A DNA stretch of 64,000 nt. It comes from Daphnia pulex (lineage: Eukaryota; Arthropoda; Branchiopoda; Diplostraca; Daphniidae). A model generated the notes under the pieces. That model searched no databases. It saw only the letters and a list, made by a program, of their open reading frames with translations, and was not told the origin of the DNA. The position numbers and the translations under genes were made by a program. Where the stretch lies: contig NC_060027.1 of the NCBI RefSeq assembly GCF_021134715.1, positions 2,108,001-2,172,000 on the forward strand. The letters run 5' to 3'. This document shows, piece by piece, positions 1 to 64,000 of the stretch (positions within the stretch are counted from its first letter, which is position 1; each line of letters begins with the position of its first letter).

Positions 1-325
1 CTTTATTGTATTTTGATTAAATAAAAGAAAACAATTTCAAAACAAAGTACTTAATCAGAATTTGTCTTTGTTCGTTAGCCGCGATCCTTTTGGAACCATT
101 TCCACAGGTTGCCAAATCAGGTAGGATTGCGCTGGAAAATGTCATTCACATCGCGACTTTAAAATTACACTAATTGTATCAGACGATATTTTCGCGGACG
201 ACGTGGCAGACGTGCTACTTGGTCGTTCCGTTTTGTTTGTTTTATTCCGTGTCACTGCCAGAGAGTATTTAAAGTCTTCAATAGTAGTCTGATTGTAGAA
301 TTTAACTAGTTTCTCCTTCTCTAGA
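1..325. other. Left-edge gene-free stretch
   Basis: I see no coding exon here. The first bases are AT-rich with AATAAA-like words, which could be the 3' end of a gene lying off the left edge. The right end is the promoter and 5' leader of the small membrane-protein gene. Confidence 0.4.
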
Positions 326-1061
326 ATGAAAATTCATGTCAATTTGCAGGGAAGTTGTTATGGATTCTCACTTCGAACTGTTACTTTGGTGATTGGGATC
401 TTATCATTGGTATGAAAATAACATCAGTTTGACTGATTCAAGTTCTTGTATTGGAATATTTAAACTTTTTTTCAGGCGGGAAATGTTCGTGTCTTTAGTT
501 ACGAATTACAGATCGGAGCCGATATGGGTGGAAATATTATTGTATTCAATTGTACATTGAACCGAAACTGAATATTTTTTTTTCGCCAATTATGCATAGG
601 AACTTTGTCTAATTTTTTGGTTATAATCCCAATGATTATTTCCTCGGCTCTCGTTGTAGTCGTGGCAATGGAAAATCGCTTTCCGAAGCTCCTTATTCCT
701 TGGATCGTCTTTAGCGTCTTGGAATTGTTCATTGTACTTTTTGGGTGTTATTTATTTATGGTTGCTGCCGGTCAAGCATTTCAGCCTAAATCAATTGAGA
801 AATTCTTTTTCATTACGATTGGCGTCCTTTTACTCACAGGTAATGTAATGCGCAATCAAAGGAATTAACACAAGTTCTAAACTTATAAATTTTTGGTCTT
901 ATCTATTTACAGTCGTCATTTTATTCCGCACCTGGTTTGTAGTTTTCAGTTACTACCATGAACTGATGTTTGGACCGAAAAAATATCCACAGCCCGACGA
1001 CCTGCCGTTGTATTACCACTATGGATTATTCAATTTATCAACTGTTGCAGTCACTCGATAG
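326..1061 (+). CDS. Small four-pass membrane protein (arthropod type)
   Basis: Four exons join in frame: 326-409, 476-527, 600-839 and 913-1061, giving about 174 residues. All introns are short (66-73 bases) with GT-AG ends. The protein opens with a Cys-containing stretch (GSCYGFSLRTVTLVIG) that begins a first hydrophobic helix. Three more long hydrophobic helices follow (around LVIIPMIISSALVVV, FSVLELFIVLFGCYLF and FFFITIGVLLLT), then a short polar tail with a FGPKKYPQPDDLP segment. The layout resembles the small tetraspan proteins common in insects and crustaceans (LAPTM-like or DUF7027-like), but this is inference. Location would be a cell or endolysosomal membrane. No function can be assigned. 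The start is the first ATG of the leader exon. Confidence 0.7.
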
Positions 1062-1635
1062 ATATCATATTACCGAATACATTAGATAGATACGAAGCTC
1101 TGCCATCCCATTAGTTGAATCCTTAAATATTTAGATACTCGGCGGCTAAAATTGGCGAAGGTAATTTGGAAGCTGTAATGGTATGTTGGATAATTTTGAT
1201 TTGTTCATCAATGTTTTTGAATGAGACTTCTGTCAAGTAACCTGTTTGCTCCGCCAGTATCACTGCAGAACTCATCCAGCCGACCTATTTATGCAGAAAA
1301 TATTTTTGAAGAGAGTCCTACCTTACAATGTGTCATGAATTTTACCGGTCGTACTCGTCTTTCAAACCAGTTGGGAGTTGCTGGCATATTTATGAAGGGA
1401 ACGGAGACTGCTGGTTGACGTCGTTCACGACTGTTAACAAAACTGGATCTTATTTAATGAATGCGTACTTGAAAAATAATTATAAAAACCTGCCGGATGT
1501 TTGCGTTACTTATATTTTGTTTGAGTTTTGTTTTTTCTAACAGTCAATTTGAACCCGTTTAAAATTTGGTACATCAGTTAATGGAAATTCACTGTATCCG
1601 CAATTCAAAACTCTTGCAGAAAATTGCAAAAGTTT
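1062..1635. other. Gene-free stretch 3' of the membrane protein
   Basis: No supported exon is visible. Short open frames on the plus strand have no recognisable domain and no splice-linked partner. The right end is the downstream flank of a minus-strand tRNA-Val gene. Confidence 0.4.
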
Positions 1636-1708
1636 GTTCTCATCCAGGTTCGAACTGGAGACCTTCAGTGTGTTAGACTGATGTGATAACCAACTACACC
1701 ATGAGAAC
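1636..1708 (-). tRNA. tRNA-Val (AAC)
   Basis: A 73-base cloverleaf read on the minus strand. The seven-base acceptor stem GTTCTCA pairs with TGAGAAC, the D arm contains TAGTTGGTTATCA, the anticodon loop is CTAACAC (anticodon AAC), and the T arm carries GTTCGAACC. A TTTT run just 3' of the gene serves as a Pol III terminator. It is identical over its full length to the plus-strand copy at 1944-2016, and the two are arranged head to head. Confidence 0.95.
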
Positions 1709-1943
1709 GTGTCAAATTATCGTCATTAATATTAAGTAAATGATGGAGCTGATTTTAGTAACCGAAATCAATATAACATTTGTGTTGGCTTTCTAAAAAA
1801 ACACAGGCTGTTTTAAATGCGTACTCAAAAAACGAAATCATGATGTTTTCTATTTGAAAAAAATTCTTACCGGTCACTCTACATACAAGTTTTCTTATCG
1901 CCATTTATCCACATTACTTTTTCTATTGACTCACAATTTTCAT

Positions 1944-2016
1944 GTTCTCATGGTGTAGTTGGTTATCACATCAGTCTAACACACTGAAGGTCTCCAGTTC
2001 GAACCTGGATGAGAAC
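1944..2016 (+). tRNA. tRNA-Val (AAC), second copy
   Basis: Identical base for base to the inverted copy at 1636-1708, with anticodon AAC in the loop CTAACAC and A-box and B-box promoter sequences inside the gene. A TTTTTT terminator follows within ten bases. The 235 bases between the two 5' ends are not themselves an obvious inverted repeat, so the identity is restricted to the genes. Confidence 0.95.
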
Positions 2017-2374
2017 AAACCTTTTTTGTTTTTATCCACAAAGAGATAGAAGGTTTGCTTTGAATAATTTCAAATACTGTCTTTTTGAATCTATAAAAAT
2101 TAAATTACATTCACTACAGTAAGCCTATTTAAGCTAAATAATAAATACAGAAAATATGCAATTTCCCCAAATTTCTCGAAGGATCCTGATAATCCCTAAC
2201 AGAATACCGTTTGTCCAGTAGATGGCATGTATTTTGTTTCTTTTTCGTCCGGTCGTCTGCTACTGTCTCGTGTGTCGTGTTAGTTAGACTGTTCAATCTT
2301 GGTCGTGCGGTTGTGTCAAGCATTAACGAATAACAAATCAAACAGCAACAGGAAAATTGAAGTTATTTTTCGTC
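2017..2374. promoter_or_regulatory. Region between tRNA-Val and RPUSD4
   Basis: This holds the tRNA terminator and then the promoter and leader of the pseudouridine synthase gene. I see no TATA box near the start and no coding exon. Confidence 0.35.
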
Positions 2375-4228
2375 ATGGCTTTCATGGCAATTCGTATCCT
2401 TTCATCGAGAGGCCCTCTCTGCTGGAATAGTAGAGTGTCTCATTCAGCCTTTAGACTACAAAAGAGTTTTGCAAGTTCGCAAGGATCTCAAAGCCATGAA
2501 GAGGCTTTTTGGGATATTGAAGGATCAGTAGTTGTTGATCCTAGCTCGAAAACTATAGAGTTTAAATATGTTCCTGAAACTAAAAAGAGTGAGCCTATTG
2601 AGGAAGACTGTGATGTCATACGAGTAACCAGATTTGGACATATTAGATTAGATCAAGAAAATCCAGCAGTGGAGAAGAAAGATCCAGAAACATCAGAGGA
2701 ATCAAAAGATAATTCATTTAATTTTATTGACAATCAGTTTTTCGGTGACAAGTTGTCTTCTGATACAGCTCCTCTCACCAAACAAAATAATCTTAAAGCT
2801 AAAGCTTCAGATGTCCCAGTGGATACAAACCCTGTAGACCAACAATATTTCTATCCCTCTTCAGGTGAAACGGACAAAAATAATCGAACATTGCCTGCCC
2901 CTTCTGCTTCTGAGCTTGAATTCAAAGAAAATCAAATTGATGATCAGTACTTTGGCAAGAAAAGCACTTTGAGTCATTCACAAGCACCTGCTGAACCTGT
3001 TGGGAAAGTATCTGCTTACAACTACTTGAGAACCCTGCAAGCAAAAGAAGCTGAGAACTCCAAAAATTCTACTGAGGAATCAGCAGAAAGTGGCCAAAGC
3101 ATCAAACAAATATATGAAGAAATGATTCCCAATTTGTTTAAAATGCCAAATGAGGAAATCATCCACTTGTTAAAAAAATCAGTGCTCTACAATAAAGGTA
3201 ATTTAGCAAAATTAAACTATAATTTCTTATGATGTTAACTTTCTCTTTGTAGATGGAATTGTCGCTATAGACAAACCACACGGTTTAGTAACTACTGATG
3301 CTGACGGAAACGCTAAGGTTGTTCTCACTAATCTTCTGCCAGGACTTAGTCAAGCCCTGCGTGTCGAAAAACTTTACACCGTTCATCGACTCGACCGCGA
3401 CACAACAGGTACTGCATTTACAACTTAAAATGATCTGTCAATTTCAAACGTGTACATCTCTTTTCAGGCATACTTCTACTAGCTTCAAATCAAACAGTGG
3501 CTAATAAATTGAACAAATTGTTTCTTGATCATGAAATACAAAAAAAATACATGGTCATTACAAAAGGGATTCCTAGTCCCAGAGAAGGTATTTATTTGAA
3601 GAGGCTCTCAGTGCCAGACGTCATTCAATTAATTCGCTATTTCGTCATGTTTCTAGGAACTATTGATATTCCCATGTGCGAGAAGAGTATAGGTGATAGG
3701 CAGCGTATGGCACTTAGACCAATTCTGTCGCATAACCCAGATTCCTTGAAAAGCGCAAAGTACAACGCGAAAGGGAAATCTTTCAAAGCGATTACTCATT
3801 TCAGGGTATGTGAATAGGTTTCGCGTAATTTCAAATGCTTTTTTTTTTTCGTTATTGAAATTTTATTTCTTGGGTTCTAGGTAAAAACGACAAATGCAGG
3901 CACCGCTTTTGTAGAGTTAGAACCTGAGACTGGGGTCCGGCATCAACTACGAGTTCATTTGAGCGAAGGTCTTGATTGTCCGGTATTGGGTGATCACAAA
4001 TATTCACATGCCGACAAGTACGCCCCGCAAAAGCTATCACAAGATATACTGAATCTTCTAGCGATCAAGCAGTCAAAAGCCAGAAATATTCCCATGCATC
4101 TTCATGCGGCTTTCATGGCCATTCCTGGATTTGGCCAAGAAGGACAACCCCTTTGCATAAACTCTCCGTTGCCCAGGTTTTTCCGATATACATTGAAGAA
4201 ACTAAAATTGTTTAAACAGAGAACATGA
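2375..4228 (+). CDS. RPUSD4: Mitochondrial pseudouridine synthase, RPUSD4-like
   Basis: Five exons, 2375-3197, 3253-3408, 3468-3587, 3657-3805 and 3881-4228, join in phase to about 531 residues. The RluA-family catalytic core is clear: IVAIDKPHG, then HRLDRDTTG with the catalytic Asp, and near the C-terminus the ETGVRHQLRVHL segment followed by PVLGDHKY. RPUSD4 modifies mitochondrial rRNA, tRNA and mRNA uridines in RNA granules. The N-terminus is Arg/Ser/Phe-rich and fits a mitochondrial targeting peptide. The protein is longer than the human one (about 377 residues) because exon 1 adds an acidic, low-complexity region with three copies of a DxQ[YF]F motif. The first ATG (2375) is chosen; a second Met lies three codons on. 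Confidence 0.88.
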
Positions 4229-4834
4229 TGATTTAAAGTTATTGTCTTTTTTAGTTGAAATAAATGAAAAGAACAAAAACAAAACAAAAAACGGTGTCTT
4301 TGTGTTCCTTTTTTAAAATCTCGAAACTTTCCGCCATGAACTGCAACACTGGAAAGTTATGTATTTTTCTGAAAAAATATATATTTTCCCTTCTAAATAT
4401 TCACAGACATTTTTTAACGAAAGATAATAAAAGATGCCATCAATGCTCGAATAAAATCAAACAAGAATGCTTAAACTTAGAAGAAAATCTTGAATTCTTT
4501 CTCTTTTCTCAAGTTTGATCTATTGGCAACGCCTTATTTTGGTGGGAAGGAATGGTTTACTGCAGAAGATTTTTTGGAATTCGTGAAAAGTGGTGAAACG
4601 AGTACATGGAAAAAGCTTATTCTTGTATTATACATTTGTTTATTTATTCTTATTTTTTCCAAGTGAAAAAGACTATAAACGTGTAATCGTAGTCTCTCCG
4701 ATATTTGACTTATAATCCGTTGGGCATTCTCGTAAGTAGACTACGTTATTTTTGACTGTTTGGAATTCAACGTGCTGACACAGATCTATATTTTCACAAT
4801 TTATCTCGCGCAGGATGCTGAGCTTTGACAAGTT
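4229..4834. other. Intergenic between RPUSD4 and the ZNF106-like gene
   Basis: An AATAAA-type polyadenylation signal lies about 30 bases after the RPUSD4 stop. The rest is AT-rich and holds the promoter and leader of the next gene. A CAG just before the ATG could be a leader splice acceptor. Confidence 0.4.
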
Positions 4835-7800
4835 ATGTCAGGTTCCCGTGGTCGCAAAGTAACGTCCGGTAGGTCTGGAGATCCCAGATGGCCTAATCAG
4901 CAGCCTTATTACAATCAAAATGCTTCAATACCAGATTTAAGAAGTGGCTGGGATAACTGGAATATCCCTCCACCATCATCTGGATATGGGTGGCAACCCA
5001 ATTCCAATTTACATCAGGTGTGGCCATCACCTCATTATCGTGGTGGTGGTTACTATACTGAAGATCATATCCCAAGAAGTGGAGATTTTGACCAGTTTCA
5101 ACACAGATTTCCTAATTCATTTACTCCACCTAGCCACTTTTCAGAACGCAGCCTTGCTCACTTAAATCAGACACCGCTAAATGAATTATCTAGTAGTGGT
5201 CACAGTGGGTTCAGAGATGGATCAAGTACCCGTGATCCTTCCTCCTCAAAACAGCCTAATTCTGCAAAAGATAAGCAAAATCCACAGAGTGTCAGAAGTA
5301 AAACAGCTGATAAGACTTCTGCAGCCAGAAATAGAGTGCCAAGCAATCCATCAAACAATGAAATCTCCAGTGCTGCTACAACTCAGGATTCAGTTGGGGG
5401 AGTTGAGAAGCCAAATGTACCTGTGAAATCTACTAGCTTCATGCCTCCGAATAATGATTTAATGAATAAAGTAAAAGCTTCACTGAAGTCGATTAACGCA
5501 ACGAAAGACCAGGCTCCTGTGAGAAGTACCTCTTCTCCAGCTGAACCCCCTGTACCATCGTCGCCCCAAAGAGTGCGCGAATCTCGTGTACCAACTACGG
5601 AACCTTCTCCCAGTGCTCGACACCCGATTAGAGTCGCTGCAGGATCTCATCGACGTACTTCTCAGTCAAGTTCGACTTCAAACTCTGGAGCAAACGGCGA
5701 AACACAAAACAATCCCCTTGAAGGTCTTGGCTTCATTCAGAATTCAAGTAATAGCGAAAATTTGGATTCAGTTAGTCAGGTAAAGTTTATTCATTTTTAC
5801 TTCCATTTATTACAGTCTATTGTAGTGAATATTGAAATAAAGTTTTTTTTAACACTGTATTTTATATTGAACTTTTACTTTTCTTAGGCAAATAGAATTC
5901 GAAATAGTTCTGGTGGATCCTCGACACATGAGAGTGAACCGTTGACTACCATCCCCAAGGAACGGTTGAACAAGTACATCCGATCGATGGATAATCAGCA
6001 GCGCAGACAGCTAGTGGAACAACCTCGATCAATTATTTCTCAATACATGCTTAACCATCTAGTACAAGAAAATCAGACGGCCAAAGCTCGTCAGTTATCA
6101 TCTCTTCGCTTTCGAGTCAGTTCGAACGAGCTCGAATCGAGGACTGAAAATACCGTCATTTTATCAGAAGAACTTGTGGACGAATTCAAGGAACTGTTGT
6201 CGAGAAATGATGAAGAAACGGCGAAGCAACCGGACTCTGAGGAGGAAGAAATTCAAGTTCTGGAACCACCACCCAAAGTGCCTCCGTTGTGCATAGACTT
6301 AGACTTGGACGATAAACCAGCTTCGCCAACTCCTAGTTCTTCTCCAGACGCCAACAGTTCTCTTCCTGTCAAACCAACTGAAGCGGGATCTATTTCCGAT
6401 CGCCATGAGAATACAGCTGATTTTGTTGAACGCGAACTTGATTCTCAGCTTTCTGCGGCTTCAAGACCAGCTGCTGCACCGACCCCTGATGCTGCCCGTT
6501 TTCCGGAAGCGTTGCTGACGAATCCTACTCCAGATGTTCCCCGCATTCCGGAAGCGTTGCTGCATCCGACTCCTGTAGCTGAAACGCCCACAACAAGTCA
6601 AGTGCCTTGTCCAGTCCCTCTCTCACATAATACGTCGATTCCTACGATGACTGTGACACTACAACCGTCACCACCAAAAGAGCCCAGCACTGCCTCAACG
6701 AGTACCGTTCCGTCTATAATCACTACTGTTTCGGCAGGAAAAAAAAGTTTCTTGGAGAAAAGCAAAAGCCATAGGAAGAAGGAAAGAAGAGAAAAACAGG
6801 CAAACGAGCAAAGTACTGAAAGTGAAAAAGGGAAAGCAAAGAAACAGAAAAAGAAAGATAGGAAAAAGAGTCCAACAAAACCGAGGAAAGAAAAGACTAG
6901 ATTGGAGACCGATTCGACATCAACGCAAAATGCTTCTAATAAAAAAGCAGAAGTCGTGGATTTGGACAATTCGGACAATGCGACATCGGCAGTGGATCGA
7001 GCCGGGACATCGAACCAATTTGTTGATTCGGCCGGTGGAAAAAGTGCGCTTAATTTTCTGTTGACAGATCTGCAAATCGAAGAACAGCAAGGTAAAGATC
7101 GTATTGCACTGATCGACCGTACTATTGAAGAGTTGCAGTTGGAGCGTAAAGCTCTAACGGACAAAGTTCTTGCACTTAAGCAACAACAATTCGATCTTTT
7201 ACGATCTGCCATGTCATCCAGCTCTTTTGGTAATGATACTGTACCTCGCCCCTTGGAGTCTGTTCCTGCACCAGTCGAGGTATGTATCTGTTTAGAAGTC
7301 ACCTTGCTTTATTTGAAATTCAATTGTGTGTTCTTGTTTTCTTCAGACTCCTGTTACTATGGAGTCCGCTGACCAAAAGGACGAAGAGCTCCCCGAAGTC
7401 GCCTGTGAAGAAGCCTCACCCGTCCAACCGGTCCCCCCTGCAGCCTCAACGCAGTTACTGAGTCTAATGCATCAGCTGGAAGAGAATGGAGTGCAAGTAG
7501 CTCTTGGTGATATGGAGGCTGTCCCCTCAGATTCCGTTACTCCGACTACGATTGGAACTAAACGGAAGCGGATACCCAGCGATGACTCCAAACAACAGAA
7601 GAAAAAGGGTACGCCAACCAATTCTCCGTTACGCAGTGCTGCTGATATCCCACCATCTGTGGAAAAGCCTGGTCAAGTGCAAACAAACGAAGCTGTTTTC
7701 CAGCCTATGCAATTTACTCCAGCTCTTCCACAGACTTTGTCAATAAGTCAAATTAACCAGATCACTTCGACGATTTCTTCCGTAATTGCACAATCAGTGG

Positions 7801-9524
7801 AAACAATCAGTTGTACGAAGAAGACGCCGACGCCCGTCATCCTTCCCAATCAGTCTAAAAAGGCAACATCTCCGTCCGAATCGTCACTTGCTGCCGAGTC
7901 TCACAATCAGTCAAAAGAGATTTCAGCAGCTAAATCTCAAAGTGTTTCTTCATCGCCTAAAGTTACGGAGCCTAAAGTACCGGATCCTAAACCTGCAGAG
8001 CCTAAAGCCGTAGAGCCGAAAAAGTCAGCTACTGTTGCAGAAAAAGCAAAAGTTGTTACTCCAAAGAATGTTGCGAATGCTTCCAAAACGACAGAAAAGT
8101 CAGCGGAAGTCACTACTTCACGGCCGAGTGAAAATGTGCGCACTTATTCAAAGCGGGACGAAGCAAGCAGTAAAAACACTACCCCAAAACCTTGTCCTCC
8201 AGTCAATCCTCAAGTCTCTGGAGCAGCTGGTAGATTATCGGCTCGAACAACTGAACCTAGCCAGGGGAAAGATGCCGCTGCTACTGCAACACCCTCAGTT
8301 TCCACGCAAAAATCTACCAGTTCCTCCACTACTGCCAAACAGACAACACCAGCGACTACCACAACAGCCCCTCGAACGAATTCATCTAATCCGATTCTAT
8401 TGAGGTCGCACGAATCGTCGGTGAGGTGCGTGTACATCTGTGGGCCGTGCGCATTCACGGCTTCAGAAGATGGGACGGTCCACATTTACGATTTGAATAC
8501 GAATGCGCTCGCCATGCGGATATTGGGTCACACCAAGCCGGTTACTTGGTTGTACGGAGTCGCATTGAACACGTCGGGTGAGGTGATGAAGTCGATCAAG
8601 TCCACTACTGACTATCTCAACCACTTGACGCTCATCACGGGCAGTGAAGACGCACACATTCGACAGTTTGCATTAGACAGTGGCTCCTTGATCCACGAAA
8701 GATTTTGTAAACATGCTTTGACGTGTGCAGTGGGCCACAAATTTATCACAAAGCTCTATGTGGGCACTACGGAAGGAACCATCTTCACTTATAATCCCAA
8801 AATCAATAGTATCCGGATAAACAAATTTAAAGTAAGTTTGATTTGGTAAAATAAGTTACGAGTTAGAACAATTTCAAAAGCTTCTATTTTTGCAGGCGAA
8901 TGGTGAAGTCATTTGTATGAAGATACTAAACGTTCGGGGAAAAAGAGCAATCATTGTGGCAGCGAGGCGAATGGACCCCGTTGTTTATGACTTGGATACG
9001 GAAGATGCTCTCTTCACATTGACCTCAAACATTCCGAGCAGTTCTTTTTACTGTATGTCAAGTACCTCGCACTATGTGTTCTGCTGCGACGCCAACAAGA
9101 ACCTCTTTAAATTCGACACAAATAGTGATAATATGTATATCACGGAAACTCGTAAGAACGTGTAGAGTTAATTTTCCGATAAAGTAATTAAAATTTTCAA
9201 ATGTTTTAGTTCCCTCTGCGGCTGTGAGTTCGTCCTTTGAAGGGAACCGATATCTCATCCTTGGCTGTATGGATGGAGTTATTCGAGTAATAGATACATT
9301 GCATAAGCCGTCTCGAATTATCACTTTGCCAGGGCAGGCCTTGAAGACAATCACATGTATGAAAATCGTCAATGGCAAGGTATTGTTTTGGTTTACTTAT
9401 TTTTGAAAATCCTGAGGCTTGAAGTAATGAAATTTTATTTCAGATGGTTGGGGGATCACTCAACGGTGAAGTTGCTTATTGTCAGCTTCCTAATTTAGAG
9501 GCTTTGTGTAAAGTCAATGGCTAA
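4835..9524 (+). CDS. ZNF106-like WD40-repeat protein
   Basis: Six exons, 4835-5779, 5888-7279, 7347-8831, 8896-9151, 9210-9379 and 9444-9524, give about 1442 residues. The first 1000 or so residues are disordered, rich in Ser, Pro, Thr and Lys. They include a Gly/Tyr/Trp-rich start, a helical block near the start of exon 2 (RLNKYIRSMDNQQRR), a Lys-rich basic block, and a predicted coiled coil at the end of exon 2 (EELQLERKALTDKVLAL). The C-terminus is a WD40 propeller: HESSVRCVYICG, ASEDGTVHIYDLNT, ITGSEDAHIRQF and LGCMDGVIRVID. A disordered RNA-binding-like body followed by C-terminal WD40 blades of this type matches vertebrate ZNF106, but I see no C2H2 fingers. EDC4/Ge-1 was considered and fits less well, because its WD40 domain is N-terminal. 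Confidence 0.72.
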
Positions 9525-9882
9525 TATGAAGAGATTTTCTCTGTGTGAAACTTATCTACTTTTTAAGTAGGCTTTGAAAGAATACTACAATGATTTCGTT
9601 TCATGGTACTGATTTTGTTATAATTCCGATGACAAAAACGCAGAAATAATGATGTGAAAAATACACTGGCGTAATGCTCAGAATTCATACTCCCCGCGTT
9701 TTTATTTATTTTGTTTTTCCTTCAGCTACTGTTTAGTATTCCCGTAGACTTAGCAGACGACGTTAGTTTGCTTCGTCTGTTGTTTCGACAAGTTCGAAGT
9801 TTCGAACTGTTTGGCTTTGGCAAGCAAAGTTTTTGTAAATTTTGTTTTCTCATTGTGAATTCAACTATCTATCGGCCTAATA
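9525..9882. promoter_or_regulatory. Short gap before RED/IK
   Basis: About 360 bases hold the 3' UTR of the WD40 gene and the promoter and leader of the RED gene. No TATA box or coding exon is evident. Confidence 0.35.
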
Positions 9883-12059
9883 ATGCCTGACAGTAAGATC
9901 ATTGCTGTAATTTTTTATTGAAATAATGTATAGTAACTTTAAATTGAATTTCGTTTCAGGAGATGGGCAGGACGCTGGACCTGGGGAAGCGTAAGAAATG
10001 ATTCATTCATTTAGACCATGTTCCAAATTAATGTAGCTTATTGTTTTTATTTTTTAATCCGTAGATCCTCCAGGTTGACAAACGATGACTTCCGAAAGTT
10101 GATGATGACACCTCGTGCTGGATTTGGATCAGGTTCAGGTTCTTCAAGTAATTTGGGGATGGGGTCTGTTCGAGGAGAGAGTAGTGTTCGTAAAACAACA
10201 CATGGGAAAAGTGACCAGAAAAGAGCTAAAAAAAGGTGAGACACTCATTCAAACTATGCATTAATAGTTGTTAACGTCTTTGAATAATTTTAGTGAATAC
10301 TTGAAAGAGAAAAAAGAAGAAGAAGAAATTCTAGCTGAACTTGCAAAAAAATATCGCGATCGTGCTAAAGAAAGACGAGATGGAGGCGAAGCTTCTGGCC
10401 CTGATGCGTTAGCGACACTTGGAGCTTATCGTGCTGTAGCACCAGATATAAAATCGTACTACAGTCATACTTTTCTACTGAAAAACTTCAAACAATCAAC
10501 ATGAATCAAATTTCTTTTACAGAACAATGGATGCTGCTGAACGAAGGAAACAAATGATCCAAGAATCAAAGTTTTTGGGTGGTGACATGGAACACACTCA
10601 CTTGGTGAAAGGTCTCGATTATGCTCTTCTCCAGAAAGTACGCAGTGAAATGGAGCAGTTTGAAGAAGAGGATGACGAACAACTCGAACAGGCTGTTGAA
10701 GGCGAAAAAAAAGAGGGAGAAAAGGAAGTCGAGAAAAAGAAGGAAGGTGACGATGAGATCCAGTTTAAAACAATTATAGGAAAAAACATTTTTAGGTAAA
10801 ACTTCAACTTCATATCATTGAAATGATCATGAGTTAATTTATTGTTTTATTTATTTTAAAATGCAGGGCCGTATTCAGATCAAAACCACCTGAGCGAAAC
10901 GAACATTTCCTTCCTGGTCGAATGGCGTATCTTATCGAGTTAGAAGATGAGAATGCCGAGTCAGACATACCAACGACCGTGTTGAGAAGCAAAGCTGATT
11001 GCCCCGGACTGGAATCCTTAGCCACTCTGTCTACAAATGACATTGTCATTAATAAGCTGACGCAAATTTTATCGTACCTCCGGCAAGGAAAAATCGGCAA
11101 AAAGCTCAAAAAGCCCAAAGAAAACAAAGACATGCCACCCCCGCAAATCATCCCCGGCCTGAAAGTCAACAAATCCACAATAGTAGAAGACACCATCTAC
11201 AGCAATATCGGGACTTATGTGGCCCCGACAAAGGAGAAAACTGCCTCTAGTAGTTCACGTGACAGGGAAAGGCGAAGTGACAAGCGTGACTACTTTGACG
11301 ACAAATCCCGCAAGGATAAAGACGGAGATGCTGATCGAGACAAGTCCAAGGATGCTTTGAAAAGCGCCGCAGTTTTGGAAGCTGAACGGACTCTGGGTGC
11401 CCTGCTAAAACCAGGAGCAGCTGATGCAAGTTTTCAATAATGATACTGAGTTTCATCTTTTACCAGTTATTGATTGTCTATTGATTCACAGAAACGAGAT
11501 GGTGGGTCTTCCAAGAAGGCAGATAAAATGCTTTCTAAACTATCCGCTGAACCTGAAGGATATGCCGAATGCTATCCTGGTTTCGAGGAAATGAACGACG
11601 CTCTTGAAGACTCGGACGATGAAGCCGATTACTCAAAAATGGACCTGGTAAGAAATGATTAAAACGTTGATTGAAAATTGATTTTACAGATTCTTTTTGT
11701 AAACTTATTTCTCAGGGCAACAAAAAAGGACCAGTCGGTCGATGGGACTTTGATACAGCGGAAGAGTATGGTGATTACATGAACAAAAAGGAAGCCCTTC
11801 CTAAAGCTGCCTATCAGTATGGTATCAAGATGGCCGACGGACGCAAGACGCGCAACAAGACTGTTGTCAAAACAGATAAGACGGAGAAAGCGGAACTGGA
11901 CCGAGAATGGCAGAAGATCCAATCTATCCTACACAAGCGTAAAGGAGGTCCATCGGGAGAATCACAGTAAGTTTCATAATTATTTCAAAATGTTTTCCTG
12001 TATAATTCATGATTTCTTATTCGTTTAGAAAACCGGAGAAGTCTGTTCGTCGTAATTGA
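9883..12059 (+). CDS. IK: Protein RED (IK), spliceosomal factor
   Basis: Nine exons join in phase: 9883-9892, 9960-9990, 10065-10235, 10294-10455, 10523-10795, 10867-11425, 11492-11647, 11716-11966 and 12029-12059. The product is about 547 residues, close to the human 557. Hallmarks are LTNDDFRKLMMTPRA, the block AEKYRDRAKERRDG with one change, ESKFLGGDMEHTHLVKGLD, FLPGRMAYL, SKADCPGLE, LTQILSYLRQGKIGKKLKK and, near the end, GNKKGPVGRWDFDT. RED is a nuclear B-complex splicing factor, with SMU1 as partner. The Arg/Asp/Glu-repeat region of the human protein is shorter here. The junction between exons 6 and 7 keeps frame only with a GC donor (GCAAGT), so it is a GC-AG intron. The first exon codes for three residues plus one base. 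Confidence 0.95.
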
Positions 12060-12768
12060 TATTTTTCATCATTGGTTTTCCTTCATTAACCATATTCTAC
12101 TGTATTGACCGCGAAAATGTTTTCTAATGTTCCCAATTAACTGCATTCATTTAGGTACCCATCGTGAATGAAAAGATTTGTTTTTCGTACCCTCACTAGC
12201 TTCATATATATTTCATCACAAGTGCAGTGAAACAATTCCAGAGCATCAGTCAATTTCATTCCATTTTTTTTTCTAAACAAAAACTATTTTTGTGGACCAA
12301 AAGATATTCAACAAGACAGAAAGTGAGAAAAGTATATAGTGGTTCGTCAAAGACTGACCCATATAAAAAGAAAAAGGATAAACACACATGAAAGCCACCA
12401 CAAAGCACACCAACGAGCATCGAAAGAGGGCATGTGACAATTATGGCACAACTCTATTTGTCAATCTTGTCTATCAAGAAGAATGAAGGGGTTGGGCTCA
12501 TCGCAACGGGCCAAATGGATGGAAAGAAAAAAGGCTGCTTGGGAGGAGTTTTCCATTTCATCTTGAAAGTAGCGGATAGATAGATATATATCGTGGTTGC
12601 CACACATAGACAAGTCGGGAAAAAAAAGAAGAAAAATAATGATCGAATGTGTGGAATGTATCTAAACTGCAAAAAGAGAAGGAGGGTTGGTGCCAGAGAG
12701 GGAGGCCACAGCGACAATCATTGTAGTGATGAAGCTCGCAGGTGTTCGGTGCGCTAATTGTACTATAT
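12060..12768. other. Convergent 3' ends of RED and PRPS
   Basis: The stretch holds the 3' UTRs of two genes that meet tail to tail. A PRPS 3' UTR would run leftward from 12768. I see no further exon; open frames here on either strand are short and have no domain. Confidence 0.45.
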
Positions 12769-14715
<1,947 letters not shown>

Positions 14716-16210
14716 CTTTCTGCCTAGATATTTCCCGACAGAAAACTTGGGGGAGAACTGGGCGGTGGGCTTATTTTTCAACAGACACCGGGCTCTTCAA
14801 AAGTTAAAATATAAAATAGGAACGATGTGTAATTTCTAAATTATTAAGATGTATTGATTTAATTACCTATTTCTGTCGGCACTGTATGGACCTGGCATTG
14901 GATGGGTTGCTACCAAATGGTACCAGGTGGCGCTACTTAATGGTGGTGGCGCTAATATGAGAAAATGCCTCAACAGGCTAGTTTTTAATTGGTGTCGATT
15001 CTCAAACTATATTAACCATTAATAGACTTATTTCTGAAAAGTATTAAAACATTTTTTAATAACATAAGATTTTTCGGCCATGTATTAAAGTTGATTGACA
15101 TGTCAATATCTTTAAAAATTCAAAGGACGAACCGGCTACGCTGTATCTACCTGCGGCAAGATTGATAAACGGGCCTCTTTAGACCTACCTATAATTCTTT
15201 TTTACTCAAAATACTAGTTTATGATATAACGATAAATTTTGCGATCGTTGATTAAGAAATCATATTAACTCATTTCCTTGCAGATATGCTCCAATTCCAA
15301 TCAAGGGCTCATGGGAGAATCGACTCCGTTAATATGTAGTACGTGACATGCTAGAAGCACGTGGAAAACGTCTGCTGTATCTATCATCAGACATTCAGTC
15401 TAGCAGACTAGCTTTTGACAGGCTGAGGCTGTGGAGTTCGATAGTTCATTGACCACCTTATCTCCGAAATCGGACTATGGCTAGATCAAGGTCGTGTACT
15501 CAAAACTGATGATGACGCAATGCCACATGAAACTGTTCAAGTAAACTGTATTATGCAACACCCAAAACCACGTGCGAAAGATATATCAAAACCTGAATTC
15601 AGTGGAATTGATTCATGACTAAACGTATTACCCACAGGCTACAGCTTGGTAGAGAACATTGATAAACATTCTATCAACATTTTTACCGGATCGGAATGGT
15701 GTCAGACTGCAGACTTTACCCCCAACGTGATACCAAAGAAAATGAACCAGATTGCATGTAACCTAAATTTGAAAACCAATCAATGAGGATGAATAATATC
15801 ACTTTTTCACACTTTACAGGACGGACTAGAAATGGTTATAGGGATTATGCATTGATAATTACTGTGCCTCAAAATTGTCTACAAGTTGTGATTGAAATTG
15901 TTGGTTATAATATGAAAAGAGAAACGTTGGATGTGGGAGCTGCAACAAGAGAGGTATGAAATATGAGGTGGCCAGTTAGATTGCTTGTGTCAACTGATAC
16001 TACTATTCTTAAGCAGATCATATTGAATTGCTTGCTGAGACAAATCATTGAAATCTTTTTGTAAGTTCATCTGGATGAAATCGAATGTGAAGATCTTTAC
16101 TTATTTATGGTATAAAACCAGCATTCAGGAATTGTTTTTGCATTGGAGCTGGCTAAGTCAGAAAGATGACGGAATCGCGAGGTGAGGCATTGTCATCTGG
16201 ACTGGACTTT
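14716..16210. other. Intergenic between PRPS and nicotinamidase
   Basis: The left end is the PRPS promoter; the right end is the nicotinamidase 3' UTR. Between about 15.3 and 16.0 kb the plus strand has several long but interrupted open stretches (for example around DMLEARGKRLLYLSSD and LVENIDKHSINIFTGSEW) that read like decayed coding sequence. I could not identify the source. No intact gene or terminal repeat is visible. Confidence 0.35.
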
Positions 16211-19200
16211 TCATCTCTTATTCCACCATTCTGGGGCATCTGACGTAGACGCATAGCTTGAAAATAACCAAGTTCCGGCCTTCGGTCACGACCCTCAACC
16301 ATATCCTTCACCTGATCAGTGAAATGTAATTTAAAACGATAATTTTTTTTTGTAAAATAACTTTTTTTTTTTTAAATATTAATACTAGTCACCTGTGATG
16401 AGTGAACGACAAGACCATTCTTATCGGTTATGATGTCACGAGTGTTGAGAATGTCGTCGACAGATATTCCCCGGCTGGCGTCATCTATTAGGATCGTCCT
16501 GTAGCCATGGTCTAGAGAATCCCTAGCTGTCGCGCCTTAAAAATGTTTTCCCGAGTCAGCAATTGCAGATATCCATTTCAAAGAATTATTTGCTTACCGA
16601 CGCAAACATCGTAGGCGAGTCCGCAAACGTACAGGTCTGTAATTTTCTTTTTTTGCATCAAAGAACCTAGGTCCGTTTTTGACATTTTGTTGTTATCCCA
16701 GAAAGCTGAATAGGAATCGATATCCGGATGAACTCCTTTGTGGACTAGTATCCCATTTTCCAGTATCTACAGGGTGATAAATTGGTGAGTTACTTTCATA
16801 GCAGTACCTTAGAAATAAAGTAAAACCTTCATGGCTGGATGGAGCTCAGCTCCCCACGAATTCTGCACGCAATGCTTCGGCCATAGTTTTTGCTCGTTCA
16901 AGGGAGGCCCTTCGAAGACTACCGTGTCGTACGTTACCGCTTCTTCCGCTTTTTTCTGTTCGATAAAAGGTGCATGTAATAACTTAGGTAATCATAGGGA
17001 TGAACGCGTTAATATCCTCCCCCCCCCCTCTACCCCAAATTTGTGTGATGGATCGAGAAATTATAAATAGTCCACTGCAGAAAGTCTGAGCATGCATGCG
17101 ATCACCTTTCGTGCAGTAAGGGTCGGTAAAAAATAAATTGCGGCGTTTACTTTCAGATCTCATTAAAAGTAATTGCGTGTGTAGTGACGTACTTGGCTGG
17201 ATGAGTGTAGTTTACGTTTGCCAACGTTCTCGATGAACGAAACGTGGTTGTCGGGATGCCAGTCGAGGGAGTAAAAAACCACTTCGAACGGTACGGTTTC
17301 CAGCAATTTGTTGGTAGGTTTTAGGACGTCTTGACCATTCTACGGTTATTGAGAAAGAATTAGAAATCGAGTCAACAATTTGAGTTATTTAAAACAAAAG
17401 GGTTTTACCTGCTGAGCTGGGCATTGGGATATGGACAGAGATCCGGTAATGAAATCATTTTGAACGTCGACGATAATCAAAGCGCTCACGGGACGAACGA
17501 TCTAAACAATTCCGTCAAACGTAAATTCACTTTAATAGAAATTTTCGTGATCACACCCATCTCGCACTGAGGCCAAATGCCACACTCTACAAATAATTGC
17601 TTAGCCCGATTTACGGAAATAATAATAAAAAGGGGTGTATCAATCACGATTGTTCCCCCCGAAATTGGAGGGGGGAGAGTCTAGAAAAATTCAGGTGGGA
17701 GGCATGAGTGATTGAATTGCGTGTCGGTGTGTCACAATATTGCAGAAGTGTTGTGTGCCGCAGCAGCAGAGAGGCAAAGAAAAAAAAACAAACTTTTTTT
17801 TCCCATTTCAAAGCTTGTTTTTTCCCCCTTTTTCTTTTATATATATACACCAAGAACTTGTGATTGAGTAGCTTTTGTATTTATTTATAATATAGTGTAC
17901 TATATGTTCGGCCCCTCATGGCTGGCCGGCAATAGTACGCGTGTTTCCCAACATCGCATAAACATGCCGGGTCAATTGAAAAGACACGCGATGGTAGTTC
18001 TCTAGCCCCACAGTTGCGTTTCTTTCCGTCCGATATATACACATTTTCTCTCCCATTTCTGTATAGTATTTCCTTTCCTTTTTTTTCCCAGGCGCTTACT
18101 GTTCCTATTCTCGAAATATCTATAATATACACGAGGTCGTTTTTTTTTCTTTACGACCGGTGCCTCGTGCCGCTGCACAACAAAAAGCTCAGCCCGTTTC
18201 ATCGATCAACTTTACTTATTCTACGCCGTCTGTTGTCTAGAACACTCCCTCTCTCTTTCAAGGCCCGTTATCTATGATCGATTAAGTGTTTGCGTTTTGG
18301 TAATAAAGTTTGACTTATCGTACGACTAGCTCTATAACTACTACCACATGTTTTCAGCAACTTTTCCCTATCCAATAATACTTTCACCATTTTTCATTTG
18401 TTATTGTTGGAAACGGACGGACACAAAGAAAACAAAAAAGGACTTACGGGCTTGATCCAATGCTTCCAGCAGAAGGCAAACTCTTGGAAATCCACATAAC
18501 CGTCCTGGAACAGGTAAATTTTGAATTTAGATTTTTGAAACAGCTACTTTTTGAATTTTTATTGAATTACTTGGTTTCGATCAAAGACGTCAAACATTTC
18601 CTGGAGCCGACTTTCCTCGATGGCGTAAGCTTTGCCCTGCTCATTGCGGAAGAGAGTACGACACAGGGCGGCAAAGTCGGACAACGTCATTAACCCGTCA
18701 CTGTAATAATCATCACAACAACAAATGAAATAATTTTATGTTTTTAAAGATTTTTCTTCTTGAAAGGTGTTGGTGACGTCATTGGCCGAGCGGGGGGGAA
18801 TTGACCTTCGCAAATGACCGGATCCAGTGAAAACGACCACCCCGTGGAAAGGGCCAATTCACAGCTTGTAAATTGTGACGGTGCGTACGTAGATAAGTAT
18901 ATCTACTCTATATTTGTACCTTAGATATCAAAACGCAAGGCAGTGAGGGGGGGGGGAGGCATTGTTGTGTGAACTGTGGGATCGATAAAGTTGCGTACGT
19001 CATCGTTTCGTGACCATCAACTAAGTCACTGGTGTAGTAAATAAAAGAAAATTCAAAGAGGACGTAAGTCTAGTGGGTTGGAGGAGCGCCAAGGTCTACA
19101 CACAAACGGCTCGACAACTACCGAGTTGCCGATGAGGAAGCGCCGTTGTATTATGTGTATACATATGGAAGGATCGCGTGATTAGAAATTGCTATACCAA

Positions 19201-20264
19201 GAACAAAAAGAATAAAACTATCCGGATATCCAGTTGTTTTTCTTTTTTGCCAAAAGTCAGACAAGACCGGCCTTATTCAAATATTACTTTATGCAAATTT
19301 TCTTCCTACTTTTTTTCTATTCGCGAAAAACTTTACTACATTGAATTTTGTTTTTATTGTCTAGCAAATACTTTCAATATGTCGAATTTTTTGTCAGACA
19401 AAACTGCCGCAATGTCCCGCATCGTGCGCTGTCTCAATGACATGAAGTTTGCAGATTTGTTTGAAGGCACGGTTTGCTAGTTGTGCGTCACTTTATTATT
19501 ATGACGCCTACTATTCTGGAACCTCCGTAAACATGGGGGGGGGGGCTGCATAGAATACGTAACGAGGGGAGGTTGGATGTCTAGTGGACTTGTGACACGA
19601 AACTGCAGAGTGTGCTAATTTAAGCGCGCGCTAGGATACCGTACACACAGGTCCCTCCTCTACTATACAAACTTGCCAACGTGGTGTTTGCTCTCTTTCA
19701 TGCCTGTGCTCACACAACGGCTCAAAGGTCAAAGTCTCACCATCAGCACCTATTTCAACAAACCCAATGCACTTTTTCTTCTTCTTCTCTCCTTTAGATC
19801 CTTCCCGCGACTATCAAGTGGCTAAAAATAGCAAACGTCAATGAAACTTTGCTTATCAAATGTGTCATCACAAATATTAGCAGAGTGACATTTCGTGTAC
19901 GTTTGAGTGCTCACTTTGAGTGCTCGTTTCATCGGACCGACTAATGCAAGACAATTAACTAATCGAATCTTGTTTTTTTCTTTTTTAGGTTTAGGCAAAA
20001 ATTGGGAGGCTTGTTGTTGGCACCGATCGGTCGATATTTGAAAGGACTGGACGCGCATGGAAAGGTGTCAAGGTAGAAGCAACTTAGACAAACTCACCTG
20101 TCTTTATCGAATGCTTTGAAGCAGGCCTCCATGTTTGCTAGAAGAGTGTCGTCGTTGGTGTCGTCGACGGCTGGATGTTGTTGATCCTGATCCAGCAATT
20201 GAGCCAACTGTCCTTCGTCTGAGGCGATCAGGTCACTGCTGCTGCTACTGCACGGTTCGGCCAT
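16211..20264 (-). CDS. Naam: Nicotinamidase with N-terminal EF hands
   Basis: Nine exons read leftward: 20264-20098, 18700-18571, 18504-18448, 17501-17409, 17339-17193, 16955-16827, 16766-16598, 16535-16393 and 16312-16211, for about 378 residues. An acidic start is followed by two EF-hand loops, DKDSDGLMTLSD and the canonical DRNQDGYVDFQE. The isochorismatase-type enzyme domain then shows the catalytic Asp in IVDVQNDF, metal ligands in DWHPDNH and the His of WPKHCVQNSWGAELH, the catalytic Lys in VHKGVHP, and the nucleophile Cys in GLAYDVCVG. It deamidates nicotinamide to nicotinate in the NAD salvage path. Arthropod nicotinamidases of this type carry EF hands, which suggests calcium control. 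The first two introns are long (about 1.4 kb and 66 bases) and intron 3 is 0.95 kb. The C-terminus is PEWWNKR. Confidence 0.93.
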
Positions 20265-21782
20265 TCGAGCGGAATAGAGGCAGCCAAGGCAAGGCTAAAA
20301 CCTTTTTGCCACGACTTGAGTAAATAGCTTCGGGTTGCTTTGGTAACCGTGGCACACGGGACAGTGCGGTCTTGTACGTACTAGCACACAGACGGGTTGT
20401 AGATATATTATTATAGGCTGTGCGCGCCAGAACTTGTCCCATTTCTCTCCCGACTTCCTTGTTCTCCTTCCCGTGACAAGCCCGTGTACACACAAAAGTT
20501 GATCCCCTCATAAAATTATCGAGATTATACAGCCATAATTGAATCAAATGTTGCAATCGCGATAAAATAGCTCAAACTTCACGAATCAACTGGGAAATCG
20601 AGTTGGGCGGGGACGCTTAGCATATCCTCGGTAGATCTATTCATTTCTTTTGGGTTTTTAAAATGGACTTGGAAATATTAACGTAACTAACATTTCTATC
20701 CATCCATCCGGATGGTATACTTTATTGTGATTGAATTGCCCCAAGCACGATTCTCCCCTTTACATTCTATGCCCAGTTTGACAACACGAACGCTGTCACG
20801 ACTCGCCAGATGGCAATCAACGGGATTCGAGAAAGAAGACTAATGCTAACGTATATACACACACACACACCCCACCTATTTGTTTTGTTAGACTTAGATT
20901 CCCACCCTTTCGACGGCCTGAATTATATATGAGCGCCTCACGGGGGTCATAGAAAAGGGTAACACAACAACAAAACAGTACTACTAACCCCGAACTTTGT
21001 CGTCACGTCCTGTACAACTGCTGACTGGCTCCCACAAAATCGATTGCATCATCATCGTAATTATCTTATGCTTTTGAAAATGTGTGACGACGATATGCAG
21101 AGACTTGATACGATGAGTTTCTTACGTGATATTTGGCTTAAAGTAATGAGTTTGCGGATAGATTTCGCGGCATAGTATAGTCTCGCTTTTTTATTTTTAT
21201 TTTACCTGATGTCAGTTTTAACAGTTGCTCCTCTGTCGTTTCTCACAGCGTGGTGTTAAACAAGAAGAAAGATTTTCACGGCTGGCGGCGCGACTCTACA
21301 GCACTACACTATTACTTTTGTAACCGAGTTGTGTTTTTTTTTTAAAGAACTTGCACAGAACGGACGAATCAATACACGCCAAAGTTGAACAAAATATATG
21401 ACGGAATTTTCAGTTTTCACCGGCAGCCTGAACTAATGACGACGAAAGTAGAACGCAACTTCCGGTGCATCCATTACTGTCACGATTTCACACATTTCTT
21501 TTATAATGACGAGCGCGGCAGTGTACGATTTAGCAAAATTTTTGCAAAAATAATTTTTTAATGGAATTATTGAAATTGTTTAATAGAAAAAAGGAGTATT
21601 TTATAAAAGAAATATGAAGCATAATTTTTCACATAAAATGGTTCAAACGGATTTTTTCATCTAGAAAATCGTGCCCCGCACTTGAAACGCTAAAAGTTAA
21701 AATTTTGATAGAAACTTAACCAGAAAATGGAATTAAACATGTTTTTATTCATTCAACTATAAGAGACCAGCACTTGGGAGAA
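20265..21782. other. Nicotinamidase promoter region and MRPL22 3' flank
   Basis: About 1.5 kb with no supported exon. The left half should contain the nicotinamidase leader and promoter, and includes a short AC run near 20.86 kb. The right end is the MRPL22 3' UTR. Confidence 0.4.
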
Positions 21783-22522
21783 CTATAATGAGAGAGGGAT
21801 TCTCCTCTGCCTCATTTCATCAACCCATTCAGATAACAATGTTTTGGTTGTTTTAGGTACAGTCTCCAAGTAGAAATGTTGAGGAGGTGTTCCTTCTTCT
21901 AAGCGGACAAAGTAATGAGTGTGGAAGTAATGTATTACTCCAACTCTTCCTTTGGCATGCCTGCGAACACCCTTGTAAACAAGTCCCTTGGTAGCAAAAG
22001 ATTCAGCTACCCACAAATTACTTTTAAACTCAACATTGTGTTTCTCCACAGCAAGCTTCTGGGCCTCCAACAAGGCTTCTTTTACATGGACAGCTCCTAG
22101 CTTATTCACGAAGCTAAGTTGTTTGAGAGCTTCATCAATGGACATCCCTCTTATCATTGATGCAACATACCACATCTTAAATGGGCTATACTTGATGTTG
22201 GTCCTCATGTGGCAAACATACTGCAAGATTTAAATAGTTCAACTTATTGGTTTTTGCTGAAAAAAGGAAATGCTCAATAACTTACTGCTGGTCTTCTTTC
22301 CTCTCCAGGTAACTGTGGAGGAAACATTTTCTTATTATAGATTGGCCATTTTTGGGGCCCTTTTTGCTGCTGTGCCATTGAAACATTTGTTGTGTGGAGC
22401 AAAGCTTTGCCAAAAGTTTCATTGACTAAAGATAAAGAAGTGGCATGATTAATTGCTGGTTGAAAGCTTTTGCAAATGGAAAGCAAGTTTCTGTTTTGAA
22501 ATTGTCTTAACAAAAACTCCAT
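21783..22522 (-). CDS. MRPL22: Mitochondrial ribosomal protein L22
   Basis: Two exons, 22522-22286 and 22220-21783, code for about 224 residues, slightly longer than human (206). The uL22 core is evident: HMRTNIKYSPFKMWYVASM, GMSIDEALKQLSFVNKLGA, and later VYKGVRRHAKGRVGV with the conserved basic hairpin that lines the exit tunnel. The N-terminal 40 residues are basic and hydroxylated, as in a mitochondrial presequence. A CAG acceptor eight bases before the ATG suggests a leader intron. The gene is divergent from NELFCD, with starts about 300 bases apart. Confidence 0.95.
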
Positions 22523-22823
22523 TTTCCTGCAATAAAAATATCAATAATTAGAACAGAAATGAAAATACATTAGGATTGTTATTATTTACCTAGTTTAATA
22601 TGTTCTTTTGAAGTTTTTTGTTAGACTGGACTTGTGCAAATGGATGGGAGAAAAATAATAATTCTGATTGCAGACGAATCTTTAAGCAGACGCCGCCTGA
22701 CGCGCTCGTGACGCTTGTTGTTATAATTTGAACCCGTCGTTTCACATCAGGTTTATTAGATATTTAACTCGTGTGGTTTGATCGAATGAAACAGTTACTG
22801 ATTCCGTAAAATTTGACTTGGAA
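22523..22823. promoter_or_regulatory. Shared divergent promoter, MRPL22 and NELFCD
   Basis: Only about 300 bases separate the two start codons. The interval contains a probable MRPL22 leader intron (acceptor TTATTGCAG near 22530) and both leaders. No TATA box is evident, as is usual for housekeeping divergent promoters. Confidence 0.5.
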
Positions 22824-25269
22824 ATGGATGACGGCTACGATAATCAAGAATGGGGAGAAAGTTCGGGAATGAGAGGGGATTCCGAGATGGGAGACGTAAG
22901 TTTTACATGTTTCAGTTGTTTTCTTTACATCAGTAATACTTTACTTTAAGTGGTTTGGTTAATGAATATTTGTATTTTCGTGTAGTCTGACAATGAGGAC
23001 CAGTACATGGAAAATCCTGCAGAAGTTTTAGAAGAATGCCTTCAAACGTTCAAAACACAGGACTACATCATGGAACCCGGCATTTTCAATCAACTGAAAA
23101 GGTTACTATTGTCATTTCCACTATTGACGAAAGAAGCTAGATTGATGTTTTTTTCCTACAGGTACTTTACAGTTGGTGGAAGCCCAGCCCATGTCATTGA
23201 ACTACTCTCCCAGAACTACTCTGCCTCAGCACAGATGGCTAATCTAATGGCAGAATGGCTCATCTTAGCTGGGGCAACTATAAATGATGTACAGTCAATG
23301 GTAGAAAATCACTTGAAAGAAATGATCATCAAAATGTTTGATCCAAAGAAAGCTGATACTATTTTCACTGAGGAGGGAGAAGTAAGATAACACATATTTC
23401 AAACTTAAGATTTTCCTTCAGTATTTTCATTCATCCAATTATTTATTCAGACACCAGCTTGGCTTACTGAAATGATTGAACATCCCACCTGGAGATCACT
23501 GGTTTATAAACTGGCTGAGGAATATCCTGATTGCCTTATGTTGAATTTCACCATTAAGGTATTGATATCCATTTTATAATATGTATAATTTTCGTAATTG
23601 ACGAATTACTTTTGTAAATTCGTAGTTGATTTCGGATGCAGGATTTCAAGGTGAAATTACGAGTATATCAACTGCAGCTCAGCAAATCGAAGTGTTTTCA
23701 AGAATTTTGAAGACTTCGGTTGGCCAGTACTCAGAAAGTAATGATGACGACAGGCAAAAACACATACAAGAATGCGCTGTAAGTAGACATGATTATTCGA
23801 ATGTTGCAATATCGAAGTTGTTATTAATGCTCTGTCAAATTTTGACAGCGGATGATTTGTCATGGGCAACATACTTTCGTGTACAGTGAAGTACTGTTAA
23901 ATGTTTTGTCTCAAGAACCTAAAGGAGGCCCTTCAATCAAAAGACTATCACAAGAAATTACCCGTCACGCGATTCAATCGTTAGTATTTAAATTCCACTA
24001 GGCCATTTTTTTTAGATGGAACAATAATGTCATCAAATGCTTTATCATCGGACAGGGGTCACAATGTCACTGCCATTATTATGGGTCTTAATGGGTCAGC
24101 GGCGCATCCGCGTGCCAGTCAAGCTTTATCCTCAATGCTCTCTCGCAACGCTTTGAATCCAGCCGATATCACGAATTTGTATAAACTGTATTCGGCAACC
24201 GATCCCCCACCGGTGGAGTTGATCCGTTTACCTCAGTTTATGGGTATGATATTATTCTTGTTTCGTGCGATTGTAAAGGCTAGAAGATTTTGATTTTTTA
24301 ATTCACGAATTTTTGTAGAGCTGCTCCTCGATTCACTGTTTAAGCCTGGAGTGAAGCTCAATCCTGAGCACAAATCAAAATACAACTATCTCCTTGCTTA
24401 CGCTGCCAGCGTGGCTGAAGTGTACAAAAAGAATCAAAGGAAAAACACGAACCGAGATGAATTAAAGGCCACCATGCAGGTATACTGTTGTTAAAAATGC
24501 CAATCGGAAAAGCTAAATAATGTTTATTTATTAGGCACTCGAGAAGGCTCATCAAGTTTGCACGACAGCAAAAGGATCAACTGAATTAATAGCTGAGCTT
24601 GGAACTCTGTATCAGTACATCCGTTTCCCTGTGGTCTCTATGGGCGTATTTCGCTGGGTAGAAGCGACTGTGTTAGAGCCCTCCTACTTTAAGTTGAGCA
24701 CCGAACACACCCCTGTTCATTTGGCGCTTCTCGATGAAGTGGCCGCCGTGAATCCTTTGCTCCACTCAAATATCCTCGACTTGCTGGTACGACTTTTCGA
24801 GTCGAGACAGGATGAGTTGGAGATTCTCGTTCAACTGGAAATGCGTAAAATGTTACTTGATCGTATGGTCAATTTGTTAACGCGTGGTTACGTCGTCCCT
24901 ATTGTCAAGTACATCAAACAGTGCTGGCAAAGAGGTGACACGGATATTTCACTGATTCGGTACTTCGTCACAGAGGTAAATGCCAAACACCGTACCTTTG
25001 AAGTTCCTGTAATAATTTGAATATGATTCCCAAGGTACTTGAATCGATTGCCCCACCCTACACATCCGAGTTCGTCCAACTATTCCTTCCGATGGTTGAA
25101 AATGAAGAAATTACTGGTACAATGCGTGGCGATGGTGACGGTGACCTCGTCTCTGATTTCATAGGTATTTATAACATTTTCGACGGGATTTGAATCCTTA
25201 CAAGTATTCTTAATGAGGCATTCCATTTTTCTAGTGTACTGTAAGGCCAACTACGTCGTGGTTTCCTAA
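22824..25269 (+). CDS. NELFCD: Negative elongation factor C/D (TH1)
   Basis: Eleven exons join in phase: 22824-22895, 22986-23101, 23162-23381, 23451-23558, 23626-23778, 23849-23979, 24056-24243, 24319-24479, 24535-24975, 25035-25164 and 25235-25269. The product is about 584 residues, near the human length. Conserved blocks include [60 protein letters not shown]-like [30 protein letters not shown] and [18 protein letters not shown] holds RNA polymerase II at promoter-proximal pause sites in the nucleus. Most introns are 60-90 bases. The acceptor of exon 7 is the CAG in GGACAG, since the nearer TTTAG would break the frame. The stop lies about 135 bases from the RNPC3 stop on the other strand. 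Confidence 0.95.
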
Positions 25270-25404
25270 TAAAGCGTTACCAATTGTTGGATGTTGCGAC
25301 TCATAAAAACAAACAGTTTCGCTCGACGCGGATATCACTTCCAATTTGTTTTATTTTCATCCTTTCTGTGCTCATAAAAATAAATCGACTGAAATTGCTG
25401 ATAA

Positions 25405-26922
25405 TCAAGTGGTACTGCCCGTAGTGTTGGCCTGTGCTGAGCGTGCAAAGTGAACAACCAGAGGTTTGCCTTGAAGCATCACCCAGTTGGTATCGTTGAG
25501 GGCTTCCTTTGCTCGATCTACATTTGGAAGGGTGATGAATGCCTGACCCTTCATCCTACCTTCGGTCATTAGGCGAATGTCGAACCTAGATTTAAAAGAT
25601 TAACTACTTAGCTACTCGTGTCAAACATCTGTTTTATGTTTTGTTTTTATTCTTACATGTTTCGTTCTTCTTCTGACGTCCACAAGACATAACGGCCATA
25701 GATGTGCTTCAGGTCGGATTCTTTTACGGTTTTAGCCAAGTTCTTCACGTAAAGTCGTGAACTAGGAGCACCAGCCGAATAATTCTTGAAGACAGGAAGA
25801 AGTTTGATCTCTGTAAGGTGCAAAGCTTTTTTTAAAATGTTCATTGTTTATTAACATGATAAATTTCTAACCCTCATCTTGAAGTTTGTTTATCTGAAGT
25901 TTTCTTCTGGAGATAAATTCGTAATCTTCTTCCTGATTTTCTAGAGCTTCACTTTGCTGTTCATTTTGGCTCGGAGGAAGCGGAGCAAATGTTCCGAAAC
26001 TTTCTGTTGTTCCTTGTTGCGCTTCGGTTGACTGATCACTTTTGGCATGAAGAACTTCTGAAGATATCTTAAACTCAAGTTTCTTTGCTGAACTTATTTC
26101 TTTCTGTTCAAATATTTCTGAAATAGTTTGAACAGTTGGCAATGCAGGTTTCACTTTAGCAGGAATCACTGCTGTTGATGGGTTGATAAGCATTTTCAGC
26201 TTGTTAGGCCTTTTCAATGGTTTAAGCTTCTTATGTCTGACAGCTACATCAGGAATGACTTCTTTTTCTCCAGGTATAGAAGAATCAGTTTCCAATTCTG
26301 ATTCTTCTGTATCTTCTTTGTACAACTCTTCCATTTCAACTTCTTCAATATCAGATGGTTCAACTATAACAACAGGATCTTTTGGCACTTGCAGGAAAGG
26401 TGGAGGTAAGTTAATACTCTTCATGAGTTGTAAAACTTTGTGATAAAAATCATCATTTCGTAGAAGTTCTGCTGCAATATTGTTCACTATCTGTTCATTG
26501 GCAGGAGGATACTTAACACCATTATTCTTGCCAGCTGGTTTCGGTGCTGGTAGGTTCATCTGAGGAATGTCTGGCAAGATTGTGAAGTCTGCATATTCTG
26601 CAACAATCCTCTTACCTACCACCTTCAGCTGATGCAAGCGAGTTAGTGCAAATGATGCATCCTCATGTGAATTGAACCTTTTGCATCATCAGGTTGAATG
26701 AAGAAAACAAATTATTTCTTTCACTTGAATTAGTATTTTATATCTAACTTACTTGACAATAATAGTGCTGTTCCTTTGCCTTCCCTTTGGTGTTTCTTTC
26801 CTCACAGCTTGAGCACCAAAATATCGGAAAAGATCGTTCAAATCTCGCTCTGTTAGACATTCCGGTAGACGGCGCACGATCAGTGTATCGGGGGTATCGG
26901 GCAATGTAATGCAAGGTTCCAT
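25405..26922 (-). CDS. RNPC3: U11/U12 snRNP 65K protein
   Basis: Four exons read leftward: 26922-26753, 26677-25872, 25810-25657 and 25585-25405, about 436 residues. An N-terminal RRM starts at DTLIVRRLPECLTERDLNDL. The middle is acidic and disordered, with a Pro-rich patch (PPPFLQVPKDP). The C-terminal RRM has RNP2-like LYVKNLAKTV and RNP1-like GRMKGQAFITLP, ending ARSAQANTTGSTT. In the family the C-terminal RRM binds U12 snRNA and the N-terminal part contacts the U11 59K protein, bridging the minor-spliceosome di-snRNP. It therefore implies that the host keeps U12-type splicing. Exon 2 holds most of the protein. It is divergent from the BTB-zinc finger gene and convergent with NELFCD. Confidence 0.92.
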
Positions 26923-27828
26923 TTCTACTTGTCTATTTGACTACGACTTTTACACTCTCTATTAGTTGATTACTTCACTGTAACTCTTTCGAGTCTCTTT
27001 TTCTTTTCAATCAGTGCTTACAATTTGCCCTTGATAATTCCAAACGGATGTTCGTGACTCAACAAGCTGAGGTAAAAACTTGTGTGATGATTTCTTCGAA
27101 TGAAGCAATAACCGAAATCAATAGAGCAACCATAGAAATGTTGAAGAGGAGATGAATTCGTAGTCCAGTTTACTCTTGTATTTCCGGGCGCAACAAGAAT
27201 AATCTTAAGAAAGAATTGGTGGCGCTGATGTTGTTAATTTCTAAATTTTCCATTATTGCTGTTTAGGGCTTTTTCAGAGTCCCGTTCTTTACAAGGCGTT
27301 CGTTGAATCAAGTAGTAATCTTACCGGTTATATTGACATTCATCCATCACGCACTTACTGCCCTGTACCCTGGGTGTTTTATATCATTTTGAAACGTGGC
27401 ATATCTATTGAAAACCAAAACACATCATTTGATCATTAAATTCGTTTTGGTAGGTTATTCCATTTACATGGAGGGCGTTTCTACTTTCAAAAATAATAAT
27501 CGATGATATTGTAATGAATCTACGACTACGATGTTATTGATGCAGTTTATTCGTACGAAAATGTCTACGTGCTAGATCATATGTAGACCATTTTGCGATA
27601 AAGAGTTTTCGGAGAAATTGTTTTTGATACTAGAGGTCCTTTCTTTCTTTCTTCTAGGAATTCTGGCTAGTAATCTACACATGTGTTGATTTCTAAAACT
27701 TAATGTTGGTGAATTTTCAATGTTTGCATCAGTTTTTTCTATTGAATTCATCAAGAATCTTTTTGTAGATAGTTGTGTAATCCCATATTAATATCTTATC
27801 ATGTTTTTCAATAGGTTGATTCTGCAGA
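26923..27828. other. Divergent region between RNPC3 and the BTB-zinc finger gene
   Basis: About 900 AT-rich bases with no supported exon. It must hold both promoters. Possible leader splice sites precede the BTB start (TCTGCAG six bases before the ATG). Confidence 0.4.
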
Positions 27829-30376
27829 ATGAAGAGTACAAGAGTATTAATTCGAGCAAAGGGACGTGGCCTATGCATTGAAAGAGGGTTGTATGATTGT
27901 CTTCAAAAGGAATTGTTTGCTGATGTCACACTTCACTGTGATGGAGGAAAGATCCGGGCAAATAAAGGTGTCTTGGCTGCTGCCAGCCCAGTTCTTTGCC
28001 ATCTTCTTAAGGATTGGCCTTTAACTGATGATCCTTGTGTTATCATGGCTGGCTACACGTAATATTTCAATGATCAAATTTATGTTTTTTTTTTTAAATG
28101 TTTTTTCATTCTCTTTCATGAAATATGCAGGTTAGATGAGGTACAAGGACTTATTCGCTACATCTACACAGGGCAACTTTCTGCACCCAGGATTCAAGGA
28201 TCATCCTGGGAAAAGATAATTGGAGATTTCAAAGTGGGATCTCCTATAGAGCATGATGATGATTTAGCAAGCATACATGAATTGACTGATTATGGTGATG
28301 CCTCACCAGTGGTAAAGAGTTCTTTCTTTCTTTTACTTAAAGTATAAATTAATATGATGATTACTTTTTTTTTTAGTATGAGCCTGAAGCTAATGGGATA
28401 TGCCATCTGCAACACCCACAACACCATCCAAATCAACATCCACAACAACAAACATTTCACAGCTCGCCAGTGAAAAGTCCAGCTAAGGGTGTAGGTCCAA
28501 AAATTGTAGCCGTTACCTCCCCGCGTCCTTTGATCGTACAAGTGCAAAGCCTTACACAACCACCCATGAATCAAGGTCTGGATTCAACCAACGATGTCAA
28601 CGACATTCCGAACGGTAATATTGCGTTACAAGAAAGAAAATTTCTAAGAAGTGGAAAAAAAAACCAAACAAATAATTGATTGTCGAACTTTATCTGGTTA
28701 GAGATGACTGTCGAAGAAGGAAACGGAGAACCTTCCCCTGAAGTCGCTGTACCTTCGGTAGTAGGAAGACGAAAGCTTGGACGTGGGGGGAAGGTGTTAA
28801 AACGGCTTCAAAGACGGCAACTGGAAGAACCGCGCACGTTAACAGTCGCTCCTGTTTCAGTTGCAACTCTTAAAAAACTCGCGCCTAAAAGAGCGAAGCC
28901 TTCCTCTAAATTTGCTCGGAAAAAGTACGTCTGTCCCCATTGTAATCGACGTTTTCTCACTAGAGGAAACATTAAAAACCATTTGCGGATACATAGTCGT
29001 GACAAACCCTTTCAATGCTCGATATGCCAAGTAAGCCTTCAAATCGCTGTTTTTCCTAAATCATTATTACTTGATCAATTCTAAAATCTTTTTCTTCGTC
29101 ATTTAGGATTTATTTTCTTATCAAGGTGTCTATCAACGTCATTTGTTGAAGCATCGTGACAATAACGAGATTGGTGACAATGAAGTGGCTCCTATGATTG
29201 CCGATTCAATCCGCTTGGCTGACGAGATTGGTGTTCTTAATAAAACAGCAATTCATTTAGAAAATGACGAAGAGGAGCAGGAACCTAAACAGGATCCCGA
29301 AAAAGAAGAAGCAATAAGCGCCGAAAATGATGTTACGGCCGATGTCGAAGAAGAAGAAAATGCTGACTTAATGGAGGATGAAGAAGCTAAGATTGCACTT
29401 AAATTGAAAAGCAAAGCAAAGTTAGCAGGTAATATCAACTCTCACCCTTTGTAACTCAACAATAAACTATACCTACCACTTGTAGGTTCATCGAAAACCA
29501 ATGTATGTTCAGATGAAAAAGTAGATAGTGATCCCAGTTTCGACGATGGTGAAGGGGGGGATGTATCAGTAAACGAAGCGGAGGTTGCGGAGTTTGAAGA
29601 TGTTAAAGGGAAAACGAATCGGAAAAGAGACTCGGCTAACCCAAAAGCGAGTAAAGAAAAAGTTGCAGCTAGAGGGAAGAAAAAAAAGGAACCCAAAGCG
29701 CGAAAAGCCAACTATCATTATCAAGTTATAGAGTGCGATTTTTGCCCGATGCGTTACCACAAATGGTAACATTAACGAAATTTATATGGCACAAAAATAG
29801 TATCATGCTAACAAATGTAATATTATATTAAGGAGTGCCTTCTATATCCATCGTTGCACCCACACAGGAGAGACTCCCGTCATCCCGTGTAGTGTCTGTG
29901 AAATGGAATTTCCAAATATCAAAGGTTTGACACAAATTCAACAAGTCAAGTCGTTGTTAATTAAAATCAATATTTTTACGTCTTAAATCTTAAAGCTTTA
30001 AAGGAGCACAAGGTTATGGAACATCGCGAATCGATCTTTCCATGCGATGGATGTGATCGAACATTTCTATCGAAAAGTGCCCTGCTCTTGCATCAGCCTA
30101 TCCACTCAAACGATTTCAATTATCAATGCCGCTCATGCCCAGAAAAAATGCGGACTTTTAGAGAGCGTTACGTTCACGAGCGGACACATTCGACGACCGA
30201 AGAACCCCAGACACCTCACGAGTGCTCTCACTGCCAAAAGCAGTTTAATACGGTGAGTCGATAGAATCACTTGCACTGCGTTTTAACTAATCTAATGTGA
30301 ATTTCGATAAAAAATTTAACAGTTGGTGAACTTGCGCTATCACCTAAAAGTGTGTGGAAAGGAAACGGATGCCTGA
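27829..30376 (+). CDS. BTB domain and seven-zinc-finger protein
   Basis: Nine exons, 27829-28058, 28131-28311, 28377-28614, 28702-29030, 29107-29428, 29486-29765, 29833-29924, 29996-30252 and 30323-30376, join to about 660 residues. The N-terminal BTB/POZ fold is seen in LFADVTLHCDGGKIRANKGV, then SPVLCHLL and GLIRYIYTGQL. A Gln/His-rich linker follows, then C2H2 fingers beginning YVCPHCNRRF, FQCSICQDLF, IECDFCPMRY, IPCSVCEMEF, FPCDGCDRTF, YQCRSCPEKM and HECSHCQKQF. The last ends HLKVC rather than HxxxH. An acidic stretch and a Lys-rich basic stretch separate fingers 2 and 3. It is a likely nuclear DNA-binding repressor in which BTB mediates dimers. No specific ortholog is claimed. Confidence 0.88.
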
Positions 30377-30948
30377 ATCGTAAAAAAAGGGGATAAATCT
30401 GGGTAATCTGAAAGGATCGTCGTGCACTTTCGAAGAGAAAGATCTCTTCGCGATGCATTACCATTTTTTCTAGAAATAATATGATCGTGGAGTCTATTAT
30501 TATTTTAGGCTTTCACATTCTTTTAGCTACATTTAATATTTTTATTTGTGCACCCCTATTATGTTTCCTTTTGCCTTCGAACTATTTCGCATCTTTCTTG
30601 ATTTTCTTAGTTATAAGAAAAAAATGTCATTAGTTTAGAATCATGTGAAAATTGACAAACGCCTTTATTTTTGGCTATCGGAGTCGCTAATAATTATCGA
30701 ATGTTTAATTTTGGGACGGGGAAAGAACAATCGGGGACATTTTTACATCTTGTAATCGTACCCACAACCTGCTATATCCTCCGGTGTCTAGTACCTTCCC
30801 CTTCCATCGTTTGCCTTCATTATGATTGTTTGTTTTTATTCTTCACCTGTAAGATGTTTTTTTTTCTTCTTCTCACACAACAACGTGGAAAAATAGACTA
30901 TACTTTAAATGTATATATTAGTAAACGTATTTGATTATTTGCCAGCTT
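30377..30948. other. Convergent 3' ends, BTB-zinc finger and dysbindin
   Basis: About 570 AT-rich bases carrying the 3' UTRs of the two convergent genes. I see no exon or repeat. Confidence 0.4.
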
Positions 30949-32037
30949 CTACTCGTCGAGAAATTGGTTCAAGGAAGACGGATCATCTTCCACAACAATT
31001 TCTTCAAGGCTAGTTGTTTGTCGATTAGACTGACTCATTCCTACAAGAAACGAGGCTTAGTTAATGTACTTGAAGCCGATTGTAAATCCGAGTTACTTGG
31101 AATGATTCCAGATTGTTTATACTGCTGGATCTCTGTTTCAAAAGCCTGTTCAAATATAGCTTGTCTTTCTTTGGCTTTCAATACTTGTTTGGACTCGTAC
31201 TCTCTAACTTTTTGGAGGTGTGCCGCTGCTAGGTGATCTTAAAAATTTGATTAAAAAAAATATACGTCAGTTATACAAGCATGTCAATATTTCGTAATCA
31301 AACATACTTTTTAAACTTTCCAGCTCAGCAAATTTTTGGTCTTGCAGCAATGCAAATTTGTTATCATGCTCCTTGATTTCAGATTCCAACTGAGAATCTT
31401 TGACCAGATCTTCTAACAAGGCCAAATGCTCCTCAGTTTTCTTCAAAGTTGCTTCTGTTACACCTAAACAATTTAGAAAATTATATAAACATTTTTTTTT
31501 AATTTACTTTTCTGAACTTTGTGTGTCTCACTCATTGACTCAGTTATTTTCTGAAGTTGAATCATCATTAAAGATACAGAACTCAGATTGGTTGTTAAGG
31601 TAGAAACCAAGTGATGTTGTCGGTTGATGTAACTTTCTACTGAAGCAATGGCTTTGTCAGCTTGCTGAAATTAAAACTGTACATTTACCTTTTACCTACA
31701 GGAATAGACAATTGTGAATTTTACTGGTGTTTTACCTCTGCTAGATGGTAATTTATATCAGAAGCTTCCCTCATTCTACACCACTGAAACTGGTAGTGGT
31801 TGAGAAGGTCAGCTCCAGCATCCAGCCGTACACCTTCAAAATGTTTTCCATGGCGTGATGGAATCACCAGAGGTGAAATTGGTTCAGTTAAACCCAAAGT
31901 TCTCAAACTGTTAATACAAAAAACATTAAGTTCCACAATTTTGTTCATTTACACTCCCAATTTTCTAAAGTAAATAACCTGCTTGCTAATTCTTCTTGGA
32001 CCTGAAATAGTTTTTCTCGTAAATTAGCCGGTAGCAT
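30949..32037 (-). CDS. DTNBP1: Dysbindin (BLOC-1 subunit)
   Basis: Six exons read leftward: 32037-31979, 31907-31736, 31664-31508, 31463-31308, 31237-31045 and 31009-30949, about 265 residues, like insect dysbindins. The start MLPANLREKLFQVQEEL matches the family's N-terminal helix. A long coiled coil follows (ITESMS, LKKTEEHLALLEDLV, LLQDQKFAELESLK), then the typical AHLQKVREYESKQ and KAKERQAIFEQAFE. The last exon adds the acidic SLEEIVVEDDPSSLNQF tail ending LDE. Without that last splice the frame would stop just after PRFL. Dysbindin acts in the BLOC-1 complex in sorting to lysosome-related organelles and at synapses. Confidence 0.88.
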
Positions 32038-32559
32038 AATGACGCAATTTACAACACACCCACTGACTGCAATTTATCACTGATCCATAAAACCACACCA
32101 ACAAGAAATTTGTAGACAAAATTTCATGCTACAGCTCAATCAACGAATATTTCAATAACGTAATAATAATCCTTCCCATGCAGTTGATAACGTTAACTTA
32201 AACGAACTTGTTTGCTATTCAACGTTGTTTAGTACAAAAATATGATTAACTACTTTGGGAAAATCTGATTTAACTATTTTCAAATTTCGATTTGATTTGT
32301 TATTGCGAACACTAAGAAATGAAAATGAGACTACGAGCAGACGAAATAAAAAAATTAAGAAATTACTCAGGGCAGGGCCGCCACTTTGGTGAAAACATTT
32401 TTAGATTATCAAAAATTTTTATAATGCCAAATAATATTTTAGATTTTAGATTTTACCTTTAAAATATTTAATTTTATTATTCATAATATCAATGACAAGA
32501 TAATTTTAATGTTTTAAAGGATGAAAACACACCCATCTGTTGGTTGTTACGAGAGACCT

Positions 32560-33136
32560 CATAGACAAGTTCGGGATGCTGAGTTGCACAACCGCAAAAT
32601 TAGGATCGTGCGCCAACGAGTTTTTGTAACGTTGTGGGGATAGTAGAAAGCGGGTTTTTTATTATTTAAGCATAGAATTACTTATCTAATCTTAGAAATG
32701 TTCAGGATTATCGTTGTTTAGAACATTCTGCTTTTTAAAGAGTAATTTGAAATGTATAATTCAGCTTAGTTTACCCATTAAAATTAAAGAAAGTCCAAGC
32801 CTGGGATGCTGTTTAGTCTTTTCTTGTGTTTTTTGACAGATCTGCTGACAAGTGACAAGCTCAAACACACAAGAAAAGACTAAACAGCATCCCAGGCTTG
32901 GACTTTCTTTAATTTTAATGGGTAAACTAAGCTGAATTATACATTTCAAATTACTCTATAAAAAGCAGAATGTTCTAAACAACGATAATCCTGAACATTT
33001 CTAAGATTAGATAAGTAATTCTATGCTTAAATAATAAAAAACCCGCTTTCTACTATCCCCACAACGTTACAAAAACTCGTTGGCGCACGATCCTAATTTT
33101 GCGGTTGTGCAACTCAGCATCCCGAACTTGTCTATG
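32560..33136. repeat. Near-perfect palindrome, two 270-base arms
   Basis: Arms at 32560-32829 and 32867-33136 are reverse complements with one mismatch found by eye, separated by a 37-base loop. The arms contain no open gene and no obvious terminal motif or target-site duplication. The element lies in the divergent interval between the dysbindin and HSDL1 starts. It would form a very stable hairpin as DNA or RNA. Confidence 0.95.
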
Positions 33137-33442
33137 TTGACACTTGACAGGTGCGAAACGAAATTGACCCAATACACATAGTATTCATGTATCGTGGAAG
33201 AAAAAAAGAAGTAAACACGATACATTCCGTTAAATCTCGGGCGAGTTGGTCACTACTTCGTGTGCTCATCATTCGAGAAAGTCAACCTGTTCTACTGATC
33301 CCAATTTCACCAAGTAATATTCGTGTAGGTTTTAAGAGATTTATACTTGTATGTCAAACACCCTAACGGTAATAGTCCTTTCAAAGTCGTAATTAAATTT
33401 TATCGTTTTAGGGTATTTCCGTCTATACAAAAGTTTCTGAAG

Positions 33443-34684
33443 ATGGCTGTAGCTTCAGATTCCTTCCGCCTTTTGGCAGGAGAACTTATCAAGAATACAG
33501 AACGTTTAAGAGATATGTTAGCTGTAGTGGGTCTGATTGTTGTGGGCAAGGTGGCTGTGGATACCTCTGTAGCATTCCTTAGTGCTGTACGAATTTTCCT
33601 ACTGTCCAAACTACGTTCCCTCTCCAACTTTAAGGAAAGATATGGACCATGGGCTATTGTCACAGGAGCGACTGATGGTATTGGAAAAGAATATGCTAGA
33701 GAACTTGCAAGACTTGGAGTGAATATTATCCTGATGAGTCGAAGCATTGACAAACTCACAAAAGTAGCACAAGAAATAGGTAATTCAACTTTTTTTGTGT
33801 TATTTACGAATAATTTTATTTCATTGTTGATTTACAGAGGCTGAATTCCATGTTGAAACACAAGTTGTGCAGGTAGATTTTAGTGGCGGCCGCTCTATTT
33901 TTGATAAAATCGCAGAAGCTATTCGTGGAAAAGAAATCGGAATGCTTGGTAATGTTTATTTGTTCATGAAAAAAATATTACTTATCGCCATTTTTTGTAA
34001 AATAGTGAACAATGTTGGTGTCATGTACGAGATGCCTATGGAGCTATGCGAGCTTAGCCAAGACGTCATTTGGCAACATGTTAACATCAACATGGGATCT
34101 CTGACCATGATGTGTTGGCTAGTATTGCCTCAGATGTTACAGAGACGCCGTGGAGCGATTGTCAACCTCTCTTCCAGCTCTTCTGTCGGTCCATTGCCCT
34201 ACATGAATATTTATTCGGCTTCCAAAGTAAGTTCAACTTTGTTTTATCATGAATGACTTCAACTTAAAAGTATTTAAATTTGTACAGATCTACGTGGACT
34301 ATTTCTCTCGTGCGCTGTCTCATGAAGTTCGAAATTCAGGGGTCACTGTCCAAACTCTTATCCCTTTCTACATAGCAACTAATCTTACCAAGTTTAGTGA
34401 TTTCATTGGCCGCCAATCAGTATTGGTGCCCAATGCTCAGACTTTCGTTCGAAGCGCCCTATCCACCTTGGGCATCTGTGACCGGACAACTGGGTACTGG
34501 TCTCACGAGTTACAGGTATGCCTCTTATTATTTCCCGCAGGACTATTCAAAAAATTATAATACCATTTTGTAAAATTGCCGACAGCTTTTCTCTTGCAAT
34601 GTTGTACCAACTTGGTTCTGGATCCGCTTCGGTGGAATGATGCAACAGTTTCTTCGACGCGACGCGCTCAAAAAACGCAAATAA
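33443..34684 (+). CDS. HSDL1: Hydroxysteroid dehydrogenase-like protein 1 (SDR family)
   Basis: Five exons, 33443-33779, 33838-33948, 34006-34226, 34288-34515 and 34586-34684, give 331 residues (human HSDL1 has 330). The start [11 protein letters not shown] resembles the vertebrate one. SDR motifs are [12 protein letters not shown] (cofactor loop), NNVGV, the Ser of [10 protein letters not shown] and YSASK. HSDL1-specific blocks [13 protein letters not shown] and [11 protein letters not shown] are present. An N-terminal hydrophobic segment would anchor it to a membrane. Vertebrate HSDL1 has Phe in place of the catalytic Tyr and is considered inactive; here the Tyr is present, so the enzyme could be active. 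Related 17-beta-HSD12 was considered, but the C-terminal blocks favour HSDL1. Confidence 0.9.
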
Positions 34685-35056
34685 TCAAGCATCCAGTTTA
34701 TGATCTATGATTGACTCGCGAATGGTATGTGTGTGCTTGTGAGCGTATGTCTGCGTGTCGCTGCAATGATGTAGAATTCAGCTGTGAGCTAATTATTTAT
34801 CGCGATTTATTTCATAGAATTGTTTAAGATATAACTGAAATTGCTTAATCAAACATTTAGTTTGGTGGACTGGTCTGTTACATTACTGTTTCTCGATCAA
34901 CTGTCAACTACTTCTTTTTGTCTCTCAGAGACATTCTTCCGCAAAGTTTATACTCTTCCAGATTTTTTGCTCATTCCAAGGCTCCCTAATCTAGATTTAT
35001 TTGTCGTTCTTGAATCTATTTGCACCAATAGTGTCCGATATTAAAATACAAACCCG
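34685..35056. other. HSDL1 3' flank
   Basis: The 3' UTR of HSDL1 and the 3' end of the small minus-strand gene meet here. No exon is seen. Confidence 0.4.
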
Positions 35057-35839
35057 TTAAACCATAATCTTGTGAAACGTGCCGTTCACTTTTCTAACGA
35101 AAATAAAAGAATGTGAAAGATTGTTATAAAAGTTAAATCAAATTTTGCACATAAAAAATTTATAGCAGAGCGTGGTTTCGATCCACGGACCTCTGGGTTA
35201 TGGGCCCAGCACGCTTCCGCTGCGCCACTCTGCTCTGATAGAATGTTCCCATTTAAAGATAAGAATACAATAAAACGTACGAATCTCTAGTACGCGATAA
35301 CAAAACCATTTTTAAATTGATATACATCTTTAACTCACGCCCTCAGCTTCATCTTCTGAAGGAATATCGCTTCAGGAGGGTTACAGGGGATTCCAGTCTT
35401 TACGTTGTAGTCTTGTGATTGGTTACGTCCGTCCATGATTGGGGCAACGAGATCTGCGAATATGTTAGTCTCCTCAATCTTATGGAAAAAAATATCACCA
35501 TTCATTCATGCGGAACTTACTAAAATAACATGTCATTCACGAGTAATTTTCAAAGAGTTTATGGGCCCCAAAAAGGGGTTTTTTATTGATTTACCCATCT
35601 TCTTGCGTGAACTCTGACAAATACAAGTGTTTGCGTGGAAGATTATCCCGTTTATTTCTGTTTATATGTTACCTTACGTCCCTACCTAGCTTGATTAGAG
35701 AAACCTGTGGCTTAGTATACTGCGTGGGACGTTCGTCATTTGTTTTATGTTTAATGTTTTGATCACTATAAAAATACTCAGTCGTAAAATGTGTCGCCGT
35801 TTGTTGAGAGACGAGTTGGACGGTGTAATGGTATTTCAT
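35057..35839 (-). CDS. Predicted small protein, four exons, unrecognised
   Basis: Four exons read leftward, 35839-35705, 35613-35595, 35453-35339 and 35093-35057, join in phase to about 101 residues. All six splice sites are GT-AG and the acceptors have good pyrimidine tracts (TTTGTCAG, TATTCGCAG, TTTTCGTTAG); one donor is GTGAGT. The peptide starts MKYHYTVQLVSQQ, is polar, and has KKMDLVAPIMDGRNQSQDYN and TGIPCNPPEAIFLQKMKLRA as its most structured parts. There is no signal peptide or membrane helix. I do not recognise it. The second exon is only 19 bases. An initiator tRNA-Met gene on the same strand lies inside the last intron. More upstream exons are possible. Confidence 0.5.
35163..35234 (-). 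tRNA. Initiator tRNA-Met (CAT)
   Basis: A 72-base cloverleaf on the minus strand. The acceptor stem AGCAGAG pairs with CTCTGCT, the D loop has GCAGCGGAAGC, and the anticodon arm has the three G-C pairs GGG/CCC around CATAA that mark the eukaryotic initiator. The T loop reads GGATCGAAACC, with the initiator-type A residues. It lies in the last intron of the predicted small gene. Confidence 0.95.
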
Positions 35840-36350
35840 GTTTTCGTGGTCAGGTTTTGAGACGACCTTACTTGCGTGTGTATGAAGAACTGAAAGTAAT
35901 GGTTTTTCTATTTTTTATTTTAATTGGGGTGATGTGTGATGATGATGTGATGATGATATGTGTCAGTTATTCTGGGCTAATGGCGGACTAGCGTTTCGTT
36001 GTCAAAAGTTTAGCCACAGCTATATTTCTTCGTAGATTAATCAATAAGTTTGTAGGTGAATAGATTTATTTAGTGTACAATTTGCTGAATATGTGTTCTT
36101 CTCAGTGTTCCGTGCTGGATAACCTAAATGTTTCTCATTTATTTGCAGGAGGAAACGTGAAAGGGGCATGCAGCCAACTTATTTCAACTATTTTTTTTCA
36201 AAATCATTGTATGATTGTATCGCAGTTACCCAAATGATAAGGTGTCTGGGAAAAAATGGCAAATCGATAGTCTACTCCGCGACCTGATGGACACTTAGAA
36301 GGTACTTTTGACTTTTCAGCCATTACCTAAAACAAAAGCATAGTATTATC
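35840..36350. other. Gene-free stretch left of the triple repeat
   Basis: AT-rich, with no supported exon. It may contain the promoter or further 5' exons of the small minus-strand gene; an acceptor-like TTTCAG on the minus strand lies near 35.9 kb. Confidence 0.35.
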
Positions 36351-36872
36351 ATTTCCTATGAGTTTGGTTGAAGGTAATAACTCATAAGGAACGTTACGTA
36401 AGTGTCGTGTGGTGGTGTAAGGTTGGGTGAGAATTGAGAAAAACACGTGTTCATCGTATCAAATAGGTAGAATTGCTGCAAGGATTGATTTGAGAGGTAA
36501 GGGTTGACAGAAAGTTTTCTATTTCCTATGAATTTGGTTGAAGGTCATAAGGAACATTACATAAAAGTGTCATGCGGAGGTGTAGAAGGTTGGGTCAGAA
36601 TGACACGTGTTTCATCATTATCAAGCAGGTACAATAGCCGCAAGGTTAAGCTATTTGGTTTTCATTTTGATATTGGTTTTTGTAGACCCATCCCCGCAAC
36701 GTTATCCTGTAGAAGGAAAGGCCAGTTTGCATTTCAATCGAAGGTCATGGAGATCATTAAGTAGAACGTGTCATGCAGTGGTGTAGAGGTTGGGTGAGAA
36801 CGGGAAGTTTTGCATCATTATCAAGAAGGTAGAATAGCCGCAAGGCTTGAGAGGTGAGGGTGATCAAAAAGT
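36351..36872 (+). repeat. Degenerate triple repeat upstream of the Tyr-rich gene
   Basis: Three diverged copies of about 150 bases begin near 36351, 36516 and 36732. Shared words are GGTTGAAGGT, CATAAGGAAC, GTGTAGAAGGTTGGGT, CATCATTATCAAG and GCCGCAAGG. The last copy ends just before the TATA box, so the array could be a promoter-proximal regulatory region. Confidence 0.7.
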
Positions 36873-36874
36873 GG

Positions 36875-36911
36875 TATAAAAGGAGAGAAAAAAGGCGAAG
36901 GTAAATCAGTT
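36875..36911 (+). promoter_or_regulatory. TATA box and initiator of the Tyr-rich gene
   Basis: TATAAAAG starts at 36875 and an arthropod-type initiator TCAGTT starts at 36906, a spacing of 31 bases, which is the usual distance. The start codon follows about 60 bases on. Confidence 0.75.
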
Positions 36912-36968
36912 GAGGGAGCATCTCCGACACGGCAACAACTGCAGAGCTCTGTCTGTCAGTTCGCATCT

Positions 36969-37360
36969 ATGGGTAAATATTCTGTCTTTTACAAAGAGTG
37001 TGGTATATCAATCCTTCTTTTGTTTATGTGTGCTTGTTATAATGTAATATTTATATTTAAATTTATAATTGTCTAGTAAACTGTGGCGTCGTGCTGCTGT
37101 TGTGTGTTGAATCATTAATGGCTGGGTCGACCACTGGTGTACCGATGTCTTCTTGGTATGGCGGATACCAAACCGCAACGCCACCGCCTTACTACCCAAA
37201 AGCAACTTACGCAACGACCAGTTCCTGCACCGAGGTCTTCAAGTACTACACCACTAAAGCACCGGAGTTTTATAGCACAACTTACGCTGCCCCGAGCCAC
37301 TACACTGACGCCATGAAGTTTTACTCTGCCCCGAGTTACTACACCACCAAGGCGACGTAG
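36969..37360 (+). CDS. Tyr/Thr/Ala-rich secreted protein, truncated
   Basis: A four-base first exon (ATG plus one base, 36969-36972) is spliced to 37077-37360, giving about 95 residues. The start MVNCGVVLLLCVESLMAG is a plausible signal peptide. Repeats of the type YYTTKAPEFY and SYYTTKA follow. Such Tyr-rich secreted proteins in crustaceans are likely extracellular matrix, cuticle or adhesive proteins, but this is inference. The frame ends at a TAG after SYYTTKAT, while Tyr-rich repeat sequence continues for another 360 bases in other frames. The protein is therefore probably a shortened remnant of a longer one. Promoter and leader splice sites look intact. Confidence 0.55.
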
Positions 37361-37895
37361 CATGACTACGCATGCTGCCCCATCCTACTACACCGAAGCT
37401 CCTAAGTATTACTCTGTTCTCATCTACTTATTGCACCGATTTTCCTAAATACTACTCTGTTCCCAGCTGCTACACCGAGACTCCCGCTGATTACTACACC
37501 GAAGCGGCAAAGTACTACTCTGCCCCGATCTACACAACCACAACTGAAGCGGCCAAGTATTACGCTGCCCCGACTCACTGCACAGAAGCTGCTCTTTCGT
37601 ACTACGTTGAACAGAAATACTACACCGATGCTCCAGTTCACTACACCACGGCCTACGCTACACCGCAGCCTCCAAGTACTACACCGAAGACGCTGCCTAC
37701 AACAACGTATGCTGCCTAGTTTACTACACCGAGGCTCCCAAGTACTACATCCCTAAGGCGTCGGAATTCTACACGTCTATGCATGCTGCCCCTGCCTACT
37801 CCACCGAGGCCCCGCATTACTACAACACTGAAGCGCTCAAGTACTACATTACAACCTGCGCTACCCCGAGCTACTACACCTACGTCCCGGAGTAT
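37361..37895 (+). pseudogene. Decayed 3' repeats of the Tyr-rich gene
   Basis: The repeats YYTEAAKYYSAP, EAAKYYAAP and YYTDAPVHYTTAYA continue after the stop at 37358 but in a different frame (from about 37430 to 37719). They then shift again, with another stop at 37719. They are the former C-terminal part of the gene just upstream. Confidence 0.65.
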
Positions 37896-37995
37896 TACTG
37901 TGCGTAAAAGGAGTCGTAAGAAAAAAGAAGTGCCCGAACTGCAGTGCCCTATCTGTCACCAACTGTATTCCTCATCGTGTAACCGATTCGCAATT

Positions 37996-38740
37996 ATGGG
38001 TAAATATTCTTTTTTCTATTTGTTAATATGCCTGTTAATATTTAATATTAATGTTTCAATTTATTTACTGTTTAGGCAACTATGGCGTCGAGCTCCTATT
38101 GGGTGTTGTATCGTTGATGGCTGGGTTGACTGCTGGTGTAGCGATGTCTCCTTGGTATGGAGGAAACTGAACCGCAACGCCGCCGCCTTCCTACACAACT
38201 AACGCAACAACCAGTTAATACACCGAGGCCCACAAGTAGGCCTACTACTCCGATCCCAGCTACTATACCGAGGCTCCAGCTTATTACACCATCGAGGCCC
38301 ACCTGTACTACACCACTAAGGCACCGGAGTATTACACCGTATGCTGCTCCAGCCTACTACACCGAGGCTCCCAAGCACTATACCACCAGAGAACCGGATT
38401 ACTACGCGACTACGTATGCTGCCCCAGCTTACTACACCGAGGCTCCCAAGTATTTCTCTGCTCCAGCTTACTACACCGGGGTCCTGAATACTACTCTGCA
38501 CCCAGCTACATACCCACAACTACACAGCGGTTGCTTCATCGTACTACGTTGATCCGAATTACTACCCCGAGGTTCCAGTTTACTACACCAAAATCTACAC
38601 TGTCCCCCAGCTGCTACACCGAAGCTCCTGTTTACTGCAACACCAAGGCATTCGAGCATTATCCCACATTTACGCTTCTCCAACCTACTACACCGAAGCT
38701 CCGAAGTATTACTTGCCCCGAGTTACAACACCACTACAAA
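37996..38740 (+). pseudogene. Second, dead copy of the Tyr-rich gene
   Basis: The same layout recurs: a four-base first exon (37996-37999) followed by GTAAATATTCT, then an exon from 38076 coding GVELLLGVVSLMAGLTAGVAM and SPWYGGN. A TGA at 38168 ends the frame at the point where the first copy continues. The Tyr-rich repeats after it are spread over several frames. The position matching the TATA box of the first copy reads GCGTAAAAG, so the core promoter also appears lost. It is a tandem duplicate that has become a pseudogene. Confidence 0.75.
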
Positions 38741-39292
38741 AAGATCAAAGACTTATTCTAAATCCAAAATTTTTCTTTGTAAATGGAAATTGATCCCTAA
38801 TGAATACACTTTAAATGCGAGTAATTATCTTGTAAGACTTCTCAACACCTCCAAGCATTTTAACATTGCAATGTATTCTGATTTTCATTTTTTGAGCAGA
38901 ACTACTGTTGCTTCAGTTGCTTTGAACAAGAACACTCTGATGCTTGGACGAATTTCATTTAGGCAAGTTACGAAAAAGTTGGTCTTTCCTTTAAACTTAC
39001 TGTTGTATTTTTATTTAACTTAGGGTAACGAATGGATTATGACATATTATGTGATTGGTTCTACATAGATCTTCGGACTCTGCCAATAAATTTTCATTTA
39101 ATGCAAGTCCCTTTAATACCTTGCATTAAATGTAAGTCAATACTCAATCATCTGTTATTAAAGACACAATGAAGAAACATGTTAAAAGGAATTGCTTTAT
39201 TATCCCACCTCCACCCACAATTCCACCACATTTTACAGTCACACATACAAGTCATACATACATACACTTATACACACATACACTTAAGTTAA
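38741..39292. other. Gene-free stretch left of the MITE
   Basis: AT-rich sequence with a short CATACA/CACATA simple-repeat patch near 39.24-39.29 kb. No exon is seen. Confidence 0.4.
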
Positions 39293-39620
39293 CCCGTTGG
39301 CTGCCACGCCATACAACCCGTAGGTTGTTTTTCTACTACTCTACGCGCCACGTCAGAAGGATCCATGACCAAGGAGGGACTTGCCATTGCTGACAAGTCC
39401 GGGCTGACACGGTGACAGGAGAAGATGGAATGCACAACCTCTAGAATCCATCACCGTATCGAAAAGGGGGAAGTCCCTATGGTGCATTGCCTAACAGGCG
39501 CCTTGCGGCGAATCTGGGGCTGGTGCGACTGTCCGACCACGCGGCATGGAAACCACGAGACCGAACAGCGCGGCCCGTGCTAAGGAGCTAGGGGAGAACA
39601 AAGGCGTGGCAGCCAACGGG
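39293..39620. mobile_element. piggyBac-type MITE, 328 bases
   Basis: The ends are perfect 18-base inverted repeats, CCCGTTGGCTGCCACGCC and its complement. A TTAA lies directly outside each end, the target-site duplication of the piggyBac superfamily, and the TIR starts with CCC as usual for it. The interior is GC-rich against an AT-rich surrounding and codes for nothing, so it is a non-autonomous element. Confidence 0.85.
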
Positions 39621-39655
39621 TTAACTAACACATAACGAAATAATACCAACAAGAC

Positions 39656-39724
39656 GATGATCCACGTTGATGACGAGTCTTGGTGCCGGTCGCGATGATC
39701 CACGTTGATGACGATGCCGGTCGC
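39656..39724 (+). repeat. Two-unit tandem repeat
   Basis: The words GATGATCCACGTTGATGACGA and GCCGGTCGC occur twice, 38 bases apart, the first unit carrying seven extra bases between them. It is a small local duplication of no evident function. Confidence 0.7.
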
Positions 39725-39937
39725 GATTGTCCCTTTCCAATGCCAGAGCAGGGGCAACATCCAACGGAGACCGCTGACGATATTTAAAGATGAGAAATCC
39801 ATCTTGTCGAAGTCTCATCTGCATTACCTGAAAGACAAAAGAATTCTTATTAAGTGACAGGTTTTTTAGCTCAAAGATTTAAAGATGCAATTTTTTTAAC
39901 GTAAAATCAAGCTTGCAATATTTAGAACTATACACAG

Positions 39938-40326
39938 AACAAAGCTCACTTGCTAGTCTCATGAAAATTTTCCGGAAGTATACCGGAAGTAACCACAGCG
40001 CCTTAACCATTGAGCTGTCGTCAAATTAAACCACATATTCGTGATCTCCATGAAATTTGGGGTCGATTGGATGTGATTTAAACGAAATCCAAAATTTGGC
40101 CAAAATCGAGAATTTCCCTGAACTATAGTTCAGGAAAATTTTCAAAACCGGAAGTACGCGTATGCAAAAATAAGAACATGAACTTTACTAAAAATTTAAC
40201 GAGGATCACGAATATGTGGTTTGTTTGTGCGTCGAATGAATATTTACTGAACTACTGACTGAAATAAGAAAACCGGAAGTAGAAAAAAAAAGCAAAAATC
40301 GATAATTTAAAAAGTGAGCTTTGTTG
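39938..40326. repeat. Imperfect inverted-repeat element
   Basis: The outer ends AACAAAGCTCACTT and AAGTGAGCTTTGTT are exact complements. An inner pair, AAACCACATATTCGTGATC at 40028 and its complement at 40204, is also exact. The CCGGAAGT word recurs inside. This looks like an old fold-back MITE of about 390 bases with no coding capacity; family unknown. Confidence 0.6.
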
Positions 40327-42524
40327 GCGGAATAGTTATCGTCAGTTACCACTAAAAAATTTCTACACAATAACTGTCGATAAATGTTTAAAGAGATGTG
40401 CAAAGTAACTAAAACTGACTGTTTTGACAGCTGAAAATTATCGAAAAGCCATCTAGCGTTAGAAAAAAAAAGTCTAAGTAACACTTCGTTTAGCCGCAAG
40501 ATAGATAGGCCCTAATTTTGGAATTATTACACGGACACAAGAGTTTGACGCAAGTAGATTATTACTACTACTAATTACTAGAAGATAATCTAAGAAAATA
40601 AGTCAATCGTCGGGTACCTGGGCATGATTCCGTGGAGAGTGATAGGCGGACGGAAGCGACTGGTCTAACTCGTCAGTGAAGCAAATTGTTAAGCAGTATA
40701 ATAAGCAGAGAAGCTAGATGAGTGTGGGTAGCGAAGATAAGGATGGAGCAGAGAGTTGGTAGAAGTCAATCTTCTGTAATGGACAAAGGCCAGCATCAAG
40801 GATCTCAGTGCCAGGACCACACAATTCCAATAAAGAAACTGCGTTGTAGATTGACATCGGCGGCTGACTCGCAAAATCCAATGGATCCAATGGCATACCA
40901 CACAACCTATGAATTCCTAAAGCAAAAAACAGAAAAAGGTTTTAACATTGCAGTGAGGCCCATAAATACCGACGACCAAGCTGGAATTTGAATAAAGTGG
41001 GAACATAGAAGCACACCTTTACCTCAATCTGTTCTAGGCTTTGTAGAAGGCTCGTTTCTTGTAGCTATGAAGTGGGACATGCAGGTAATGGCAGCAATAC
41101 AATTTCATGATGCAACAACCCCAACAAAAGTGTTCAAAGGTGTAAATATCTTTCAGGCAAGGAACCTGTTAAACAAATGGGTGTGAATTTTGAGATTATT
41201 TTATTGCATTGATCTTGATGGATGATGAGGTAGTAAATTCGGAAGGCTATGCTTACCTGTAACCGTATATGCAATGCCACAACTTTTGGGCAAAACAGCT
41301 TGCAGTTTTGTCTAAGATGTGAGAGGATGATGCAGATGAAGCTGAGTGTGTGAGTCACAGAAGAGTGGAGCAATTGGTTTTTTTTTAAATGAGGTCCAAA
41401 TTTAATCTGATGACTAGACAGCAGGTACATTTTCTAGAATTCCAAGTAAAGTACACAATTAGTCAATTGGTCAAGTACACAGAGAGTGAAAGAAAATTTT
41501 ATACTATGTAGTTAGAATAATCACAATATGCTTACATGTAAATAATTAGTTGATTTTGGGCAGTAAAACATGAAAATTCGAAAACACATTCACTGAATCG
41601 ATTACACATTTCGCCATTTAAAAAACAATACCAACACCATCTAGCGGCACACTGGACAACCGTCTGAATTGTAAAAACAACCGCTAGATGATGCCAGTGC
41701 CGCATGCAGACAGCTGACAGCTGAAGCATGGCTGAAGTGTGGAAAATTGAAAGAATTCGAAAAGGGAAATCAATATTCAGCCTAAGTTAATTAACAATAA
41801 TGTTTTTGAAACTGAAAAACTGAAAGATGAATGGACTTGGTATTATTTTAACTAAATTTTCTAATGCATATTTACCAGTTCTTCCATTTGTCATCATTTG
41901 CCAGACGTAATGACGACCATTGTTGAAGCTGGTCAGGAATTCTAAGCTGTCATCATCCTGCAGCTGTAATGTGCCTATACCAAAATTGAAATCAAATATT
42001 GTATTAACACAGCAATCTTACAAATTTTCTGTTCTTGTCTTTCAGATGCATGTTTTGTAAATGGTGAATCTCAAATGAATCCAAGAACTTTGAGTCGGCA
42101 TTTCACTTTCTTTCCAATTTTAATAATGGTGAGCTGCAGTTTGAAGATGTCAACAAAATAACATTTTCGACTTCTACAATCAATTGTTTTTGTCCTGAGG
42201 TTTTTGTTTGATTTTTCTAGGTGATATTGCTGAGCTCTTCCTTTTTGTGGTTCCTTTCAATTGATTCATTTGAGGTATTGCTTGCTGTTACTGCAATCTT
42301 GTTTTAAAATTGACATCTAAATTATCTTTTCAGTTAAATCCCTAGCTTCTGTTCCAGACTTTATCCACTAGTGGAATATGTAGAGAGATGTTCAACTTAT
42401 TCCAAGTATCTTGTCATTATCTTTTTTTTTTTCACTACATTCAGTTCGTCATTTTATTTAATTTCAGGTTAACCCTTGCTACAAGTTGATGGTCATTCAT
42501 TGCTTCAACAAATATAAAAAAAAA
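40327..42524. other. Gene-free stretch, one exon-like block
   Basis: About 2.2 kb with no complete gene. Around 40.8-41.2 kb the plus strand has open stretches without a recognised domain. At 41963-41876 the minus strand has an 88-base block with acceptor and donor coding DDDSLEFLTSFNNGRHYVW, which I could not link to other exons. Confidence 0.35.
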
Positions 42525-42565
42525 GAGAAATGCCGAGGTCGCGAGTTCGAGCCTCGCCTGGAGAA
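42525..42565 (+). pseudogene. 3' half of tRNA-Ile(UAU)
   Basis: The sequence ATGCCGAGGTCGCGAGTTCG and the following CCTCGCCTGGAGA match the 3' exon of the intact tRNA at 50585-50716. The 5' half and almost all of the intron are missing. It marks one end of the duplicated block that carries acyltransferase gene A. Confidence 0.9.
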
Positions 42566-43014
42566 TTTAATTTAAATGAAGTTGGAATAGGAATATTGGA
42601 TTAGGCCGAAAGTTATTCACATATATTAACCTAATATCAAGACATGAGAAAAGCTGTTTAATCCAGTCCCATTAGTTGTGAACTAATCAACAAAACCTTG
42701 CTCCTATTATAATAAGCGTCACCAATTATTGTGAACTATTTTTCCTGAAATGAATCTATACGTCAGAGGTTTCAAGTTAGATTTATGACAACCAAAATTG
42801 TGTGTAAACATTATTTATTCAAGTAGTACGTTTGATGTCGAGGATGTGCTTTGATTCCAATATTGACGCATAAACTCCACAATCATACCATTTCCCATCG
42901 ATTACCCATAAAGATATGTGTACCGCTATAAAGTAGTAAAAATGAACCTTGCTTTATTTCTGTAAGACTAGCTAAGACTTAAGTTTTGCATATCCTTAGG
43001 CTATGACGCGCGTG

Positions 43015-45908
43015 TCAATCGTTAGTTACAGGCAGTGAATTTCTTTTGGGTTTGGAAGAGAAAATGAGTTTCTCCAAACGTAGGAAAGATACTTCAATTG
43101 AAGCGGATATCGCAAACGCAAGTGCATAAATGACGAAGAAGATACCGAATAGAATGATGAACTGTTCGTACAACCTAAAATAATAACGTTTCCGCACAGC
43201 GGAGTAATACACGTTGAGAAAGTCCCAATGGATCAGGTAGACGCAATAAGTCAACCGGCTAAGTGGTAAGAAACCTTTCCATGATAAGAGCCGGTTAAGG
43301 AAACCTGCATGGACGTCAAATAGAATCACGTTAAAAACTCTACACTAATTGACGATTGGACAAATAATATACCGCCAAAGCCCCGGGAACAAGCGATGAT
43401 GATCCAAGCCATGACACAAGCCCAAGCGGTCCGATGCAGAGGACCGAACACCATCAAAAGATCATAACTAATCTCGTTGATTCCTGATGGAACGACAACA
43501 TTGGGCTTCATACCGTGAATAACGGCAGCACCAACGGCTATGGACACTACCCATCCCATAGCCACAAAAAGCTAAATGAACGCAAATGAATTTTACGGTG
43601 ATAATATATCGACAATGAAATAAAAAATATATTTTACTTTCGATGGTCGAATGGGAGAACATTTTGTGATGTGCAAGATCCAACCTGACAGTATTCCAAC
43701 CAGGTAAGTAGGTGCTCTAATCCACGGTTTGTGACGATAGTCATTACTATATGGTCGGTTTAAGTTTCGCCAAAAAAATATTAAAAAAGTACTTGTCAGT
43801 AGATTATGATGGACTTGATTTTTTCAAAGGAATAATTACAGGTGGGTTTCTGTATTTTTCTCTGCGTAAACCCAAAAGATCGTGGTGTAACAGCCAATTG
43901 CAACGGAGCTCAACCACGCAAGTCCCAATTTCCTCCATCGCCAAAGCGGATAAATGAGAAGTGGAGATACGATTAGGAGTTGCATGAAGACCGCCAGGAA
44001 CCAAGTTTGTCGCATGCACTAACATCCCAAACGTTGAAAAATAATTACAGAATCTCTTTAGTCCAAGCAATTTGCATAGTCGTACATAGTAAAAATGAAT
44101 CTTCTTAACATACCAAATAATTGGGATCCCCAAGAAATAAATTGTTAACTGTCCGAATCATTACGTATGATCATAGAATTAAAAATGAGATTAGAGAAAT
44201 AAGATATTTAAAAAATGAGCTTGGAACTGACTGTAGAGAAACTGTCTCCACCAGGCGAGGCGACAAGCGTTTGAATAAAAATCCACGGTGTACCAATTGG
44301 GTCCGGTGGCGACGTAGACTATTAACGTTGCGATGAAACCGAGGATGAAGGCGTACACAATAGTCAGTCTCAGATATCGATGCAAATAATAAAGGCCGAC
44401 GTTGAATCTGCCCTTGTGACGGTCCAGCTCCCGGAGCAATTGGGAAGATGTGAGCAAACCGCCAATCAAGAAGAAATGGTCGATAAAAATTGACAAATTG
44501 GCGCCGGTTGGAATACCAATTTGTAAGGCTGTCTGAAAGCGATATGAATCAAATTCTTCTTTTAGCTAAGGAAAAAATATTTAATTTGTTTAATTTGTGG
44601 AAACTCACATAAACCATAGCAGTTCTGTTCATAACCCTATCTGAAACAATATAAGCAGTGTTTCCCAAGACGACCCAGCAAGTTGAGAAGAAGCGGATGC
44701 CTGGAATGCAACCAAAATGATCGTCCGAAAACGAAGCTGTCCTCTTCATCGACAGGATTTTACGGCCGTTGTGTAAGACGGAAAAGCATTGCAACGCCCT
44801 CAAGAGTTTGCCGTCCGGTTTGGCATCGAAATCGGTCCCACGGTATATTCGCCAGGCTTCGTGAACGGTTGCCATTACAACTAAAAGACCAACAAGAATG
44901 AACGCCTCTCTGTTGAAACAAAATTTGAAATTCATTAATATGCCTTGTTAATTTAATTTTTTTTTTTTTCAAATTTGATATTACATGACGATAATGGTGA
45001 CACTATCGAAAGAAGGTGAAACACTATTGGCTTTGAAGCAATATCGCTCGTCGGCAATCGTCACGATAGATCGATTGGCTATCACGTAACTTCCAACGAG
45101 TTCGGCAACCGCTTGGCCGAGGTCGGCGGCACTGCAAGACGATGGCAGACAGAATGCGGTGCTGGGGTTGACGTGTGGGTAATTGCCAATTTTGGCATCT
45201 GCCAGGGCCACTTTGGGTTCGATTCGATCCGATCCTAATAATCCCAAGAGCTGAAAAACGGTGACAAAGTTGTCGATCAGAGCCCGTTCTCCGTGGGATT
45301 GGAGATGGAGTGAGGATTCATCTGGCGGAAGAATTTCTGATTGATTGACGACTTCTGACCTAAAGAAGACGGTACAGTACTGCCCATCGAATTCAGGAGC
45401 CCGAATGGCCAGACATTCATCGAACAGTCCATCTGCTTGAATATTTGGCGTGCCATGTACAAATATTCCCGGGGGCAGTTTTGCCGTTGACTCTTGCACT
45501 AATAATTATTTCAAAAACATTTACGGTTAAATAATTCGTCGATATGAATGGGCTGCAGTTAATTTATTCACGATATTGTTTTAACTTACTTTGCAAAGCC
45601 CACAGAGTCCTGTTGCTGTAAAGGCTGCGGACGTACATCTGGCTATCTTCTTTGCACTTTTGATTGATGTTTTTGGCAACAGCGGTGGGAAACGAAGAAG
45701 ATTCCAGTGCTATAAAAATTTTCTTAATTAAGGATATCAAATGGAAACGTTTCCCATTTTCCTCTAGTTGTTCGTTGATGACATTCCACCAATTCTCCGA
45801 GGTCTGACGTTCGCTGTCCGGTGAAATGATGGATCCTTGATCTAAGAATTGATGAGACTGCCTTCCTGATATTAACAGGAGAAAACTAACAGTGTACAAT
45901 GTACTCAT
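43015..45908 (-). CDS. NRF-6-like acyltransferase-3 protein A, active-site His lost
   Basis: Nine exons read leftward: 45908-45590, 45498-44985, 44909-44609, 44532-44232, 44148-44114, 44018-43840, 43746-43638, 43571-43373 and 43304-43015, 748 residues, fully in frame. A signal peptide leads into an extracellular NRF domain with the Cys motif FCLPSSCSAADLGQAVAEL. A membrane acyltransferase-3 domain of about ten helices follows, ending KLIFSSKPK. In this fold an Arg-X10-His motif in the first helix is catalytic; here it reads RFFSTCWVVLGN, with Asn for His. The preceding IHG of the sister genes is IPG, and VDTFFLMSG is IDHFFLIGG. The gene therefore looks expressed-type but catalytically impaired. 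NRF-6 proteins act in lipid and drug transport across epithelia. Confidence 0.9.
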
Positions 45909-46388
45909 CGTGATGAGTGAACTGCTCGGGAGTCGGGAATTTGAGCAAAACTCAAATGACGACTTCCAACATTCACGCAGCAACACGGTGTTTATGCATG
46001 TGTTTTCTGCATACCTTATCAATCTCAGAAGGTTGTTTGCTGTCTCTCTGGAGTTTAGAACTTTATTATCTTTCGAAATCTATATTCAGCCCATAATTGA
46101 TAGTGGACTGCACAATGATTGAAATATAAAACATATTGTTTTCTATCGATAAAGGAACGATCTGAATTTTAAAGTATGCAGCAGTAACTAACCAAACGGA
46201 CCTTAGAATTTAGAAATCAACCCACCAGTTGTAAGAAATGGTGTTAAAGATATATGAAGGGGCGAGAAGATTGTTTGGCTGCTTCCAAGCTGACCAGATA
46301 AGGAGCTGTTGGGGCTCGTCATTCCTTGAGAGGTGCCTTTGAAATACCTAGTTTAGGTAAGGTGGGTATAATTCAATATTGATAATAC

Positions 46389-47460
46389 CTTTTTCAGCTT
46401 CCTCTAACCAGGAATACAGCTCGTGCCACGAGTCGTGATACTCTTTCGTCTCTTTGTAGGAAAAGTCCAGTCTCCTTGTTCGTTCGGCAGATCTTGATAG
46501 GACACGCTCCAAGCAACATGAGGAGGTTCTTGATAAGGATCACATCCTGCTTCTGGATGAAGTACTTTGAGGGGGTCCCATTTTTATTGAGGCTGACGAT
46601 CGCCATCTTCTGAATCGAAAGTCCCATTGGAGGGAATTGTGATGATCAGAGAGACAAAAGTCTCCATGGCGCGGGAGATGGGTTTGAAGCCGCTTAAAGT
46701 TTTCTCGGCATTGGTCAGCCACTTGATGAACATTCGTAGGGATATCATGATATTCCATGGACCTTTCCATGAAATTGATGCAGTTATCCTCTCGTTGAAT
46801 ATACAATGCCGTGACGTAATCCCAGGCGGAATCCATCTCTTGAATTTGTTTCGTCGGTTCGGCTCTTGTTAAAGTCTTCAACAATAGATTCCTTTTCTTG
46901 CATCTCTTCCTGGATCTTATCAGGGTGGGCAGAGATGGGCTCAGCCGATTTCACTTTTTTGAAAGCATTAGTCAAAGCGATGAGCATGCCGTTCAGTTTG
47001 TCAGAGAATTGACTCGTCTCTGCAGACACCTGATCGCAAAGCAGCATACCTGTAATCATAAAAACATAACTGTGATTAATGATTAATAAACATCAACCAA
47101 CTGACAAAATTTAACCGGGAATTGTGCAATTCGATAAAATCGTTGACTTAGCACCTTCTACCTCATTAAGACATAGCTTGGCTAGAGTCCTGCTTGTCTT
47201 GTTCAGTTTTTTCCAAAAGTTGTTTTGTACTCGGCAGCTTCTGACATGACAAGTTTGTTGACTTCCTGTTGACGATCGATCTGTTTGAGGTGAATGGCTG
47301 GATCATCCGCATTTGCCAACGCTTCCTCTCTCTTATCCAGCCAGATGGAAAGATCAGAGTATGAGTCTTCATGGAAATGCTTTGCTTAATGCAGGGCTTG
47401 TTTCAGGATGCTCAATCGGTCCGCGCTCAATTCTGAAACGTGATCCTTAATTTTCTGCAC
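46389..47460 (-). pseudogene. Spectraplakin (shot/MACF) spectrin-repeat fragment
   Basis: Minus-strand pieces match the spectrin-repeat rod of spectraplakins: KIKDHVSELSADRLSILKQAL, WLDKREEALANADDPAIHLK, IDRQQEVNKLVMSEAAEYK, YAALR, AEPISAHPDKIQEEMQEKE, KYFIQKQDVILIKNLLM and RSAERTRRLDFSYKETKEYH. The pieces lie in the right order but in different frames with stops, for example TAA after KQALH. An intron with an ACAG acceptor remains before YAALR, so it arose by DNA duplication, not reverse transcription. A further possible exon lies at 47.52-47.70 kb. The functional gene must be elsewhere. Confidence 0.82.
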
Positions 47461-49434
47461 GATATAATAAAAATCGATCCATTAGAATTTATGTAAAAAC
47501 AAGGAGAAGAATTTATTCTGACCTGATGATTTTCCATCTTCTCAATGGGAAAATGGCAGAATTTTCAGTCTGAGGTGACTGACGAAGCATTGTCGTACTG
47601 GCTGAGAGAATATTGCGTGTACGTCCTTTTTTGCTGTTGCCTCCGGAATTGAAAATGGCTTCAATTACACGAAAAAGCAATACCTTTTCTACTATCAAAT
47701 TCGTCAACACAAGATGATTGGTCATCAGCATATATAATGTGCTAATATTATTGTTATTTTAATGTATGGCATTTCAAGGAAGAAAAAATAAACTGGGGAA
47801 AAAAATTGACAGAAAAAGTTGTACGTGGGAGGCGACATTTAATTGTAACGTTTCCACAAAAATGGAAGTTACAAATTAATGAGTGGCAATAAAGGCCGCC
47901 CATGGTAAAGTGAGGCAAAAGATACGCCCTTATTGAATGTAAAAATGAAAAGAATCAAAATGGAGAACAAAAAAACATTTTAATGAAAAAGAATTAACGG
48001 TTCTCAGAATAATGGAGGAATCTAAAAGAAGTTCAAACTATTTAGTTATTGTTCCACCATTCTAGCCTGTCTTATGGGCTTGTTATGGCTTATGGCTAGT
48101 ACTAAAAAATAACAAAAGAGGAAACCACAACATACCTTCAGTTGACGTCCAAATATCCGTACATTCTGAAACAGTCTTGGTATGGATGCGTCAATCAGAA
48201 TCACAGACGGAAGGAGTAAACGAGGAATAAGCGGCCTCCTGAATACATGCATACTCGCATGAATGTACACGGAGGACAAGCCAAAAAGGGAAGAAGTGGA
48301 AGAAGGACAAGAGTTTGCAGTGTCGAAAATCCACTTCACATCTAGGAACTAAGTTAAAATTTATAACAATTAAGAGTTGTACATGTTAACTGTAGTTGTA
48401 GTGTTATAGTAATCTAATGTTACCAGTAACCATGCATGTGCTAAAAATGATTTTTTTTTGGCACCAGGAATCCAAGTGAGTCAGGTGGAAGTGAAAAAAC
48501 TTATCAGTCTCCAAATTTCTCAAGTCCTGGAACAAGTAGAAAAGAATTAGGCTGCCTGTCAACAGTAGACGTTCTTCTCACTGGCTAGCTATTTATAGCA
48601 AACATTACTTTGCTGTTCAATGAGGAGATACATTTAATGTTGATCAACATGTAGATTGGAATTCCTGCAATTTGAGGCAAAAGAAACATGGAGTAACTGA
48701 CATTGAATACTCAATACACCTTCTGAGGTGCTTCACAGTTACAGGCAACTTCAACAGCCACACAGTAACGTTTAAGGTCCAGATGCTATCTTTTTGTTGC
48801 ATCACAGTCAAGTGATTCTGTAAATAAAGAAACACTAATTATACATAGAAAACAGTCTCATATTCAGCACAAAGAGATTTAGAAATTCAAAACAAGTGAA
48901 ACAATGCATGGCTTACTTCTTTAATGCTTCTTGCACAAATGTAATTCGAGAATCTTGCGGCAGTTAAGACATCCCTTGATTTGACTGCTTTTTATTCAAC
49001 AACTTTTAAGAGACGGGCAGTAGCACCAGTGGATTAAACATTGACAATTGGTTGATTGAAAAATCAAAGAAAACTTTACAACTACTTTGTCGAACGCTTA
49101 GTACAATTTCCTTTTAACATGTGCTTCTTCTGTCAAAGATCACGAAAACACTAATTACAGACGAACTTCCGTGAGAAATTGAGACTGAGAGCCAATGTAC
49201 AATGTTGCCAGTTTAGGGATGCACGCAACCGCGCCGCCACAACGCAAATTTTTTTTTCAAAAATGAATATCTGGAATAAATAATTATATAAAAACTTTGA
49301 TTAATAATTAAAAAAAAATTGAACAAGTTTATTATTTCATAAGTCGTTTCATATATCGAGCAAAATCTGAATGCCATCTACACTTAATCATTTGTACTCG
49401 TTCACGATCGAATTTTGCTCTAGGAGCGACTTGC
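47461..49434. other. Gene-free stretch
   Basis: About 2 kb without a supported gene. A block near 48.20-48.31 kb resembles 58.75-58.87 kb (shared words around GTACACG and GGGAAGAAG). Open frames are short and lack domains. Confidence 0.35.
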
Positions 49435-50413
49435 TTTTAACAAGCGATCTCCCACTCAACCGGACCGAAATGGTGGGGGTACTTTTCGGATCGTAATCCG
49501 GAAAAGAACTTTACAAATCCGGACTAGGTCTAATCTGTTCAGAATCGCAAGGCGATTCCAACGGAATTAAGTCCGGATTTTTATCTTTTCCCGTTCACGA
49601 GATAATCACGGTTGAAAATCGTGAAATATCACGAAAACCCAAAGTCTCCCCGTTCGACTACATCGCTTTTAGCCGTATATTCGGCTTGTAAAAAAAAACT
49701 AATTGATACAAAATGTAGCCCTTTCATCCCTCTTTCAGAATCCAAAAGGATTTTTTATAATTCTTTGAGATGTTTGAGATATCACGATTTTTGTGATACC
49801 CCCATTTCGACAAATTTGTCAGGCATTTCATTCGGCGTTGCCGATTGCCGTATATGTGCTTTTCGCCCCCTTTCCTGTCCACTCCTTCGCTTTTTCCCTG
49901 TTTCCTATGTATCAAGGCCTTGTATATCGATACAGATGGGACTTGATACATAGGAAACAATGGAAAAAGCGAAGGAGTGGGGGCGAAGTCACATATACGG
50001 CAATCGGCAACGCCGAATGAAATGCCTGAAAAATTTGTCGAAATGGGGGTATCACGAAAATCGTGATATCTCAAACATCTCAAAGAATTATAAAAAATCC
50101 TTTTGGATTCTGAAAGAGGGATGAAAGGGCTACATTTTGTATCAATTAGTTTTTTTTTACAAGCCGAATATACGGCTAAAAGCGATGTAGTCGAACGGGG
50201 AGACTTTGGGTTTTCGTGATATTTCACGATTTTCAACCGTGATTATCTCGTGAACGGGAAAAGATAAAAATTCGGACTTAATTCCGTTGGAATCGCCTTG
50301 CGATTCTGAACAGAATAGACCTAGTCCGGATTTTTAAAGTCCTTTTCCGGATTACGATCCGAAAAGTACCCCCACCATTTCGGTCCGGTTGAGTGGGAGA
50401 TCGCTTGTTAAAA
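49435..50413. mobile_element. Fold-back element, arms of about 475 bases
   Basis: Left arm 49435-49915 and right arm 49943-50413 are near-perfect reverse complements around a 27-base loop. The left arm has one ten-base insertion, near CCTTTCCTGTCCACTCC, that explains the length difference. The outer ends read TTTTAACAAGCGATCTCCC. No clear target-site duplication is visible and nothing is coded. It resembles a fold-back type non-autonomous DNA transposon. Confidence 0.85.
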
Positions 50414-50584
50414 ATCCCTGGGAGATTTTCCATTTGAAGGCTTATAGGGTGTTTATTTGCCGGGTGTTGAGTCTTTAACTATTTTTACTGTTTATATAGT
50501 GCACAGAACATTCAGAACAAGGCATGATTCTGAATGGCATTCTTTTTACTGCGGTCATATTTACAATACGTGCTCCAATTCATG

Positions 50585-50716
50585 TCTCCAGTGGCGCAGT
50601 TGGTTAGCGCATGGTACTTATATGTCAGTAGTCACGCATATCCAAATAATCATCATTCGATGATACCAGAATTGAAAGAAATGCCGAGGTCGCGAGTTCG
50701 AGCCTCGCCTGGAGAA
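50585..50716 (+). tRNA. tRNA-Ile (UAU) with 58-base intron
   Basis: The 5' exon TCTCCAGTGGCGCAGTTGG to CTTATA ends one base after the TAT anticodon, as expected for tRNA introns. The intron spans about 50623-50680. The 3' exon ATGCCGAGG with T loop GTTCGAG and CTGGAGA closes the acceptor stem. Eukaryotic tRNA-Ile(UAU) genes usually carry introns. A lone copy of its 3' exon is found at 42525-42565. Confidence 0.93.
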
Positions 50717-51281
50717 TTTAATTTAACTGTTGTCTGATTTGGCTGAAAGTTAACCATGTATATTAAGTTTAACCTAAAAGCAAGCTATGAGCAACGGTGC
50801 TTGTCCCAGTCCCATTAGTTGCAACAGAATTGTGTGTGAACACTACGAGAAAAACATTTTGTGCTTCAGAATTAATACCCTTTAACGTCATTGAATTTCA
50901 GGAGACCGTCGTGAGTTGAGAGTATCGTTTCATCATATGCAATTTTCCTTGCCGCAAGCCAGACTCGATCTTTCAAACTTTCGTTGCCACATGGGTAGCT
51001 AACGCCCTAATCAACATGGCTATTTCTCACGATATGACAGTTAAGTAAGAACAAGAAAAACAAAATAAAACGGTTTATTTAAATTCAATGAGGGTGTGCT
51101 TTTGATTCCAATATTGACGCATAATTGAAATTAAATTTTGACTAAAAAGCGATGGTTTTTCAACTCCACAATCATACCATCCCCATAAAGGTTTGTGCTC
51201 CGCTATAGAGTAATGACGAACCTTGATTTATTAATCTAAGAGTTTGGAAGGATAAACTTCCTTTAGGCTGTGACGCGCGTG
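50717..51281. other. Downstream flank of acyltransferase B
   Basis: This part belongs to the duplicated block and resembles 42566-43014. It holds the tRNA downstream flank and the 3' UTR of gene B. No other exon is seen. Confidence 0.5.
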
Positions 51282-54146
51282 TTAATCGTTTCTTTCGGGC
51301 AGTGAATTCCTTTTGGGTTTGGAAGAGAAAATGAGTTTCTCCAAACGTAGGAAAGATACTTCAATTGAAGCGGATATCGCAAACGCAAGTGCAAACATGA
51401 CTAAGAAGATACCGAATAGAATGACGAACTGTTCGTACAACCTATAATAATAACGCTTCCGCACAGCGGCGTAATACACGTTGAGAAAGTCCCAATGGAT
51501 CAGGTAGACGCAATAAGTCAACCGGCTAAGTGGTAAGAAACCTTTCCATGATAAGAGCCGGTTAAGGAAACCTGCATGGACGTCAAATAGCATTACATTA
51601 CAAACTCTGAACTGATTGACGATTGAGCAACACAATACCTCCATATCCCCGAGAACAAGCGATGATGATCCAAGTCATGACACAAGCCCAAGCGGTCCGA
51701 TGCAGAGGTCCGTAAATCATCAATGCATCATAACTAACCTCGCTGGTTCCGGATGGAACGACAACATTGGGCTCCAGAGCATGAATAACCGCAGCACCAA
51801 CGGCTATGGACACTACCCATCCCATAGCCACAAAAAGCTAAATGAACAAAATTAATTTGACGGTGATAATTGATCGTGAAAAACATGTAAATGAAACAAT
51901 TTTTACTTTCGACGGTCGTCTAGGAGAACATTTTGTGATGTGCAAGAGCCAACCTGCCAAGATTCCTATCAGGTAGGGCGGAGCTCTAATCCATGGTTTG
52001 TAACGATAGTCAACACTATGGTCGGTTCACGTTTTGTCACGAAAATAAAAGTTAAAAACAATCTGTCAATAAATTATGAAGGACTTGATTTTTTTTTAAT
52101 AGGAATTAATTACATGTGGGTTTCGGTATTTTTCTCTGTGTAAACCCAAAAGATTGTGGTGTAACAGCCAATTGCAACAGAGGCCAGCAACGCAAGTCCC
52201 AATTTCCTCCATCGCCAAAGCGGATAAATGAGAAGTGGAGATACGATTAGGAGTTGCATGTAGACCGCCAGGAACCACGATTGTCTCATGCACTGCCATC
52301 CAAAAAAAAATAATTACCGAATCTTTTGAGAAAGAAGCCTTTTGCATAGCATAAATGAATCTTCTTAACATACCACATAATTGGGATCCACAGGAAATAA
52401 ATTGTTAACTGTCCGAATAATTTCGTATGATTATAGAAATTCAAAATCAGATTAAAGATAAGAATTGAGACATTTAAAAAATGAGCTTGGAACTGACTGT
52501 AGAGAAACTGTCTCCACCAGGCGAGCCGACAAGCGTTTGAATAACAATCCACGGTGTACCAATTGGGTCCGGTGGCGACGTAGACTATTAAAGTTGCAAT
52601 AAATCCAAGAACGAAAGCGTACACAATAGTCAGTCTCAGATATCGATGCAAATAATAAAGGCCGACGTTGAATCTGCCCTTGTGACGGTCCAGCTCCCGG
52701 AGCAATTGGAACGTTGTCAGCAAACCGCCAATCAAGAAGAAATGGTCATTAAAGATAGAGATATTTACAGTAGATTGAATACCAATTGCTTTGAATTTCT
52801 GAAAAGCGATATGAATCAAATTCTTTATTTATAGGTTATGAAAAAATATTTAATTTGTTAAACTCACATCAACTAGAGTATTCTTGTTCATAACCCTATT
52901 GGAAACAACGTAAAAAGTGTTTCCCATGACGACCCAGCAAGTTGAAAAGAAGCGAATGCCTGGAATGCAACCAAAATGATCGTCCGAAGACGAAGCTGTC
53001 CTCTTCATCGACAGGATTTTACGGCCGTTGTGTAAGACGGAAAAGCAGTGCAACGCTCTCAAGAGTTTGCCGTCCTGTTTGGCATCGAAATCAGTCCCGC
53101 GGTACATTCGCCAGGCTTCGTGAACGGTCGCCATTACAACTAAAAGACCAACAAGACTGAACGCCTCTCTGTTGAAACAAAATTTGAAATTCATTATTAT
53201 GCCTTGTTAATTTAATTTTTTTCAAATTTGATATTACATGACGATAATGGTGACACTATCGAAAGAAGGTGACACACTATTGGCTTTGAAGCAATATCGC
53301 TCGTCGGCAATTGTAACGATAGAATGATTGGCTATCACGTAACTTCCAGCGAGTTCAGCAACCGCTTGGCCGAGGTCGGCAGCACTGCAAGACGATGGCA
53401 GACAGAATGCGGTGCTGGGGTGGATGGATGGGTAATTGCCAATTTTGGCATCTGCCAGGGCCACTTTAGGTTCGATACGATCCGATACCAATAATCCCAA
53501 GAGCTGAAAAACGGTGACAAAGTTGTCGATCAGAGCCCGTTCTCCGTGGGATTGGAGATGGAGTGAGGATTCATCTGGAGGAAGAATTTCCGATTGATTG
53601 ACGACTTCTGACCTAAAGAAGATGGTACAGTACTGCCCATCGAATTCAGGAGCCCGAACGGCCAGACATTCATCGAACAGTCCGTCCGCTTGAATATTTG
53701 CCGTACCATCAACAAACATTCCCGGGGGCAGTTTAGCCGTTGACTCTTGCACTACAATGATTGTTAAAAAAAACCTTAATATGAATGGGCTGCAGTTAAT
53801 TTATTCACGATATTAATTTTGACTTACTTTGCAAAGCCCACAGAGTCCTGTTGCTGTAAAGGCTGCGGACGTACATCTGGCTATCTTCTTTACACTTTTG
53901 ATTGATGTTTTTGGCAACAGCGGTGGGGAACGAAGAAGATTCCAGCGCTATAAAAATTCTCTTAATTAAGGATATCAAATGGAAACGTTTCCCATTTTCC
54001 TCTAGCTGTTCGTTGATGACATTCCACCAATTCTCCGAGGTCTGTCGTTCGCTGTCCGGTGAAATGATGGATCCTTGATCTAAGAATTGATGAGACTGCC
54101 TTCCTGATATTAACAGGAGAAAACTAACAGTGTACAATGTACTCAT
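51282..54146 (-). CDS. NRF-6-like acyltransferase-3 protein B, active-site His lost
   Basis: Nine exons read leftward: 54146-53828, 53751-53238, 53168-52868, 52798-52498, 52408-52374, 52292-52114, 52015-51907, 51837-51639 and 51571-51282. It has 748 residues and exon sizes identical to gene A. Signal peptide, NRF domain and acyltransferase-3 helices are all open. The motif reads RFFSTCWVVMGN, again Asn in place of the catalytic His, and the following conserved block is NDHFFLIGG. Exon 4 begins with a stretch (KFKAIGIQSTVNISIF) that differs most from A. The shared loss dates the change to before the A/B duplication. The protein would sit in an endomembrane or plasma membrane; a binding or carrier role without catalysis is inference. 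Confidence 0.9.
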
Positions 54147-54979
54147 CGTGATGAGTAAACTGCTCGGGACGTTGAGCAAAACTCGACGACGACTAACATT
54201 CATGCAGCACCACGGTGTTTATGTAGATATACATAATCAATCTCGGAAGGTTGTTTGCTGTCTCTTTGGAGGTTGGAACTTTATTATCTTTCGAAATCTA
54301 TATCTAGCCTAATTGTTGGTGGGCTGCGCAATGATTGAAAATCGAAAACGAACAGTTTTCTATCGATAAATGAACGATCTGAATTTTACTTTGATTCCCC
54401 CACTTATCCCGATTTGAAACTCGGCTTATCATCAAGAAAAAATTCAAATTTAATTACCATATTTTCAACCGAAACTTAATTACTACATAGTTTAAGGAAG
54501 AAGATTTTAGTGCACCTAGAAACAAGGCCAGTGGGGGCGGTACATAATCAGTGACCACACGTGAAAAATAATGTCCTATCAATTTCAAACGGACCGCTGG
54601 TTTTTGTTGTTGTCATATTTGATTCGGTAATAAAAAGAAAATATGAACTCATTTTTTTTAAAATCTGTTATCAGACTGTCCAACTGTCCATCTATCACAC
54701 CAACCCCACGATGCACGTAAATGTGACGCGGATGTACACAACAATTTTTAAAAAAAGTCTGTGTCCATTGCTACTGATTGCGTTCGTAGGCGGATATCAG
54801 AATGTTAACAAAGTTCAATATGAGAAAAGATGATACAGATGTTTGTGGACTTAACATGTTTTTTACTATTGGAAAGTTGATCTTTGAATTTTTTTCTCCC
54901 TTGTCAACCAAACCCAACAACCATTTACGCAATTAATTCCCCCAAATAATTCTGAAAACTACTTACGTCGATGGCATGT
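54147..54979. other. Between acyltransferases B and C
   Basis: The first 240 bases are the upstream flank of gene B and match the flank of A. The rest shows no supported exon, apart from a possible extra last exon of gene C beginning at 54980. Confidence 0.4.
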
Positions 54980-55068
54980 TCAACATTTCCTTTTCGCTTC
55001 AGCCAATTTTTCTTCCCAGTGATTATTATCTTTAAAATCAGCATGTTATAAGTTTACACGTAAATAAC

Positions 55069-58000
55069 TTAAGTCGTAGGCTTTTTACCTTTGGGTTTTG
55101 AAGAGAAGATAAGTTTCTCCAAGTTGAGGAAAGATGCTTCTAACGTGACGGAAATCACAAATGCCAGTCCAAAAACGACGACAAGGACGCCAAAGTAAAT
55201 TGAAATCTGTCCGAATATGGTGTAGTAGTACTGCTTCCGCATGGCGGAGTAGAACACGTTCAAATAATCATAATGGATGAGGAAGACGCAGTAAGTCAAC
55301 CGGCAGAGTGGTAGGAAACCCTTCCATGAAAGTACATGGTTAACGATACCTGCGTTAAAGATAATCTTATGCCAATTATTTGAATTAATAGTGACACGGA
55401 TAATAGATGATAAACCTCCATAGCCACGTGAGCAGGCAAAGATGATCCAGGCTATGACACAAGCCCAGGCCGTTCGGTGCAAGGGTCCGTAGGAAATTTT
55501 GACAGCAAAACTAATCTCGGCCACTGTTGACTGATTGACGTACGGCGACAGACCGTAGACGATGGCCAGAGCGACAGCTGTAGATAATATCCATCCCAAG
55601 GTCACCGAAATCTGTTTTACGAAAATGGTTATTTTGATGAAAATTATGTCAACAAATATATTGGATAAATTGGTGAGGTTGAAAATTATACTTTCGACAG
55701 CCGACTGGGAGAATTTTTAGTGATGTGCAAGAACCAGCCTGCCCAGATGCCAACCAGATAAGGTGGTGCTCTTGTCCAGGGTTTATAATAGTAGTGATTG
55801 AAGTAGTTAAATGCTGTTTCGTATTCATTGCTATCCCTGTCACAGAGAAAACAAAATGAAAGTTTCGTAAATTTAGTTTTACGTTTTTCTTATGTACGGT
55901 CGTGTGGCCACATAATTAGGGGGCAGGTCATCTCTGACGTAGAGGTAAAAGATGAACGCGTGACAGGCGAGTACAACAGCGGCCAGCCAGGCAAGTCCCC
56001 ATTTCCTCCATCGCCAAAGCGGATAAATGAAGAGAGGAGAGACGACAAAGAGTTGCATGTCCACCGCAATGTACCATGTAGGGTTCATACACTGTCGTCA
56101 ATAATTGGAAACAATTAGATGACACCACTATAAGTGAATATTTGGATTTAATGAAATTCTTACCGAGTAATAAAGGTCAAAAGGAAACAGATTATTAACT
56201 GTAAAAATTAATTGGGACAAATTAATTGGAATTTGAAAAAAGTTCCAGCAGTTAAAAAATTTGAAAACTCACTGTAGAGAAATTGTCTCCACCAAGCGAT
56301 ACGACAAGCGTTTGAATAAAGATTCACGGAGTACCAATTTGGACCGGTACCGACGTAGACTATTAAAGTTGCAATAAATCCAAGTACGAAAGCGTACACA
56401 ATCGTCAGTCTCAGATATCGATGCAAATAATAAAGGCCGACGTTGAATTTGCCTTTGTTGCGGTCCAGCTCACGCAACAAAAGGTACGACGCAAGTAATC
56501 CGCTCATCAATAGAAATGTGTCAACGGAAACGGATGCGTTGGCAATCGTTTGCATACCCCAGCCGTAAGCGTCCTGCAATATTTCCAAAGTAAATAAAAA
56601 TTCAATATTAGATGTTGTAAAATAAAATGTATGCAACTTTCTAACCATTAAAACGGCTTTAGGATTCATCGTTTTATAACTGATGTAGCTCCATGTATGT
56701 CCCAAGACGACCCAGCAAGTTGATAAGAAGCGGAGGCCGTGAATGCAACCGAAATTGTCTCTAGAAGCTGCTGCGGTCGGCACTTTCATCGACAGGATTT
56801 TACGGCCGTTGCTGAGGGCCGAGAAACAATGCAATGCGCTCAAGAGTTTTCCATCCTGATTGCTGGCATCGGTCCCGCGGTACATTCGCCAGGCTTCGTG
56901 AACGGTCGCCGACAAAACCAGCAGACCGACAAGACTAAACGCCACTCTGTTCAAAGCAATTTAGATAATCTTTTACAGCATATCTCACAGTTTTTATGTT
57001 GAATTACATTACGGTAATTCCAGGACCATCGATGTTAGGAGGATCGTAACTTTCTTTGAAGCAGTATTGCTCGTCTGTCACGGTCACGATGGAAGAATTT
57101 GCGATGACGTAACTGCCAATGAGCTCGGCGACCGCTTGGCCCAGGTCGTCGGCACTGCAAGATGATGGAAGGCAGAAGCTGATGCTGGGCAAGGTGTAAG
57201 TGTAAGCATCTGCTGTGGATACTTTCGGCTCGACCCGATCCGGTCCCAAAAATCCCAAAAGCTGAAAAATGGTGATAAAGTTAATCCGTTCCTGATCTTC
57301 GTTACTGGTGGATTCTGACGGTGGAAGAATTTCAGACTGATCGACTGCCACTGGTTGAAAGAAAACGCTGCAGTACTGTCCATTGAATCCAGGTGCCCGA
57401 ACGGCCAGACATTCGTCAAACAGCCCATCCGCGTGAATATTGTATGATCCAAATAATCCCGGCGGTAGATCCCCCGTAGATTCTTGCACTAGTTCACAAA
57501 GAACCAAAATTATCATGTTTACGTTAATACATTGATCCGGCATAGTAAGAATTATGCTTAATCTGTAATCTGAGCTTTGCCTAAAGGCAGTCTAAAGAGC
57601 AATGACCGATAGTATACTTATCAAAAGCGTTCGACTGTTTCAATTTGAACTATAATATTGCGCCAAAATCATTTCTCTATCACCGTTCGTTACATATCAG
57701 CAAGAGCCACAGTGATAGTGTAACAAACAAACGTAGATGAAACATTGTGGGTTCAACAACCTTTCGTCACTTTAAAAGATAAACCAAATAGTAATAACAA
57801 TTGTGGTGCATTTTAAAAGAAATACCTGTTTAGATCTTCAAATAACATGTCGTTAAAAAAGAAAAGAACATCTAGCCTAATTTAACTTAATTGTTTAAGC
57901 CTAATTATCACGTTCTATTTAACTTACTTTGCAAGGCCCAAAGAGTCCGGTTGGCGTAGAGGTTGCGAACGTAGAATTGGCTGTCTTCTAGGCACTGTTG

Positions 58001-58243
58001 GCTGATGTTTTTGGCAACAGTGGTGGGGAACGAAGAAGATTTGAGCGCGTACACAATTTGCCGTAACAGCGAAATGAAATCGACATTTTCTCCAGTGTCA
58101 TTCACTTGCTCTTGGCTGTGGTTCACCAACTTTTCCCATTTTCTTTCACTGCTTTGCGCAATTTTCAGCCCAGGAAGCATCAACAGTTGGGATTGTCCTC
58201 CTGCCAGCAGCAGGAAAAGGCCCAACGTCCAAACCCAGTTCAT
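55069..58243 (-). CDS. NRF-6-like acyltransferase-3 protein C
   Basis: Nine exons read leftward: 58243-57928, 57488-57008, 56946-56646, 56573-56273, 56198-56164, 56091-55898, 55836-55692, 55611-55416 and 55349-55069, 749 residues. The signal peptide (MNWVWTLGLFLLLAGG) leads to an NRF domain with FCLPSSCSADDLGQAVAEL. The acyltransferase-3 motif is intact: IHGLRFLSTCWVVLGHTW (Arg-X10-His), then VDTFLLMSGLL and DRNKGKFNVGLYYLHRYLRL. It is presumably an active O-acyltransferase of the ER or plasma membrane; the substrate is unknown. Intron 1 (about 440 bases) is long for the family. The last exon may instead splice at KPKG to 55029-54980, which would replace the tail by about 16 residues. Confidence 0.92.
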
Positions 58244-60060
58244 AGTGAAAAAGCAAAGCTCAGTACGTTTAGATGGACGACAATCTACTACGACAAGATT
58301 ATTCGTAAGCGCAGGCTCATATCCCCGGTTGAACGAACAGCGTTTTCATATTGGCAAGATTCGGGTTGTCCCAATCTCGCCTTTTTTAATATACTTAAAG
58401 ATGTGTGGAATCCTTTGAAAACAAAATTATCTCTTATCCGGCATGGGGTACAGGTACTGCGTAAAAGTTTCACTGCGCATGTCTTGATTTGGGCGGATTT
58501 GGGTAATGCTGTGTTTTATCGAAAACGAAATGTGAATTAACAATGATACGTAGTGTAAATAATTAAAAGTTATAGGCAGATTTAGATGAGAAAAGGAAAT
58601 GTCACGTCAACGAAATTGATTTCTGAAAAATCGCACTCCGATACTATGTAACGATTTACAGTTAAAGCCGAAGAACAGATATAATTTCTCCTACCTTTAG
58701 AGCCCAGTAAATAAGGTCAGGCATCACCAAGTGCTCCATCTGCAGAAGAGTTGAATCCATCAGGCGGGATAGGGGAAAGGGGCCTCAGACTCGTGAAAAC
58801 CCCCACACTCACATGGGTGTACACGTGGACAGAGGGGATTTAAGGAAGGGGAAGAAGAGATATTCGAACGACATCGGTAATTTCTCCATTCAAACGGGAT
58901 GCTGTTTATCTAAATAAATAACAAAAATATAAGTTACGAAAAATATTTGCAGAAACAACAAGAAGGGAAAAGTTCAAAATAAGACAGTGGGTAAACCTTA
59001 ATTTTTAATAAACAGGAGAAATTTAAGGTTTACATGGAATACACTGCATTTTAGCAAAGTCAAGCATCATTGAAATATATCTAGCAGGTCACAGGTTAAT
59101 CCAAGTAACGAAAATCATTACCCAAAGCGATGACACTGAGACTCTTGCTGAAGACAGGACAACACCAGCACAAGCAAAACTTGAATATCTTGTGGTTATG
59201 AGGGCTGTCTCAGGCCTGTAATCTGTGTATAAAGGAAAGGATTATACAGTGCTGCAAACAAACTAACATATGCATTGACAAGGGGCTTCTTACATGATAA
59301 GTGCTATAGTAAGGAACTAACATTCACAATTTAGAATCAGGTTAACTTTTCTATTTAAGCTCTCATAATCATTCGATTTTCATTCTTAGTTTTATATTTA
59401 CCGGTTAAACAGCATGGATATGGGGTGTGTTTTAAGGGATTCTATAACGAGCTAGGCGCGACCAAAGTTGACACGACAACCACCTTTTTGTAATCACATT
59501 TTTGTAATGTGGTTATTATTTGCTGCCATATATTTGTTGTTACGTGTGTATAAAGTTTGAGCTGGATAATAAAGTACGGGCCGCTGGCCATATATGGCTG
59601 GTTACACACACAACCCACAACGACACAACGTGTGCAACGTGTTGTCGGAACAAAACTAAGCAGACGATACAAACCTTCTAATTAGCCAGATTAAGATATC
59701 GATAGAAATCAAATCGACCCCTCACCCAAATCCAATCTGCTCTAACGATAAAACGGTTTTCTCAGCCGAATTTGACATTCGCTGAATGGATCAGAATTAT
59801 TTTAATATCTGTTGGTTGTTTTCACAAGTTACAATGAGTTCCCGTTCCCCGGACAAGATAAAACTAAAAAATGTACGTGTCTTAATTTGAGGCATAAATC
59901 ACGCTGTCAAGTATTTCAGTATTTTTTTTTTCATCAGAAAGAAACGCGAATTAAAAATGTTACGTAATACAAATAACTAAATATTTCACATTATGTAGAT
60001 AACTTGTTAATAAAAATCGGAAATATTCCATCAGTGAAATTGATTCCGGAAGAATCCCAT
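58244..60060. other. Between acyltransferases C and D
   Basis: About 1.8 kb with no supported gene. It holds the gene C promoter, a block at 58.75-58.87 kb resembling 48.20-48.31 kb, and the 3' flank of gene D. Longer plus-strand open frames near 58.0-58.5 kb are antisense or lack any domain. Confidence 0.4.
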
Positions 60061-63000
60061 TCACGCCTCGATTTTTTTATGCTCAGCATTTGTTTTCTCG
60101 TCCACGGGAGGAGCGGTTATTTCTTCACGAGGTTTACCTGTAATTCAATCACAAAATAATTTTATGAAAGGATCACGTTTGATATTATAGTTTGGTTACT
60201 TTTGGATTTGGAAGAGAAGATAAGTTTCTCCAAGTTGAGGAAAGATGCTTCTAGCGTGACTGATACTAGGAACGCTATCCCAAAAGTCATGACGAGGAGG
60301 CCGAAACAAACTGTGAATTGCTCAAACAACGTGTAGTAAAAGCGTTTCCGCATGGCGGAGTAGTAGGCCACAAGGAAGTCATAGTGGATCAGGTAGACGC
60401 AATAAGTCACCCGGCCAAGCGGTAAGAATCCTTTCCATGATAGTAACCGATTCACGATACCTGTGCGCAATGAAAATTTATACATGAAGGTCAAAATGAT
60501 GTGGAACTGATTAAATAATAATACCTCCATAGCCTCGTGAGCATGCGAAAATAATCCAGGTTATAACAAAAGCCCAGGCTGTCCTGTGCAGAGGACCGTA
60601 AGTCATTTTGAGGAGTGAACTGACCTCGGGCACTTTTGATGGGTCGACATAAGGCGCCAAACCATAAACGATCGCCAGACCGACCGCTGCGGACAATATC
60701 CATCCCAAAACCACCAAAGGCTTAAATAATGAATTAATTATTAATTGTAAAGGCAAATTGCTAAATTACAAATTATTTACCTTGGCCAATCGACCCTGGG
60801 ACTGTTTGGTTACGTGCAAGAACCATCCTGCCCAGATGCCCACAAGGTAAACTGGCGCTCTTGTCCACGGTTTGACGTAATAGTGATCATAATAATCGGC
60901 TGTAGTGGCCAAATCATCACTTAATAAATACAATGTTTAATTAATTGTGTGAAAGTAGAATGTTCCGGGATAACAGCACATACGCGCGCGTGACCCAAAG
61001 AGTAGGACTGAGATCGTCTCTTGCGTAAATGAAGAAGATTACACCTTGACAGATGAGTGCAACAGCGGCCAGCCATACAAGTCCCCATTTCCTCCATCGC
61101 CAAAGCGGATAAATGAAGAGAGGAGAGAAGATAAACAATTGCATATCAACCGCCAGGTACCACGTTTGACCCATGCACTACCAGAAAACATATTTTTAAC
61201 AGATGAATAAAATTGATTCGTTTTCGGATCTTATTACCGCATAATCAGCATTCAAAGGAAACAAATTGTTAACTAGGGAAAACAAATCAATGTGTCAGAT
61301 TAAAAATAATGAACTTTTTAATTTTTACGAATGTAAACGTACTGTATAGGAATTGTCTCCACCAGGCGAGGCGACAAGCATTTGAATACTTATTCACATC
61401 GTACCAGTTGGGACCGATACCGAAGTAGACGATTAAAGTTGCGATGAAGCCAAGGATGAAGGCATACACAATCGTCAGTCTCAGATATCGGTGCAAATAG
61501 TAAAGGCCGACGTTGAATTTGCCTTTGTTGCGGTCCAATTCACGGAGCAAAAGAAACGATACAAGTAAGCCACTCATCAAGAAAAATGTGTCTACCGAAA
61601 CGCTGGCGTTGCCAATAGTTTGCATGCCCAATGTTCGAAAATCCTGAAAAAATAATGATTGAGCATGAATGATTGAATGGAATGATTGATTGTTTACATA
61701 ATGAACTATTGTTATAATATTTTACCTCGGTTACCGCTTTTCTATTCATGATCTTGGCTGCAGCAATCCCAAAAGTGTGGCCTATGACGACCCAGCAAGT
61801 TGAGAAGAAGCGGATGCCGTGAATACAGCCGAAATTGTCGTTCGAAGACGAAGCTGTAACTTTCATCGACAGGATTTTACGGCCGTTGTTTAAGATCGAA
61901 AAACAATGCAATGCGCTTAGGAGTTTCCCGTCCTGTTTGGCATCAAAGTCAGTCCCGCGGTACATTCGCCAGGCTTCGTGAATGGTCGCCATCAAAACAA
62001 AGATACCGACAAGACTCAGTACCACACTGTTAACAATAAAAATTAATTTGATAATTTCGTCTATGGTTATTTGTTAAAAGCTTTTGAATTAAATTACATG
62101 ACGGTGATGGTGGCTCCATCAAATGTCGGCGGATCGTTGTTTTCTTTAAAGCAATATTGCTCGTCAGTCACGGTCACGATGGAATAATTTGCGATGACGT
62201 AACTGCCAATGAGCTCAGCAACCGCTTGACCGAGGTCGGCAGCACTGCAAGATGATGGCAGGCAGAATGTGGTACTAGGATAAATGTAAGTGCTGGCATC
62301 CGCCACGGACACTTTTGGCTCGACCCGATCCGATCCCAATAATCCCAAAAGCTGAAAAATAGTGACAAAGTTCCTTCTTCCTTCGTGGTTCTCATTGAAT
62401 GATCTCGGAGGTAGAATTTCGGACTGATCGACTGCCACTGGTTGAAAGTAGACGCTGCAGTATTGCCCATCGAATCCGGGTGCCCGAACGGCCAGACATT
62501 CATCGAAAAGTCCATCCGCGTGAATGTTACGTGATCCAAATAACCCCGGTGGAAGCTTGGCTGAAGACTCTTGCACTATTTTTTAAATAAATAATTAATG
62601 AATTACACAATGTTTGTCCCAAATTTCGAGATGTGATAATCACTTGTTATCTAATCATCGTTACCAGATGTCATTAGTAAGTGAAAATAAGGTCATTGTT
62701 CAATCTCTAGTCACCTTTTGCATCCTTCATTATCAGTTCTTTATACGACAGAGAATATAATAATCAATACAATTCAACCTTTGTAACATGACTAATAGGA
62801 CAGATCTTCCACACACATCCGCCATGTCATTCAACGATATCGTAAACACGCTATTACAACATTTTTTTAAACACATAGTTCAGTTTTGAATATTATTCCA
62901 TGATTATTATTAATGCAGCTTCTTTTTCAACTTACTTTGTAAGGCCCATAGACTTTGGTTGGCGTAAAGGTTATGAACGTAATACTGGCTATCTTGTAAA

Positions 63001-63254
63001 CATTGTTGACTAATATTTTTAGCCACCGCCGTTGGGAATGAAGAAGATTTGAGTGCGGCGAAAACGTTGTGAAGTGTTGACGTTAAATCAAAAGTGGACC
63101 CACTTTCCTGAAGTTGTTGGCTAATTATATTCCTCCACTTTTCAAAAGATCGTTCACTCTCCGGTGAAATGATTAACGCCGGATTTATGAATTGTTGAGA
63201 CTGGCCTCCTACCCAAAGTAGAAGAAAGGTAATCTTCCACAGCATGGAACCCAT
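60061..63254 (-). CDS. NRF-6-like acyltransferase-3 protein D
   Basis: Core exons read leftward: 63254-62936, 62575-62098, 62026-61726, 61643-61343, 61272-61238, 61177-60984, 60919-60781, 60720-60525 and 60460 onward. Read through, exon 9 ends at a stop at 60162 (753 residues). If spliced at 60200 (AAAA|GTAACC) to 60137-60061, the protein ends KPREEITAPPVDEKTNAEHK and a short tail (766 residues). Both are in frame. The Arg-X10-His motif is intact in RFFSTCWVVIGH, as is VDTFFLMSGLL. The NRF domain has FCLPSSCSAADLGQAVAEL. The start could be the first Met or the one three codons on. It is likely active, with unknown substrate. Confidence 0.92.
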
Positions 63255-64000
63255 AACGAGTGACTGAAAAGGACAACAGCTCCGAAATTTTTGACTGACG
63301 ACTAATGAACACGTCCAGAGAATTTATACCCTTAATCAATCTCATCAGTCTCATACAATTGTACTCTTTGGAAGTTGGAACTTTTTATCTTTGGAACAAG
63401 TGACAAGGTGGTTTATCTATGCTTTGTGACTATATCCCCTAGATTAAACGTTGCACAATGGTATTTCCGCTTGATCCCAAACCGATCACAATGAAATCAA
63501 AAATTAACACACATACCTTATGGTCTAAGTTTCTGGTGCACCGCGTGGTCTACAATGTTTGAAGTGTTGAATTTATTGGTCGAGGCAGAGTCGTTTACAG
63601 TAAATTATTCTGATCGAGGTAAATGAAAACGTTTCTTTTTCATTTTATTTCTTTGATAATAGATTTTTAGTGCCATTTACGTCGAGTTCTAATGTAAACA
63701 AGAATTTCCTCTGTCGAAAGCAAATGTTATTTTCAAAATCGATCCGGCGACACGGCGTTCGACCCGTTCGTATGTCAAAATGAATGAGCTAATAAAGTTC
63801 CGAGGGCCATCTGGTGACGGATGTAAATTTGATTCACCATTGCTTCAAAGATGGAGTTGTAGTCAATAAAATTTCTTTATGAAGATTTTTGTTGACCAAC
63901 TCAAGTTGACCATATACTCGCCCATTTTCGTTTTCAATTAATTTATTACTCGTGCCGTGCGTGCCCAATGTGTTAATTAAAACGTGCTGAAATATTCCAA
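63255..64000. other. Upstream flank of acyltransferase D, right edge
   Basis: This is the promoter region and leader of gene D, followed by AT-rich sequence to the end of the window. No exon is seen. Confidence 0.4.

Follow-up and report, generated by a model that had tools for sequence, protein, structure and literature searches.

Two tandem NRF-6-like acyltransferase-3 (AT3) genes of Daphnia pulex, here called A and B, have lost the His of the R-X10-H motif together with several nearby residues, and have kept complete reading frames under selective constraint as well as residues linked to acyl-CoA binding. Our best reading, which we hold at about even confidence, is that both encode transfer-deficient proteins that still bind acyl-CoA or lipid, in a binding, carrier or regulatory role. 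The two genes lie with the neighbours C and D in the window, the 64,000-nt stretch of DNA that was analysed (Table 1).

Table 1. Positions in the window of the four genes and of the codons at three changed sites
Feature	Coordinates	Strand	Description	Structure	Basis
Gene A	45908..43015	minus	NRF-6-like AT3 protein without the R-X10-H His	9 exons, 748 aa	hand-built model and Pfam
Gene A exons	45908-45590, 45498-44985, 44909-44609, 44532-44232, 44148-44114, 44018-43840, 43746-43638, 43571-43373, 43304-43015	minus			
Gene B	54146..51282	minus	sister of A, same losses	9 exons, 748 aa	hand-built model and Pfam
Gene B exons	54146-53828, 53751-53238, 53168-52868, 52798-52498, 52408-52374, 52292-52114, 52015-51907, 51837-51639, 51571-51282	minus			
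Gene C	55069..58243	minus	His-bearing neighbour	9 exons, 749 aa	hand-built model
Gene D	60162..63254	minus	His-bearing neighbour	9 exons, 753 aa	hand-built model
Asn361 codon	A 44660..44662; B 52919-52921	minus	AAC at the R-X10-His place		arithmetic from exon coordinates
His397 codon	A 44476..44478; B 52742-52744	minus	CAT at the predicted lumenal start of TMH2; Thr in 17 others		
Residue 501 codon	A 43986..43988; B 52260-52262	minus	Phe TTC in A, Tyr TAC in B; Asp in 17 others		

Gene structure and domain content

Nineteen NRF-6-like genes, a lower bound for the genome, were modelled, namely A, B and 17 others. The nine in-frame exons and 748 residues that an earlier, sequence-only reading had reported for both A and B are borne out by the hand-built models, in which every intron is bounded by GT-AG and no internal stop is found. 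When a spliced aligner was given protein D as query for a check of the modelling, the separately built gene C model was recovered, apart from 6 nt where exon 7 begins and the final 12 nt. Protein A scored 74.7 bits against the Pfam family Acyl_transf_3 (PF01757; cut-off 31) and 56.8 bits against the N-terminal NRF family (PF20146; cut-off 27), and all four proteins A–D matched both families at E <= 0.001. Eight ORFs, five of them from a coiled-coil-like stretch between A and B, gave no Pfam match above cut-off.

Residues lost and kept

The R-X10-H place reads GIRFFSTCWVVLGN in A and GIRFFSTCWVVMGN in B: R350 is retained, and residue 361, which is His in 17/17 other paralogues, is Asn. The gene models thus agree with the earlier statement that C and D carry the His and that A and B carry Asn. 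When aligned, WecH of E. coli and Oac of phage Sf6 have their His at this place, and mutation of the equivalent His of OafA (H25A) left 0.33% of the signal (PMC7448272, partial text). Five more changes near H361, at positions invariant in the 17 others, are common to A and B, namely V395I/N, T397H, Y497F, D501F/Y and F505L, and all of these except T397H had been missed by the sequence-only reading. By the predicted topology, H361 and the five positions would lie on the lumenal side. Two motif changes that the same reading had pointed out are present in A and B and are weak as markers: the His of IHG, which became IPG, is His in 13 and Asn in 4 of the other 17 paralogues, and within the change of DTFFLMSG to DHFFLIGG the step from MSG to GG says little, because this Ser is also Gly in the His-bearing paralogue I2 and OafA S45A retained 98% of the signal (PMC7448272, partial text). 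T397H takes two or more base changes (ACN to CAT) and adjoins the invariant D396. D501 stands five residues past the invariant W496, as Glu143 does past Trp138 in OafB, both of which are named as important and extracytoplasmic (PMC9833829, partial text), and by our own mapping the two acids would correspond. Among WecH and Oac, the only bacterial AT3 proteins aligned, Oac has Glu and WecH Ile at this place; since WecH is an AT3 enzyme, an acid here is not universal.

The residues linked to acyl-CoA binding (R350, F398, R430, R433 and Y672) are all retained, as are G403 and H678. Thus TMH3 has its RxxR (R430, R433), and TMH9 has its SxxxY (S668, Y672) plus H678, although the Ser of SxxxY is found in only 8/17 other paralogues. 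Residue 372 is Asn in both proteins, and 20/20 invariants of the NRF part are retained. The sequence-only reading had suggested lipid or drug binders; because donor-side residues are kept, acyl-CoA would be the likeliest ligand.

Against 113 columns that are invariant among the 17 other NRF-6-like genes, 12 are changed in A, 10 in B, 13 in either and nine in both. Each of the other genes, compared with its 16 fellows, has 0–11 changes (P 11, I2 6, the remaining 15 genes 0–5), and seven other gene pairs have 1–10 changes in either member and 0–5 in both. The total for A and B is therefore high and not unique, and its being matched by the divergent gene P counts against our best reading. What is distinctive for A and B is that nine changes are shared, and at which sites; none of the 11 changes in P falls on a named pocket site. 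For the AT3 part, invariants lost in both genes are 6/14 in three pocket segments and 3/70 elsewhere (Fisher P 0.0005), and those lost in either are 6/14 and 7/70 (P 0.007), with segments that were picked post hoc in both comparisons.

Selective constraint

Codon models, for which we used our own code and not PAML, gave a dN/dS of 0.20 for the background, 0.42 for the A/B stem and 0.39 for the A/B tips, with similar tip and stem results across four topologies; the NG86 value for A versus B is 0.33. Neutrality is rejected for the stem (2dlnL 29.5), for the tips jointly (29.1) and for A alone (9.6), and only marginally for B alone (4.5, or 3.5 with P about 0.06 when the lumenal loop is left out). 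Moreover, there is no coding indel between A and B, where the intron rate would predict about 60, and there is no stop, compared with about 16 expected without selection (0/2000 simulations were stop-free). Neither a broken frame nor neutral evolution is seen in the pair, with B alone borderline, and A and B are not ordinary pseudogenes. The dN/dS of A and B since their split and the absence of coding indels uphold the description of both genes as retained in the sequence-only reading.

Constraint differs along the protein. Residues 415-494 (the TMH2-3 link, TMH3 with RxxR, and loop 3-4) have a dN/dS of 0.13 in the tips and in the background, TMH2 went from 0.03 to about 0.5, and the C-terminal part 516-748, with the donor residues of TMH9, shows relaxed constraint (0.50 versus 0.18), so that constraint on the donor side is not uniform. 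This relaxation and the marginal result for B alone both speak against the best reading. On the A/B stem the branch-site test is not significant (2dlnL 1.5), with a posterior of 0.97 for H397.

The lumenal TMH1-TMH2 loop (residues 367-394) differs between A and B at 28/84 nt, above the intron rate of 0.191. Its tip dN/dS is 3.27 (2dlnL 17.7 versus 1) if the branch lengths are those estimated for the gene as a whole, and a branch-site test on the A/B tips gave 2dlnL 8.8; letting the local rate vary freely on all branches gave a dN/dS of 1.86 (2dlnL 3.5), and doing so on the tips gave 0.78 with a 4-fold rate. Synonymous differences are also raised there (7.5/73.5 fall in 19/516 sites), and 9/18 differing codons of the loop carry two or three changes, compared with 14/110 elsewhere. 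We do not claim positive selection in the loop, a region that was picked after the hot spot had been seen. The same loop in E1/E2 has no excess. Gene conversion was considered as the source of the A/B loop and rejected, in that genome DNA searches with the A and B loops returned each only itself, a weak result as the sister loop was also missed.

Interpretation

We propose that the common ancestor of the duplicated NRF-6-like membrane proteins A and B may have lost its lumenal transfer residues (H361, D501 and neighbours) and maintained its NRF domain at the N-terminus, its transmembrane core and its donor residues for acyl-CoA. Acyl transfer would then be gone and acyl-CoA or lipid binding in the conserved channel would persist, and A and B could be partners with a binding, carrier or regulatory function, perhaps for C and D, their neighbours of the active type. 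The integrity of the genes, the residue pattern and the constraint are shown here; the topology, the lack of activity, the ligand and the partner we infer. Of the retained pseudo-enzymes seen by the sequence-only reading, 'retained' therefore stands and 'pseudo-enzyme' is plausible: in those bacterial AT3 enzymes that have been studied this His never varies and is essential, but the related active enzyme HGSNAT has Asn, His397 was gained, and Tyr672 and His678 were kept.

It is possible, though we think it unlikely, that acyl transfer persists in A and B in the manner of HGSNAT, with Asn361 holding the thioester and His397 or His678 as the base, and that the altered lumenal loop and TMH4 face serve a new acceptor. 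HGSNAT has Asn where AT3 proteins carry the TMH1 His (PMC12423673, partial text), and its N258 forms a hydrogen bond to the acetyl group, H269 lying about 5 A away (PMC11357348, partial text), which favours this possibility, as do the shared two-base step to His397 beside D396 and the Ser-Tyr-His catalytic motif named for 59 C. elegans OAC proteins (PMC12799122, partial text), which is probably the TMH9 motif left intact in A and B. However, the HGSNAT His stands 11 residues past the Asn, where A and B have Asn372, and D501 was replaced by Phe in A and by Tyr in B, as expected if the site is dispensable. Rather improbable is the fuller scenario, in which an AT3 protein swapped its TMH1 His for Asn, acquired a new His where TMH2 begins and so converged on an HGSNAT-type Asn/His centre with a new acceptor. 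Several features weigh against transfer deficiency: Asn361 is the native residue of active HGSNAT, GWT1/PIGW has activity although it lacks the catalytic His of HGSNAT, Tyr672 and His678 are intact, and the new His adjoins Asp396.

Little probability attaches to decay, that is, to constraint that relaxed after loss of function in genes young enough to remain intact. The about doubled dN/dS on the stem and both copies, a loop faster than introns and the weak constraint on B would fit, but the missing indels and stops argue against it, as does the long constrained stem, which says little if the losses fell late in it. We are still more doubtful that the TMH1 His is non-catalytic in NRF-type proteins and that A and B are normal enzymes whose substrate preference has changed: tests of catalytic residues in NRF-type proteins were not found in the partial texts consulted and the TMH9 Tyr/His pair is intact, but 17/17 paralogues have the His and several other pocket positions changed alongside it. 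An error of assembly or gene modelling, such as a wrongly joined tandem copy, is very improbable; the array is tandem and comes from one assembly, but A and B (90% amino-acid identity) differ in each of their eight introns and at 162/2247 coding sites, share their losses, and have every exon in frame.

NRF-type AT3 proteins are important for yolk and lipid distribution. A tandem pair with donor residues kept and lumenal transfer residues gone, beside the intact C and D, is a natural separation-of-function experiment, and comparing A/B with C/D could show whether NRF-6-like proteins are enzymes or acyl-CoA/lipid carriers. The Asn/His alternative offers a test of how AT3 and HGSNAT centres interconvert and, if true, would mean that a transmembrane acyltransferase was rewired in nature following a gene duplication.

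Comparison with known systems

By descent A and B are relatives of acyltransferase-3 (PF01757) and fail its active-enzyme signature R-X10-H. They share with bacterial AT3 proteins (OafA/OafB, OatA, Oac, WecH) the TMH1 Arg, TMH2 Phe/Gly, TMH3 RxxR and TMH9 Tyr, and differ in the missing R-X10-H and in the lost TMH4 acid (by spacing, OafB Glu143; Glu in Oac, Ile in WecH). Their NRF and AT3 domains together form the membrane architecture of NRF-6 and NDG-4 of C. elegans and Drop-dead of Drosophila (PMC12423673, partial text). A catalytic His, not further specified in the text seen, is said to be retained by the 59 protein-coding OAC genes of C. elegans (PMC12799122, partial text), whereas in A and B the TMH1 His is missing. 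A literature search found no AT3/NRF pseudoenzyme, a PDB profile search gave one weak match (E 0.19), and phage tblastn gave no match. In HGSNAT (YeiB/HGSNAT family, TmAT superfamily) the Asn maps to the place of N361 (PMC12423673 and PMC11357348, partial texts), and the R247-N258 spacing equals that of R350-N361 if, as we assume, R247 is the motif Arg; A and B differ in the position of the His, which is new at 397, in carrying an NRF domain and in belonging to Pfam AT3. Like pseudoenzymes in general, A and B have lost a catalytic residue with the frame maintained under selection.

Gene structures and the family in the genome

A and B are sister NRF-6-like acyltransferase-3 (AT3) genes without the His of the R-X10-H motif, and C and D are their His-bearing neighbours. 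All four have nine exons apiece with GT-AG introns, identical intron phases and no internal stop, which for A and B confirms the intact, in-frame 748-residue reading frames proposed in the sequence-only reading. Pfam matches to PF01757 and PF20146 were found in 4/4 genes at E <= 0.001, and in A both Acyl_transf_3 (PF01757) and NRF (PF20146) exceed the cut-off. Protein A shares 90% identity with B, 62% with C and 64% with D.

Features of the window (window positions)
Feature	Position	Strand	Remarks
Gene A	45908..43015	minus	NRF-6-like, 748 aa, hand-built model
Gene B	54146..51282	minus	NRF-6-like, 748 aa, hand-built model
Gene C	58243..55069	minus	NRF-6-like, 749 aa
Gene D	63254..60162	minus	NRF-6-like, 753 aa
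Lumenal loop 367-394, A	about 44644-44485		A/B comparison; intron 3 between
Lumenal loop 367-394, B	about 52903-52751		A/B comparison; intron 3 between
tRNA-Ile(UAU) gene	50585-50716		intron-containing; aragorn with introns
Copy of tRNA-Ile(UAU) 3' part	about 42530-42565		downstream of A
Inverted repeat	49435-49869 + 49979-50413		arms 435 nt, 97% complementary, spacer 109 nt
Short frame-shifting ORFs	46350-47760	minus	between A and B; coiled-coil/spectrin-like by eye
Open frames	37061-38760	plus	Tyr/Pro-rich repeats (YYTEAPKYY-like)

Because the 3' part of the tRNA-Ile gene is copied downstream of A, the A/B duplication unit seems to extend into that gene. The inverted repeat between A and B is a foldback or MITE-like element. 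Five of the short ORFs between A and B gave no Pfam match over the cut-off, nor did the one ORF tested among the Tyr/Pro-rich frames give any.

Searching the genome (133.19 Mb, 13 contigs) with D, one divergent paralogue, PF01757 and PF20146 gave 15 further NRF-6-like genes, and thus at least 19, the searches scoring best candidates only. The further genes showed no stop or frameshift in spliced-aligner models, some of which have only an approximate first exon or gene end; in such models a false intron could mask a lesion. PF20146 recovered 18/19 loci, missing A, and no additional locus. The R-X10-H His is present in 17/17 genes outside A and B, and aligns with the equivalent His in WecH from E. 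coli and in Oac from phage Sf6. Ten paralogues (I2, K, M1, M2, N1-N5 and P; L042-L049) have an exon 4 interrupted after 164 nt, and in A-D, E1, E2, G1, G2 and I1 it is unsplit, at 301 nt; this intron gain or loss marks the clade containing A and B.

Selection on A and B

Between A and B, dS is 0.16 and dN 0.05 (NG86). Codon maximum likelihood with our own code (9 genes, 715 codons) gave a dN/dS of 0.198 for the background, 0.42 for the A/B stem, 0.38 for A and 0.40 for B, so that constraint on A and B is about halved. Neutrality was rejected for the tips (2dlnL 29.1), the stem (29.5), A alone (9.6) and B alone (4.5), and tip and stem results agree across four topologies; with residues 362-396 left out, 2dlnL was 3.5 for B alone (P about 0.06) and went up to 15.2 for A. 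The sequence-only reading had proposed dN/dS as a check on A and B being retained pseudo-enzymes, and the tip values favour retention. The eight introns differ between A and B at 114/596 sites and by 17 indels in about 632 bp, a rate at which about 60 coding indels would be expected, and about 16 stops would be expected without selection; none of either was seen, indicating that selection maintains both frames.

Regional dN/dS (branch lengths fixed)
Region	Background	Stem	Tips
TMH1	0.23	0.31	0.65
TMH2	0.03	0.54	0.49
TMH4	0.10	0.24	0.32
NRF	0.18	0.38	0.22
Residues 415-494	0.13	0.15	0.13
Residues 516-748	0.18	0.54	0.50

These values indicate that transmembrane helix (TMH) 3 with RxxR and loop 3-4 are constrained as in the rest of the family, and that TMH2 is strongly relaxed, as is the C-terminal part including TMH9. 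The donor side of A and B is retained residue by residue and is not uniformly unrelaxed.

The divergence burst in loop 367-394 is real: A and B differ there at 28/84 nt, exceeding the intron rate. Many of its codons carry multi-base changes. Loop tip dN/dS was 3.27 with the local rate fixed, 1.86 with it free on all branches and 0.78 with it free on tips; the cause may be selection, conversion or a single mutation event that altered several bases.

Residues changed and kept

Among 113 columns invariant in the other 17 genes, 12 are changed in A, 10 in B, 13 in either and nine in both. The nine include H361N, V395I/N, T397H, Y497F, D501F/Y, F505L, Y554R and N728R, and the ninth is an invariant Arg within a loop deleted from both. 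As controls, comparing every other gene with the remaining 16 gave 0-11 changes (P 11, I2 6, the remaining 15 genes 0-5), and in seven sister or neighbour pairs 1-10 columns were changed in at least one member and 0-5 in both. The A/B count is therefore high but near that of divergent P, and the distinguishing feature is location. With topology taken from the cytosolic TMH1 Arg, following the OafA and TmAT superfamily papers, changed sites would map to the lumenal end of TMH1 and the starts of TMH2 and TMH4, where 497, 501 and 505, being spaced by four, would share a helix face. In the AT3 part, for segments picked post hoc, 6/14 pocket invariants are changed in both genes versus 3/70 elsewhere (P 0.0005), and 6/14 versus 7/70 in either (P 0.007). 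Two accessory markers of the sequence-only reading proved weak: residue 347, the IHG His, is His in 13/17 other genes and Asn in 4/17, and the Ser402 to Gly change of the MSG block also occurs in I2 (L042, C12 1655975-1659003), in which MGG replaces MSG in TMH2 and the His is retained.

A and B retain R350, F398, G403, R430, R433, S668, Y672 and H678, and 20/20 NRF-part invariants. The superfamily study (PMC12423673) assigns to the acyl-CoA site the TMH1 Arg, the Phe/Gly of TMH2, the TMH3 Arg and the Tyr of TMH9, which lie mostly on the cytosolic side; residues particular to each family, the AT3 His being one, line the extracytosolic end. On this map A and B look like the donor half minus the transfer half.

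Function and comparison with known systems

C. elegans NDG-4/NRF-6 reportedly have roles in lipid distribution and yolk. In Northern krill, nrf-6 is reported to be the top-ranked gene for exon-wide FST when Atlantic and Mediterranean animals are compared, with missense variants enriched in its extracellular part, and one D. magna NRF transcript is reported 14-fold up with copper and 28-fold with zinc. In literature excluding most subscription journals and bioRxiv preprints, searches for an AT3 pseudoenzyme and on NRF and the catalytic histidine turned up no such pseudoenzyme. A and B are likely pseudo-enzymes, or possibly rewired enzymes, in the NRF/AT3 family.

The simplest reading of the sequences is that transfer would be lost and the donor channel kept. 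In OafA, R14A, H25A and D39A are each reported to leave <0.4% of signal, and S45A about 98% (PMC7448272). Possibly, A and B are instead rewired enzymes, since active HGSNAT likewise carries Asn (Asn258) at the AT3 His place, where it bonds the acetyl group and His269 lies some 5 A from it (PMC12423673, PMC11357348), and A and B have gained His397 adjoining Asp396, a change needing at least two base changes; however, the HGSNAT His spacing is occupied by Asn in A and B. C. elegans OAC proteins with the domain are described as retaining a catalytic His and a Ser-Tyr-His motif (PMC12799122). We think that this motif is the TMH9 one; since A and B retain it, their activity would then be less improbable. 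D501 is among the sites changed in both genes. Its spacing from W496 in the family equals that of Glu143 from Trp138 in OafB, five residues; OafB Glu143 is described as an important residue on the extracytoplasmic side (PMC9833829). At the D501 place Oac has Glu, but WecH has Ile.
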